Positions 1 to 64,000 of a stretch of 64,000 nt of DNA are shown here, in pieces. The notes beneath the pieces were generated by a model. It had not been told where the DNA came from. It ran no database searches and was given only the letters and a program-made list of their open reading frames with translations. The translations under genes and the position numbers were made by a program. The stretch covers positions 1 to 64,000 of the forward strand of contig NZ_JAAYXO010000117.1 in NCBI RefSeq assembly GCF_012515855.1. Direction: 5' to 3'. Position 1 is the first letter of the stretch. Every line of letters starts with the position of its first letter. This DNA comes from Gordonia sp. (in: high G+C Gram-positive bacteria) (lineage in GTDB: Bacteria > Actinomycetota > Actinomycetes > Mycobacteriales > Mycobacteriaceae).

Positions 1-120
1 ACTGAAGTTCAGTCGGGCGACGTTCATGCCGCACTCTACGAGTTCGGTGATGCTGGCGAGGGAGCTGGTGGCGGGACCGAGGGTGCAGACGATCTTGGTT
101 CGACGAGTCACCCCTTTAGG

Positions 121-1713
121 CTAGCGGTCGCCGTCCGGTGTGTCGCCTCGGTCAGGGTCAAGTGTGGAAGTGGTCTCATCTGCTTCGCCGTCCCCGCTGC
201 GACGGATCTCGATGGACCCTGCCGAACCGCCCGGATTCTGTTCGATGATCGTGATTCCCGACAGCTCTTCGTCGTCGGCCGGAACGATGGTGTACCCCAG
301 CGACGGCGCCGACGAGGCCGCCGGCTCCGCGGACTCTGCCTCGGCCGGATCGTCAGTCGACGCGGATTCCTCGACTGCGGGTTCCTCGACTGCCGGTTCC
401 TCGACTGCGGGTTCCTCCGCTGCCGATTCCTCTACTGCGGGTTCCTCCGCTACCGGTTCCTCGACTACGGGTTCGACTACTGCCGGTTCGTCTACTGCAG
501 GCTCGTCGACCAGCTCGTCGACCACAGGATCGTCGATCGGGACCTCATCGGCGACCGGCTCATCCGGCATGGACTCGGCGGCGACTGCCGCGTCGCCGGC
601 GCCCTGGGCCCACACGCTGTGATCGTGCGCGTCCGGTTCGACGTCGACGGACTCCTCCTCGTACGGCGCGTCCTCGTAGGAGTCGTCGAAGTAGTCGGCG
701 GCGAACTCCCCCTCGTCCTCGCCCTCGTCATCGGCATTGACGGCGAGTTCGTGGTTCTCGGCCTCCCCCGTGCGCGGGAGGTAGCCGACGGCGCCTTCCG
801 CAGCGAGTTCGTCGGCGCGGTCGGGCCAGTACATCGACAGCCCTTCCTCACGTCCCTTCGGCGCCATCACGATGTACAGCGCAGCGCACAGGAAGATGAT
901 CGCGGAGGTGAAGACATTGACGCGCACGCCGAAGATGTGGGTCGCGTAATCGTCGCGCATCAACTCGATGGCGAAGCGGCCGACGCAATAGCCGGCGACG
1001 TACATCGCGAACAGACGACCGTGTCCGACGCGGAAGTAGCGATCGATCAGGACCAGCGCGATGACGACCAGGATGTTCCAGACCATCTCGTACAGGAACG
1101 TCGGATGCACCACCGCGTACACGTCGCCGGTCGAGACCCCGTCGATCAGCTTGTACGAGACGACTCCGTCGGCGTTGGTCCGGTCGTAGATCTCCAGGGC
1201 CCACGGGACAGTGGTCTCGCGACCGAACAGTTCCTGGTTGAAGTAGTTCCCGAGACGGCCGATCGCCTGCGCCAGCAGGATGGCCGGGGCCAAGGCGTCG
1301 CCGAACGACGGCAGCTTGATCCCCATGTTCCGGGCACCGATCCAGGCGCCGACCCCACCGAGCGCCACTGCGCCCCAGATGCCGAGGCCGCCGTCCCAGA
1401 TCCGGAATGCCGCACCGAGCCCCTTGCCGCCGGGCCCGAAGTACGTGCTCCAGTCGGTGAGGACGTGGTAGATCCGGCCACCGATCAGGCCGAACGGGAC
1501 GGCCCACAGCGCGACGTCGATGACCTCGCCGGGCTGTCCGCCGCGCGCCTGCCAGCGCCTGCTGCCCCACCAGACGGCGACGATGATGCCGACGATGATG
1601 CACACGGCGTACGCGCGCAACGGCACGGGGCCGAGGTGCCATACGCCCTGTGCGGGGCTCGGAAGGTAAGCGAGGACGGTTCCGTCAATCACAGGTGCCA
1701 CAGTAGCGTGCAC
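121..1713 (-). CDS. lgt: Prolipoprotein diacylglyceryl transferase with long acidic repetitive C-terminal tail
   Basis: Lgt motifs (GLIGGRIYHVLTDW, AQAIGRLGNYFNQELFG, HPTFLYEMVWN); adjacent to trpA as in other actinobacteria; tail rich in E/P/A/V repeats. Confidence 0.95.
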   Translation of the reverse strand: MHATVAPVIDGTVLAYLPSPAQGVWHLGPVPLRAYAVCIIVGIIVAVWWGSRRWQARGGQPGEVIDVALWAVPFGLIGGRIYHVLTDWSTYFGPGGKGLGAAFRIWDGGLGIWGAVALGGVGAWIGARNMGIKLPSFGDALAPAILLAQAIGRLGNYFNQELFGRETTVPWALEIYDRTNADGVVSYKLIDGVSTGDVYAVVHPTFLYEMVWNILVVIALVLIDRYFRVGHGRLFAMYVAGYCVGRFAIELMRDDYATHIFGVRVNVFTSAIIFLCAALYIVMAPKGREEGLSMYWPDRADELAAEGAVGYLPRTGEAENHELAVNADDEGEDEGEFAADYFDDSYEDAPYEEESVDVEPDAHDHSVWAQGAGDAAVAAESMPDEPVADEVPIDDPVVDELVDEPAVDEPAVVEPVVEEPVAEEPAVEESAAEEPAVEEPAVEEPAVEESASTDDPAEAESAEPAASSAPSLGYTIVPADDEELSGITIIEQNPGGSAGSIEIRRSGDGEADETTSTLDPDRGDTPDGDR

Positions 1714-1746
1714 GCCGTGCCCCGCGACACGCGCATCGAACGACCA

Positions 1747-1789
1747 ACTCCGTACTTCGTTACCACCGGCGGGTAACGAAGTACGGAGT
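1747..1789 (-). terminator. Perfect 18-bp stem hairpin between trpA and lgt
   Basis: ACTCCGTACTTCGTTACC - accggcg - GGTAACGAAGTACGGAGT; intergenic. Confidence 0.65.
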
Positions 1790-1817
1790 AAGGTGCGGGG
1801 TTCTCAGGACCGGGTTC

Positions 1818-2624
1818 TCAGGCGCGGGAGCGTCGCACGCCGTCAGCGAGGTCGGCGACCAGTGCCGCGACCGCGTCCTGACCCTTGTCGGCGGCCGAGA
1901 CGATTGCCGAGCCGACGATGACGCCGTCCGCATAGGCGCCGATCTCGGCGGCTTGGTCGCCGTCGCGCACACCCAGGCCGACGCCGATCGGGATGTCGGA
2001 GTACTCGCGAACCCGGGCGCACAGCGCGGGGGCTGCGTTCGAGACGCTGCTGCGGGCACCGGTGACACCCATGGTCGACGCGGCGTACACGAATCCGCGG
2101 CACGCGTCGACGGTCAGCGCGATGCGCTCGGGGGTGGATGACGGCGCGACCAGATAGATGCGGTCCAGATCGTGCGCGTCGGCCGCCGCATGCCATTCCG
2201 CGCCCTCTTCGGGGATCAGATTCGGGGTGATGAGACCCGCGCCGCCCGCTGCCGCCAGATCGCGAGCGAACGTGTCGACGCCGTACTGGAGCACCAGATT
2301 CCAGTAGCTCATGACCACCGGCTTCGCCCCGGCCGCGGCGATGGCCTCCGCGGCCACCATGACATCGCGGACCCGAGTTCCGCCCGCGAGCGCCTTCTCG
2401 GCGGCGCGCGCGATGGTCGGGCCGTCCATCACCGGGTCGGAGTACGGGATGCCGATCTCGATGATGTCGCAGCCCGCGTCGACCATGGTGCGGACCGTGG
2501 TCAATGAGGTCTCGAGGTCGGGATAGCCGACCGGGAAGTAGCCGATGAGGGCCGCGCGGCCTTCTGCGCGGCAGTCGGCGAAGGTCGCGCCCAGGCGCGA
2601 CGGCGGTGTGGTGTGCGTGCTCAC
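1818..2624 (-). CDS. trpA: Tryptophan synthase alpha chain
   Basis: [32 protein letters not shown] start (VSTHTT) overlaps the trpB stop. Confidence 0.95.
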
Positions 2625-3979
2625 TTGGTGTTCTCCCCTGCTGCCTCGGCGAGGCTCGCTGCGTACTCGGACTCTGACGGCGGCTTGCCGAACAGGCCGA
2701 ACCACTCCGCGGCGGTGTCGACGTCCTTGTCACCCCGACCAGACAGGCACACGATGATCACCGCGCCCTCCCCGAGCTCGCGGCCGAGCTGCAGCGCGCC
2801 CGCCACCGCGTGCGCGGACTCGATCGCCGGGATGATGCCTTCCTTTCGGGACAGGAGGGCCAGCGCATCCATCGCCTCGGCGTCGGTGATCGGACGGTAT
2901 TCGGCACGACCGATCGACATCAGGTGCGCGTGCTCGGGCCCGACACCCGGGTAGTCCAGGCCGGCCGAGATGGAGTGGGACTCGATGGTCTGACCGTCTT
3001 CGTCCTGCAGCAGGTACGAGTACGCGCCCTGGAATGCGCCGGGCGTGCCGCCCGAAAACGTCGCGGCGTGCCGGTCGGTGTCGACGCCGTCGCCCGCCGC
3101 CTCGTAGCCGACCATCCGAACGGAGGCGTCGTCGATGAAGGGATGGAACATTCCGATGGCGTTGGAACCGCCGCCGATGCAGGCGGTCACCGCATCGGGA
3201 AGTCGGCCGATCCGGTCCAGGATCTGGGCCCGCGACTCCAAGCCGATGATGCGCTGCAGGTCGCGGACGATCATCGGGAACGGATGCGGCCCGGCCGCCG
3301 TGCCGAAGCAGTAGTACGTGTTGTCGGCGTTGGTGACCCAGTCGCGGAGAGCCTCGTTGATGGCGTCCTTGAGGGTGGCCGAACCGGTCTCCACGGCGAC
3401 GACCGTCGCACCCAGCAGCCGCATCCGGGCCACGTTGAGAGCCTGCCGCTCGGTGTCGACGCGGCCCATGTAGACCAGGCATTCGAGCCCGAGCAGCGCG
3501 CAGGCCGTTGCGGTGGCGACCCCGTGCTGCCCCGCGCCGGTCTCGGCGATGACGCGCGTCTTGCCCATCTTCTTGGCGAGCAGCGCCTGGCCGAGGACGT
3601 TGTTGATCTTGTGCGACCCGGTGTGGTTGAGGTCCTCGCGCTTGAGGAACAGTCGAGCGCCGCCCGCGTCGCCGCTCAGGCGTTCCGCCTCGTACAGGGG
3701 CGACGGGCGACCGGAGTAATCGCGCTGCAGTCGGTCGAGTTCGGTCAGGAACTCCGAGTCGGTCCGCAGCTTCTCGTACGTTGCCGTGACCTCTTCGATC
3801 ACCGCCATCAAGGCCTCGGGAACGTGGCGACCGCCGAAGACGCCCCAGTGGCCGAGCTCGTCGGGCCCGATCGGGTGGACGTCGGCGACGCCAGCACTGG
3901 CTTGCGGGAATGCCGCCTCGGCGGAGACGTCCTGGGCTGCGTCAGAATTCTCGGTCACGGTTCTCAGTATCCTCATCAA
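2621..3979 (-). CDS. trpB: Tryptophan synthase beta chain (true start may be nearer 3958)
   Basis: [18 protein letters not shown]-lysine motif, [23 protein letters not shown]. Confidence 0.95.
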
Positions 3980-4010
3980 TCGCGGTGAGCAGCAAATGAA
4001 TAACCACTCG

Positions 4011-4043
4011 CCTCGATCCCGTTGGGCACCAACGGGATCGAGG
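4011..4043 (-). terminator. Perfect 15-bp hairpin with 3-nt loop in the trpC-trpB intergenic region (terminator or attenuator-like)
   Basis: CCTCGATCCCGTTGG-gca-CCAACGGGATCGAGG. Confidence 0.6.
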
Positions 4044-4071
4044 TCTGCAGTCAGGGCTTTCTAGTGTCGGC

Positions 4072-4890
4072 TCAGCGCGACGGCCTGGGGCAGGACGGGT
4101 GCGACCCCGCCGCCACCAGGTCTGCCACCGCCAAGCGCGGATCACCACTGGTCACGACGCCCTCGCCGACCAGAATGGCGTCGGCACCCGCACCGGCGTA
4201 GGCCAGCAGGTCAGCGGGGCCGCGGACGCCGGACTCGGCGATCTTGATGACATTGGACGGCAGGCCGGGTGCGATGCGCGCGAACGAATCGCGGTCCACG
4301 TCGAGCGTCTTCAGATTGCGTGCGTTGACGCCGACCACCTTGGCACCGGCTTCCAGCGCCCGATCAGCTTCTTCCTCGGTGTGGACCTCGACCAGGGCGG
4401 TCATCCCCAGCGACTCGGTGCGGTCGAGCAACGACGCCAGCACCGGCTGCTCCAAGGCTGCGACGATCAACAGAATGACGTCGGCGCCGTGCGCGCGGGC
4501 CTCGTGGATCTGGTACGGCCCGACGATGAAGTCCTTGCGCAGGATCGGAATGTTGATGGCGGCGCGCACCGCATCGAGGTCGGCCAGCGAACCACCGAAG
4601 CGACGTTCCTCGGTCAACACGCTCACGATGCGTGCGCCGCCGTCCTCGTAGGCCTTGGCCAGGTCCGCCGGATCGGGGATGTTCGCGAGCTGCCCCTTGG
4701 ACGGACTCGCGCGCTTCACCTCGGCGATGACCGCGACGTCCGACTGGCTGAGCGCGGCCATGGCATCGCGCGGCCGCGGCGCTGCTGCTGCGGCTTCCTT
4801 CACTGCTTCGAGGGGAAGGGCTGCTTCGCGCGCAGCGACGTCAGCCTTGACTCCCTCGATGATCGAATCGAGCACTGACTCACTGGTCAC
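4072..4890 (-). CDS. trpC: Indole-3-glycerol phosphate synthase
   Basis: [51 protein letters not shown]. Confidence 0.95.
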
Positions 4891-5078
4891 GGCGATCGGC
4901 CCCTTTCAACGCTTGTCACCAGACTAAGCACAGCGATCGGTTCGTGGGCGGCCGGGGTCGCTTCGTTCCGGAAGTGGGTTCGGCGAACTCGGGCGGCGAC
5001 GTCGAGTGGATCGATCGACCCAGACGGCCGTCGGTCAGTCGGCTGAGTTGTCGCAGGCGTCGACTACTGTCCGGGATC

Positions 5079-6401
5079 ATGCCTTGGACTCAGGAACGGG
5101 TGCTCGCCGTCGCCCCGGACGCCGCCTCGATGTCGGCAGGCCGCACACTGGCGAAGCCCGGTCCGTGGTCCGGCACCGGCTGCAACGAGTCGTTGCTGTG
5201 GGGGTCGTGCCAGGGCAGCGGAAAGAAGCCGTACCAGGTCAGCATCGACCTCAACGGCCCCGCGTACAAGTGCTCGTGCCCGAGCCGCAAGTTTCCGTGC
5301 AAGCATGCGATCGCCCTCCTGCTCCTCTGGTCGGAGGGTGTGGTCGGTGACGGCACGGCGGCCGACTTCGCCGCCGACTGGGCAGGCGCGCGCAGCCGGC
5401 GCACCGCGTCGACCGGCACTGCGGCCGCCGATGTTTCTCCCGCCGCCGCGCCCGACCCCGCAGCCCGGGCGGCTCGTCGAGCCGAACGCGCCGCGAAGAT
5501 GGACGCGGGCGTCGACGAGTTCTCTCGCTGGTTGTCGGACCTGATGCGCGCCGGCCTGGCCGATGCGATGCGGCGACCGGACGCGTGGTGGGAGGCGGCC
5601 GCCGCACGCTTGGTCGACGCCCAGCTTCCGGGCCTCGCCGAACGCGTTCGGGACACCGCCGGTGACATCACCCACGGCGATCTCGCGCCCGCAGATCTCC
5701 TCGAACGGACCGGTGTGTGGTGGACCATGGCACGCGGATGGACGCGCCGCGAAAGCCTGGCACCCGCCTTGCAGGCCGACCTGCAGACCGCTCTCGGCTG
5801 GCCGATTCCGACGGCCGAGGTACGCGCGGGAGAGCTTCGCGAGGGCGTCTGGATCGTCGTCGGATCGCATCGCACCGAGATCGGGCGCCTCGCTCAGCAG
5901 CGCACCTGGCTGCGGCCGGCGACCATCGACGGCGACCCCGAGTTCGTCGTCGTCCTCGAGACCGCGGGACCGGGGCAGTCGCTCGACGTCCCGCAGTTGG
6001 CCGGCGCTCGGGTGCGCGCGACGCTGGGCGTCTATCCCGGGTCAGCGCCCCGACGGGTCTTGTTCACCGAACCTCCGGCACCGGAACCGACACCGGCGGG
6101 ATCGCGACTGGGGCCGGGCACCACGCTCGCTGCGGCGTTCGCCGGCGCGGCCGATCATGTGGCGCGGGTCCCGTGGCGCGATCTGTATCCCGTGGTCCTC
6201 GACGATGTCGCCCTCGGCGGCCCCGACTGCGACCACCTGGTCGACCCGAACGGTTCCGCCGTGCCGCTGGTCGCGGACACCCCGACGAAAGCGCTCTCCG
6301 CGGTGACCGGCGGCCGTGCCGACCAGGTGTTCGGGGAGCTCGACGGCGGTCGATTCCGGGTCCTCACGGTGCTGGCCGACGGTGAGGTGACGCCGCTGTG
6401 A
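5079..6401 (+). CDS. SWIM zinc-finger domain protein (first gene of five-gene cluster)
   Basis: CxCx(n)CxH motif YKCSCPSRKFPCKHAIALLLLW; ATG 5079 chosen within longer ORF 4944-6401. Confidence 0.85.
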   Translation: MPWTQERVLAVAPDAASMSAGRTLAKPGPWSGTGCNESLLWGSCQGSGKKPYQVSIDLNGPAYKCSCPSRKFPCKHAIALLLLWSEGVVGDGTAADFAADWAGARSRRTASTGTAAADVSPAAAPDPAARAARRAERAAKMDAGVDEFSRWLSDLMRAGLADAMRRPDAWWEAAAARLVDAQLPGLAERVRDTAGDITHGDLAPADLLERTGVWWTMARGWTRRESLAPALQADLQTALGWPIPTAEVRAGELREGVWIVVGSHRTEIGRLAQQRTWLRPATIDGDPEFVVVLETAGPGQSLDVPQLAGARVRATLGVYPGSAPRRVLFTEPPAPEPTPAGSRLGPGTTLAAAFAGAADHVARVPWRDLYPVVLDDVALGGPDCDHLVDPNGSAVPLVADTPTKALSAVTGGRADQVFGELDGGRFRVLTVLADGEVTPL

Positions 6402-7897
6402 GCCTCCCCGATTCCGCTGCTGTCGAACGCTGGCGCCGAGACCTGCTGTCGGCCGCGATCCTCGGCACCGACCGACGTCCATTCCCGGACTCGCCCTTCG
6501 CCGACACCGCGTCCGGCCCGCCCGACGACGAGGTGCTGGCGCGGGTCGCGGTGGCCGCCGCACTGGTTCGCGCGGGTCGACGGCCGACGGTCGCCGACCC
6601 GGTGACACCGGCCACGGCCGAGTCCTCGCCGTACGCACCCCCATCGGCAATCGAACTCCTCGGCGTCTTGATCGACGCGCCGCCCATCGCGCGCGAGGTC
6701 CGGATCCCGCTCCTGAACCGCTGGCTCCAGACCGCGGCCGACCGCGACGCTGTGGTGCCGCCGCGGTTTCTGCCGACGCTGATCGCCCTCGCCGGCACCG
6801 CGCCCGAGCTCCTGCCGAGCCTCCAGCGGGCTTGGGGTCGGCGCGGAGACTGGCTCGCCGAGAAGTCCGGAACCGCCGCGCGGCCGAGCACACCGGACGC
6901 GGCGGACCTGGGTCGCGACTGGGCTCGGTTGCGCACCACGGATGCGGTCGACGCCTTGGCCGCGCTGCGTGAGGGCGACCCGCACGGCGCGCGTGAACTC
7001 ACCGCCGCCCATTGGTCCGAGCTGCCCGCAGCGCTCAAGGAACGGGTTCTCGAGTCGTGGCGGGTCGGGTTGTCCACCGCCGACGAGCCGTTCCTCGACG
7101 CCCTCCTCGACGAGCGCTCGGCGCGTGTCCGCGATGCCGCGCGAGCGCTCCTGCGCGGGCTCCCGACCAGCGCCTTCGGCACCCGGATGGCCGGCCGACT
7201 AGCACCGTTGCTGACCGTCGAGCGTGCGCGCGTCTTCGCCTCGAACACACGGATCACCGTCCTCGCTCCGACCGTGCTCGACGACGCCGCGACACGCGAC
7301 GGCCTGGCAGGCGTTGCCACGGCCGCCGACCGCGCCGCATCCTTGCAGACCGTCCTCACGGCCGCGCCCTTGCGGGCGTGGTGCGAGGCCACCGGCCTGT
7401 CCGTCGAGCGGATCGTCGCGGCGGTCCGCGACGACGACGCCGTGCTCGGCGCGCTGATCCGCGCGACCACCGACCAGCGGAACACCGAATGGGCCCGCGC
7501 GCTGCTGTCGGTGCGGCGCGACCCGAGCCTCATCCGGACCCTGCCCGACCACGAACGCGAGCAGTACCTGCTTCGGCTGCTTCCGACCGACACCGACGTC
7601 GGGTTCCGCGAGCTGCTCGGGCTGGCGGGCGCGCCGTGGAGCCCGCCGATCGCCGACGCGATCCTGGCGCGGGTCACCCGCCCCACGCCGAGGGGCCGGT
7701 CGAGCCACGTCCCGCTCCTGCAGATCCATCATGCGACACGCTTCCCCGCCGAGAGCGTGCCGCGCATCCGCGAGGTCCTCGCCCGCGCCGAACTCCCCGG
7801 CGCCGATGTCGAGATCTCCGAACGCCTGCGGCGCGTGCTGACCACCGCCGTCACCTACCACTCCTTCGACCGTTCCATCCAGGAGGCTTTCTCATGA
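6398..7897 (+). CDS. DUF5691-like protein
   Basis: Long ORF, GTG start overlapping the previous stop by 4 nt; family assigned from neighbourhood and general resemblance only. Confidence 0.65.
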   Translation: MSLPDSAAVERWRRDLLSAAILGTDRRPFPDSPFADTASGPPDDEVLARVAVAAALVRAGRRPTVADPVTPATAESSPYAPPSAIELLGVLIDAPPIAREVRIPLLNRWLQTAADRDAVVPPRFLPTLIALAGTAPELLPSLQRAWGRRGDWLAEKSGTAARPSTPDAADLGRDWARLRTTDAVDALAALREGDPHGARELTAAHWSELPAALKERVLESWRVGLSTADEPFLDALLDERSARVRDAARALLRGLPTSAFGTRMAGRLAPLLTVERARVFASNTRITVLAPTVLDDAATRDGLAGVATAADRAASLQTVLTAAPLRAWCEATGLSVERIVAAVRDDDAVLGALIRATTDQRNTEWARALLSVRRDPSLIRTLPDHEREQYLLRLLPTDTDVGFRELLGLAGAPWSPPIADAILARVTRPTPRGRSSHVPLLQIHHATRFPAESVPRIREVLARAELPGADVEISERLRRVLTTAVTYHSFDRSIQEAFS

Positions 7898-9045
7898 CCG
7901 GATCTCCCACTACCGAGACGACTCCCGCCGCCGACACTCCCGGCGGCACCCCGTCGGGCGTCCTGCGCGCCCATGCCGAGCACGAGTACGCAGCCGAACT
8001 CGCGGCGCTACAGGCCGTGGACGACCGCCCCCGCCCACCGCGCTGGTCGATGTCGCCCTGGGCGGTGACCACCTATCTGCTGGGCGGCACCCTCGCCGAC
8101 GGCACGGTCATCACCCCCAAGTACATCGGCAGCCGCAGGCTCATGGAGATCGCAGTAGCCTCGCTCGCAACCGATCGCGCGCTCCTGCTGCTCGGCGTGC
8201 CGGGCACCGCGAAGTCTTGGGTCAGCGAGCATCTGGCGGCCGCTGTCAGCGGCGATTCCACGCGCGTGGTCCAGGGAACCGCGGGTACCACCGAGGAGGC
8301 GGTCCGGTACGGCTGGAACTACGCCTCGCTCCTGGCCTCCGGCCCGTCCGAGAGCGCCCTGGTCCCCGGTCCGGTGATGCGCGCGATGAACGCCGGATCC
8401 ATCGCCCGGATCGAGGAACTGACCCGCATCCCCGCCGACGTGCAGGACTCGCTGATCACCATCCTGTCGGAGAAGACCCTCCCGATCCCCGAACTCGACA
8501 GCGAGGTCCAGGCGCAACGCGGTTTCAATGTGATCGCGACCGCCAACGACCGCGACAAGGGCGTCAACGACCTCTCCAGCGCACTGCGCCGCCGGTTCAC
8601 CACGGTGGTGCTCCCCCTGCCCGACTCGCTCGACGACGAGGTCTCGATCGTCACCCAGCGCGTCGCGAGCCTGGGAGCCTCCCTCGAACTGCCCGCCGAC
8701 CTGGAGTCGCTGAGCGAGATCCGCCGGGTGGTGACCGTGATGCGCGAGCTGCGCGGCGGGGTGACCGCCGACGGTCGGACCACCATCAAGTCGCCCAGTT
8801 CCACGCTCTCGACCGCCGAGGCCATCTCGGTGGTCACCAGCGGGTTGAGTCTGGCCGCGCACTTCGGTGACGGCGTCGTCGGTGCGCACGACGTCGCGGC
8901 CGGCCTGCTGGGCGCCGTGGTGAAGGACCCCGTCCAGGACTCGGTGATCTGGGACGAGTACCTGGAGACGGTGGTGCGCGGACGCCCCGAATGGGACGAC
9001 CTCTACCGTGCCTGCCGCGACCTGGGCACCGGCGCACCGCGATGA
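7894..9045 (+). CDS. MoxR/RavA-type AAA+ ATPase
   Basis: Walker A LLLGVPGTAKSW, sensor-1 NVIATANDRDKGVNDL, RRRF; ATG overlaps previous stop by 4 nt. Confidence 0.9.
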   Translation: MTGSPTTETTPAADTPGGTPSGVLRAHAEHEYAAELAALQAVDDRPRPPRWSMSPWAVTTYLLGGTLADGTVITPKYIGSRRLMEIAVASLATDRALLLLGVPGTAKSWVSEHLAAAVSGDSTRVVQGTAGTTEEAVRYGWNYASLLASGPSESALVPGPVMRAMNAGSIARIEELTRIPADVQDSLITILSEKTLPIPELDSEVQAQRGFNVIATANDRDKGVNDLSSALRRRFTTVVLPLPDSLDDEVSIVTQRVASLGASLELPADLESLSEIRRVVTVMRELRGGVTADGRTTIKSPSSTLSTAEAISVVTSGLSLAAHFGDGVVGAHDVAAGLLGAVVKDPVQDSVIWDEYLETVVRGRPEWDDLYRACRDLGTGAPR

Positions 9046-11357
9046 CGGTGGCCGCGACCGTCTCGATCCTCGGTATTCGCCACCATGGTCCGGGCTCGGC
9101 ACAATCGGTCGCCGAAGCCTTGGACCAGCTCTCACCGCAGTACGTCCTGGTGGAAGGGCCGGGCGAACTCACCCCGATCCTGCCGTTCCTCGCCGACCCG
9201 GACACCCGGCCACCGATCGCCGGCCTGGTGTACGACGCCGCAGATCCGAGCCGGGCGTCGTTCTACCCTCTCGCCGCCTTCTCCCCCGAATGGGTCGCGA
9301 CCCGGTGGGCCCTCGCCCGCGACGTGCCCGTCGAATGGGCCGACCTTCCGGCGACCAACCAGCTCGCCCTCCGCGCGGCCGTCGACGGGGCTGGACGCCT
9401 GGCCGCCGACGAGGCCTCCCAGCCGACCGAGCGCGTGGTCGATCCGATCGCCGCGCTCGCCTCGGCCGCGGGCTACGACGAGCCCGAGCGCTGGTGGGAG
9501 GATGCCGTCGAGCACGACCGCCGCGGGAGCACTCCGTCCGACGCGACCGACCGGTTCGATGCCGTCCGCGAGGCCGTCGCCGAGCTCCGCGCCGACGAGC
9601 CCGCCGCCCGGCCGCTGGTCGACGACGCCAAGGTGCTCGACCTCGACGCCGCTGCTCAAGCCCTCGGTCGGGCGATGACCGGGGTCCGCGAGGCCGCGAT
9701 GCGCAAGGCCCTCCGCGCCGCCGTCAAGGCCGGCCACCAGCGGATCGCCGTGGTCTGCGGCGCGTGGCACGCGCCGGCACTCGACCCGGCGACGATGCCG
9801 TCGGCCGCTTCCGACAACCGCCTGCTGCGCGGCCTGCCGAAGACCAAGGTCGCCGCGGCGTGGGTGCCGTGGACCGCGACCCGACTGAGCCAGTGGTCCG
9901 GCTACGGGGCGGGCGTCGCCTCGCCCGGCTGGTATCGGCATCTGTTCGACGCCCGCCGAAACGGGTTGGACACCGGGGAGGCCGCAGCCTCGTGGCTGGT
10001 CCTGGTGGCCCGGGAACTCCGCGAGCAGGGCCGCCCGGCCTCACCGGCGTCGGTGGTCGACGCCGTTCGACTGGCGGAGACGCTGGCGACGCTGCGCGGC
10101 CGGCCGCATCCCGGGCTGAGCGAACTCGACGATGCCGCGCTCGCCGTGCTGGCCGACGGCGATGCCACGCCGCTGAGCCTGGTGCACCGGAGCCTGGTGG
10201 TCGGCACCGACCTCGGCGCAGTCCCCTCCTCGGCCCCGATGGTCCCGTTGGCGGCCGACCTGCAGCGTCAGCAGAAGAGCTGCCGGCTTCGCCCGGCCGC
10301 CGTCGCGAAGTCGGTCCTCCTCGATCTCCGCACCGACGCGGGCCGCGCCAAATCGGTGCTCCTGCACCGCCTGCTGGTCCTCGGCATCGACTGGGGCGTA
10401 CCCGGCGAGACGGGTCGGACCACCGGCACCTTCAAGGAGGCGTGGGAACTCGAATGGGATCCGGCGATGGCGGTGTCGGTGGTCGAAGCGTCGGTCTATG
10501 GGACGACGATCGAATCCGCGGCGACGTCGAAGGTCGCTGCCCAGGCCGACGCGGCCACCGATCTCGCGCGGTTGTCGGAGTTGATCGACCGGTGTCTGCT
10601 CGCCGACCTGCCGACGACCCACGTGGTCGAGGCCCTCGCCGAGCGCGCCGCCGCGCACACCGACGTGCCCGAACTCCTGTCCGCGATCGAACCGTTGGCG
10701 CGCGTGTGTCGCTACGGCAACGTCCGGCAGATGGCCACCGACGACGTCCGCTCGGTGCTCGACCAGACGGCCGTCCGTGCCTGCCTCGGGCTGCCGACGG
10801 CGGCCACCGCGTTGAGCGCCGACGCCGCTATCGCGCTGCGTGCCGCGGTGGAGTCGGCGCATCGCGGCCTGATGCTCCTCGACGACCCGACGCTCGCCGA
10901 CTACTGGTTCGCGGCGCTCCGGGAGGTGGCCGACCACGACCGGATCCCGGGTGCGCTGGTCGGTCGTGCCACCCGGATGCTGCTCGACGCCGATCGCCTC
11001 GACCGCGACGACGCCCGCCGACGACTCAGCCGTGCACTGTCCACAGCGGGCGATCCCGTGGATGCCGCCGGGTGGCTCGACGGCTTCCTCGCGGGCGATG
11101 CCCTCGTCCTGATCCACGACGCCGCGCTCCTCGCGGTGATCGACGAATGGATGTCGGAGGTGGTCACCGACGTGTTCGACGACCTGCTGCCGCTGTTGCG
11201 TCGAACGTTCGCGGAGTTCACCAGGGCCGAACGACGAATCATCGGGCGATCACTGTCCCGGGGTCCGAGCGTCGACCACGGCCCGGTACTCGACCTGGCA
11301 CAGGCGAGGCCCGCAATCGGCGCCGTCGCCCGACTGATCGGATGGGAGATCGCATGA
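9042..11357 (+). CDS. DUF5682-like protein, possible TraB/TIKI/ChaN-like fold
   Basis: N-terminal ILGIRHHGPGSAQSVAEALDQLSPQYVLVEGP and downstream RIAVVCGAWHAPAL; ATG overlaps previous stop by 4 nt. Confidence 0.75.
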   Translation: MTVAATVSILGIRHHGPGSAQSVAEALDQLSPQYVLVEGPGELTPILPFLADPDTRPPIAGLVYDAADPSRASFYPLAAFSPEWVATRWALARDVPVEWADLPATNQLALRAAVDGAGRLAADEASQPTERVVDPIAALASAAGYDEPERWWEDAVEHDRRGSTPSDATDRFDAVREAVAELRADEPAARPLVDDAKVLDLDAAAQALGRAMTGVREAAMRKALRAAVKAGHQRIAVVCGAWHAPALDPATMPSAASDNRLLRGLPKTKVAAAWVPWTATRLSQWSGYGAGVASPGWYRHLFDARRNGLDTGEAAASWLVLVARELREQGRPASPASVVDAVRLAETLATLRGRPHPGLSELDDAALAVLADGDATPLSLVHRSLVVGTDLGAVPSSAPMVPLAADLQRQQKSCRLRPAAVAKSVLLDLRTDAGRAKSVLLHRLLVLGIDWGVPGETGRTTGTFKEAWELEWDPAMAVSVVEASVYGTTIESAATSKVAAQADAATDLARLSELIDRCLLADLPTTHVVEALAERAAAHTDVPELLSAIEPLARVCRYGNVRQMATDDVRSVLDQTAVRACLGLPTAATALSADAAIALRAAVESAHRGLMLLDDPTLADYWFAALREVADHDRIPGALVGRATRMLLDADRLDRDDARRRLSRALSTAGDPVDAAGWLDGFLAGDALVLIHDAALLAVIDEWMSEVVTDVFDDLLPLLRRTFAEFTRAERRIIGRSLSRGPSVDHGPVLDLAQARPAIGAVARLIGWEIA

Positions 11358-12526
11358 GCTCGCAGGACGAGGACCGGCTGACCCGCTGGCGCCTGGTGCT
11401 CGGCGGCGGGGACGCCGATGGCATCGACGGAGAGAACGGTGGCGGCATCGATCTGTCGAAGGCCGACGCCGCGCGCGACCGGGTGCTCGGCGAACTCTAC
11501 GACGGCCCACGTCGCGGCGGTCTCGGCGGATCGCAGCCGCGGGTGGCGCGCTGGCTCGGCGACATCCGGACGTACTTCCCGTCGTCGGTGGTCCAGGTGA
11601 TGCAGGCCGACGCGATGGACCGCCTCGGCCTGAAGCAGATGCTGCTGGAGCCCGAGTTGATGGCGGCCGTCCAGCCGGACGTCGCCCTGGTGAGCACCCT
11701 CATCACCCTGAACCAGGTGATGGACGAGCAGTCGCGCGAGACCGCCCGACACGTGGTCCGACAGGTGACCGATCAGTTGGAGGAACGGTTGCGCCGCGCG
11801 ACGGTGCAGGCGGTCACCGGCGCGGTGGACCGATCGTCGCGCACCAGCCGTCCGCGCCCGGCAGACATCGACTGGAACCGGACGATCACGGCCAACCTCA
11901 AGCACTACCAGCCGGACTATCGCACGGTGATCCCCGAGCGGCTGGTGGGCTACGCCCGCCGCCAGTCGCAGGTCCAGCGCGACATCATCCTGTGCATCGA
12001 CCAGTCCGGGTCGATGGCGGAGTCGGTGGTGTTCGCCAGCGTGTTCGGCGCCGTCCTGGCGTCGCTGCGGTCGGTGCGGACGCGGCTGGTGGTCTTCGAC
12101 ACCGAGGTGGTGGATCTGACCGACGAGATGCAGGATCCCGTCGACATCCTGTTCGGGGTCCAGCTCGGCGGCGGCACCGACATCAACCGCGCGGTCACTT
12201 ACTGTCAGTCGCTCATCGAGCGGCCGGAGAACACGGTCTTCGTGCTGATCAGCGACCTGTTCGAGGGTGGAGTGGCCGAAGAACTGCTCGACCGGTCCCG
12301 CTCGATCGTCGCCTCCGGCGCCACGATGGTCTCGCTGCTGGCGCTGTCGGACTCCGGCACTCCCGCGTTCGACGCCGATCTCGCCGCCGAGCTGACCGGT
12401 CTGGGCGTGCCGTCGTTCGCGTGCACGCCCGACCTGTTCCCGGACCTGATGGCGGCAGCCATCGAGCATCGCGACGTCGCCGAGTGGGCGTCGAGCCGCG
12501 ACATCCCGGTGGCGGTGACGGACTAG
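11354..12526 (+). CDS. VWA domain protein (CoxE/ViaA-like)
   Basis: MIDAS motifs DQSGSM, GGGTDINRA, LISDLFEGG; ATG overlaps previous stop by 4 nt. Confidence 0.9.
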   Translation: MSSQDEDRLTRWRLVLGGGDADGIDGENGGGIDLSKADAARDRVLGELYDGPRRGGLGGSQPRVARWLGDIRTYFPSSVVQVMQADAMDRLGLKQMLLEPELMAAVQPDVALVSTLITLNQVMDEQSRETARHVVRQVTDQLEERLRRATVQAVTGAVDRSSRTSRPRPADIDWNRTITANLKHYQPDYRTVIPERLVGYARRQSQVQRDIILCIDQSGSMAESVVFASVFGAVLASLRSVRTRLVVFDTEVVDLTDEMQDPVDILFGVQLGGGTDINRAVTYCQSLIERPENTVFVLISDLFEGGVAEELLDRSRSIVASGATMVSLLALSDSGTPAFDADLAAELTGLGVPSFACTPDLFPDLMAAAIEHRDVAEWASSRDIPVAVTD

Positions 12527-13227
12527 GGTCGTGCGCCGTCGGCGTCGTCGTCGGTCGGATCTTCGGTCGGATCGATGCCCTCGTCGAGGGAATCCCACAG
12601 AATCCGTTCGTTGCCCTCGGTCGGAGCGGCTGTTCCAGCGGCCGCGGCGCGCTCCCGCTCGGCGAAGATCTGCCGTTCCAGGTCTTCTCGTCGGGCCGCC
12701 GGCGAGGAGTACTTGGACGACATGCCGCCCTGGTTGGCGGTACGCGTCATGAAGATCGCGCCGACGATCACGCAGATCGCCGAGACGATGACGACGTAGC
12801 CGGGCAGCGTGGTGACGGGAACACCATCGATGGCCGCACCGTCGCGGATGCCGTCGGCCATCTGGACGACGTAGAGGTTGTCCTCCCCCTCGGTCAGCAG
12901 CGAGATGGCCGGGAAGATCGCGAGCACCCCGCCCAGTGCGACGAGGATCGCGACGACGCGCAGCGCCCACCCGCGGACGGCGAACTGCGCGACGACCGCG
13001 GCGACCATGGCGAGCGCCACCGGCACCAGCCACGGACTCCACTGCGCACCGATGACCGTGACCTCGGATGCCGGTCCCAGGTCGGCGGCCACCAGCACGG
13101 TGGCCCAGGTCATGCGGGACGCGCTCCAGAGCCCGAGCGCGCCGAGCAGGATCAGGATGGAGGCGATGCCCTGCCAGCGGCGGTTGACCGGCGCGGGCTT
13201 CGCGTCGACGGATTCGGATGCGTTCAT
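12523..13227 (-). CDS. Trp biosynthesis-associated membrane protein (TIGR02234-like)
   Basis: Several hydrophobic helices; directly downstream of trpE. Confidence 0.85.
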   Translation of the reverse strand: MNASESVDAKPAPVNRRWQGIASILILLGALGLWSASRMTWATVLVAADLGPASEVTVIGAQWSPWLVPVALAMVAAVVAQFAVRGWALRVVAILVALGGVLAIFPAISLLTEGEDNLYVVQMADGIRDGAAIDGVPVTTLPGYVVIVSAICVIVGAIFMTRTANQGGMSSKYSSPAARREDLERQIFAERERAAAAGTAAPTEGNERILWDSLDEGIDPTEDPTDDDADGARP

Positions 13228-14813
13228 CAGTTCTCTTCCTCAGGTGCGGCGGGCCCGGCCACCGGGGCCATCGTCGCGGCGGCGGCGACCGCGGCGAGCA
13301 CGGCCGACGCCTTGTTGCGGGCCTCGTTGAACTCGTACTCGGCGTCGCTGTCGGCGACCACCCCGCCGCCGGCCTGCACGTAAGCCTTGTCCCCCGACAT
13401 CAGCGCGGTGCGAATCGCGATCGCGGTGTCGGCGTTCCCCGCGAAGTCGAGGTACCCGACCACGCCGCCGTACAGGCCTCGCCGGGTGATCTCGTTCTCC
13501 TCGATCAACTCCATCGCGCGGACCTTCGGGGCACCGGTCAGTGTGCCCGCCGGGAAGCACGCGGTGACCGCATCGAGCGCCTGCTTGCCCGCGCGCAGTT
13601 CGCCGGACACCGTCGAGACCAGGTGCATCACGTGGCTGTAGCGCTCCACGCGGCGATAATCGGTGACGCGCACCGTTCCAGGTTCGCAGACGCGGCCGAG
13701 GTCGTTGCGTCCGAGATCCACCAGCATCAGGTGCTCGGAGTTCTCCTTCTCGTCCTCCAGCAGGCCCTTCGAGAGGAGCTGATCCTCCTCCTCGGTGGCC
13801 CCGCGCCAGCGGGTGCCTGCGATCGGGTGGGTGGTCGCGACCCCGTCGGCCACCGTCACCAGGGCCTCCGGCGACGATCCGACGATCGTGAACGGTTCGC
13901 GATCGATGCCCGGCATCTGCAGGAAGTACATGTAGGGGCTCGGATTGGAGGCCCGCAGCACGCGGTAGACGTCGAGCGGATGGGCGTCGGTATCGATCTC
14001 GAAGCGCATCGAGGGGACCACCTGGAAGGCTTCGCCGGCCTCGATCTGATCGACCAGGCCGGACACGATGCCGCGGTAGTCGTCGAGGGAGCGCTGCGAT
14101 CGGTAGTCGGGTGTCGGGCGGCCGAACGTCGAGACCGTCGACGGGTCGGGTGCGGCCAACGCGGCCGTCATGGCGTCGAGTCGCGCCACCGCGTCCCGGT
14201 AGGCCTCCTCAGCTCGTTCGTCGCTGCCATCCCAGTTGACGGCATTGGCGATGAGCGTGATGGTGCCCTCGTGATGGTCGAAGGCCGCGAGATCGGCCAC
14301 CAGCAGCCAGAACATGTCGGGCAGGTGGAGATCGTCGACCGTCGTCTCCGGGAGTCGTTCCAGGCGGCGGACGAAGTCGTACGCCATGAACCCGACGAAG
14401 CCACCGGTCAGCGGCGGCATGTCGGCGAGCGGGTCGGTCTGCAGCAGTCGCAACGACTCGGCCAGCGCCGCGACGGGATCGCCGCCCACCGGTGCGCCCG
14501 CCGGGACGTCGCCCCACCAGTGGGCCTGTCCGTCGGCGACGGTCAGCGCCGAATGGGTGCCCGCGCCGATGAACGACCACCGCGACCAGGACGCGCCGTT
14601 GGGCGCCGACTCGAGGAGGAACGTTCCGTCCTTGAGCACGAAATCGTCGGCTCCGATGTCCCGAGCGAGTTTGCGGTACGCCGACAGCGGCGTCTCCGAG
14701 TCGGCCAGGACCTTGCGGGTCACCGGCACCACGCGGTGGTCTGCGGCCAGGTCCAGGAAGGTCTCGAGCGGCGTGGTCTCCATGGACCGACCGGAACTCT
14801 TCGCGGCGCTCAT
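13227..14813 (-). CDS. trpE: Anthranilate synthase component I
   Basis: MSAAKSSG start; [48 protein letters not shown]. Confidence 0.95.
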
Positions 14814-14989
14814 CCGAGGGGCTCCCCGCCGACGCCCCAGTGTGCGCGCGGTACCTCGGTGATCGTGACCCACACCGAATCGGGGTTCTTTCCGGTCGCC
14901 TTGGCGTACGCCTCGGTGACGGCGGCGATGGTCTCGCGCTTGACCCGGTCCGACAGTCCCGGGGTCTGGGAGATCTGAATCAGCGGCAT
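14810..14989 (-). CDS. 4-oxalocrotonate tautomerase family protein, 59 aa (absent from the ORF track)
   Basis: Manual translation: [60 protein letters not shown]-terminal Pro after Met; stop overlaps trpE start by 3-4 nt. Confidence 0.88.
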
Positions 14990-14993
14990 GGCG

Positions 14994-15374
14994 CTACCTT
15001 CCCTCGTCGTGTGTCGCCATCGGCTCCACCGGAATCCCGAACTCGAGCGACTCGGTGTCGAAACAACTGTGGTTGCCGGTATGGCATGCGGCGCCGGTCT
15101 GGTCGACGATCAGCAGCAGCGTATCGCCGTCGCAGTCCAGCCGGATGTCGTGTACGTACTGCGTGTGTCCGCTGGTCTCTCCCTTGACCCAGTACTGCTG
15201 GCGCGACCGCGAGTAGTACGTGCCGCGACGGGTGGCGAGCGTGCGCTCGAGCGCCTCGTCGTCCATCCAGGCCATCATCAGCACCTGTCCGGTCGATCGC
15301 TCCTGTGCGATCGCCGCGAACAATCCGTCGCTGTTGCGCTTGAGCGAGGCCGCGAGTTCTGCGGGCAGCGCCAT
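14994..15374 (-). CDS. hisI: Phosphoribosyl-AMP cyclohydrolase
   Basis: [48 protein letters not shown]. Confidence 0.95.
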
Positions 15375-15417
15375 GGGGTGTCTCCTCTGTCGTCAGGGTC
15401 CGGGCGGTGTCAGGTGG

Positions 15418-16191
15418 TCAGCGAACGACGATGCCGTCGGCCCGCATCGCGTCCTTGACCTCACCGATCGTCATGTCGCCGAAGTGGAACACCGAGGCGG
15501 CCAGCACTGCGTCGGCGCCCGCGTGGACGGCGGGTGCGAAGTCGGCGACCCGACCTGCCCCGCCACTGGCGATCACCGGAATGGTGACCGCTGCGCGCAC
15601 GGCCGTCAGCATCCGGAGGTCGAATCCGGCCTTGGTGCCGTCGGCGTCCATCGAGTTCAACAGGATCTCGCCCACGCCGAGTTCCTGGCCGCGACGGGCC
15701 CACTCGACCGCGTCGATGCCGGTGCTGCGACGACCACCGTGCGTGGTGACCTCCCAGCCCGACGGCGTCGGTTCGTTGCCTTCGGGAACGGTCCTGGCGT
15801 CCACCGACAGCACGATGCACTGCGAGCCGAAGCGTTCGCTCATCTCGCTGAGCACCTCGGGACGGGCGATGGCCGCGGTGTTGACGCTGACCTTGTCGGC
15901 GCCCGCCCGGAGCATCGCGTCCACGTCGTCGACGGTCCGGATGCCACCGCCGACGGTGAGCGGGATGAAGATCTGGTCGGCGGTCCGCCGGACCACGTCG
16001 ATCATGGTGCCGCGGCCGGCGCTGGAGGCGGTCACGTCGAGGAAGGTCAACTCGTCCGCGCCCTCGGCGTTGTACCGAGCCGCGAGTTCGACCGGGTCGC
16101 CCGCATCGCGGAGGTTCTCGAAGTTGACGCCCTTGACCACGCGGCCGTCGTCGACGTCCAGGCAGGGGATGACGCGAACTGCGACGGTCAC
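15418..16191 (-). CDS. hisF: Imidazole glycerol phosphate synthase cyclase subunit
   Basis: [41 protein letters not shown]. Confidence 0.95.
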
Positions 16192-16271
16192 GGTGAGCTC
16201 TCCTCAGGTTGAGTGTGGGGTCTGTGTTCAGGTGTGGTTGTTCGAGGCGAGACGGTGGGCCGGGTGACCCG

Positions 16272-17111
16272 TCAGCTTCGTCCCGCGCGGTGTTCGGCGA
16301 TCTGGTCTGGCATCGACTCGGCGATCACGTCGAGCAGTTCGGCATGCAACTGGCGGTTCCCGGTGACCAGCGACGTCGAGTGCACGGTCCACGGTTCACC
16401 GGCGACATCGGTCGCGAGTCCCCCGGCCGCGCGGACCAACGCCGCACCCGCCGCGTTGTCCCAGGCCTTGGCGCTGAACGAGACGGCACCACCGAACACG
16501 CCCGCTGCCACGTACGCGACATCGATGCCGTTGGACCCGGTCATCCGCAGGCGCCCGGCGCGGTAGCTGAGGTGACGCTGAAGTTCTGCGCGCGCGGCAC
16601 CGGGATAGCGACCCCGCGATTTGGCGTTGAACGCGCCGAGACCGATCACCGCGGTCTGCAGCGGACTGTCGGGCACGGGCGGCATCGCCTCACCGTTGAC
16701 CAGCAGTGAGCCGCCGGCGTGTCCGGCGAAGGTCTGCCCGATCAACGGCATCCGAGTGAGGCCGATGACGGGCACTCCGTCGATCGCCAGAGCCAGCAGC
16801 ATGGCGGCCATCGGCATGCCGACCGAGTAGTTGAAGGTCCCGTCGATCGGGTCGAGGATCCACATCGCCCCGGTCTCCGGCGCGGGACCGCCGAACTCCT
16901 CGCCGTGGACTTCGATACCGGTGCGCGCTTCGAGCAGGTCGCCGATCCGGCGTTCGAGCGCCAGGTCGACGTCGGTGGCGAAGTCGCCGACACCCTTGAC
17001 GTGGACGCCGGGAGACCCGAGTCCGTCGACGAAGAGCCCCGAGACCTCGTCGAGCACGGACTCGGCGGCAGCCGTCAGCTGCGCCAGATCCACACCGTCG
17101 ACGTCGGTCAT
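16272..17111 (-). CDS. Inositol monophosphatase family protein
   Basis: VDLALERRI, GEEFGG, WILDPIDGTFNYSVGMP. Confidence 0.88.
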   Translation of the reverse strand: MTDVDGVDLAQLTAAAESVLDEVSGLFVDGLGSPGVHVKGVGDFATDVDLALERRIGDLLEARTGIEVHGEEFGGPAPETGAMWILDPIDGTFNYSVGMPMAAMLLALAIDGVPVIGLTRMPLIGQTFAGHAGGSLLVNGEAMPPVPDSPLQTAVIGLGAFNAKSRGRYPGAARAELQRHLSYRAGRLRMTGSNGIDVAYVAAGVFGGAVSFSAKAWDNAAGAALVRAAGGLATDVAGEPWTVHSTSLVTGNRQLHAELLDVIAESMPDQIAEHRAGRS

Positions 17112-17118
17112 GCCAGGA

Positions 17119-17868
17119 TCACCGGCTCCCCGCGGCGGCGACCGCGTCGAGGGCTTCGGCCATCGTGAAGCGTCCGGCGTAGAGAGCCTTGCCGATGATC
17201 GCGCCTTCGACGCCGATCCCGGTCAATTCGGCGATCGCCCGCAGGTCGTCGAGCTGCGAGATGCCACCCGAGGCCACCACCGGCGCATCGGTGGCGCGCG
17301 CCACCTGCTCGAGCAGTTCCAGGTTGGGCCCGGTGAGCGTGCCGTCCTTGCTGACGTCGGTGACGACGTAGCGTGCACAGCCGTCGTTGTCGAGACGTTC
17401 GAGTGTCTCCCACAGGTCGCCGCCCTCGGTGACCCAGCCGCGGCCGCGCACGATGTACGAGTCGCCGTTGCGCGTCACATCGAGGCCGACGGCGATCTTG
17501 TCGCCGTGCTCGGCGATGGCTCGCGCGCACCACGCGGGGTTCTCGATGGCAGCGGTCCCCAGGTTCACGCGGGTGCAGCCGGTGGCCAGGGCCGCGGAGA
17601 GGGTGGCGTCGTCGCGGATACCGCCCGAGAGCTCCACCTTGATGTCGACCTCCGCAGCGACCTCGGCCAGCAGCGCGCGGTTGTCGCCCCGGCCGAAGGC
17701 GGCGTCGAGGTCTACCAGATGCAGCCATTGCGCGCCGTCGCGCTGCCACGCCAGCGCTGCGTCGCGGGGCGAGCCGTAGGAGGTCTCCGACCCGGCCTCG
17801 CCCTTCACCAGGCGGACCGCCTGGCCGTCGACCACGTCGACGGCCGGGAGGAGTTCGAGAGTGCCCAT
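17119..17868 (-). CDS. priA: Bifunctional HisA/TrpF isomerase
   Basis: [50 protein letters not shown]. Confidence 0.93.
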
Positions 17869-17950
17869 CAGTCCAGTTCTCTTCTCTGTCGTGAAAATTT
17901 CGATGCGGTCCGCGAATCGGCCGCGCAGTCGACCGAGCGGCCTCGGTCGA

Positions 17951-18223
17951 TCAGGATTGCTCCCGCTTGGCTTCGAGCTCAGCTCGCCGCCGGTCGATCT
18001 CCTGCTGAACCCCCGACATCATGCGTCGCGACACCAGTGCGATCACGACCACCATGCCGAATACCGCCCCGATGGCCACGCACAGTGCGGCGATCGGGTA
18101 GGGACGGGCCAGCAGCACGATCACCGGAAGCATCACGGCCAGCACCACCACGCCGGCACCGAGTGAATAGAACACCAGCTTCCCGAACGAGAACTCCGAC
18201 TGCCGTCCGCCTTCAGCGTTCAC
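17951..18223 (-). CDS. Small two-helix membrane protein
   Basis: GTG start [30 protein letters not shown]...; lies between hisH and priA. Confidence 0.7.
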
Positions 18224-18224
18224 T

Positions 18225-18857
18225 TTAGGCAAGCCCCCCGATCCAGTTCTGCAGCAGTTGCGCGCCCACGTCGCCGGACTTCTCCGGGTGGAACTGCGTC
18301 GCCGACAGCGGCCCGTTCTCCACCGCGGCCAGAAATCGGCCGCCGTGATCGGACCAGGTGAGCTTCGGCGCCACCAGCGGCCCGTCGTTGTCCATCTCCC
18401 ACTCCTGGACCCCGTACGAGTGCACGAAGTAGAAACGGGCATCGTCGTCGATGCCTGCGAAGAGTGCCGAGTCCTCCGGCGCATCCACGGTGTTCCAACC
18501 CATGTGCGGGAGGACCGGGGCCTGCAGCCGGGACACCGAACCCGGCCACTCGGCACACCCTTCGGTCTCGACCCCGTGCTCCATGCCGCGGTCGAACAGA
18601 ATCTGCATGCCGACGCAGATGCCGAGCACGGGTCGACCGCCGGCCAGGCGGCGTCCGATGATCCGGTCACCGCGAACGGTCTTGAGGCCGGCCATGCACG
18701 CGGCGAAGGCGCCGACGCCCGGCACCAGCAGTCCGTCGGCGTTGATCGCGGTGTCGAAGTCCGAGGTGATCTCCACGTCGGCGCCGGCGTGCTCCAACGC
18801 CCGCTGTGCCGAACGCAGGTTGCCCGACCCGTAATCGAGAAGCGCTACTCGCTTCAT
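18225..18857 (-). CDS. hisH: Imidazole glycerol phosphate synthase amidotransferase subunit
   Basis: [32 protein letters not shown]. Confidence 0.95.
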
Positions 18858-19508
18858 CTACAGGGCGCCCTTCGTCGACGGGATGCCACTGGTGCGCGGG
18901 TCCGGCTCCACGGCCTCGCGCAGGGCACGGGCGACCGCCTTGAACTCGGCTTCGGTGATGTGGTGCTGGTCGCGGCCGTACAGGACACGCACGTGCAGGG
19001 CGATCCGCGCGTTGAGCGCGATCGACTCGAAACAGTGCCGATTGAGGACGGTCGAGTACGAGACGACCGGCTTGTCGCCGCCGGAGTAGCCGCCGATCAC
19101 CGCGGTCAGCATGTGGTCCGGTTCTCCGGTGTGGACGCAGTACGGTCGGCCGGACACGTCGACGACGGCCTGCGCCAGGGTCTCGTCCATCGGGATCCAG
19201 GCGTCACCGAAGCGACGGATCCCCTTCTTGTCACCGAGGGCCTGCCCGATGGCCTGCCCGAGCACGATGCAGGTGTCCTCGACGGTGTGGTGGGCCTCGA
19301 TCTCGATGTCGCCCTTGGCGTGGACGGTGAGGTCGAAGCTGCCGTGCGCACCGAAGGCGGTCAGCATGTGATCGAAGAACGGCACCGAGGTGTCGATGTC
19401 GGTCTTGCCGGTGCCGTCGAGTTTGATCTCGACGGTGATCGACGATTCCCGCGTGGTCCGCTCGACGCGAGCGATGCGCGGTGCGTGGGTGGGCTGATCT
19501 GTGGTCAC
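18858..19508 (-). CDS. hisB: Imidazoleglycerol-phosphate dehydratase
   Basis: [45 protein letters not shown]. Confidence 0.95.
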
Positions 19509-19513
19509 TGCGG

Positions 19514-22059
<2,546 letters not shown>

Positions 22060-22193
22060 GGCGGTGTGAATCTCCGAATCTGTTGGTGTCGCGACTGCAC
22101 TGTCGGTGACATCGGGAACCCCACCAGGATATGCCGTCGACGCAAATCGTTTCTGCGTCGGGCCGACCCGACTGGGATCCGTTTCACAGAGCT

Positions 22194-22207
22194 GTCGCAG
22201 CTGCGAC
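22194..22207. promoter_or_regulatory. Perfect 14-bp palindrome in the hisD / MTB12-like divergent region
   Basis: GTCGCAGCTGCGAC. Confidence 0.5.
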
Positions 22208-22281
22208 GTAAATGAATCCCCGATATCGCCGCTTCTAGCCGATTTCGCCCAGTAGTCGCCCCCCCAGGGGATTCATTTACG
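22207..22281. repeat. 15-bp perfect inverted repeat with 45-nt spacer upstream of hisD
   Basis: CGTAAATGAATCCCC (22207-22221) and GGGGATTCATTTACG (22267-22281). Confidence 0.95.
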
Positions 22282-22380
22282 ACGAGCAACCACCCCGCAC
22301 GAAAGTAAGCCAAGCCTATGCTATTTAATCGAGACAATTGCTGTTAACCGACGGCGCCCCCTGCTCAGGAGATTTCCCGG

Positions 22381-23193
22381 ATGGACAACGCGACCGACCC
22401 CGATTCGTACGACTACCCGACGGAGCCGATCGCGGCGCCCCCACCGGCCGCAGCACGCAAACCCGCGACTCCCCCGCCTGCCGTGAACTGGCCGACGGTG
22501 CTCGCCGCAGCGGGCGCCGCGGCGGTCGTCGCAGCGCTCGTGCTCACCGTCGGACTCACCGGAATGATGCTGACGCGGGACGGCGCACCCGACACCGCGG
22601 CCCCGGCAACCGTCGTGCAGCTCGGCCAGACCGCTCCGGTCGGCGCAGCTCCCGCCTCGGCTCCGGCGACAAGCGACGCGACTGCCCCTGGTTCCCCACC
22701 CGCCGATGCACCACTCCCTGACGCGCCCGCCGCCGATGGGCCGCTGCCGCAGGCGTCGTCGGAGACCTCCGCCACGAGCTCCGCGCCGAGCCGGGCGACC
22801 CAGCCGAAGCCGGGCGACCCGAACTTCAAGGTCACCGCCGACCGTCCGACGCTCGTCGACCTGACCAACATCGTGAACTTCCTGGTCGCGACCCGCGCCT
22901 CGGATCAAGCCAAGGCCGCGAACGTCGAGGGCGGCATGGCTGCGGTGGTGGTGCCGCGGACCGTGTACAGCCTGGGCCTGTTCCGTCCGCCGCTGGGCTG
23001 GAACAAGGTCACCGGACCGCTGGTGCAGAGCGGAGACACCGTCTCCGCGACGCTGAACAGCGGCTCCGCCGGACGACCGACCATTCGCATGACCATTCAG
23101 TTCAAGCGGATCGGCGGCAACTGGCGACTGGCGGCGAGCTCGATGTGCGAGGGCGTCAAGACCGTCGGTCTCAACATCTACTGCAACGCATGA
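22381..23193 (+). CDS. Membrane-anchored MTB12-like protein
   Basis: N-terminal TM helix, Ala/Pro-rich linker, C-terminal domain RPTLVDLTNIVNFLV...RASDQAKAANVEGG...NWRLAASSMCEG. Confidence 0.65.
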   Translation: MDNATDPDSYDYPTEPIAAPPPAAARKPATPPPAVNWPTVLAAAGAAAVVAALVLTVGLTGMMLTRDGAPDTAAPATVVQLGQTAPVGAAPASAPATSDATAPGSPPADAPLPDAPAADGPLPQASSETSATSSAPSRATQPKPGDPNFKVTADRPTLVDLTNIVNFLVATRASDQAKAANVEGGMAAVVVPRTVYSLGLFRPPLGWNKVTGPLVQSGDTVSATLNSGSAGRPTIRMTIQFKRIGGNWRLAASSMCEGVKTVGLNIYCNA

Positions 23194-23927
23194 TCACCGC
23201 CTCCGCAGTGACCGTTCGGTTCGGTGGCACGACGGTGCTGAACGAGGTCTCCATGCACGTCCGCGACGGCCGGCTGTCGTACCTGCTCGGCCGTAACGGA
23301 GCGGGCAAGTCGACGCTGCTGCGGACCGCGTGCGGCATCGTCCGACCCGCCGGAGGTTCGGTCGCGATCGGCGGCCGGGATCCGCGAGAACTGACCAGTC
23401 CGGCGAGCGCGATCGGCGTCCACCTCGGCGCCGACTCTGCCGGCTCGCCGACCGGCCCCAACCCGATGCACACCGGTCGTCGCCATCTCCGCTGGCTGGC
23501 CGCCGCCGGCGGCGTCGACACAGCCCGGGTGGATCCGGTCTTGAAACGGGTGGGACTGCTCGACGCGGCCGACCGGCGGGTCGCCGACTACTCACTGGGC
23601 ATGCGGCAGCGTCTCGGGATCGCCGCGGCCCTGCTGCCCGATCCGGAGAACCTGATCTTCGACGAACCGGTCAACGGCCTCGACATCGACGGCATCCGCT
23701 GGCTGCGCACCCTGTTGCGCGGCCTCGCGGACGAGGGACGCGCGGTGGTCATCGCCTCGCATCTCTTCGACGAGGTGACCAGAACGGGCGACGACGTGAT
23801 CGTGCTGGAGCGCGGCCGCAAGGTGGCCGATGCACCGCTGGCGGAGTTCGTCGACGGCTACGACGACTTGGAGTCGGCGTATCTCGATCTGATCCGGCCG
23901 GCCGAGCACCCCGGGGTCATCCGATGA
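23190..23927 (+). CDS. ABC transporter ATP-binding protein
   Basis: Walker A LLGRNGAGKSTLL, signature YSLGMRQRL, Walker B NLIFDEPVNGLD; ATG overlaps previous stop by 4 nt. Confidence 0.93.
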   Translation: MITASAVTVRFGGTTVLNEVSMHVRDGRLSYLLGRNGAGKSTLLRTACGIVRPAGGSVAIGGRDPRELTSPASAIGVHLGADSAGSPTGPNPMHTGRRHLRWLAAAGGVDTARVDPVLKRVGLLDAADRRVADYSLGMRQRLGIAAALLPDPENLIFDEPVNGLDIDGIRWLRTLLRGLADEGRAVVIASHLFDEVTRTGDDVIVLERGRKVADAPLAEFVDGYDDLESAYLDLIRPAEHPGVIR

Positions 23928-24712
23928 CCGGCTTCGCACAGTTGCTCCGCGCGGTCCGGGCCGAGGGCGTCCGGTTGGGTGGGCGTCGCGGGCCGCTGGC
24001 GTTCGCTGCGCTGCCGGGCGCGGTCCTCGCTCCCCTGATCGTCACCTTCGTCATCGCCGCTGTCGCCGAGCGATTCGCCACGATGTCCGCGAGCATCCAG
24101 GTGACCTCGGTGCAGACCTCGAACGCGGTGTACTGGGTGCTGACCTTCACGGTGATCACCTGGGCCCTGATCGCGGCGACGGCCCAGGCATCGATCGCCC
24201 GCGGGTCCGCGGGCGATCTCGAGCGCTACCTGTTCCCGCGGTCCTGGACCGCCCCCGCCGCGCGCTGGCTGCTCTGCGGGACCTCGTCCGCCGCGATGGG
24301 CCTGGTGCTGGTGATCGTGGTGATGACGGTCTTGCCCGCGGCATTCCCCGCGGTCTACGGGGGTGTCGACATCGGTTCGCCCGAGGGACTCCGGTTTCTG
24401 GCCACGGTCCCGGTCTACGCGTTCGTCACGTGCGGGATCGGCGTGGGACTCGGAGCGCTCATCGGGCACCCGGTGGTGACCGCGGTGGTGCTGCTGGGGT
24501 GGGCCTTCGTCGTCGAGAACTCCATCGCCCTGGCGCCGAACGGATACACGATGCAGGGGTACATGCCGTTCCTGAACGGACAGTTCGGCACCGGTCAGGA
24601 TCTGGCGTTCACCCCGCCGTGGGGCATGAACGGCGCACTGGCCTACTCCGCGGGCGTCGCGGTCGTGCTGTTCGCCGCGGGGTGCGCGGTCCTGGCTCGC
24701 CGACGCAGCTGA
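23924..24712 (+). CDS. ABC transporter permease
   Basis: Multiple hydrophobic segments; start overlaps the ATPase stop by 4 nt. Confidence 0.85.
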   Translation: MTGFAQLLRAVRAEGVRLGGRRGPLAFAALPGAVLAPLIVTFVIAAVAERFATMSASIQVTSVQTSNAVYWVLTFTVITWALIAATAQASIARGSAGDLERYLFPRSWTAPAARWLLCGTSSAAMGLVLVIVVMTVLPAAFPAVYGGVDIGSPEGLRFLATVPVYAFVTCGIGVGLGALIGHPVVTAVVLLGWAFVVENSIALAPNGYTMQGYMPFLNGQFGTGQDLAFTPPWGMNGALAYSAGVAVVLFAAGCAVLARRRS

Positions 24713-24773
24713 TCGGCCGGCCCGCGGCGCGAACGGGCGGGTTCATGTCCGGTGGCGCGTCTACAGTCGTCGC

Positions 24774-25181
24774 ATGGTGAAAACGAAGCCGAGCGACGAG
24801 TCCGTCGACGACTACCTCGCAGCGGTGGAGAACGACCGACGCCGCACCGATGCGCAGTCCGTGGTGCAGTTGATGCGTGAGGTGTCGGGTGTCGAACCGG
24901 TCATGTGGGGCTCGATGGTCGGCTTCGGGACGCAACCGTACACCACCGCGGACGGCAAGTCCCACGAGTGGTTCGTGATCGGTCTCGCTCCGCGCAAGCA
25001 GGCGCTCACCCTGTACGGCCTCACCTTCTACGGCTCCAACCAGGACCTGCTGGACCGGCTGGGGAAGCACCGCCTCGGCAAGGGCTGCCTGTATCTCACC
25101 CGCCTCGATGCCGTCGACGGTGACGTGTTGCGCGAACTGGTGGAACGCGGATGGGCGGGCGACCACCGGTCGCCCGCGTGA
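24774..25181 (+). CDS. DUF1801-like protein
   Basis: SVDDYLAAVENDRRRTDAQSVVQLMREVSGVEPVMWGSMVGFG. Confidence 0.8.
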   Translation: MVKTKPSDESVDDYLAAVENDRRRTDAQSVVQLMREVSGVEPVMWGSMVGFGTQPYTTADGKSHEWFVIGLAPRKQALTLYGLTFYGSNQDLLDRLGKHRLGKGCLYLTRLDAVDGDVLRELVERGWAGDHRSPA

Positions 25182-25182
25182 T

Positions 25183-25208
25183 GTGAGGTCGGGGTTCCCC
25201 GACCTCAC
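25183..25208. terminator. 12-bp stem hairpin between convergent DUF1801 gene and nadC
   Basis: GTGAGGTCGGGG-tt-CCCCGACCTCAC. Confidence 0.75.
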
Positions 25209-25209
25209 C

Positions 25210-26097
25210 TCACATGTCGAGACCGAAATCCAACACCGTCACCGAGTGGGTCAGGGCGCCGACCGCAAGAAAGTCCACCCCCGTGCGGGCGTAGTCCAGG
25301 GCGACGTCGAGACTGAGGCCGCCGGACGACTCCAGCAGGGTGTCGGGCGAGGCCGCGTCCCGCCGCTGAACAGCCATCTGCGTGGCCCACGGCTCGAAGT
25401 TGTCGAGCAGCACCAGCTGCGGCGCCAGCGCCAACACCTCGTCGAGCTGTTCGAGCGAGTCGACCTCGACCTCCACCGGGACCTCCGGCGCTGCGGCGCG
25501 CACTGCGGCGAGCGCCTTGCCGACGCCCCCCGCCGCGACGACGTGATTGTCCTTGATCAACGCGGCGTCGCCGAGTCCCATGCGATGGTTGACGCCCCCG
25601 CCCGCGCGGACCGCGTACTTCTGCAATGCGCGCAGCCCCGGAAGCGTCTTGCGTGAGTCCCGGATGCGGGCCTTGGTGCCGTCGACGGCCTCGACCCAAG
25701 CCGCGGTGGCCGTCGCGATGCCGGACAGATGGCACAGCAGGTTGAGCGCGGTGCGCTCGGCGGTCAGCAACGACGTCGCCGGCGCCCGCACGGCCAGAGC
25801 CACCGAACCGGGCTCCACGCGGGCGCCGTCGGCGAGTTGCTCGGTCACGACGTAGTTTCCCGCACCGATCACCTGGTCGAAGACCGCGCGGACCACCGGC
25901 AGGCCGGCCACCACGCCGGCCTGCCGGGCCACGATCTTCGCGTCGGCGACGGTGTCGGCCGGCACGGTGGCCAGCGTGGTGACGTCCGGTCCGTACCGCA
26001 GGTCCTCAAGGAGTGCGGTGCGGATGAGGGCGTCGAGTTCCTCGTCGACCACCAGGTCGAGGTCGCCGGTGGTCTGCTGTCCGATGAAGCTGCTCAC
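25210..26097 (-). CDS. nadC: Nicotinate-nucleotide pyrophosphorylase
   Basis: TALNLLCHLSGIATATAAWV, IRDSRKTLPGLRALQKYAVRAGGGVNHRMGLGDAALIKDNH. Confidence 0.95.
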   Translation of the reverse strand: MSSFIGQQTTGDLDLVVDEELDALIRTALLEDLRYGPDVTTLATVPADTVADAKIVARQAGVVAGLPVVRAVFDQVIGAGNYVVTEQLADGARVEPGSVALAVRAPATSLLTAERTALNLLCHLSGIATATAAWVEAVDGTKARIRDSRKTLPGLRALQKYAVRAGGGVNHRMGLGDAALIKDNHVVAAGGVGKALAAVRAAAPEVPVEVEVDSLEQLDEVLALAPQLVLLDNFEPWATQMAVQRRDAASPDTLLESSGGLSLDVALDYARTGVDFLAVGALTHSVTVLDFGLDM

Positions 26098-26103
26098 GAG
26101 CGC

Positions 26104-27159
26104 CTATTCTCCGCCACCGGGGTTGCCGATGGCGATCATCCGCTCCACGGAGAGTCGCGCACGCTCGGCGACATCCGGTGCCACGTGCACCTCGTCGCGC
26201 CCCTCGGTGAGGCAACGCAGCAGGGCAGCGGGGGTGATCATCTTCATGTACGGGCAGGCGGCCTTCTCATTGACCGCACGGAAATCGATCTCCGGCGCGG
26301 CGCGTCGCAACTGGTGCAGCATGCCGACCTCGGTCGCGACCAGCACCTGCCCCGACTTCGACTCGCGTGCGGCTTCGATCATGCCGCCGGTCGAGAGGAT
26401 CTGGACCCTCTCCTCGGGCACGATGCCCTCGCCCGACAGGTACAGGGCCGACGTCGCGCAGCCGCACTCCGGGTGGATGAACAACTCCGCGTCCGGGTGC
26501 GCCGCGGTCTGCTCCATCAGCTCGTCGCCGTTGATGCCCGCGTGCACGTGGCATTCACCCGCCCAGATGTGAATGTTGTCGCGACCGGTCTCCCGCTTCA
26601 CGTGAGCGCCGAGGAACTGGTCCGGCAGGAACAGCACGTCCTTGTCGGGGTCGATCGACGCGACCACGTCGACCGCGTTGGACGACGTGCAGCAGATGTC
26701 GGTGAGGCCCTTCACCTCGGCGGTCGTGTTGACGTACGAGACGACGACCGCGTCCGGGTACTCGGCCTTCCATGCGCGGAGATCGTCGGCGGTGATCGAG
26801 TCGGCCAGCGAGCAGCCTGCACGCTCGTCCGGAATCAGCACGCGCTTGGTGGGACTGAGGATCTTCGCGGTCTCGGCCATGAAGTGGACGCCGCAGAAGA
26901 TGATCTCGTCGGCGTCGGTCTCGGCCGCGATACGCGAGAGCGCCAGCGAGTCGCCAACGTGGTCGGCGATGTCCTGGATCGCCGGAACCTGGTAGTTGTG
27001 CGCCAGGATGGTGGCGTTGCGCGCCTTGGCCAGCCGTTTGATCTCCGCCGCCCACGCGGCGTCGGCCTCCACGCCGCCGTACGCGGCCGGAATGCTGTGG
27101 CGCGGGTCGGGCATGCCCAGATCGGTCTCGGTCCGGGTGATCACGGTTCCAGTAGTCAT
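26104..27159 (-). CDS. nadA: Quinolinate synthase A
   Basis: [52 protein letters not shown]; start [15 protein letters not shown]. Confidence 0.95.
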
Positions 27160-27210
27160 CTCGACTGCTCTCCCATCGTTCCATCTCCGAAGCAGGGCTG
27201 CGCTCCGGAG

Positions 27211-27233
27211 GTTTTCGACCATAGATCGAAAAC
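27211..27233. promoter_or_regulatory. 23-bp palindrome about 50 nt upstream of nadA, candidate NrtR operator
   Basis: GTTTTCGA-ccataga-TCGAAAAC. Confidence 0.7.
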
Positions 27234-27282
27234 ACCTCGCCATGGTAACACCTGTGATCGAGACCGCATTCCCGGCGACCTG

Positions 27283-27768
27283 TCAGGGCCGCAGATCGCG
27301 CCACGCAGCCCAGTGGTGCACGGCCACGCCGCGGTAGTGCGGATTGTCGGCGAGCTCGGCATCCACCACCGCGAGTTCGCGGTTCAGCACCGCCGCGCCG
27401 TCGTCGGCGAAGGTCGTCTCGGGCGGCACTCCCGGCCCCACGAGCATCGTCTCGACGCCGAGTCGAAACGGCCGACGGCTCGCCGTCGCGACCATCAAGG
27501 CAGGCCCCGCGAACTCCAGAATCGAGTCGGCACGGTCGCGGTAGGCCAGCACCGTCACTGACGCCGTCGCCCGGAGCACCCGACCCGCCTCGACGGGCAC
27601 CACGCTGAAGAGCCAGGGCGCCATGTCGATCTCGATCGCGACGGAGTGCTCGAACACCCAGCGGGGATCTCCGCCCATACAGGCGGCGCCGATCCCCGAG
27701 GCCCGCAGCGCGGCGGATCGCCCTGGTCGGCCGGCATGGTCGAAGCCTATCGCGGACACTGCGCCCAT
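27283..27768 (-). CDS. Hypothetical protein
   Basis: ORF between nadA and the divergent nrtR-like gene; no family recognised. Confidence 0.55.
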   Translation of the reverse strand: MGAVSAIGFDHAGRPGRSAALRASGIGAACMGGDPRWVFEHSVAIEIDMAPWLFSVVPVEAGRVLRATASVTVLAYRDRADSILEFAGPALMVATASRRPFRLGVETMLVGPGVPPETTFADDGAAVLNRELAVVDAELADNPHYRGVAVHHWAAWRDLRP

Positions 27769-27800
27769 CCGCGGCCTCGGCGCCGCTTAGGCTGGTGGCC

Positions 27801-28478
27801 ATGTCCGACACCACTGTTCGCGTCGAGGTGCTGTCCTCGGTCTTCCAGGTCCGTGATCTGGCCGGCTCGGAACCCGTGCTGCAAGTGCTGCTGACCCGAA
27901 GCGGCGACGAATGGTCACTGCCCGGCGGACCGATCGTGGAGCGCGAGACCCTGGGTTCCGCGGCGGTGCGATGGCTGGGCACCCGTGCGGGCCTGACCCG
28001 CGTCGCGCACCTGGAGCAGTTGTCGGTGTTCTCCGACCCCGATCGCGTCCCGGACGAGCGCACGGTCGCATCGACATTCTTGGGACTGGTCCCCAGCGAC
28101 ATCGCGGCCGAGACGGTGTCGGACGCCGACTGGTTCGCCGTCGATCAGCTGCCGCCGCTGGCCTACGACCACCGCGACATCGTCGACCTGGCCCGGCACC
28201 GGCTCGCGGGCAAGCTGTCGTACACGAACATCGCCTTCGCGCTCGCACCCAGCCAGTTCCCGATGTCGGAGCTCGCCGAGATCTACGGCGCAGCGCTGGG
28301 CTACGCGGTCGACTCGACCAATCTGCTCCGGGTGCTCTCGCGCCGCGGTGTGGTGGTCGCGACGGGGACGGTGGGTCGGACCGGCGGCAAGGGCGGTAGA
28401 CCACCCGCGCTGTTCGCCTTCGCCGACTCTCGCCTGCGCGTCACGGACGAGTTCGCGGCGCTTCGTCCGCCGATGTGA
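27801..28478 (+). CDS. nrtR: NrtR-type Nudix-related transcriptional regulator of NAD metabolism
   Basis: Degenerate Nudix box GGPIVERETLGSAAVRWLGTRAGL plus C-terminal NrtR-like region (DHRDIVDLARHRLAGKLSYTNIAFAL...FPMSELAEIYGAALG); next to nadA. Confidence 0.82.
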   Translation: MSDTTVRVEVLSSVFQVRDLAGSEPVLQVLLTRSGDEWSLPGGPIVERETLGSAAVRWLGTRAGLTRVAHLEQLSVFSDPDRVPDERTVASTFLGLVPSDIAAETVSDADWFAVDQLPPLAYDHRDIVDLARHRLAGKLSYTNIAFALAPSQFPMSELAEIYGAALGYAVDSTNLLRVLSRRGVVVATGTVGRTGGKGGRPPALFAFADSRLRVTDEFAALRPPM

Positions 28479-29088
28479 GCGACGCCGGCGCGACCGGTCC
28501 CGATCCGATCGGGACGAAGTCCTCGCCTGCCGGCCCGGACACCGGCACCGGAGGCCGCTTCGTCGCCTCCCGGTCCCCGTCGCCGCGACCGAGATCGGCG
28601 TCGGCGCAGGAGATCACGCACACCAGGTAGACCAGCAGCGCGGCGGCCGGCGCACAGATCAGCAGCAACCACGACGGGCCTACGCTTCCATCGAGCCAGA
28701 GGGCTCCCGTCCGCTGATACGCGCCCGGTGCCGCCGGGTCGAGGTCGGCGCGGACCGACCGGGTGAAGACCTCCGAGAGTTGCAGGGCGATCGCCGCCGT
28801 CGCGATCGACATCACGGTCACGAACAGCAGTCCCCCCGGGCCCCGCGTCGAACGGAGCCCGAACCAGGACGCCAGCGCGATCACCACGCCGAGTCCCATC
28901 GCCAGCAGCGCAAAGACCGCGACGCCGTCGAAGAGCTTGGCCGGGTCGGCCTCGGTGGTGAAACCCGCGGTGCCGTCGTGCTCGACGGTGAGGTTCGCGG
29001 CGGGTGCGATCAGCACCCACAACCCCGCGACCAGCACCGCCGCACCCAACAGCGCGACCACCACCACGACCGCCCGGCGCATGTTCAT
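28441..29088 (-). CDS. Multi-pass membrane protein (DUF2567-like)
   Basis: Four hydrophobic segments; downstream of the bioB-associated small gene. Confidence 0.65.
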
Positions 29089-29438
29089 CGCTCGCCCAAC
29101 TCCGTGGAGTCGAGGGTTCCGTGCCGGGAACACCGGGCATCCCAGCCGTCGGGACGGACCTGGACCACCATGCGGCGACCGCATTGACCGCAGAACCGCG
29201 GAGGTTCCAGACCGAGCTGCGCGGCGGCGGGCACCGCCTCGGGCGATTCCAGTTCCAGCTCGATCCCGGTGTAGACGCCGTAGCGCAGCGGCTCGCGCAA
29301 CGGCCCCGGAATCGCCCCGGCCATCGTGCCGGTCGTCGCCCCGTTCATCGTCTTCGTCGCCTCCTGCTGCCTGCTGGTGCCGAACCGCACGGCCGCCGCG
29401 GACGGCCGAATCTCTTCGAGGCTACCGTCGACGCTCAC
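29085..29438 (-). CDS. Probable biotin synthase auxiliary protein (BsaP/Rv1590-like) with CxxC...C cluster
   Basis: Directly downstream of bioB with 4-nt overlap; [26 protein letters not shown]. Confidence 0.65.
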
Positions 29439-30475
29439 AGGGTGTCGTTGAGGGCTTTGATCGGCATGCTCAGATCCGCGAGCAGGTCGAGGTCGTTCTC
29501 CGCGGGACGACCGAGGGTGGTGAGGTAGTTGCCGACGATGACGGCGTTGATGCCGCCGAGAATGCCCTGCTTGGCCCCGAGGTCGCCGAGGGTGATCTCC
29601 CGACCGCCCGCGAAACGCAGGATGGTGCGCGGCAGCGCGAGGCGGAAGGCCGCGACCGACTTGAGCGCCTCCGACGCGGGCAGCACCTCAAGATCGCCGA
29701 ACGGCGTGCCCGGACGCGGATTGAGGAAGTTCAGCGGGACCTCGTCGGGCTCCAGCGCGGCGAGATCGGCGGCGAACTCCGCACGCTGCTCGAGCGTTTC
29801 GCCCATGCCGAGGATGCCGCCGCAGCAGACCTCCATACCCGCTTCGCGGACCATGGTGAGGGTGCCCCAGCGTTCCTCCCACGAGTGGGTGGTGACCACG
29901 TTCGGGAAGTGGCTTCGCGCGGTCTCGAGATTGTGGTTGTAGCGGTGGACGCCCATCGCGGCCAGCTCGTCGACCTGCTCCTGGGTGAGCATGCCGAGGC
30001 TGCAGGCGATCTGGATGTCCACCTCGTTGCGGATGGCCTCGATGCCTGCGGCCACCTGAGCCATCAGGCGCTTGTCCGGGCCGCGGACGGCGGCGACGAT
30101 GCAGAACTCGGTGGCGCCGGTCTTCGCGGTCTGCTTCGCGGCTTCGACGAGCGACGGGATGTCGATCCAGGCGCTCCGGACGGGCGACGCGAAGAGGCCG
30201 GACTGGCTGCAGAAGTGGCAGTCCTCGGGGCAGCCGCCGGTCTTGAGCGAGATGATGCCCTCGACCTCCACCTCGGGGCCGCACCAGCGCATCCGGACGT
30301 CGTGCGCCAACTGCATCAGTTCCTCGAGACGTTCGTCGTCGAGCTTGAGGACGGCCAGCACCTGGTCCTGCGTGAGGCCCTCGCCGCGTTCGAGCACCTG
30401 GTCGCGGGCTACGGCCAGAATGTCGGCGGTGGTCTCGGCGTCGGCCGGGGCACTCGTGTCGGCGGTCGTGGTCAT
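29435..30475 (-). CDS. bioB: Biotin synthase
   Basis: Radical [27 protein letters not shown]. Confidence 0.96.
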
Positions 30476-30522
30476 GGGAAATCTCCTTCGGTGAATGAGG
30501 GAACTGGAGGTCGTACGCGCGC

Positions 30523-31227
30523 TCAGGCAGGCACGTCGACCGGTGAGGAATGAAAGAGTCGGGGATCGACCCAGGCCGGCGCGGCAGCTCGGAAGTCGAC
30601 CTCCGACATCGCGCCGACCCCGGCCGGGACAGTGGCGACGATCGGTGCGCCGGTGAGACGCGGCAGATCCGCGATGTTGCAGCGCATGGCGAGGTCGGGT
30701 TCTGCGGGCCAGGCTCCGATCACCAGTCCGCGGACGCCCGCCCCCGCGGCCTCCGCGGCCCGGGTGGTGAGCTCGGTGTGGTTGAGGCTGCCGAGGCCCG
30801 GGTCGGTGACGACGAGCAGATCCGCGCCGAGGCTCACCGCCACGTCGAGAACCGTCAGGTCCGGCGCGAGGCGGACGAGGACTCCCCCGGCGCCTTCCAC
30901 CAGCACCAGGTCGGCGTCAACCGCGAGTTCGGCGACGGCGCCGACGATGGCGTCGAGGGTCACCGGCGCCATGCCCGCACGGGCCGCGGCGGTCTCCGGC
31001 GCCAGCGGTTCCGGGAAGCGAGCGGGTTCGCGCGTCGGGATCTCGCCCGCGAGTCGGCGGATGTCGGCGAGGTCACCGGGTTCATCCACGGCGAGGCCGG
31101 TCTGCGCGGCCTTGCAGACGCCGACCTGCAGCCCGGCCGCGCGGGCCGCCGCCGCGACGGCTGCCACCGCGACGGTCTTGCCGATGTCGGTGGAGGTTCC
31201 GGTGACGACCAGGATCTGTGCGCTCAT
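30523..31227 (-). CDS. bioD: Dethiobiotin synthetase
   Basis: [29 protein letters not shown]. Confidence 0.95.
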
Positions 31228-32354
31228 GCCGCACCCACGTCCCGAAGCGCACCCCGAACCACCCCGGCGACGAAGTCCAGATCGGCGTCGCTGAGGTCGG
31301 CGCGGACGGTGAGACGCAGCCGTGACGTGCCCTCCGGGACCGACGGCGGCCGGAAGCAGCCGACGAAGACACCCTGCTCACGACACAGCGCGGCCGCCCG
31401 AACCGCACGGTTCGGGTCGCCGACGATCAGCGAGACCACCGCCGCGTCGGGGACCTCGCCGCCGCACGCCTGCGCCAGCCGGCGGACACCGGCCCGGAGC
31501 CGATCGGGCATCGCCGGATCGGCTCGGAGCACCCGGAGGGCAGCATGGGCCGCGCCGACCGCCGCGGGATTGAGCCCGGTGTCGAAGATGAAGGTTCGGG
31601 CGTGATCGATGAGGTGATCGCGCAGCAGGTGGCTGCCGAGCACCAGGCCGCCCTGCGCGCCGAGCGACTTGGAGGCCACCGTGGTGATCACCAGACCGGG
31701 CGCGCCCGACAATCCGTGCTCGGCCGCGACGCCCCGGCCGCCCGGGCCGCGGACACCGAGCGCATGCGCCTCGTCGGCCAGCAGGATGGCTCCGTGGTCG
31801 ACGGCGGCGTCGTAGAAGTCCCGGAGGGGGGCCACCATCCCGTCGATGCTGTAGATGGAGTCGGTGACGACCAGCGCCCGCTCCTCCGTGCGCTCGGCGA
31901 GCTGCCGGCGCACCGCTTCGACGTCGCCGCGCGGCACCACCGCCACCCGCGCCCGCGACAGCCGGCAGCCGTCGATCAGTGAAGCGTGCGCCCCGGTGTC
32001 GCTGACGATGAGGTCGCCGCGTCCCACCAGTGCCGTGATGGCGCCGATGTTCGCCATGTAACCGGACGAGAAGGCGAGAGCGGCCTCGAAACCCAGGAAC
32101 TCCGCGACATCGTTCTCGAAGTCGATGTGCGCGGCCGTGGTGCCCGCCACCAGGCGGGAGGCGGTGGATCCAGTTCCCCAGGTGTCGAGGGCAGCGTGCG
32201 CGCCTGCGATCACCTCGGGGTGCGTCGACAGGCCGAGGTAGTCGTTGGACGCCAGGTTGATCTCGGTGGCTCCCGGCTGTCGCGCCACCGGGGCGCGGTG
32301 CAGTCCGGCGTCGAGCGTCCGCTCGGCGATGTCGGCCAGCCAGGGCGCGCTCAT
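31224..32354 (-). CDS. bioF: 8-amino-7-oxononanoate synthase
   Basis: [34 protein letters not shown]. Confidence 0.95.
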
Positions 32355-33664
32355 GAGGCCAACTCCCGGGTCGCGGTCGCCAACGATGCGTGCGCGGCCG
32401 CCGACATGCCTGCGACCACGACGTCGAGTTGCCGGTCGTCGATGATGAACGGCGGCATCGCGTAGATGAGATTGCGGAACGGCCGCACCCAGAGGCCCGC
32501 GGCCACGGCCGCGTCGGTGGCCGCGACCATGTCGACCGGACCGTCGAGCTCGACGACGGCGATCGCGCCCAACGTGCGGACGTCGACCACGCCGGACACC
32601 CGCCGCAGCGGCGCGAGCCCGTCGGCCAGCCGTCGACCGATCTCGGGGACCCGCGATCGCCACGCCGAGTCCGCGAGCACATCCAGCGACGTGCAGGCCA
32701 CCGCGCAGGCCAGCGGATTGGCCATGAAAGTGGGCCCATGGGCCAGACCGCCCGCTTCGCCGCGACTGATCACCTCGGCGATCCGGTCGGTGGTCAGGGT
32801 GGCGGCGAGGGTCAAGTAGCCGCCGGTCAGCGCCTTGCCCAGACACATGATGTCCGGGCTCACCTCGGCGGCGTCCACAGCGAACAGGGTGCCGGTCCGG
32901 CCGAAGCCGGTGGCGATCTCGTCGCAGATGAGCAGGACATCGTGCCGGTCGCACAGGCGACGCAGGCCGGCGATCAGCTCCGGCGAGTGGAAGCGCATGC
33001 CTCCGGCGCCCTGCACCACGGGCTCCACGATCACCGCGGCCAGGTGGTCGCGGCGCGCCTCCAGTTCGGCGTCGAGCATCGCGAGGTAAGCCTGATCGAC
33101 CGCACCGCCCTCCCGTGCGTCCGGAGGCGCGGGCACGAAGACCTGGTCGGCGATCACGCCGCGCCACATGGCGTGCATGCCGCCCTCGGGGTCGCAGACA
33201 CTCATCGGGGCGAAGGTGTCGCCGTGGTAGCCGCCGCGCCAGGTGAGCAGCGTGCGCTTGTCGGGGCGGCCCAGGCTGCGCCAGTACTGGACGGCCATCT
33301 TGACCGCGACTTCCACCGACACCGAGCCGGAGTCGGCGAAGAAGACCTTCCGCAGCGGCTCCGGGGTCATCGCGACGAGCTTCGCCGCTAACTGCGCGGC
33401 AGGCTGATGGGTGAGCCCGCCGAACATGACGTGGGACATCTTGCCCGCCTGCTCCGCCAGTGCCGCGTCGAGTCGTGGATGACGGTAGCCGTGCACCGCG
33501 GCCCACCACGAGCTCATGCCGTCGACCAACTCGGTGCCGTCGGCGAGCGTGATGGTGACGCCCTCGCACTCGCGGACCACGCGCGGACCGGTGGTCGAGG
33601 GGAAGCCGCCGTACGGGTGCCAGACGTGCTCGGCGTCGATCTCGGCGATGGTGACTGAATCCAC
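32351..33664 (-). CDS. bioA: Adenosylmethionine-8-amino-7-oxononanoate aminotransferase
   Basis: [56 protein letters not shown] start. Confidence 0.95.
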
Positions 33665-33707
33665 ACCGTCTCCTCTACTGTCGCTACCCCACCCGATTAC
33701 CAACTCC

Positions 33708-33765
33708 TAGACACTGTCCAGGAGAATCCTTGAACACCGTACAGGACATCCCTGAACGACGTACA
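33708..33765. promoter_or_regulatory. Two BioQ-like boxes plus one degenerate copy in the bioA-bioQ divergent region
   Basis: TAGACACTGTCCA (33708), TGAACACCGTACA (33731), TGAACGACGTACA (33753); spacing 22-23 nt. Confidence 0.75.
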
Positions 33766-33815
33766 GGAGCCGCAGTGCCGCAGGTCGGGCATCGACGGCC
33801 GGTTAGGGTGGCACC

Positions 33816-34382
33816 GTGACCAACACCAGGGCCGACATCCTCGCCGCCGCGCGAGGCATCTTGGCCGAGCACAGCCTCGCCGACCTCACGATGCGTCGCC
33901 TGGCCACCGATCTCGGCGTGCGTCCCAATGCGCTGTACTGGCACTTCCCCAACAAGCAGTCGATGCTCGCCGCGCTGGCCGAGAACATCCTGGCCACGAT
34001 CCCCGGCCCCGCACCCGACATCGACTGGGCGACCGATGTTCACCGCCTCGCCACCGACATGCGGGCCGCTCTCCTCGCGGTGCCCGACAGCGCCGAGGTC
34101 GTCTCGTCGGCGTGGGCCTCTGGGCTCGCCGAGCGCGGGATGGAGACCACGATCGTCGACGTGGCCGTCGCCGGCGGTCTCCCGCCGCAGGTGGCCGCGG
34201 GACTCGCCACCGCGATCTGCCAGTTGACCATCGGCCTCACCATCGAAGAACAGACCCGCACCCAGATGGAACGCCTCGGCGTCACCGGCCCCTCCGGCCG
34301 CCTGTTCACCGACGAGTTCGAGGCCGCCCTCGAAGTGATTCTCGACGGCGCGAGATTTCGCGCGACGTCGGCGGACACGTAG
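33816..34382 (+). CDS. bioQ: TetR-family regulator of biotin synthesis (BioQ-like)
   Basis: HTH TMRRLATDLGVRPNALYWHFPNKQSML; divergent from bioA. Confidence 0.82.
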   Translation: MTNTRADILAAARGILAEHSLADLTMRRLATDLGVRPNALYWHFPNKQSMLAALAENILATIPGPAPDIDWATDVHRLATDMRAALLAVPDSAEVVSSAWASGLAERGMETTIVDVAVAGGLPPQVAAGLATAICQLTIGLTIEEQTRTQMERLGVTGPSGRLFTDEFEAALEVILDGARFRATSADT

Positions 34383-34438
34383 ATTACGGAGGCGGCCGCC
34401 CTGCTCGAGCGGCCGAACGTCCTAACAGAAGCGAGAAG

Positions 34439-36601
34439 TTGTCCGCCACGACCGCCGGTGAAACCGCCAAGCCTGCGGCGACCGTGCCCGCGTACCGCAC
34501 CGACCTCGACGGTCTGCGCGGCATCGCGATCGCCCTGGTCGCATGTTTCCACGTGTGGTTCGGCCGCGTCTCCGGCGGCGTCGACGTCTTTCTGACCCTC
34601 TCCGGCTACTTCTTCATCGGATCACTGGTCCGACACACCATTCACAGCCAGTCGCTGAACATCGGCCTCGGCGAGACCGTCAATCCGTGGCCGCGACTGA
34701 AGAGGCTGCTCCGGCGACTGCTGCCCGCGCTCTACACGGTGCTGATCGCCGTCGGCATTCTCACCGTCCTGGCGATGACGCAGACCCGCTGGCAGAACAT
34801 CGGCCGCGAGATCGTCGCCAGCGCGCTCTACTACCAGAACTATTACCTGGCGCAGAACTCGCAGGACTACCTCGCGGCCAGTTCCGCCAACAGTCCGCTG
34901 CAGCACCTCTGGTCGATGTCGATGCAGGGCCAGTTCTTCGTCGGCGCGCTGGTGGTCCTGCTCGCGATCGCCGGGCTCATCAAGCTCCTGGGCCGCCGAT
35001 TCGAGGTGCTGACCCGCGCCGGGGTGATCCGCGCGATCTTCGCTGCCGTCATCGGCGCGGTCGCGCTCGCGTCGTTCGCATGGGCCCAGCACCGCCTGAG
35101 CGTCGATCAGCCGTTCAATTACTACGACACGCTGTCGCGCCTGTGGGAGCCACTGGTGGGCGGACTGCTCGCGATCTGGCTGCCCACCTGGCGGGTCTCG
35201 ACGCGTGTGCGCAGCGCCGTCACCGTGATCGCCCTGCTGCTGATCGCCACCTGCGGTTGGTGGATCGACGGCGTCGCGCAGTACCCGGCCGCCCTGGCAT
35301 GGGTGCCCGTCGGGGCCACCCTCCTGGTGATCTGGTCCGGTCAGGTGTCGCCCGACCAGGCGCAGCCCGGCGCCAACCGCGTGCTCGCGAGTGACCGCGC
35401 CGTCTGGCTCGGCAGCCTGTCGTACTCGCTGTACCTGATCCACTGGCCACTGCTGATCTTCTATCTGACCTGGCGCGGCGTCGACCAGGCCGGTTTCCTC
35501 GAGGGCACGGCGATCCTCGCGGTCTCGCTGGGGTTGTCGTGGTTGATGAAGCGGTATGTCGAAGACCCGATGCGCGGCGGCGGGCGCTCGTCGATGGCCC
35601 ACGTGCACTGGCGGTCGCATCCGCGCGTCACCTACACCGCCGCCCTGACGATCGTGCTGGTTCTGGCATCGGCAGGCACCGCAGGAGCGATCAAGGCCTG
35701 GGACCGGCACATGGCGACCGTCCACGTCGACACCGCGAACCTCGATCCCGCCCTCTACCCGGGCGCCCGCGCACTCCTCGAGGGCGCTCCGGTCCCCGCG
35801 CTCGACCCGCAGCCCACGCCGCTGGCCGTCGCCGAGGATCTTCCGCAGACCGGCCCCGACGGCTTCATGAGCGACTTCGCGGCGACGACGCCCGCGGTCG
35901 GGGTCTACGGCGACCCGAACGGTGCCAAGACCATCGCCGTCGCGGGCGGCTCGCACGCGGAGATGTGGATCGGCGCCCTCGACGCCATCGGCAAGCAGAA
36001 CGGCTTCCGGGTGGTCACCTATCTCAAGATGGGCTGCCCGCTGACCGCCGAGGCCACCCCGACGCGCCTGGAGGGCACGCCGTACCCGGAGTGCCGCACG
36101 TGGGTCGACGCGGTGATGGCCGACCTCCTGCGCACCCGGCCCGACGCGGTCTTCACCAACTCCACGCGGCCGGACCCGGCCGGACCCGCCGATCACGTCC
36201 CCGAGGGCTACCTAGGCGTCTTCGCCGAGCTGACCGAGGCGGGCATCCCCGTGGTCGGCATCCGCGACATTCCCTGGCCCCACGGCGAGCGCGGCGCCAT
36301 CGACACGCCGGCCTGCCTCGCCGCGGGCGGCAACGCCCAGAGCTGCGGCACCGAGCGCGCCAGTGCGCTGCACCCCGTCGACCCCGCGGACGCCGTCGCC
36401 GCGGCCAACCCGCTGTTCCACGCGCTCGACCTGACCGACGGCATCTGCACCGCCGACTTCTGCCCGGCTGTCGTCGGTAACATCATCGTGTACAAGGACT
36501 ATCACCACCTGAGCGCGACCTATGTCCGGACGCTGACGCGCGAGCTGTCGCGCCAACTCGCCGCCGCGCTGCCATGGGCCGGCCCGGAAGTCCACAACTG
36601 A
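34439..36601 (+). CDS. OafA/YrhL-type acyltransferase with C-terminal SGNH-like domain
   Basis: RTDLDGLRGIAIALVACFHVWFG, LWSMSMQGQFF, SYSLYLIHWPLL; TTG start inferred. Confidence 0.88.
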   Translation: MSATTAGETAKPAATVPAYRTDLDGLRGIAIALVACFHVWFGRVSGGVDVFLTLSGYFFIGSLVRHTIHSQSLNIGLGETVNPWPRLKRLLRRLLPALYTVLIAVGILTVLAMTQTRWQNIGREIVASALYYQNYYLAQNSQDYLAASSANSPLQHLWSMSMQGQFFVGALVVLLAIAGLIKLLGRRFEVLTRAGVIRAIFAAVIGAVALASFAWAQHRLSVDQPFNYYDTLSRLWEPLVGGLLAIWLPTWRVSTRVRSAVTVIALLLIATCGWWIDGVAQYPAALAWVPVGATLLVIWSGQVSPDQAQPGANRVLASDRAVWLGSLSYSLYLIHWPLLIFYLTWRGVDQAGFLEGTAILAVSLGLSWLMKRYVEDPMRGGGRSSMAHVHWRSHPRVTYTAALTIVLVLASAGTAGAIKAWDRHMATVHVDTANLDPALYPGARALLEGAPVPALDPQPTPLAVAEDLPQTGPDGFMSDFAATTPAVGVYGDPNGAKTIAVAGGSHAEMWIGALDAIGKQNGFRVVTYLKMGCPLTAEATPTRLEGTPYPECRTWVDAVMADLLRTRPDAVFTNSTRPDPAGPADHVPEGYLGVFAELTEAGIPVVGIRDIPWPHGERGAIDTPACLAAGGNAQSCGTERASALHPVDPADAVAAANPLFHALDLTDGICTADFCPAVVGNIIVYKDYHHLSATYVRTLTRELSRQLAAALPWAGPEVHN

Positions 36602-36636
36602 CGCGCCACGCTCGGCGAGCCGCATAGAGGAGGGGC

Positions 36637-39039
36637 ATGACCGGGATTCCCGTCGACCCGGTAGCCACCTACCGCGTTCAGCTGACCCCCGAGTTCACGT
36701 TCGCCGAAGTGGCAGGAATCCTGCAGCACCTCTGCGAGCTCGGGATCAGTCATCTGTACCTGTCCCCGATTCTGGCGGCGATGCCCGGTTCCCAGCACGG
36801 CTACGACTGGACGCCGCCCGCGCGGATCTCCGAGGTTCTGGGCGGCCCCGAAGGCTTCCATCTCCTGCGCGAACACGCCCGCGCACTCGGCATCGGCATC
36901 ATCGTGGACATCGTCCCCAATCACGTCGGCGTGGCCGACCCGGAGCACAATCCGTGGTGGTCCGACGTCTTGATCCACGGCCTCGAGTCGCCGTTCGCGC
37001 ACTACTTCGACCTCGACACCGCGCCCACGGACGGCCTGATCAATCTGCCGTACCTCGGCAGTTCCGACGACCTGGCCGATCTGCGAGTCGATGATCACGG
37101 TCGTCTGGTGCTCGGCGAGATAGCGCTGCCGACCGCGCCCGGCACCTGGGCCCCGGGCGACGATCCGCTGGCCGTCCATCAGCTGCAGCACTATCGCCTC
37201 GTGCCCTACGACAGTCGGCGCGTCGGCTACCGCCGGTTCTTGGCCGTCAACGGGCTCGCAGCCCTGCGCCAGGAAGTCCCGGAGGTGTACGACGCAACCC
37301 ACGCGTGGCTCCGCGAACTGGTCGTCGACGACCTGATCGACGGCGTCCGGGTCGACCACGTCGACGGCCTGCACGATCCGATCGGCTATCTGCGGCGACT
37401 GCGTGCCGACCTCGGCGATCAGCGCCTCATCTACATCGAGAAGGGGCTCGGCACCGACGAGGACCTCGACCCGGAGATGCCCGTCGACGGCACCACCGGC
37501 TACGACCAGCTCCAGCTCATCGAATCGCGCTTCACCGCTCCCAGCGGCGCCATCGAACTCGAGGAGACCTACCGTGCGATCGCGGGCGTCGCGGGCGACG
37601 GCGATCATCTCGCGGCCCGAGGACGCATCACCCGGCAGTCCGTGCTCGTCGACCAGTTCCCCGACCGAATTCAGCGGGTGACCGATCTGCTGACGCCGAC
37701 GGCGCCCGAGGTCCCCGCGCATGCGGTGCAGAAGGCGGCGTCGCTGCTGATCTGCTCTGCCGCCGGCCGCCCCGACTACCCGTCACAGCGGGCTTCCGTC
37801 CTCCGGGTCATCGCCGATCTCGCCGACGAGTACCCGTCGCTCGCCCAGGGATTCGCGGTCTTGGACGCCGCCTTCCGGGATCCCACCTCGGCGCCCGACG
37901 CCATCGCCCGCATCGGCGAGGCGGTGGCCGCGGTGTACGGCAAGGGCGTCGAGGACGTCGGCTTCCACCGGACGGCGCGCCTGGTGTCCAGCCAGGAACT
38001 CGGCTGCAATCCCCTGGTGCCCGCCATCAACCGCATCGACTTCATCGATCGCGCCGTCCGGCGAGCGGACTCCTGGCCGCGAGCGATGATCGCGCTCTCC
38101 ACTCATGACACCAAGCGCAGCGAGGACGTGCGCGCACGGATCGCCGTCATCGCCCAGACTCCGCAGCGCTGGCGGATTCTGGTCGACCGACTCTGGCGCC
38201 TGCAACCGCCGCCCCACGGGCTGATCTGCTACTTCCTCCTGCAGAACCTGGTCGGCGTGTGGCCCGACGACGGTCGCCCCGACGCCGTGCTCGCCCGGCG
38301 ACTAGCCGAGTACGCCCGCAAGGCGATGCGCGAGGGCGGCCTGGTGTCGTCGTGGACCGAGGTGAACGACGACGCCGAAGCCGACGTCCAGGAATGGCTC
38401 GCCGCGATGCAGCGGGGTCCCGCCGCCGACCTGCTGTCGGAGTTCGTCGCCGCGATCGCTCCCGCGGGACGGACCGAGGCGCTCTCACGCAAGGCGCTCT
38501 CGCTCCTGCTGCCCGGCGTCGGCGACATCTACCAGGGAACTCAGTGGTGGGACGATTCGCTCACCGACCCGGACAACCGGCGTCCAGTCGACTACACGCG
38601 CAGTCTCGATCATCCGAAGGCCCGGGTGATCCGCACCTGCCTCGCGGTGCGACGTCGGAACCCCGCGGCCTTCGGCGGCGGCAGCGGGTACCTCCCCCTG
38701 CCGCTGCGCGGCGAGACCATCGGTCACGTCGTCGCCTTCGCGCGCGGACGCGCGGGCAAGGCCGAGGTCGTGGTCGTCGCGGTCCGGCTGGCCCTGATGT
38801 TCACCGACCCGGACATACGCGCGAAGACCCACCTCGTCCTGCCCTCGGGCACCTGGGTCGATGCCTTCACCGGCAACGCCTTCAGCGGCACCGTCGACGC
38901 CGAGACGCTGCTGCGCGACCGCGCGCTCGCCGTGCTGGAGCCGCTGGAGGCTACGGCGCCGGAGCCGGCTCGGGGGCCGGAGCGGGCGTCTCGCCGGGCA
39001 CCGGGGCGGTCTGCTCGCCCTGCTGCGCACCGACGGTGA
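36637..39039 (+). CDS. treY: Malto-oligosyltrehalose synthase
   Basis: ATYRVQLTPEFTFAEVAGIL, SHLYLSPILAAMPGSQHGYDW, IVPNHVGV, GVRVDHVDGL, STHDTKRSEDVRAR, PGVGDIYQGTQWW. Confidence 0.94.
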   Translation: MTGIPVDPVATYRVQLTPEFTFAEVAGILQHLCELGISHLYLSPILAAMPGSQHGYDWTPPARISEVLGGPEGFHLLREHARALGIGIIVDIVPNHVGVADPEHNPWWSDVLIHGLESPFAHYFDLDTAPTDGLINLPYLGSSDDLADLRVDDHGRLVLGEIALPTAPGTWAPGDDPLAVHQLQHYRLVPYDSRRVGYRRFLAVNGLAALRQEVPEVYDATHAWLRELVVDDLIDGVRVDHVDGLHDPIGYLRRLRADLGDQRLIYIEKGLGTDEDLDPEMPVDGTTGYDQLQLIESRFTAPSGAIELEETYRAIAGVAGDGDHLAARGRITRQSVLVDQFPDRIQRVTDLLTPTAPEVPAHAVQKAASLLICSAAGRPDYPSQRASVLRVIADLADEYPSLAQGFAVLDAAFRDPTSAPDAIARIGEAVAAVYGKGVEDVGFHRTARLVSSQELGCNPLVPAINRIDFIDRAVRRADSWPRAMIALSTHDTKRSEDVRARIAVIAQTPQRWRILVDRLWRLQPPPHGLICYFLLQNLVGVWPDDGRPDAVLARRLAEYARKAMREGGLVSSWTEVNDDAEADVQEWLAAMQRGPAADLLSEFVAAIAPAGRTEALSRKALSLLLPGVGDIYQGTQWWDDSLTDPDNRRPVDYTRSLDHPKARVIRTCLAVRRRNPAAFGGGSGYLPLPLRGETIGHVVAFARGRAGKAEVVVVAVRLALMFTDPDIRAKTHLVLPSGTWVDAFTGNAFSGTVDAETLLRDRALAVLEPLEATAPEPARGPERASRRAPGRSARPAAHRR

Positions 39040-39694
39040 CGCCCGGGCCCGCGCCGATGCTGCTGACGAGCCAGTCGCCGTCGACCTTGGTCATCTCGAT
39101 CTGAAGCAGGATCGCGTTGCGACCGCCGCCCGCGCTGGCTGCGCTGGTACCGGTCACATCGACGCCGAGCACCACCGTCGCCTCGTCGGCGTCGAACGAT
39201 TCGACCATCGACGAGGTGACGGTCGTCTTCATGTTCTCGACCTTGTTCTGCTTCATGAAGTCGGTGCTCACCACCGCGTCTGAGCTCAGCCGTTCCTTGA
39301 ACTGACCGGTGGTCAACGGTCCGACGGCCTCGCGTAGCGATTCGGCCGACGCGTTGGGGCCGCCCATCGCATCGAAGTAGGTGGTCACGAAGTGCGCCGC
39401 TGCCGCCTTGCTGTCGTCGAACGCGTTGAGCCGCTGATTGTTCTGATACAGCTGCCAACCGCCGAAGGCGAAGGCGCCGACCACCAGAAGCGCGACAACC
39501 GCGCCACCGATCAGCTTGAGGGTCCGCACCGGGATGGTCACCTGCCCGGACGATGCCTCGTCCCGCCGGGCCTGGCGCGCGGCACGCTTCTCAGCGTTGA
39601 TCGAACGCTCGGCCTCCGACGTCTCCTCAGCGGATTCGTCCTTCGCGAGGCCCTTCACCGAAACCGCATTGTCTTTCGAGTCAGCTGAACTCAT
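38951..39694 (-). CDS. Mce-associated membrane protein
   Basis: Single TM helix, charged N-terminus, Mas-like domain, at the end of the mce operon. Confidence 0.8.
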   Translation of the reverse strand: MSSADSKDNAVSVKGLAKDESAEETSEAERSINAEKRAARQARRDEASSGQVTIPVRTLKLIGGAVVALLVVGAFAFGGWQLYQNNQRLNAFDDSKAAAAHFVTTYFDAMGGPNASAESLREAVGPLTTGQFKERLSSDAVVSTDFMKQNKVENMKTTVTSSMVESFDADEATVVLGVDVTGTSAASAGGGRNAILLQIEMTKVDGDWLVSSIGAGPGVTVGAQQGEQTAPVPGETPAPAPEPAPAP

Positions 39695-39704
39695 ACGTCC
39701 TTCA

Positions 39705-40865
39705 TCACTTGTCTAGCGGAACCGTTCTTGCGTTCGGATCGTAGTTCGGAGGCGGTCCCGCCGTGTCATCGCCCTTCGGACGAGGAGCATTCGCAGCTCC
39801 GCGCGTCTGCAGGGTCGGATCCTCGGTCACACAGTACAGATTCTTCGGCACCGCCAACTCCAGGATCTTGGTCGGTCGCACCGGCGACATCTGGTAGTTG
39901 CACGACGGGCGCGGGTACAGCGACGCGAGGGCCCACCAGGCCCCGCCGTGGAACATCTTCTGGCCTTGGATCGAGCCGCCGCGAATCGACGGGAACAGGG
40001 TGGCCAGGGCGGGGGCGCGCAACGCGCCCTGCCGTGCCACATCCAGGAACTGGGTGAGCACATCCGTCAGCGGATCGGTGATCGTCGCGAGCGACCCGGT
40101 GAGGCTGGTGAACTGTCCGGGCCCGTTGCCGAGAAGACTCCGCAGTTCCTTGTCTGCCTCGACAGCTGCCGTGAAGACCGAGTCGAGGCCGCCGGCCAGC
40201 GCATCCAGGTCGGGTTGGATCTCCGCGGTGGTCTTCAGGATGGTGCCGGTGTTCTGAATCAGCTTCGTCGTCTGCGGCAGCACCTTCGCCAGGTCGGAGA
40301 AGATCTCGCCGCCGGACCGGAAGATCGACCGGAGCTGGTTGGGTCCGCGATCGTTCAGCGCGATCTCCAACTCCTGCATCGTCGAGGTCAGTTTGGGTGC
40401 GTCGATCTGGCTGATGACGTCGAGCGTCGACTGCAGCATGCCCGGGAACGGCGCGGTGACGTGGGTCTGCGCGACCTGGATCTCGTCGCCGTCGCTCAGG
40501 AACGGGCCGTCGTCGGTCGTCGGCGTGATGTTGACGAACTGCTCACCCGCGGCCGACAGCCCGAGTGCCGAGAAGGTGGCGTTCTTGTTCACCTTGAACT
40601 CGTTGCGCAGACGGAGCACCACGTCGACGCTCTTCGGCGTCACCTGGATCGATTCGACGTCGCCGATCTTGGATCCGCGCAGCATCACCTTGCTGGTGTC
40701 CTGCAGGCCTCCCGACACCGGAAAGTGCACGGTCACGTCATAGGTCTTCTGCCACGGACGCCAGCTCAGGCTGTTGAACGCCAGAAAGGCCAGGCCCACC
40801 AGCATCACCAACACCAACCCGATGTTGCCGACGGCGATCTTGTGCTTGCGCAACCACGTCATCAT
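39705..40865 (-). CDS. mceF: MCE family protein, position F
   Basis: TM anchor then MCE domain (TYDVTVHFPVSGGLQDTSKVMLRGSKIGDVESI). Confidence 0.88.
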   Translation of the reverse strand: MMTWLRKHKIAVGNIGLVLVMLVGLAFLAFNSLSWRPWQKTYDVTVHFPVSGGLQDTSKVMLRGSKIGDVESIQVTPKSVDVVLRLRNEFKVNKNATFSALGLSAAGEQFVNITPTTDDGPFLSDGDEIQVAQTHVTAPFPGMLQSTLDVISQIDAPKLTSTMQELEIALNDRGPNQLRSIFRSGGEIFSDLAKVLPQTTKLIQNTGTILKTTAEIQPDLDALAGGLDSVFTAAVEADKELRSLLGNGPGQFTSLTGSLATITDPLTDVLTQFLDVARQGALRAPALATLFPSIRGGSIQGQKMFHGGAWWALASLYPRPSCNYQMSPVRPTKILELAVPKNLYCVTEDPTLQTRGAANAPRPKGDDTAGPPPNYDPNARTVPLDK

Positions 40866-41980
40866 GAACAGCACCCCTGGGTTCCGGTGAGGCGAGCGAT
40901 GATCCGCGCGAGAGTCTGTTCCATGCTGTGCATCCCGTTGGTGATGTCGGCGCCTTCGGGCAGCCTCGACGCCGAATCGAATCCGGCGCCAGGGGTGAGC
41001 CAGAACAGCTTCGCCGAGACGGCCGCCGCACTGCCGGAGGTGGACTTGATCCACTTCGGGTTCAGCTCGGCCAAGCGATCCGACAGCGGACCGAAGATCG
41101 GCGCCGAGTTGTTCAGTGCCACCAGCGTGGTGTTCAGATGACCGAGCATCTCGGCGAAGTCGTCCTGCTCGGTGTTCAGGAAGTCAGTCGTCGCCGCGGT
41201 GACCGAGTTCGACTTGTCGAGCGTCGTCAGGATCATCCCGAGTTGGTCGTTGACGGTGTCGATCGCGGCGGGCAGCTTGTTGATGGCTGCCGCGATCTGG
41301 GTACGGCCGTCCGCCAACTGCTTGCTCCACTTGGCGGTGGTCGCCATGGCCTCGTCGACGGCTGCCGAGTTCTCGTTGAACTTGTGGATCGCCGTGGTGA
41401 AGCCTTCGATCGCTCCCTTGAGCTCGGGAGCATTGCCCCCGACGGCGGTGCTGAGTTCGGTGAAGATGCGCTGCAGCGAGCTGACCGACCCCGAGTCGAC
41501 GAGCGCGGTCATACTGATCAGCAGATCCTCGACGGTGGCTGCGGCGGAGGTCGGACCGGTGAGCCGGCCCCCGTCCTGCACAAAGCCCTTCGACGAGTCG
41601 GCAGGGGGCTGCAGCGCCACGAACACGTCACCGAGCGGAGTGGCCTGGCGCAGCTCGGCGCCGGTTCCGATCGGGAGCCGCGTGTCCGTCGACACCTTCA
41701 TCGTGACCTCGGCGCGATAGTTCTCCGCGACGATCGACTCCACCTCGCCGACGTCGACGCCGCCGAGGCGGACCTTCGCCTTGTTCGGCAGGTTGAGCGC
41801 ATTCTCGAACTGGGTGTGGACGGTCATCGAATCGCCGAGGCCGCCGGGCGCGGGCAGCGGAATCTCTTCCACCGTGATGCCCGGCACCGCGCCGCACGCG
41901 GCGAGACTCACCGAGGTCGCCAGCGCGACGGCCGCGAACCCGAGCTTCTTCGCCAGTCCGGTCGTGTGTGTCAGCGTCAT
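40862..41980 (-). CDS. mceE: MCE family lipoprotein, position E
   Basis: Lipobox VSLAAC; MCE domain [32 protein letters not shown]. Confidence 0.88.
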
Positions 41981-43131
41981 TTCTTGCTCAACTCCAACAG
42001 GCCGGAGTAGATGCCGAGATCGGGACCGAAGTCCTTCAGTTGGCCGGTGTCGCAGCCCTTCTGATTCATGTTCAGCGCATTGCACATCTTGTTGAGCAAC
42101 TCGTTGTCGAGGAGCGACTTGTCGAGCAGCACCTGCGTCCGCCAGGCCCCCTGCTCGGCCGAGACCGAGTTCGACAGGTTCTGGACCAGCAGCGGAGCCA
42201 CGTCGATGGTCTCGACGACCTCGCGGGAGAAGTCCGAGAGGTTGGCCGCCAGTGCCGCCAACCGCCCGGTGGACGAGCTGATGGTCCCCGAGTTGCTCGC
42301 GAGAAACTCGGAGGTGTTCTGCAGGGTTCGGTTGAGGTCGGCCAGGGTCGCGACGAGTCCGACGGATTGGTCGCCCAACATGTCCGAGACCTGCGTCATC
42401 GACGCCGAGAACTGCTTCATCTTCGGATAGTTGTCGGTGAGCGCGGTGGTGAGGGTGCTGAGCGACTTGATGATCGAGGTCAGCGCGTCGCCGTTGTCGG
42501 CGCCGAGCTTGCCCGCCTTCGACAGCGCGTCGAGCGCCACGCGCAGCTTGTCGCCGTTGCCCGACGCGATCCCGGAGGTCACGTCGACGAAGTCGGCGAT
42601 GGGTCCTTCACCCGGCTTCTCTCCCGACATGGACTTCACGATGCGGTCGATCGAATCGAACAGCGTGCCGATCTCGACCGGGGCCTCGGTGTGCTTGATG
42701 GTGCCGCCGTCTTCGAGCTTCGGCCCCTCTTTGTAGGTGGGCGTCAGTTCGATGTGGCGCGTGGTGACGATCGAGGTGTTCACGATGGCCGCAGTCACGT
42801 CGGCGGGGACATCGATGCTGTTGTCGACCGTCATCTCGACCTTCACCCGCGTGCCCTGCGGCACCACGCTGGTGATTCGGCCTACCGGCATGCCGAGCAC
42901 GGCGACGTCGTTGCCCTCGAAGAGGCCCGCGACATTCTCGAAGTAGGCGGTCACGGTGTTGGCCTGTCCCGCCGCCGCCGTCCAGGTGGCCGGTACCAGC
43001 GAACACCCGGTCACGGTGAGCGCACCCGCTGCGGTCAGCGCCACGGCGGACAGCACGCGTCGGGCCCCCGTCTTGGTTCCTCGCATCGTCTTGGTTCCGC
43101 GCCTCATTCTGGTTCCACCGACTGTCAGCAT
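41977..43131 (-). CDS. mceD: MCE family protein, position D, also with lipobox
   Basis: Lipobox LTVTGC; MCE domain [29 protein letters not shown]. Confidence 0.85.
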
Positions 43132-44123
43132 CCGTCCACCACCCGCGCCAGGCACAGCCAGTTGTCGGGGAACAGACCCCACGGCAGGTAGCCGTTGGCA
43201 TAGGGACCGTCGGCCATCAGGTTGGTCGTCAGTCGGGCCGTCACCGGCAAGACCTCCAGCAGCTTCCGCAGGTTCTCGCGGTTCTTCTCGAGCCCGTTCG
43301 AAATGGTGTTGAGGTTGGCCATCACCGGTGCGAACTGCCCCTGATTCTCGGCGGCCACCGCGCGCGCCTGGTCGGTGAGCGCGGCGACGCCGTCGAGCAT
43401 CCGGGTGACCAGCTGCTCGCGCGCGACGATCTTGTTGGCGAGCTGTGCGCCCTGGCCGACGATGATCGAGAGCTGGAACTGACTGTCGACCACCTGGTCG
43501 GTGACTGCCTCGGTGTCCTTGAGCAGTTGGGTGATCTGGTCGTGCCGGTTGTTGAGCACGTCCGACATCTGGGTCAGCGCCTCCAAGGTCGGGCCCATGA
43601 TCGCGGGCGCCCCGGCCAGCTGCTGGTTGAGACTGCGGATGCTGTTGGTCAGATCGTCGGCCTCGATGCCTGCGAGGATCGGGGTGCCCTTCTCCAGGGT
43701 CTTCTGCAGGTCGTAGGGAACGAACGTGTGCTGAATCCGGTCGTCGGGCGCGTCCTTGCTGCTGTCGCCGATGACGACGTCCACGTAGCGCTGCCCGAGC
43801 AACGTGGACATCTTGATCTCGGCCGAACCGTCGTCCTTGACCTGGATGTCGCTGTTGACCTTCATGGTCACCGTCACATGGTCGCCGGCCAGCTCGGTGC
43901 CCGTGACCTCGCCGACATCGATGCCCGCCACCCGGACCTTGTCGCCGGAGCGAATGCCGCCTGCTTGCTCGAAGTCTGCGGTGTAGGTGCGCTTGCCCAG
44001 CCCCGCGCTGCTCAACCCGACGACGGCGACCAGGACCACCACGATCCCGAGGACCCCGAAGATGCCGTACCAGAGGCGACGATTGCCGTTGAACGACCGT
44101 CCGAAACGCTGCTTCATCGGCAC
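43125..44123 (-). CDS. mceC: MCE family protein, position C
   Basis: [28 protein letters not shown]. Confidence 0.88.
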
Positions 44124-45148
44124 ACCACCGAATGCTGGGTGCCGCCGATCTTGTTGATCAGCCCGGGCGGGAACAGGACGTTGCCGATGGCGATGTCGAG
44201 GTCACAGGCATAAATGTTCAAGTACGCACCCTGCATCATCACGTTCGGGAAGTGGCCGAGGAAGACCGGAAGGTCTGCGGCCAGTCGGTCGATCTTGGCA
44301 CCGCTGGCGATCAGCTTGTTGGTCGCTTCCCGCGCCGCGGTGCCCGCCGAACGGAGGCTGGAGCGGTTCTCCGCGAACACGGCCGCGAACCCCTCTGCGG
44401 TCCGACCGATCTGATCGAGCGACTTGCCGAACGCTGCCGAGTTGCCGTTGAGCCCCTCGACCAGTTTTCCGGCGCTGTCGATCAGCGTCTGAACCTGGTT
44501 GCCCTGCGACGCGAGTTCACGCATCACCACTCCCATGTTGGTGATGATGGCGCCGAGGACCTCATCGCGGTTCGCCAGATCGCCTGCGACCTGACCGATC
44601 TCGGCGATCGTGCGCGTCAGCGAGACGGTGTTGCCCTGGAAGGTCTGGATCAGGCTCTCCGACAGGGAGTTGACCTGTTCCGGGCTCAGGGTGTCGAACA
44701 CCGGTTGGAAGCCCGCGAGAAGCTTGGTGACGTCGAACGAGTCCTCCCCCGGAAGTTGGAGTCGCGAGCCCTCGCTCAACTCCCGGGCAGGCTTCGCACC
44801 GTCGATCGTCAGCGCGAGATATCGCTGGCCGATGAGGTTCTGGTAGCGGATGGCCGCACGCGTATTGGCGTACATGCGCTGGCTGTCCTGAACCTCGAAC
44901 GTGACGAGGGCCTTACCGTCGTCGAGCTCGATCGAGTTGACGCGACCGACGCGCACGCCTGCCATGCGGACGTCGTCGCCCGCCGCCAACCCGGAAGCAT
45001 CCCGGAAGGTGGTGCTGAATCCGCTGGTGGATCCGCTGACCGATCGCTCGAGGGTCGACCAGATCAGGTAGGTCATGAACAGCGCGACCACCGCGAACAG
45101 GCTGAACCCGATCAGCGGTTTGCGAATGCTGGCCTTCCCGTGGCTCAC
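44114..45148 (-). CDS. mceB: MCE family protein, position B
   Basis: [27 protein letters not shown]. Confidence 0.88.
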
Positions 45149-46443
45149 TTGCCTCCCTCCTTCGGCATGACGCCGGACACCAACGGCCCCAGCATCAGTC
45201 GCTCGGCCGCCGACGGCTTCTTGCCGAGCGCCTTGTTCAGCGTCTTTCCGTCCTTGCCCGTGGTGACCGAGCTGACCGGCTTGCGCGCGGCCGCCTTCTT
45301 CATGCCGGGCGGGTAGATCGTCAACGGACCGGACATGGTCGGACCCGTTCCGGTTCCGGGACCCACGCAGCCGGGGCCGCGCAGCTGGCCGTACTTCCCG
45401 CCGTCGTACACCGGGCAGTTCTGCCGCGAGTACTGCTGGAAGGCGCTGAAGCTGATGCCGAGGTTCAGCTGCACGTGTCCGTTGACACCGGTGAACACCC
45501 CGAGCACCCGGCCTGCCAGCACATAGATCTCGCGCAGCGCCTGCGGCATCGCATCGGGCTCGAGCATGGTGGCGCCGAGCATGGTGTTGAGATCGCGGAC
45601 GATGCGCTTGCCGCCGTCACCGTTCTTGGCGAACATCACCTGGACTTGGTCGAGCATGCCCTGACCGGCCGACAGCAGCGCGGTCAGCTGCTCGGAGTTC
45701 TCGGCGATGGTCATCGCGGGGACCACGGACTTGCCGATCGCATCGAGCAGTTCCGGCGTCGACTTCGCCAGTCCGTTGACGGCCCGGTTGAAGTTGTCGA
45801 ATCCCGACGGCGCACCGGCTGGGAACTGCTCGTTGATGGTCTTCCAGTAGGTGTCGAGGACGCCGACGAAGGTCGAGAAGGTGGCGCCACCACCCTGCAG
45901 CGCGTCGGCGATGGTGCCGAGGACCATGCCGAGGTCCTCCGGCGGCACGCTGCGCAGCAGCGTGCGGAGCTCGTTCTGCGCATCCTGCAGACGGATCGTC
46001 GGCTCGGAGGTGTCGGCCTCGACCACGTCGCCACTGCTGAGTCGCTCCGACGACGGGTTCGCGGGCGCGATGAGCTCGACCGCGTTGACGCCGAACAGGT
46101 TCGACGGCACCGTGCGGGCGGTCGTGTTGGCCGGAATGCCTTCGGCCTGCGCCGGACTCAGGACCAGCGCGACGTTCTTCTTGGGGTTCTGGCCGCCGAC
46201 GCTCACCAACTCGATCGAGTCGACGGTCCCCACGATGAAGCCGTTGTAGCGCACGTCGGCCCCGGACACGAGGCCGTCGCCGATGTCGGCCAGCTGCGCG
46301 GTGATCTCCGTGCGGCTCTCGAACTTGCCCTCGTAGCGCGCCAGCAGCAGGCCCGCGACCACGACGGCCACGGCGAGAAAGGCGAGGCCGCGCACAAAGT
46401 ACGCCTTCAGTGACGGATCGCGTCCACCGGTGTCGATTTTCAT
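45145..46443 (-). CDS. mceA: MCE family protein, position A
   Basis: TEITAQLADIGDGLVSGADVRYNGFIVGTV. Confidence 0.88.
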   Translation of the reverse strand: MKIDTGGRDPSLKAYFVRGLAFLAVAVVVAGLLLARYEGKFESRTEITAQLADIGDGLVSGADVRYNGFIVGTVDSIELVSVGGQNPKKNVALVLSPAQAEGIPANTTARTVPSNLFGVNAVELIAPANPSSERLSSGDVVEADTSEPTIRLQDAQNELRTLLRSVPPEDLGMVLGTIADALQGGGATFSTFVGVLDTYWKTINEQFPAGAPSGFDNFNRAVNGLAKSTPELLDAIGKSVVPAMTIAENSEQLTALLSAGQGMLDQVQVMFAKNGDGGKRIVRDLNTMLGATMLEPDAMPQALREIYVLAGRVLGVFTGVNGHVQLNLGISFSAFQQYSRQNCPVYDGGKYGQLRGPGCVGPGTGTGPTMSGPLTIYPPGMKKAAARKPVSSVTTGKDGKTLNKALGKKPSAAERLMLGPLVSGVMPKEGGK

Positions 46444-46447
46444 TCAG

Positions 46448-47314
46448 CTATCCCGATATCTTGATGCCGGCGGAAGTGCCCCAGAAGACCAGGGTCAGGA
46501 TCAGGTTCGCGAACACGATCGTGATGATCGACAGGCGGATCGCGTGACCGGCGGCCACGCCGACGCCTTCCGGACCACCGGAGGCGAAGTACCCGTAGTA
46601 GCACTGGATGAACGTCGTCAACAGGACGAAGACGATCACCTTCATGAACGAGAAGACCACATCGCGCGAGAGCATGAACTGCTCGAAGTAGTGCAGGTAG
46701 GTTCCGGCGCCCTCCCCCGACTGCAACTGGAACATCACCTGGCAGGCGATGTAATTGGCAGCCAGCGAGATGGCGTACAGCGGAATGATCGAGAGGACCG
46801 CCGCCGCCATGCGCGTCGTCACCAGGTACGGCAGCGGGCGGATCGCGATCGACTCGAGGGCGTCGATCTCCTCGCTGATCCGCATCGAGCCGAGCTGGGC
46901 GGTGAAGCGACAGCCCGACTGCGCGGTGAAGGCGGTCGCCGCCAGCAGCGGCGCGATCTCACGGGTGGTCGCGAAGGCCGACAGCCCGCCGGTGAGCGGA
47001 GCCATGCCCAGGAGGTTCAGGGCGGTGTATCCCTCGATGCCGACGGTCGCGCCGCCCATCACCCCGAGGATGATCATGACGCCGACGGTGCCGCCGCCCA
47101 CTACGATCGCACCGTTGCCCCACGCGACGTCCGACAGCAGCCGCCAGACCTCCTTGCGGTAGTGCGTGAAGGTGATCGGTGCGAGCCCGATGGACTTCAC
47201 CAGAAAGGTGATCAGGTGCCCCATCGCGACGATCGCGTCGCGCGGGCCCTCCCAGAGCTTCTTGAGCCACTCCAGCGGTTTCAGCACGGGCGGCACATAC
47301 CGGGATGCGGTCAT
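46448..47314 (-). CDS. yrbEB: MlaE/YrbE-family ABC permease B
   Basis: Two yrbE paralogs precede mceA; FTAQLGSMRISEEIDALESIAIRPLPYLVTTR. Confidence 0.92.
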   Translation of the reverse strand: MTASRYVPPVLKPLEWLKKLWEGPRDAIVAMGHLITFLVKSIGLAPITFTHYRKEVWRLLSDVAWGNGAIVVGGGTVGVMIILGVMGGATVGIEGYTALNLLGMAPLTGGLSAFATTREIAPLLAATAFTAQSGCRFTAQLGSMRISEEIDALESIAIRPLPYLVTTRMAAAVLSIIPLYAISLAANYIACQVMFQLQSGEGAGTYLHYFEQFMLSRDVVFSFMKVIVFVLLTTFIQCYYGYFASGGPEGVGVAAGHAIRLSIITIVFANLILTLVFWGTSAGIKISG

Positions 47315-47315
47315 G

Positions 47316-48176
47316 TCACACCACCTTCGCCGGGACCACGAGAGCGAAGATCTGCGTCAGGATCACGTTCACGGTGAACAGCAGGATCACCGAGTTGACG
47401 ACTGCCGCATTCACCGAGTTCGCGACACCGGCGGGACCACCGCTGGTGGACAGCCCTCTGTCGCAGGCGACGATCGCGACGATCACACCGAAGATCACGG
47501 CCTTCACCAGCGCGAACACGAGATCGGGCACACCCGCGAACGAGGCGAACGTGCCGGTGTAGCTGCCGGGTGTTCCACCTTGGAAGTACACGTTGAACAA
47601 GTAGCCGGTGATGAAGCCGACGAAACAGACGAACCCGCAGAGGAGGAACGAGACGACCATGGTCGCGAGCAGGCGCGGCGAGATGAGGCGCTGAACCGGA
47701 TTGACACCCATCACCTTCATCGCATCGATCTCCTCGCGGATGGTCCGCGAGCCGAGATCTGCGGCGATCGCCGATCCGACCGCTCCCGCGAGCAGCAGCG
47801 AAGTGACCAGCGGCGCACCCTGGCGGATCACGCCCAGGCCGGTCGCCGCACCGGCGAACGACGTCGCACCGATCTGCCCGGCGATGTTCGACACCTGGAT
47901 CGACACGATGACGCCGATCGGAATGGCGACCAGGAACGTGGGGAACACCGACGTCGACGCCATGAACGCACACTGGCGGACGAACTCGCCGAACGGAAAG
48001 CGCTTCTTGACGATGTCCTCGATCAGGACCTTGAACACCTCGACGAACATCGCGAGCTGGCGACCGAAGGTCTCGAAGGACTTCTTGACGTGCTCGTCGA
48101 ACCACTTACCGGCACCGCTGTCGGACCAGCGTCGGCCACCCACGCGCGGTTGCGTGCCTACCGTGTCTGTGCTCAT
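47316..48176 (-). CDS. yrbEA: MlaE/YrbE-family ABC permease A
   Basis: AADLGSRTIREEIDAMKVMGVNPVQRLISPRLLATM. Confidence 0.92.
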   Translation of the reverse strand: MSTDTVGTQPRVGGRRWSDSGAGKWFDEHVKKSFETFGRQLAMFVEVFKVLIEDIVKKRFPFGEFVRQCAFMASTSVFPTFLVAIPIGVIVSIQVSNIAGQIGATSFAGAATGLGVIRQGAPLVTSLLLAGAVGSAIAADLGSRTIREEIDAMKVMGVNPVQRLISPRLLATMVVSFLLCGFVCFVGFITGYLFNVYFQGGTPGSYTGTFASFAGVPDLVFALVKAVIFGVIVAIVACDRGLSTSGGPAGVANSVNAAVVNSVILLFTVNVILTQIFALVVPAKVV

Positions 48177-48437
48177 CCCCTGCCTTCACCTTGAGATCTG
48201 CGAGCGCCAGCCAGGAAGCGGTGTAAATCTGTGCCCCCACGCATACGACTCAACAGATCGTTCGGTCGTAATATCCACAGCATTTTCTTACGGGTGTGCG
48301 AGGGGACACACATAACTGCACCTATGTAGGAATCGGGCAGGTAGACGCCCCGCGGACCGTCGATGTCCGAAAAAGGCCTGCTATCGCGAAGGTTTTGCAG
48401 TGACAGCCCGGTCCGCCCGGTGAATCGCCCGAAAGCA

Positions 48438-48469
48438 CGCCGCCCGAGTCGATTTCGACTCGGGCGGCG
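48438..48469 (-). terminator. Strong hairpin 3' of ilvA
   Basis: CGCCGCCCGAGTCGA-tt-TCGACTCGGGCGGCG, 15-bp complementarity. Confidence 0.85.
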
Positions 48470-48491
48470 CGACGTTCGCGGATTCTCGGAC

Positions 48492-49874
48492 CTACGTGAG
48501 GTAGCGATAAGCCGGCGTGTCCGGCTCCAGCCGCTCCACGTCGAGCCGCGACCGGGCCATCCGATCCTGAAGACCCTCCAGGCCCTGCCGGTCGCCGAGT
48601 TCCACGCCGACCAGCGCGGCTCCGGTCTCCCTGTTGTTGCGCTTGACGTACTCGAACAGCGTGATGTCGTCGTCCGGACCGAGGACTTCGTCGAGGAAAC
48701 GACGCAGTGCTCCGGGTTCCTGCGGAAAGTTCACCAGGAAGTAGTGCTTGAGGCCGCGGTGGACCAGCGACCGCTCGACGATCTCGCCGTAGCGCGAGAC
48801 GTCGTTGTTGCCGCCCGACACCAAGACCACCACGTTCGCACCCGCAGGCAGCCGAAGTTCCTGTGCGGCGGCGACAGCGAGCGCGCCGGCGGGCTCGGCG
48901 ATGATGCCCTCGTTCTGATAGAGCTCGAGCATGGTCGAGCAGATGGCGCCCTCGCTGACGTTGGTGATCGTGACGCTGCCGGGCTCGAAATCGATCTCCG
49001 ACGACGCGATCACCGGAACGGCGGGAGTCTCGGCGATCGAATCGAGCACCGGGTGCGCCACCACACGCGCTCCGGCGGCCGACATCACGCCGCATCCGAG
49101 GCCGCCGACCCGCTTGACGGCGGCGCCGTCGACGAAGGAGTCGACGGTCGGCAGGGTGTACGGCTCGCCGTGCACCAGGGCCGCGGCCAGCGACACCGCA
49201 CCGCGCGGCTCCACACCGACGATCGCCACGTCGGGGCAGACCTCACGCAGGTAGGTGACGATGCCCGCCATGCAGCCCGCGCCACCGACCGGCAGGATCA
49301 CCACGTCGGGATCCGTACCGAGCTGCTCGACGATCTCCTTGCCGATGGTCCCCTGCCCCGCCGCCGTGCGAGGGTCGTCGAAGGCGTGGATCCATGTCGC
49401 CCCGGTCCGCATCACGTCGCTCTGCGCCGCGGACGCGGCGGCATCGTAGGTGTCGCCGACGGCGATCAGCTCGACGAACCCCTTGCCGTGCCACAGGATG
49501 CGATCGCGCTTCTGCTTGGGCGTGGTGGTCGGGACGTAGATGCGCCCGTTGACGCGCATCGTCGCGCAGGCGTAGGCGACGCCCTGGGCATGGTTTCCGG
49601 CACTGGCGGCCACGACGCCCGCCGCAAGCTCCTGCTCGGTCAGCTGCGCCATGATGTTGTAAGCGCCGCGAATCTTGTACGACCGCACCGTCTGCAGGTC
49701 TTCGCGCTTGAGGCGAATGGTCGCGCCGGTCTGCTCGCTCAGTCGAGGACAGTCCTCGAGCGGGGTACGGCGCACGATGCCGTCGAGGCGACGCGCCGCA
49801 TCCTCAATACTCGCCCGGGTGAGGGTGAGGTCAGAGTCGGTCACGGTTTTCGGCTGAGGAGTCACGCTCTCCAT
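48492..49874 (-). CDS. ilvA: Biosynthetic threonine dehydratase
   Basis: LKREDLQTVRSYKIRGAYN PLP motif, ASAGNHAQGVAYA, C-terminal ACT-like region FLVNFPQEPGALRRFLDEVLG. Confidence 0.94.
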   Translation of the reverse strand: MESVTPQPKTVTDSDLTLTRASIEDAARRLDGIVRRTPLEDCPRLSEQTGATIRLKREDLQTVRSYKIRGAYNIMAQLTEQELAAGVVAASAGNHAQGVAYACATMRVNGRIYVPTTTPKQKRDRILWHGKGFVELIAVGDTYDAAASAAQSDVMRTGATWIHAFDDPRTAAGQGTIGKEIVEQLGTDPDVVILPVGGAGCMAGIVTYLREVCPDVAIVGVEPRGAVSLAAALVHGEPYTLPTVDSFVDGAAVKRVGGLGCGVMSAAGARVVAHPVLDSIAETPAVPVIASSEIDFEPGSVTITNVSEGAICSTMLELYQNEGIIAEPAGALAVAAAQELRLPAGANVVVLVSGGNNDVSRYGEIVERSLVHRGLKHYFLVNFPQEPGALRRFLDEVLGPDDDITLFEYVKRNNRETGAALVGVELGDRQGLEGLQDRMARSRLDVERLEPDTPAYRYLT

Positions 49875-50112
49875 GGTCCCACCGCTCACGGAAGACTCGG
49901 TAGCCGACCCACCAGACGGTGAGGAGCACGCCTGCGCTGGCCCACATCGCCGTCGCGCCCGACTCGGTGAAGGTGTAGGTCAGCGCCGCGACGAGCACCG
50001 CGGCTACGACGGCGACGACCTTGTAGACCGGCCACGGGACCCCGAAAACCGAGACATGGAGCACGTCGCTCGTCTTTTCGGCTGCGGGGGCAGTAGTGAT
50101 CAGCGCGGTCAT
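49831..50112 (-). CDS. Small two-helix membrane protein
   Basis: Hydrophobic segments VYKVVAVVAAVLVAALTYTF and ATAMWASAGVLLTVWWV; overlaps ilvA start. Confidence 0.65.
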   Translation of the reverse strand: MTALITTAPAAEKTSDVLHVSVFGVPWPVYKVVAVVAAVLVAALTYTFTESGATAMWASAGVLLTVWWVGYRVFRERWDHGERDSSAENRDRL

Positions 50113-50181
50113 AACACAGAGTATAGCGCAATCCCGACCGAAGTTTCGGGGACCCGAATTCTGCTGTCGTCCGCGTCCGAA

Positions 50182-53721
<3,540 letters not shown>

Positions 53722-53870
53722 TCGGCGGCTCCCTTGACGACGATCGAACTGGCTTGAGACCTCTCCACTGTAGAGAAAACCTCGGACACAGCGAGCCCGG
53801 CACGCTGGCCTGTGACGGGAGTGGCAGGCGTTCCTCCGCGTGTCCTACTGCGGCAGCACGGCGTGTCGCG

Positions 53871-54797
53871 TCACGGCTCCCGCAGGATGTCGATCGCGTG
53901 CTGCAGATCGGCCGGATAATCGGCGGTGAACTCCACCCGCCGCCCGTCGGCCGGGTGCGCGAACGCGAGCGACCGCGCGTGCAGCCACTGGCGGTCGAGT
54001 CCCAGCTTGGCGGCGAGCTTCGGGTCGGCGCCGTAGGTCGGATCGCCGCAGCACGGGTGATGCATCGCCGAGAAGTGCACGCGGATCTGGTGGGTGCGGC
54101 CGGTCTCGAGCTGGACGTCGAGCAGCGATGCCGCGGCGAACATCTCGAGCGTGTCGTAGTGCGTCACCGACTCGCGCCCGTTGGCGCGCACGGCGAACCG
54201 CCAGTCGCCGCCCGGGTGTCGGCCGATGGGCGCGTCGATGGTGCCCGACGGCGGATCCAGGTGCCCCTGAACCAGTGCGTGGTACTGCTTCTCCACGGTC
54301 CGCTGCTTGAACGCGCGCTTCATCAGCGTGTAGGCGTGCTCCGACGCCGCGACCGCCATCACCCCCGACGTTCCGGCGTCCAGGCGGTGCACGATCCCCT
54401 GGCGCTCCGGCGCGCCCGATGTGGAGATGCGGAAACCCGCGGCGGCCAGCGCGCCGACGACCGTGGGGCCCGACCACCCGAGGGACGGATGGGCAGCCAC
54501 TCCCGCGGGCTTGTCGACGACGATGATGTCCGAGTCGTGGTACAGCACCTCGAGGTTCTCCACCGGTGTCGGTTCGACGGCCAGCGGACGCTCGGGCTCG
54601 GGCAGGGTCACGTCCAGCCAGCTGCCCGCCACCAGCTTGTGCGACTTGCCGACGGCCACGCCGTCGACCGTGATGTCGCCCGCATCGGCCAGCGTCGCCG
54701 CCACCGTTCGCGACAGCCCGAGCACGCGGGCCACCCCGGCGTCGATCCGCATGCCGTGCAGTCCGTCCGGCACCGGCATCGCTCGTGATTCACGCAT
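53871..54797 (-). CDS. RluA/RluD-family pseudouridine synthase
   Basis: [31 protein letters not shown]. Confidence 0.93.
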
Positions 54798-55401
54798 CGT
54801 TGTTCTCCGGATCGGTAGCAGCGGCAGTGTCGGCGGACTGTGTGTCGGCAGATTCGTGGCGGGCCGCCCAGCCAGTGCGCGTGCCGTCGTAGTCGTAGCC
54901 GAGCAGCGTGAGGACCACCAGGAGGATCGCACCGCACACGACGGCCGAGTCGGCCAGGTTGAAGGTGGGCCACCAGCTGCCGACCTGGATGAAGTCGACC
55001 ACGTGACCGCGCAGGGGGCCCGGCGAGCGGAACATCCGGTCGGTCAGGTTGCCCAGCGCCCCGCCGAGAACCAGCCCGAGGCCGATCACCCAGCCGAGCG
55101 AACCGAGCCGCTTGGCGTAGATGATGATGCCGACGACCACCGACAGCGCGACGATGCTCAGCACCCACGTGTAGCCGGTGGCCATCGAGAACGCCGCACC
55201 GCTGTTCCGAGCCAGCCGGAAGGTCAGGAAGTCGCCGATCACCGAGATCCGTTCGCCCGGCTCCATCTTCGCGACGACGAGGACCTTGCTCAGCACATCG
55301 GCGAGGTAGGCCCCCACCGCGACCGCCGCCAGAATCGGGATCAGCGCGAGCCCACGCCGGCCCGACGATCGTTCGGCGTTCTGCGCCGCAGGTTGGTTCA
55401 T
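54790..55401 (-). CDS. lspA: Signal peptidase II
   Basis: [35 protein letters not shown]...FNLADSAV. Confidence 0.94.
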
Positions 55402-55484
55402 GCCGTCAATTGTCCACACCTGCGCAGCAGACATCACACCCCGCCTCCGTCGGGCGTTCCGGAGACCGCACTACGCTGGCGAGT

Positions 55485-56468
55485 GTGACTGTCACGCCGC
55501 TGCCCTCGAACCGTCCCGGAATGCGCCGTCGCGCAACGTACGCGGCGACCGCCGCCGTCGTCCTCGCAGCCGGTCTCACCGCGTGCTCATCGGACGAACC
55601 GGTCGACGACGCCCCCTGCGCAGCCACCGCGACCAGCAGAGACGACGGGTCCCGGTCGATCAACATTCCCACCGCGGAGGTCACCGTGCTGTCGCCGGGC
55701 GAAGGCGTCGCCCAACCGCTGACCGTGAAGCCGGACACCGCATCACCGCAAGAGGTGACGCTCGAGACGTCGTCGATCGAGGCGAGCATCGCTCCGACCT
55801 CGGCCAACGACGGCACCAACGAGGTGCAGAAGACCGAACAGCAGTTGGCGACCCCCATCACTGCTCGATCGGTGTGCGACGACCCGACCGACCTCGAGTT
55901 CCGCATCGGCACACCCACCAGCAAAGACACCAACCTGAGCAGTCTGCTGGGAGCACTCGACGGTTCGACCGGCGGATTGTCGTTCGCTGCGGGCATGACC
56001 CCGACGCGACTGCGACTGAAGCCGACCGACGCCTCGGAGTCGCCCGCCCGCAGCGCGCTGGAGCAGTCGCTGATCGGCAGCCTCGACTACGCGGTGCCGC
56101 TGCCGACCTCCCCGGTCGCGCCGGGCGCCACCTGGCGATCGGTCCGAACGGTCTCCGCGGCCGCGACCGTCACCCAGACCATGAACGTCACCCTCGCCGC
56201 GCGCGACGGCGACCTCCTCACGCTCGACGTCACCGTCGACGAGGAACCGGTGAACTCGGTCTTCGCGATCCCCGGCTCGGAGGCCAAGCTCCACATCAAT
56301 CGCTACTCGATGACAGGCAAGGGCTCCATCACTGTCGATCTGCGACGCCTGCTGCCGACCGCGGGCCGGATGTCGATGAAGGGCGGACGCGAACTGGTCG
56401 GCGACGATCCCAACCGACCGATCCTGCAGCAGAACGAATTCACCCTCGTCTGGCGGAAGTCTCAGTGA
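55485..56468 (+). CDS. Secreted lipoprotein, DUF6263-like
   Basis: Lipobox LAAGLTAC; GTG start; long soluble domain. Confidence 0.65.
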   Translation: MTVTPLPSNRPGMRRRATYAATAAVVLAAGLTACSSDEPVDDAPCAATATSRDDGSRSINIPTAEVTVLSPGEGVAQPLTVKPDTASPQEVTLETSSIEASIAPTSANDGTNEVQKTEQQLATPITARSVCDDPTDLEFRIGTPTSKDTNLSSLLGALDGSTGGLSFAAGMTPTRLRLKPTDASESPARSALEQSLIGSLDYAVPLPTSPVAPGATWRSVRTVSAAATVTQTMNVTLAARDGDLLTLDVTVDEEPVNSVFAIPGSEAKLHINRYSMTGKGSITVDLRRLLPTAGRMSMKGGRELVGDDPNRPILQQNEFTLVWRKSQ

Positions 56469-56507
56469 CTCCCACCCGACGAGGGTGAGGAACGAAAGCC
56501 GGTCGGG

Positions 56508-57092
56508 CTAGTCGGCGACCTTCTTGCTGGTGCTCGGCTTCTTGGCCTTGCTGCTCGACGAGTCGGCGCACAGCGGCGACTCGACCTCGGCCTGGGCCAG
56601 CAGCGGGCAGACGGTCTGCTTCGAGAGCTTCCAACGACCGTCGTCGAACACGATGGAGGCGTCGATCTTGGTCGGCGGGTTGTCCGGCAGCTTCACCTCG
56701 ACCTTGACCTTGGCGCGCTTCGGTCCGTCCTTCAGGATCGGGCGCTTGATCTCGTAGGTGACGTCCGGGTTGTCCTTCTTGGCCTTCACCAGTTCCTTGA
56801 ACAGGTCCGGGTCCACCTCGGAGCCCTCGACCAGCTGGACCTTGTCAGCAGGCTTGACCTTCGGATCGAGCGCCGACTGGAGCATGTCGTTCAGCGCGGA
56901 GACGCTGGGAACCTTGTTCGGGTTCGTCATCTCCGAATCAGCGCCGGTGGCGGTCCCGGTGGTCTCCGCGGTCGCGCTGGTCGCTGCGGCGGTCGGCACC
57001 GGAGGCACGTTGCTCTCGTCGCCACCGCAGGCTGCGGTGGCTGCGAGCGCTGCGGCGACCACGGCGCCGGTCACGAATTTACGAATGTTCAC
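56508..57092 (-). CDS. MTB12-like lipoprotein
   Basis: Lipobox LAATAAC; C-terminal DGRWKLSKQTVCPLL motif; GTG start. Confidence 0.7.
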   Translation of the reverse strand: MNIRKFVTGAVVAAALAATAACGGDESNVPPVPTAAATSATAETTGTATGADSEMTNPNKVPSVSALNDMLQSALDPKVKPADKVQLVEGSEVDPDLFKELVKAKKDNPDVTYEIKRPILKDGPKRAKVKVEVKLPDNPPTKIDASIVFDDGRWKLSKQTVCPLLAQAEVESPLCADSSSSKAKKPSTSKKVAD

Positions 57093-57286
57093 CGAAGTCG
57101 TCCTTACGTTTGTCGGTTGATCACAGGCCCTTCCCGGGCCCGAACTCACACCACTATGCCAAAGAGCGGACCGCGAGCGAAGTCGCACATCGTCTGCACG
57201 CTGTTCTCTCAGCAACGTCTCATCTGTCTCGTCAGCACCAGCCGACCTGCGCACATTATTGGGCTCGGGATGGAACAATCGTCGCC

Positions 57287-58228
57287 ATGAGCACTCGTCG
57301 GGTCGTGATGATCACCACTGGCGGCACCGCCGCATCGCGCAGCACCGAGGACGGGACCGTTCCCGTTCTCCACGCCGCAGACCTCGTTCCGCAGACCGCT
57401 GCCGACATCGCGGTGACGCCGGTCGAACTGATGGCCAAGGACTCGTCGGCGCTGACCGTTCGGGACCAGTTCGCGATCGTCGCGGCGATCGCCGAGGCCT
57501 TCGCCGACTCGACGGTCGTCGGCGTCGTCGTCACCCACGGCACCGACACCCTCGAAGAGACCGCCTTCTTGGCCGATGTGTTCGCTGCCGACCCGCGGCC
57601 GGTCGTGTTCACCGGCGCCCAGTACGCAGCCGACCACGCGCTGTCGGACGGCCCCGCGAACATCGGCGCCGCCGTGGCACTCGCCGCCGACCCGGATTCG
57701 CGCGGACGCGGTGTGCTGGTGGCCTTGGGCGGCCGGGTGCTCGGTGCGCGTGGCGCGTTCAAGATCTCCACGACCGACGTCGTGGCCTTCGACACCGTCC
57801 ACGCCGACATGCCGCGACCGCTGGTGGCCCGATCGCTGCCTGCCGGCCATCCCGCCCGGGTGGATCTGCTCGCGCTTTACCCCGGTGTGTCGCCGGGAAC
57901 CATCGCCTCCGGCGTGGCTCAGCGCGCGGCCGGGATCGTCCTCTCCGCCACCGGGTCGGGCAACACCCACCCGGACATCACCGCCGAGGTCCATCAGGCG
58001 GTCCAGAAGAACGTCGCGGTGGTCGTATCGACTCGTGTTCCGTTCGGCGAGGTGGAACCCACGTACGGCGGCGGTGGCGGCGGCGTGGATCTGGTCCGCG
58101 CGGGAGCGATCTTCTCACCGTGGTTGCGTGCGCCTCAGGCTCGGATGGCCCTGATCGCACTGCTGTCGACCGGGGCCGACGCCACGACCGTCGCCGAGTT
58201 CTTCAGAGCGTCATCGCCTGCATCGTGA
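57287..58228 (+). CDS. L-asparaginase
   Basis: [28 protein letters not shown]. Confidence 0.93.
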
Positions 58229-59624
58229 CGTCGCCGTCGACGGCCTCCGTGAGTTCCCACGCGAGGCTGTCGAGCGGGTCCGCTCGCTGCAGGGTCGGGT
58301 CCGGAAGGCGGAACGTCTGGGCCCGGCCGGGTCCGGTCGCCCGCGTCTCGAAGCGAATCGTCACGAAACCGTGGCCGCCGCCCTGCACCCACCCGTGCCC
58401 GTGCTCGGCGTGGAAGACGTCCGCGCCGGTCGGCCATGCTGCCGACGTCGTCGGCTCCTCAGTCGACACGGCAGCGCTCACCGATGCAGCCGAGTCGTCT
58501 TCCGCCGCAACGGCCTCTGCTTCGTCGAGGAACTCGCCCAGTCCCGGGAACAGGGTCTCCTGCCGAGTCTCCGACAGCCCGGAGTAGCCCACGCCGACGA
58601 GTCGGATGGGACCGACCTCCAACGGGTCCAGCATCACCCGGTGCGCCGCTGCGGTGAGTCCGTCGAGGTCGGTGGTCGCGGCGGGGAGCGTGATGGATCT
58701 GGTCAGGATCGACATGTCCGACCGCCGCAGCTTCACCACCACCGTCCGCGCCCCGCGCCCATCGGCGAGCAGACGTCGATGGGCATGAGCAGCAGCGTCC
58801 GACACCGCCGCCCGCAGTCGAGCCGCATCGACGATGTCGACGGCGAAGGTCGATTCCGCGCTGATCTGTTTGGCCTCGGCGCGCTCGGCCACGGGTCGGG
58901 TGTCGATGCCCTGCGCCAGTCGGTGCAGTGAGGGCCCCACCGTCGCGCCGAGCACCGAGACCACTTCGGGCTCCGACAACGCGGCGAGATGCCCGATGGT
59001 CTCGACACCGAGCCGCGCGAGCCGATCTCCGGTGACCGGCCCGACGCCCCAGAGCTTCCGCACCGGCAGCGACTGCAGAAAGTCCAGTTCCCGCGACGGC
59101 GGGATCACCGCGATGCCGTCCGGTTTGGCCTCACCCGATGCGATCTTCGCGATCTGTTTGCCCGAGCCGAAACCGACCGATGCCGGGAGCCCGACCTGGT
59201 CGCGGATCGCCGTGCGGAGCGCCTCGGCGAAGGCGGCCGCTTCGTCCACGGTGGCCCCGATGAGTTCGCTCGGCTCACCGAACGCTTCGTCGAAGGAGAG
59301 GGTCTCGATCACCGGCACGAAGGTCCGCATGATCGCGAAGACGCGTTCGCTCACCACCCGGTACACGGAACCGCGCGGCGGCACCACGACCGCCGTACCG
59401 CCGACCAGTCGACGTGCCTGATGCATCGGCATCGCCGAATGGGCCCCGAAGGCTCGCGACTCGTAACTGGCGCCCGCGACGACGCCACGGCCGCCGAGGC
59501 CGCCGACCAGCACCGGCCGACCGGCGAGGGTGGGACGAGTCAGTTGTTCCACGGACGCGAAGAAAGCATCCATGTCGATGTGCAGGACCCACCGGGCACT
59601 ACGTTCGGAATTCGACTCAGCCAC
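58203..59624 (-). CDS. dinB: DNA polymerase IV (Y family)
   Basis: [42 protein letters not shown] start preferred over ORF start 59687. Confidence 0.92.
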
Positions 59625-59802
59625 GTCGCTCTCGGCACCGCGCCAACACACGAGGATCGGTGGTCGTGAATCGGTCGACCTCCTCACCTCCGTCGCAGCG
59701 AAGCAGAGCGATGGTGGCGGCCGTGGTCCTCAGCGAGACCACGCCCCAGTCGGCGCCGTTATCCTCCCAGCGCTGGAGTCTCTCGAGATCAGCACTTTTC
59801 AT
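59617..59802 (-). CDS. Conserved-looking 61-aa protein upstream of dinB
   Basis: [61 protein letters not shown]; overlaps dinB start by 8 nt. Confidence 0.65.
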
Positions 59803-59868
59803 GGACACATGATACCCCCGAAATACCCCCTGACCTAGCATTAAGGGTCCCGGAGTAGTCTCGATCGG

Positions 59869-60633
59869 ATGTCATATCTCCGCTACGCAGCGCTGGGCGA
59901 TTCCTTCACCGAAGGGGTCGGTGATCCGGCGTCCGATGTACCCAACGGGGTCCGCGGGTGGGCCGACCGGGTCGCCGCCGAACTCGCCCGAATCAACCCC
60001 GACGCCGAGTACGCGAACCTCGCAATCCGGGGCCGGAAGCTAGGCCCGATTCTCGCCGAACAGGTCGATTCCGCGCTGGCGATGAGTCCGGATCTCATCA
60101 CGATCTACGCCGGCGCCAACGACATTCTGCGACCGCGAGTCGACCTCGACGACATCCTCACCGCCTACGACCGGGGCATCGCCCGCCTCGCGGCCTCGAG
60201 CGCACGGATCGTCATGTTCACGGCCCACGACCCCGGCGGGTGGCCGCTGTTCCGCAGCCTGCGCGGTCGATTCGCCATCTACACCGAGGGCGTCCGCGAG
60301 ATCGCCGATCGCCGCGGCGCGACGATCGTCGACTTCTGGCGCGTCGCGGAGTACCGAGACAGCCGCCTGTGGGACTTCGATCGCCTGCACATGTCATCCG
60401 CCGGACACCAGCGAATGGCGATCGAAGTCCTCAACACCCTGGCGGTGGAGCACGAGCTGACGCCCCTGGCGTCAGAGCCCCTCCCCGACCTCACGGCGGC
60501 TCAGCGGCGCGCAGCGAACCGGCGCTGGGCGACCGAGTTCGCGGCGCCCTGGATCGGGCGCCGCCTCCGGGGAACCTCGAGCGGCGACGGTCTGTCGCCG
60601 AAGTATCCGGAGATGACTCGGTTGCCCAGCTGA
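59869..60633 (+). CDS. SGNH/GDSL hydrolase
   Basis: AALGDSFTEGVGD, IYAGANDIL, DRLHMSSAGH. Confidence 0.92.
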   Translation: MSYLRYAALGDSFTEGVGDPASDVPNGVRGWADRVAAELARINPDAEYANLAIRGRKLGPILAEQVDSALAMSPDLITIYAGANDILRPRVDLDDILTAYDRGIARLAASSARIVMFTAHDPGGWPLFRSLRGRFAIYTEGVREIADRRGATIVDFWRVAEYRDSRLWDFDRLHMSSAGHQRMAIEVLNTLAVEHELTPLASEPLPDLTAAQRRAANRRWATEFAAPWIGRRLRGTSSGDGLSPKYPEMTRLPS

Positions 60634-60637
60634 GCGG

Positions 60638-63600
60638 TCAGGCCTTCGCGAGGTCGACGCTGACGCCGCTGCTGAGTTCGATCGCGGCCGGCTCGCCGGT
60701 GGCGACGACGAACGACGTCGCCAGGACCTCGCCGGAGATCAGGTCAGCGTGCTTCTCGGCGACGCCGACGCAGTCCTCGGGGACCACCATGCGCACCGAG
60801 ATCCGATCGGAGATGTCGAGCCCGAAGTTGCGTCGCGCGTCCTGCAGTTCGCGGACGCGGTCCTTGGCCCAGCCCTCCGCTTCGAGCTCGGGGGTCACGG
60901 TCGTGTCGAGGACGACCAGTCCCGCGCCGTTCGGCATCTCCGCGGTCGACTCCGGCGCCACGGCGACGAGCTTGCGGGTGAACTCCTCACCCTTCAACTC
61001 GATGCCGTCGGCGATGACGGTCTGCTCGCCGGTCTCGGCGTCGGTCCCGAACTCCCAGGCTCCGGACTTCACGGCCTTGATCGCGCGCTGGACGTCCTTG
61101 CCGATGCGCGGTCCCGCGGCACGGGCGTTGACCGCCACCTCGACCCGACCGACGGAGTCGACGTCGCCGGAGAGCACCACGCTCTTGACGTTCATCTCGT
61201 CGGCGATCAGATCGGTGTAGGGCGCGAGTCGCTCGGCGTTCGGCGACGCCAGCGTCAACGCGGGCAACGGCAACCGCACGCGCAGCTTGTTGGCCTTGCG
61301 AACGCTGGACGCCACCGAGCAGACCGACTGGACCAGGTCCATCGCGTCGACGAGTTCGGGGTCCGAGTGCAGCTCGTCGGCGGTCGGCCAGTCGGTCAGG
61401 TGGACCGAACGACCACCGGTGAGACCGCGCCACATCGCCTCGGTCGCGAGCGGCAGCAGCGGCGCGGCCAGCCGGCCGGCCACCTCGAGCACCGTGTAGA
61501 GGGTGTCGAAGGCGTCCGCGCCGACGTCCTGGCCGGCCCAGAAGCGCGAGCGCGAGCGCCGCACGTACCAGTTGGTCAGCGACTCGCAGAACTCGCGGAA
61601 GCTCTCGCAGGCCCCGGCGATGTCGTAGACGTCGAGCGCCTCGGTCATCTCGTCACGGGTCACCGACAGCTTCGCCAGGATGTAGCGATCGAGGGTGTTC
61701 TGCGAATCGGTCCGCCAGGTGGCCGGACGGTCAGCGTAGAGCTGCAGGAAGCTGTAGGCGTTCCACATCGGCAGCAGCGCCTGCCGGACCCCCTCGCGGA
61801 TGCCGCGTTCGGTGACGACGAGGTTGCCGCCGCGGAGGATCGGGCTGGCCATGAGGAACCAGCGCATCGCGTCGGAGCCGTCGCGGTCGAAGACCTCGTT
61901 GACGTCCGGGTAGTTGCGCTTGGACTTGCTCATCTTCTGGCCGTCGTCGCCCAGCACGATGCCGTGCGCGGCGACGGTCCGGAACGCCGGACGATCGAAC
62001 AACGCGGTGGCCAGCACGTGCAGGTTGTAGAACCAGCCGCGGGTCTGCCCGTTGTACTCGACGATGAAGTCGCCCGGGTTGTGGGTCTCGAACCACTCCT
62101 TGTTCTCGAAGGGGTAGTGGACCTGCGCGAACGGCATGGAGCCGGACTCGAACCAGCAGTCGAGGACCTCCGGCACGCGCCGCATGGTCGACTTCCCCGT
62201 CGGGTCGTCCGGGTTGGGACGGACGAGGTCGTCGATGTGCGGACGGTGCAGATTATCGGGGCGCACCCCGAAGTCCGCCTCGAGCTGGTCGAGGCTGCCG
62301 TAGACGTCGACGCGCGGGTACGCGGGGTCGTCGGAGATCCACACCGGGATCGGTGCGCCCCAGTAGCGATTGCGGCTGATGTTCCAGTCGCGCGCGCCCT
62401 CGAGCCACTTGCCGAACTGCCCGTCCCGGATGTGCGACGGCGACCAGGTGATCTCCTGGTTCAGCTCCAGCATGCGGTCCTTGATCTTGGTGACGTCGAC
62501 GAACCACGACGGCACGGCCATGTAGATCAGCGGCTGGCCCGACCGCCAGGAGTGCGGGTACGAGTGCTCGATGGTCTCGTGCCGCAGGATGCGACCGGCG
62601 GCCTTGAGGTCCTTGATGATGTTCGGGTTGGCGTCGAAGACCATCTGGCCCTCGTACGGCGGCACCATCTCGGTGAAGCGGCCGCCCGGATCGAGCGGCT
62701 GGACCACCTCGATGCCCGCGGCGGTCGCGACATCCATGTCCTCTTCACCGAACGCCGGCGCCAAGTGCACGACACCGGTGCCGCTCTCGGTGGTCACGTA
62801 GTCGGCCAACAGGACGCGGTGCGCGTTCGGGTGGCCGACGAAGAAGTCGAACGGCGGCCGGTAGTTCAGGTCGGCGAGGTCCGCGCCCACGTACTGAGCG
62901 ACGGTCTCCGCCTCGCCGAGTTCCTTGGCGTAGGCGCCGACCAGCGCGGTCGCCATCAGATAGTCGACGCCTGCCTCGGAGCGGACGTGCGAGTACTCGG
63001 TGGTCGGATGCACGGCGATCGCCAGGTTCGACGGCAGCGTCCACGGCGTGGTGGTCCAGATCAGGGCGTTGACCCCGTTCAGCGCGGCCAGCGGCGAATC
63101 CTCCGAGACCACCAGCGGCATGGTGACGGTCACGGCGGGGTCCTGCCGCATGCGGTAGGCGTCGTCGAGCTTGGACTCCTGGTTGCTCAGCGGGGTCTGC
63201 TCGTACCAGGAGTACGGCAGCACGCGGTAACCCTGGTAGACCAGGCCCTTGTCGTGCAGCCGCTTGAACGCCCACATCACCGACTCCATGAAGTCCAGAT
63301 CAAGGGTCTTGTAGTCGTTGTCGAAGTCCACCCAGCGCGCCTGGCGGGTCACGTAGTCCCGCCACTCGCCGGTGTATCGGAGCACCGAGTCGCGGCAGTA
63401 CTCGTTGAACTTGTCGACGCCCATCTTCTCGATCTCCGACTTGTCGGTGATCCCGAGTTGGCGTTCGGCCTCGAGTTCGGCGGGCAGACCGTGCGTGTCC
63501 CAGCCGAACCGGCGGTCGACCTTCTTGCCCCGCATGGTCTGATAGCGCGGTACCACGTCCTTGACGTAGCCGGTCAGCAGGTGTCCGTAGTGCGGCAGCC

Positions 63601-63835
63601 CGTTGGCGAAGGGCGGGCCGTCGTAGAAGACGAATTCCGGGGCGTCGTCGCGGTTGGCGATGGACGCCTTGAAGGTGTCGTCGGCCTCCCAGTACGCCAG
63701 GACCGCTTCCTCGACACTGGGGAACGACGGCGCGCCGGGGCCGGTCCCGTCCGTGAGGTCGACGATGGGATACACGCGAGAGTGGTTGGTGCCGGCCTCG
63801 TCGGGCCTGCCGGAATCGGTTGTCTGATCGCTCAC
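60638..63835 (-). CDS. ileS: Isoleucyl-tRNA synthetase
   Basis: [34 protein letters not shown] start. Confidence 0.97.
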
Positions 63836-64000
63836 GCGTTGCTCCTCGTGCCTGGTGCTCGCCGACCTCGGGTCGGCCGTCTACGGCACGGGGACGCGGA
63901 TTCGTCGGCCATTCGGGCCTTCGACGTGCGCGCGGTACCACCCCGCTTGCGCACCCGTTGCGGGTGCGCCACTCATCGGTGCGGCTGTGTCGGGCCGCGC
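63836..64000 (-). ncRNA. T-box riboswitch leader of ileS (truncated at window edge)
   Basis: Minus-strand AAGCGGGGTGGTACCGCG (63931-63948) matches the T-box core; preceded by hairpin GCGCACCCG-caa-CGGGTGCGC (63949-63969). Confidence 0.9.

What the first reader, a model, noticed from the sequence alone, without database searches (positions are those of the whole stretch)
5079..12526. Five-gene SWIM / DUF5691-like / MoxR AAA+ / DUF5682-like / VWA cluster with a 4-nt overlap at every junction
Seen: stops and starts overlap at 6398-6401, 7894-7897, 9042-9045 and 11354-11357, implying one translationally coupled unit. Established: MoxR/RavA ATPases with VWA partners form chaperone-like pairs (RavA-ViaA, NorQ-NorD), and MoxR-VWA modules have been proposed in bacterial conflict systems. 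Inference: the ATPase-VWA pair remodels or activates the DUF5682-like protein, with the SWIM protein as nucleic-acid or protein sensor. I know of no assigned function for this combination.
Basis: partly seen in the sequence, partly recalled or inferred. Interest (0 to 1): 0.85.

Follow-up and report, generated by a model that had tools for sequence, protein, structure and literature searches.

The report
MoxR-VWA cluster around predicted TIKI hydrolase
A tight five-gene operon, carried into the tryptophan operon of a Gordonia-like bacterium, pairs an ATP-driven protein-remodelling machine with a protein that looks like an unrecognised enzyme of the TIKI hydrolase superfamily; E. coli carries a relative of it (yehL-yehM-yehP-yehQ) in nearly every strain, and I found no known function for it.

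Summary
In detail: five same-strand genes (SWIM, DUF5691, MoxR AAA+, DUF5682, VWA_CoxE) with 4-nt overlaps at all four junctions. The combination is not unknown: MoxR-DUF5682-VWA are homologues of E. coli YehL-YehM-YehP (YehQ is a SWIM protein), a cluster in 5321 of 5426 complete E. coli genomes, and 'YehL' is a named MoxR subfamily. I found no published function. The window is a second architecture, with DUF5691, found in many phyla. New here: DUF5682 carries an invariant GxxH...E...R...GxxH signature, and the predicted fold of its N-terminal domain finds TIKI-superfamily proteins (viral TraB E=1.5e-4; BcR135 and ChaN among the top six PDB matches, not individually significant). DUF5682 and VWA are one polypeptide in three genomes. 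DUF5691 is HEAT-repeat-like and, in sampled genomes, occurs only with DUF5682 (18/18). The cluster sits antiparallel inside the trp operon; the nearest sister has an empty site and the gene tree nests it beside Microbacteriaceae, so it was acquired horizontally. Best explanation: a MoxR-VWA motor that docks on and switches or matures a TIKI-type hydrolase, with HEAT and SWIM proteins as adaptors. Substrate and biological role are unknown; phage defence is possible but poorly supported.

The parts
5079..6401 (+). SWIM zinc-finger protein, 440 aa; C65-x-C67-x6-C74-x-H76
   Evidence: Pfam SWIM E=1.8e-7; zinc ligands kept in 65-66 of 67 homologues; ATG 5079 agrees with homologue starts although the frame is open from GTG 4944
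6398..7897 (+). DUF5691 protein, 499 aa, HEAT-repeat-like; fastest evolving member
   Evidence: PF18944 E=5.7e-86; 9 of 31 homologues hit HEAT_2, best 5.4e-5; mean pairwise identity 32% against 71% for MoxR
7894..9045 (+). MoxR-family AAA+ ATPase of the YehL subfamily, 383 aa
   Evidence: AAA_5 E=1e-38; 39% identity over 349 aa to E. coli YehL (215 bits), RavA only 23 bits; Walker A GxPGTAK, sensor-1 and arginine finger conserved, Walker B in the form RxEE in 67/67
9042..11357 (+). DUF5682 protein, 771 aa: N-terminal alpha/beta TIKI-superfamily-like domain (about 1-330) plus a long, mainly helical C-terminal part
   Evidence: PF18934 E=1.5e-230; homologue of YehM; invariant H14, H15, E38, R216, E217, G240, H243 in 15 divergent members; AF2 pLDDT 91.4; TIKI-superfamily fold matches
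9042..10031 (+). Predicted TIKI-type catalytic domain of DUF5682: G11-x-x-H14(H15), E38, R216-E217-x-x-M220, G240-x-x-H243
11354..12526 (+). VWA protein, CoxE-like, 390 aa, intact MIDAS (D216xSxS, T275, D301)
   Evidence: VWA_CoxE E=7e-51; 35% identity over 369 aa to YehP (228 bits) against 34 bits to ViaA; fused to the C-terminus of DUF5682 in L211, L212, L217
4072..4890 (-). trpC (indole-3-glycerol phosphate synthase), left border of the insertion, divergent from the cluster
   Evidence: IGPS E=1e-78
12523..13227 (-). Trp-operon-associated membrane protein gene, right border; its stop overlaps the VWA stop
   Evidence: Trp_oprn_chp E=4.5e-45

Best explanation
The cluster encodes an ATP-driven switch for a hydrolase. 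MoxR (YehL subfamily) forms a ring ATPase. The CoxE-like VWA protein is its co-chaperone and docks on the DUF5682 protein. DUF5682 has an N-terminal domain of the TIKI superfamily (TraB/ChaN/erythromycin-esterase-like hydrolases) with two GxxH motifs, a conserved Glu and a conserved Arg, and a helical C-terminal half that I take to be the docking part. ATP hydrolysis remodels DUF5682 so that its active site opens, or is matured, only when needed. The fast-evolving HEAT-like DUF5691 protein and the SWIM zinc-finger protein bring in the substrate or signal. Shown by computation: the genes, their coupling, homology to YehL/M/P, intact ATPase and MIDAS motifs, the DUF5682-VWA fusions, the TIKI-like signature and fold, HEAT-like repeats in DUF5691, horizontal arrival in the trp operon. 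Inferred: ring formation, catalytic activity, direction of control, adaptor roles. Unknown: substrate and trigger.
For: Conserved order across phyla and co-occurrence of DUF5691 with DUF5682. DUF5682-VWA single-polypeptide proteins in three genomes. Pairwise identities of the five proteins rise and fall together (r 0.79-0.89; partly shared phylogeny). H14, H15, E38, R216, E217 and H243 invariant between window-type and YehM-type proteins of 25-28% identity. R216 lies 27 residues before H243; in the TIKI protease RRSP the essential Arg lies 29 before its essential His (PMC6254334). Foldseek of the N-terminal domain: the only significant viral match is a TraB family protein (E=1.5e-4, prob 1.00); four of the 50 listed PDB rows, three of them in the top six, are BcR135 or ChaN, both named as TIKI superfamily in PMC6254334. 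Weak Pfam ChaN/Tiki matches in 3 of 15 members, the two examined lying on the second GxxH motif. MoxR and VWA motifs intact. Precedent: MoxR-VWA pairs remodel client proteins (PMC7159879; PMC3893208).
Against: No single PDB fold match is significant (best TIKI E=0.094, TM about 0.3); full-length DUF5682 found only helical matches; uncalibrated profile-profile scores against EreA and YbaP did not stand out from unrelated controls. The first Glu of the RRSP/Ere 2His/2Glu set has no clear counterpart. TIKI relatives can be inactive (PMT) or bind haem (ChaN). Direction of control is not shown. No biochemical data for any member were found.
Confidence: 0.5

Rival explanations
1. Maturation machine: MoxR and the CoxE-like VWA insert a metal or cofactor into DUF5682 (or fold it once), as NorQ-NorD and CoxD-CoxE do for their oxidases; DUF5682 is then constitutively active rather than switched.
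For: The VWA protein matches VWA_CoxE best; MoxR's best bacterial matches in the PDB are NorQ chains, after the eukaryotic AAA+ protein midasin; a metal-dependent TIKI enzyme (Tiki) is described in PMC6254334.
Against: RRSP, a TIKI protease, works without metal. Does not explain the SWIM and DUF5691 proteins, which evolve fastest. CoxE similarity is shared by many MoxR partners (own knowledge).
Confidence: 0.25
2. Conflict (anti-phage or abortive) system of the MoxR-vWA ternary kind, with DUF5682 as ATP-gated effector protease and DUF5691/SWIM as invader sensors.
For: Patchy in the genus (14 of 41 genomes); horizontally acquired and lodged in a site that carries other cargo in relatives; found on plasmids; a yeh-type cluster lies beside restriction-modification genes on an Iodobacter plasmid; DUF5691 and SWIM evolve fastest; MoxR-vWA conflict systems are described (PMC7159879).
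Against: Near-core in E. coli (5321 of 5426 genomes); conserved neighbours on both sides in Streptomyces; no PADLOC match of weight; no effector swapping, DUF5682 is constant; no recurrent defence neighbour seen in 80 loci; only a sub-threshold match to bpMoxR.
Confidence: 0.17
3. DUF5682 keeps a TIKI fold but is not an enzyme: it is a scaffold or ligand (haem or other) binder that MoxR-VWA assembles into a larger complex.
For: ChaN binds haem cofacially (2g5g title) and PMT lacks the catalytic residues (PMC6254334); more than half of DUF5682 is outside the TIKI core.
Against: Both His positions, E38 and R216 are invariant across very divergent members, unlike a degenerate enzyme.
Confidence: 0.13

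Closest known systems
E. coli yehL-yehM-yehP-yehQ cluster (YehL subfamily of MoxR ATPases)
   Same: MoxR, DUF5682 and VWA in the same order; 39%, 27% and 35% identity over 349, 543 and 369 aa; a SWIM protein in the operon
   Different: SWIM gene is last and its protein gave no match to the window SWIM family profile; the DUF4132 gene yehI lies upstream instead of DUF5691; DUF5691 absent from E. coli
RavA-ViaA, NorQ-NorD, CoxD-CoxE
   Same: MoxR AAA+ ATPase with adjacent VWA co-chaperone, intact Walker A and MIDAS
   Different: Other subfamilies: RavA 23 bits, ViaA 34 bits against 215 and 228 for YehL and YehP; no DUF5682 partner that I know of
MoxR-vWA ternary conflict systems (VMAP, iSTAND, FtsH, beta-propeller; PMC7159879)
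   Same: MoxR + vWA + third component
   Different: Third component is DUF5682; no swapped effector domains on the VWA; the paper's text does not mention SWIM, TIKI or EreA
TIKI superfamily (Tiki, TraB/PrgY, ChaN, erythromycin esterase, RRSP)
   Same: GxxH, Glu, Arg, GxxH signature in order; fold matches
   Different: No curated Pfam assignment; large helical insert and C-terminal extension; beside MoxR-VWA in nearly all loci with enough flank

Membership tests
YehL-type MoxR/VWA module | MoxR closest to YehL rather than RavA | tested here: met
   39%/215 bits to YehL against 23 bits to RavA
YehL-type MoxR/VWA module | Adjacent DUF5682 (YehM) and VWA (YehP) genes | tested here: met
YehL-type MoxR/VWA module | SWIM gene at the 3' end and DUF4132 gene upstream (E. 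coli form) | tested here: not met
   SWIM is first, DUF5691 in place of DUF4132; hence filed as a variant
TIKI superfamily (DUF5682) | Two GxxH motifs and a conserved Glu (definition recalled from memory; the related 2His/2Glu set is in PMC6254334) | tested here: met
   H14, E38, G240, H243 in 15/15 divergent members; G11 in 13/15
TIKI superfamily (DUF5682) | Conserved basic residue upstream of the second His | tested here: met
   R216, 27 residues before H243, 15/15
TIKI superfamily (DUF5682) | First Glu of the 2His/2Glu set | tested here: inconclusive
   Position after G11 is Ile/Val; the role could be taken by another residue
TIKI superfamily (DUF5682) | TIKI alpha/beta fold | tested here: inconclusive
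   TraB family E=1.5e-4 in the viral library; BcR135/ChaN at the top of PDB but E>0.05
TIKI superfamily (DUF5682) | Hydrolase activity | not testable with these tools
   needs protein
MoxR-vWA ternary conflict system | VMAP, iSTAND, FtsH or beta-propeller third component | tested here: not met
   none found by Pfam in any of the five proteins; bpMoxR only sub-threshold
MoxR-vWA ternary conflict system | Variable, swapped effector domains | tested here: not met
   DUF5682 constant in all loci examined, but loci were found through DUF5682
Known anti-phage system | Match to PADLOC models | tested here: not met
   (only IetA at E=0.062)

The most novel reading that the evidence does not exclude
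A widespread, previously unrecognised class of ATP-gated cytosolic TIKI-type proteases or hydrolases, in which a MoxR-VWA machine rather than a proteolytic AAA+ ring controls access to the active site, and HEAT/SWIM adaptors set specificity; E. coli YehLMPQ would be the laboratory model.
Probability: 0.35. Interest if true: 0.8.

Novelty: new variant of a known kind. Interest (0 to 1): 0.6.

Why it matters
A cluster present in almost every E. coli genome and in at least eight bacterial phyla appears to have no assigned function. Assigning its central protein to the TIKI hydrolase superfamily, with named catalytic candidates, makes it testable with E. coli knock-outs and point mutants. If right, it adds a new way of controlling a hydrolase with AAA+ energy and gives the YehL subfamily of MoxR ATPases its client.

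Tried and rejected
Full-length Foldseek of DUF5682 against the PDB: only helical repeat matches, not used. hhalign of the DUF5682 N-domain with EreA and YbaP profiles: probabilities near zero, no better than MoxR, VWA, SWIM or DUF5691 controls, so not counted as evidence, although the GxxH and R..M/GxxH stretches fall in register. Profile searches of PDB sequences with DUF5682 and DUF5691: nothing of weight. Phage origin: one 'phage' record (MT835988.1) matches, but it is an unverified faecal scaffold that also holds MoxR and VWA, so probably bacterial; IMG/VR scans gave none. Recurrent extra neighbour gene: only Streptomyces synteny and scattered serine/threonine-kinase-like ORFs. Remnants of the cluster in relatives with other DNA at the trp site: none. 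Literature: no paper in the held library mentions DUF5682 or DUF5691, and the two that name two or more of the yeh genes are a genome announcement and a strain resource by their titles (not read). Invariance of H14/H15 in the 63-row alignment was not counted because those loci were found through that motif; the 15-row set was found otherwise.
Full report
Observation. Five genes lie head to tail on the + strand at 5079-12526 and overlap by 4 nt at each junction: GTGA at 6398, ATGA at 7894, 9042 and 11354. Pfam gives SWIM, DUF5691, AAA_5 (MoxR), DUF5682 and VWA_CoxE, the two DUFs at E=5.7e-86 and 1.5e-230. No protein matches a PADLOC model meaningfully or passes an NCBIfam cut-off.

Where it sits. 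Left of the cluster, on the other strand, are trpC, a further gene in the trpB position, trpA and lgt; right of it, also on the other strand, are the Trp_oprn_chp membrane protein gene and trpE (the trpB assignment is from position). So 7.5 kb of DNA lies antiparallel inside the trp operon. The closest sister by TrpC (94%) has the empty site, with the Trp membrane gene and trpC about 90 bp apart, as have three further relatives checked; three relatives (G315, G302 and Gordonia zhenghanii, L037) carry the cluster at the same site; two others carry unrelated DNA there, one an UvrA-like ORF by eye. Of 41 genomes of the genus, 14 have a DUF5682 gene. A tree of DUF5682 puts the four trp-site copies in one clade (100/99) nested with Leifsonia, Microbacterium and Pseudoclavibacter (100/99 for the seven), whereas other Gordonia copies, at other loci, group with Williamsia and Mycobacterium (100/100). 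The cluster therefore arrived by horizontal transfer at least once, and the trp gap looks like a favoured landing site.

Relatives. In 48 of 86 loci all five genes keep the order SWIM-DUF5691-MoxR-DUF5682-VWA on one strand; in Streptomyces SWIM-DUF5691 is divergent; many shorter patterns are contig ends. Plasmid copies with the full order occur in Deinococcus and Rhizobium; the Methylosinus plasmid copy keeps the first four genes intact and a broken-up VWA. A few copies stand without detectable partners (L056, L089, L050), so separation occurs but is rare.

Known counterpart. E. coli K-12 has yehL (MoxR), yehM (DUF5682), yehP (VWA) and yehQ (SWIM) in a row, with the DUF4132 gene yehI upstream. 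MoxR, DUF5682 and VWA of the window are 39%, 27% and 35% identical to YehL, YehM and YehP, and far less like RavA and ViaA. YehL is one of seven named MoxR subfamilies (PMC3893208). yehLMPQ is present in 5321 of 5426 complete E. coli genomes. No paper found in the library searched gives it a function. Four architectures of the core were seen: the window type; the yeh type (DUF4132-MoxR-DUF5682-VWA-SWIM, also in Streptomyces and, without a clear SWIM call in every case, in Gordonia); MoxR followed by a single DUF5682-VWA fusion protein (L211, L212, L217); and VWA-MoxR-DUF5682 (L213, L216, L219). The fusions are the strongest computational sign that DUF5682 and VWA touch.

What DUF5682 is. Across 15 members down to 25% identity, R13, H14, H15, P17, E38, R216, E217, M220, G240 and H243 never vary; G11 is kept in 13 of 15. 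The order GxxH - E - R - GxxH is that of the TIKI superfamily as described for RRSP and relatives (PMC6254334; the two-GxxH wording is from memory), down to the spacing between the Arg and the second His (27 against 29). AlphaFold2 models the whole protein at pLDDT 91.4 and the N-terminal 330 residues at 88.1. Foldseek with the latter gives one significant viral match, a Marseillevirus TraB family protein (E=1.5e-4), and PDB matches led by a Tetrahymena complex IV chain of unknown kinship followed by BcR135 and ChaN. No PDB match is individually significant, and profile-profile scores did not separate TIKI families from controls. I put the TIKI assignment at about 0.75 and catalytic activity at about 0.6.

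The other parts. MoxR has Walker A, sensor-1 and arginine finger, with an unusual invariant RxEE in place of the usual Walker B DE; VWA has a complete MIDAS; SWIM has its CxCx6CxH ligands. DUF5691 gives HEAT matches in 9 of 31 members (best 5.4e-5). Mean pairwise identity over 66 complete loci plus the window falls from MoxR 71% and VWA 62% through DUF5682 50% to SWIM 40% and DUF5691 32%, and the five rise and fall together (r 0.79-0.89). The motor is constrained and the putative adaptors drift, which fits recognition of varying partners but also simple loose constraint on a solenoid.

Mechanism. I read it as motor (MoxR), coupler (VWA), client hydrolase (DUF5682), and two adaptors (DUF5691, SWIM). 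MoxR-VWA pairs elsewhere capture a peptide of a client and remodel it (PMC7159879). Whether the motor switches the hydrolase repeatedly or matures it once cannot be told from sequence. The conflict reading stays open because of the patchiness in Gordonia, the landing site and the plasmid copies, but the near-fixed presence in E. coli and the stable surroundings in Streptomyces argue for a general cellular role at least there.

Verdict. It is a DUF5691-bearing variant of the known but unexplained YehL-M-P module. The new point is that its central protein is probably a TIKI-superfamily hydrolase under MoxR-VWA control.

Noticed in passing
window 4891-5078 and 12523-13227: The trp operon is split by the insertion: trpC-trpB-trpA are cut off from trpE and the Trp membrane gene, so trpC probably uses a promoter in the 188-bp divergent gap; the sister genome with the empty site has only about 90 bp there.
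   Followed up: partly
L159:6952-9692, L160:7361-9299, L037:13440-14983, L157:14331-14904: The same trp gap carries other cargo in Gordonia relatives: an UvrA-like ORF (L159), an unknown gene (L160), a RelA/SpoT-like synthetase next to the cluster (L037); it looks like an insertion hotspot. Assignments by eye.
   Followed up: partly
window 8404-8418 (MoxR residues 171-175): Walker B motif is ARxEE instead of the usual hhDE, invariant at R, E, E in 67 of 67 homologues and EE also in YehL: a possible hallmark of the YehL subfamily.
   Followed up: partly
L211, L212, L217: DUF5682-VWA fusion proteins of about 1100 aa or more preceded by MoxR, without SWIM or DUF5691 found nearby.
   Followed up: yes
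L221 (MT835988.1): An 'unverified' Bacteriophage record from faeces holds MoxR-DUF5682-VWA in order and is probably a bacterial fragment filed as phage.
   Followed up: partly
L035: Iodobacter plasmid with a yeh-type cluster near transposase genes and type I restriction-modification genes.
   Followed up: no
L032: A conjugative IncF E. coli plasmid carries a copy of the chromosomal yehI-yehL-M-P-Q-yehR-btsSR-mlrA block.
   Followed up: no
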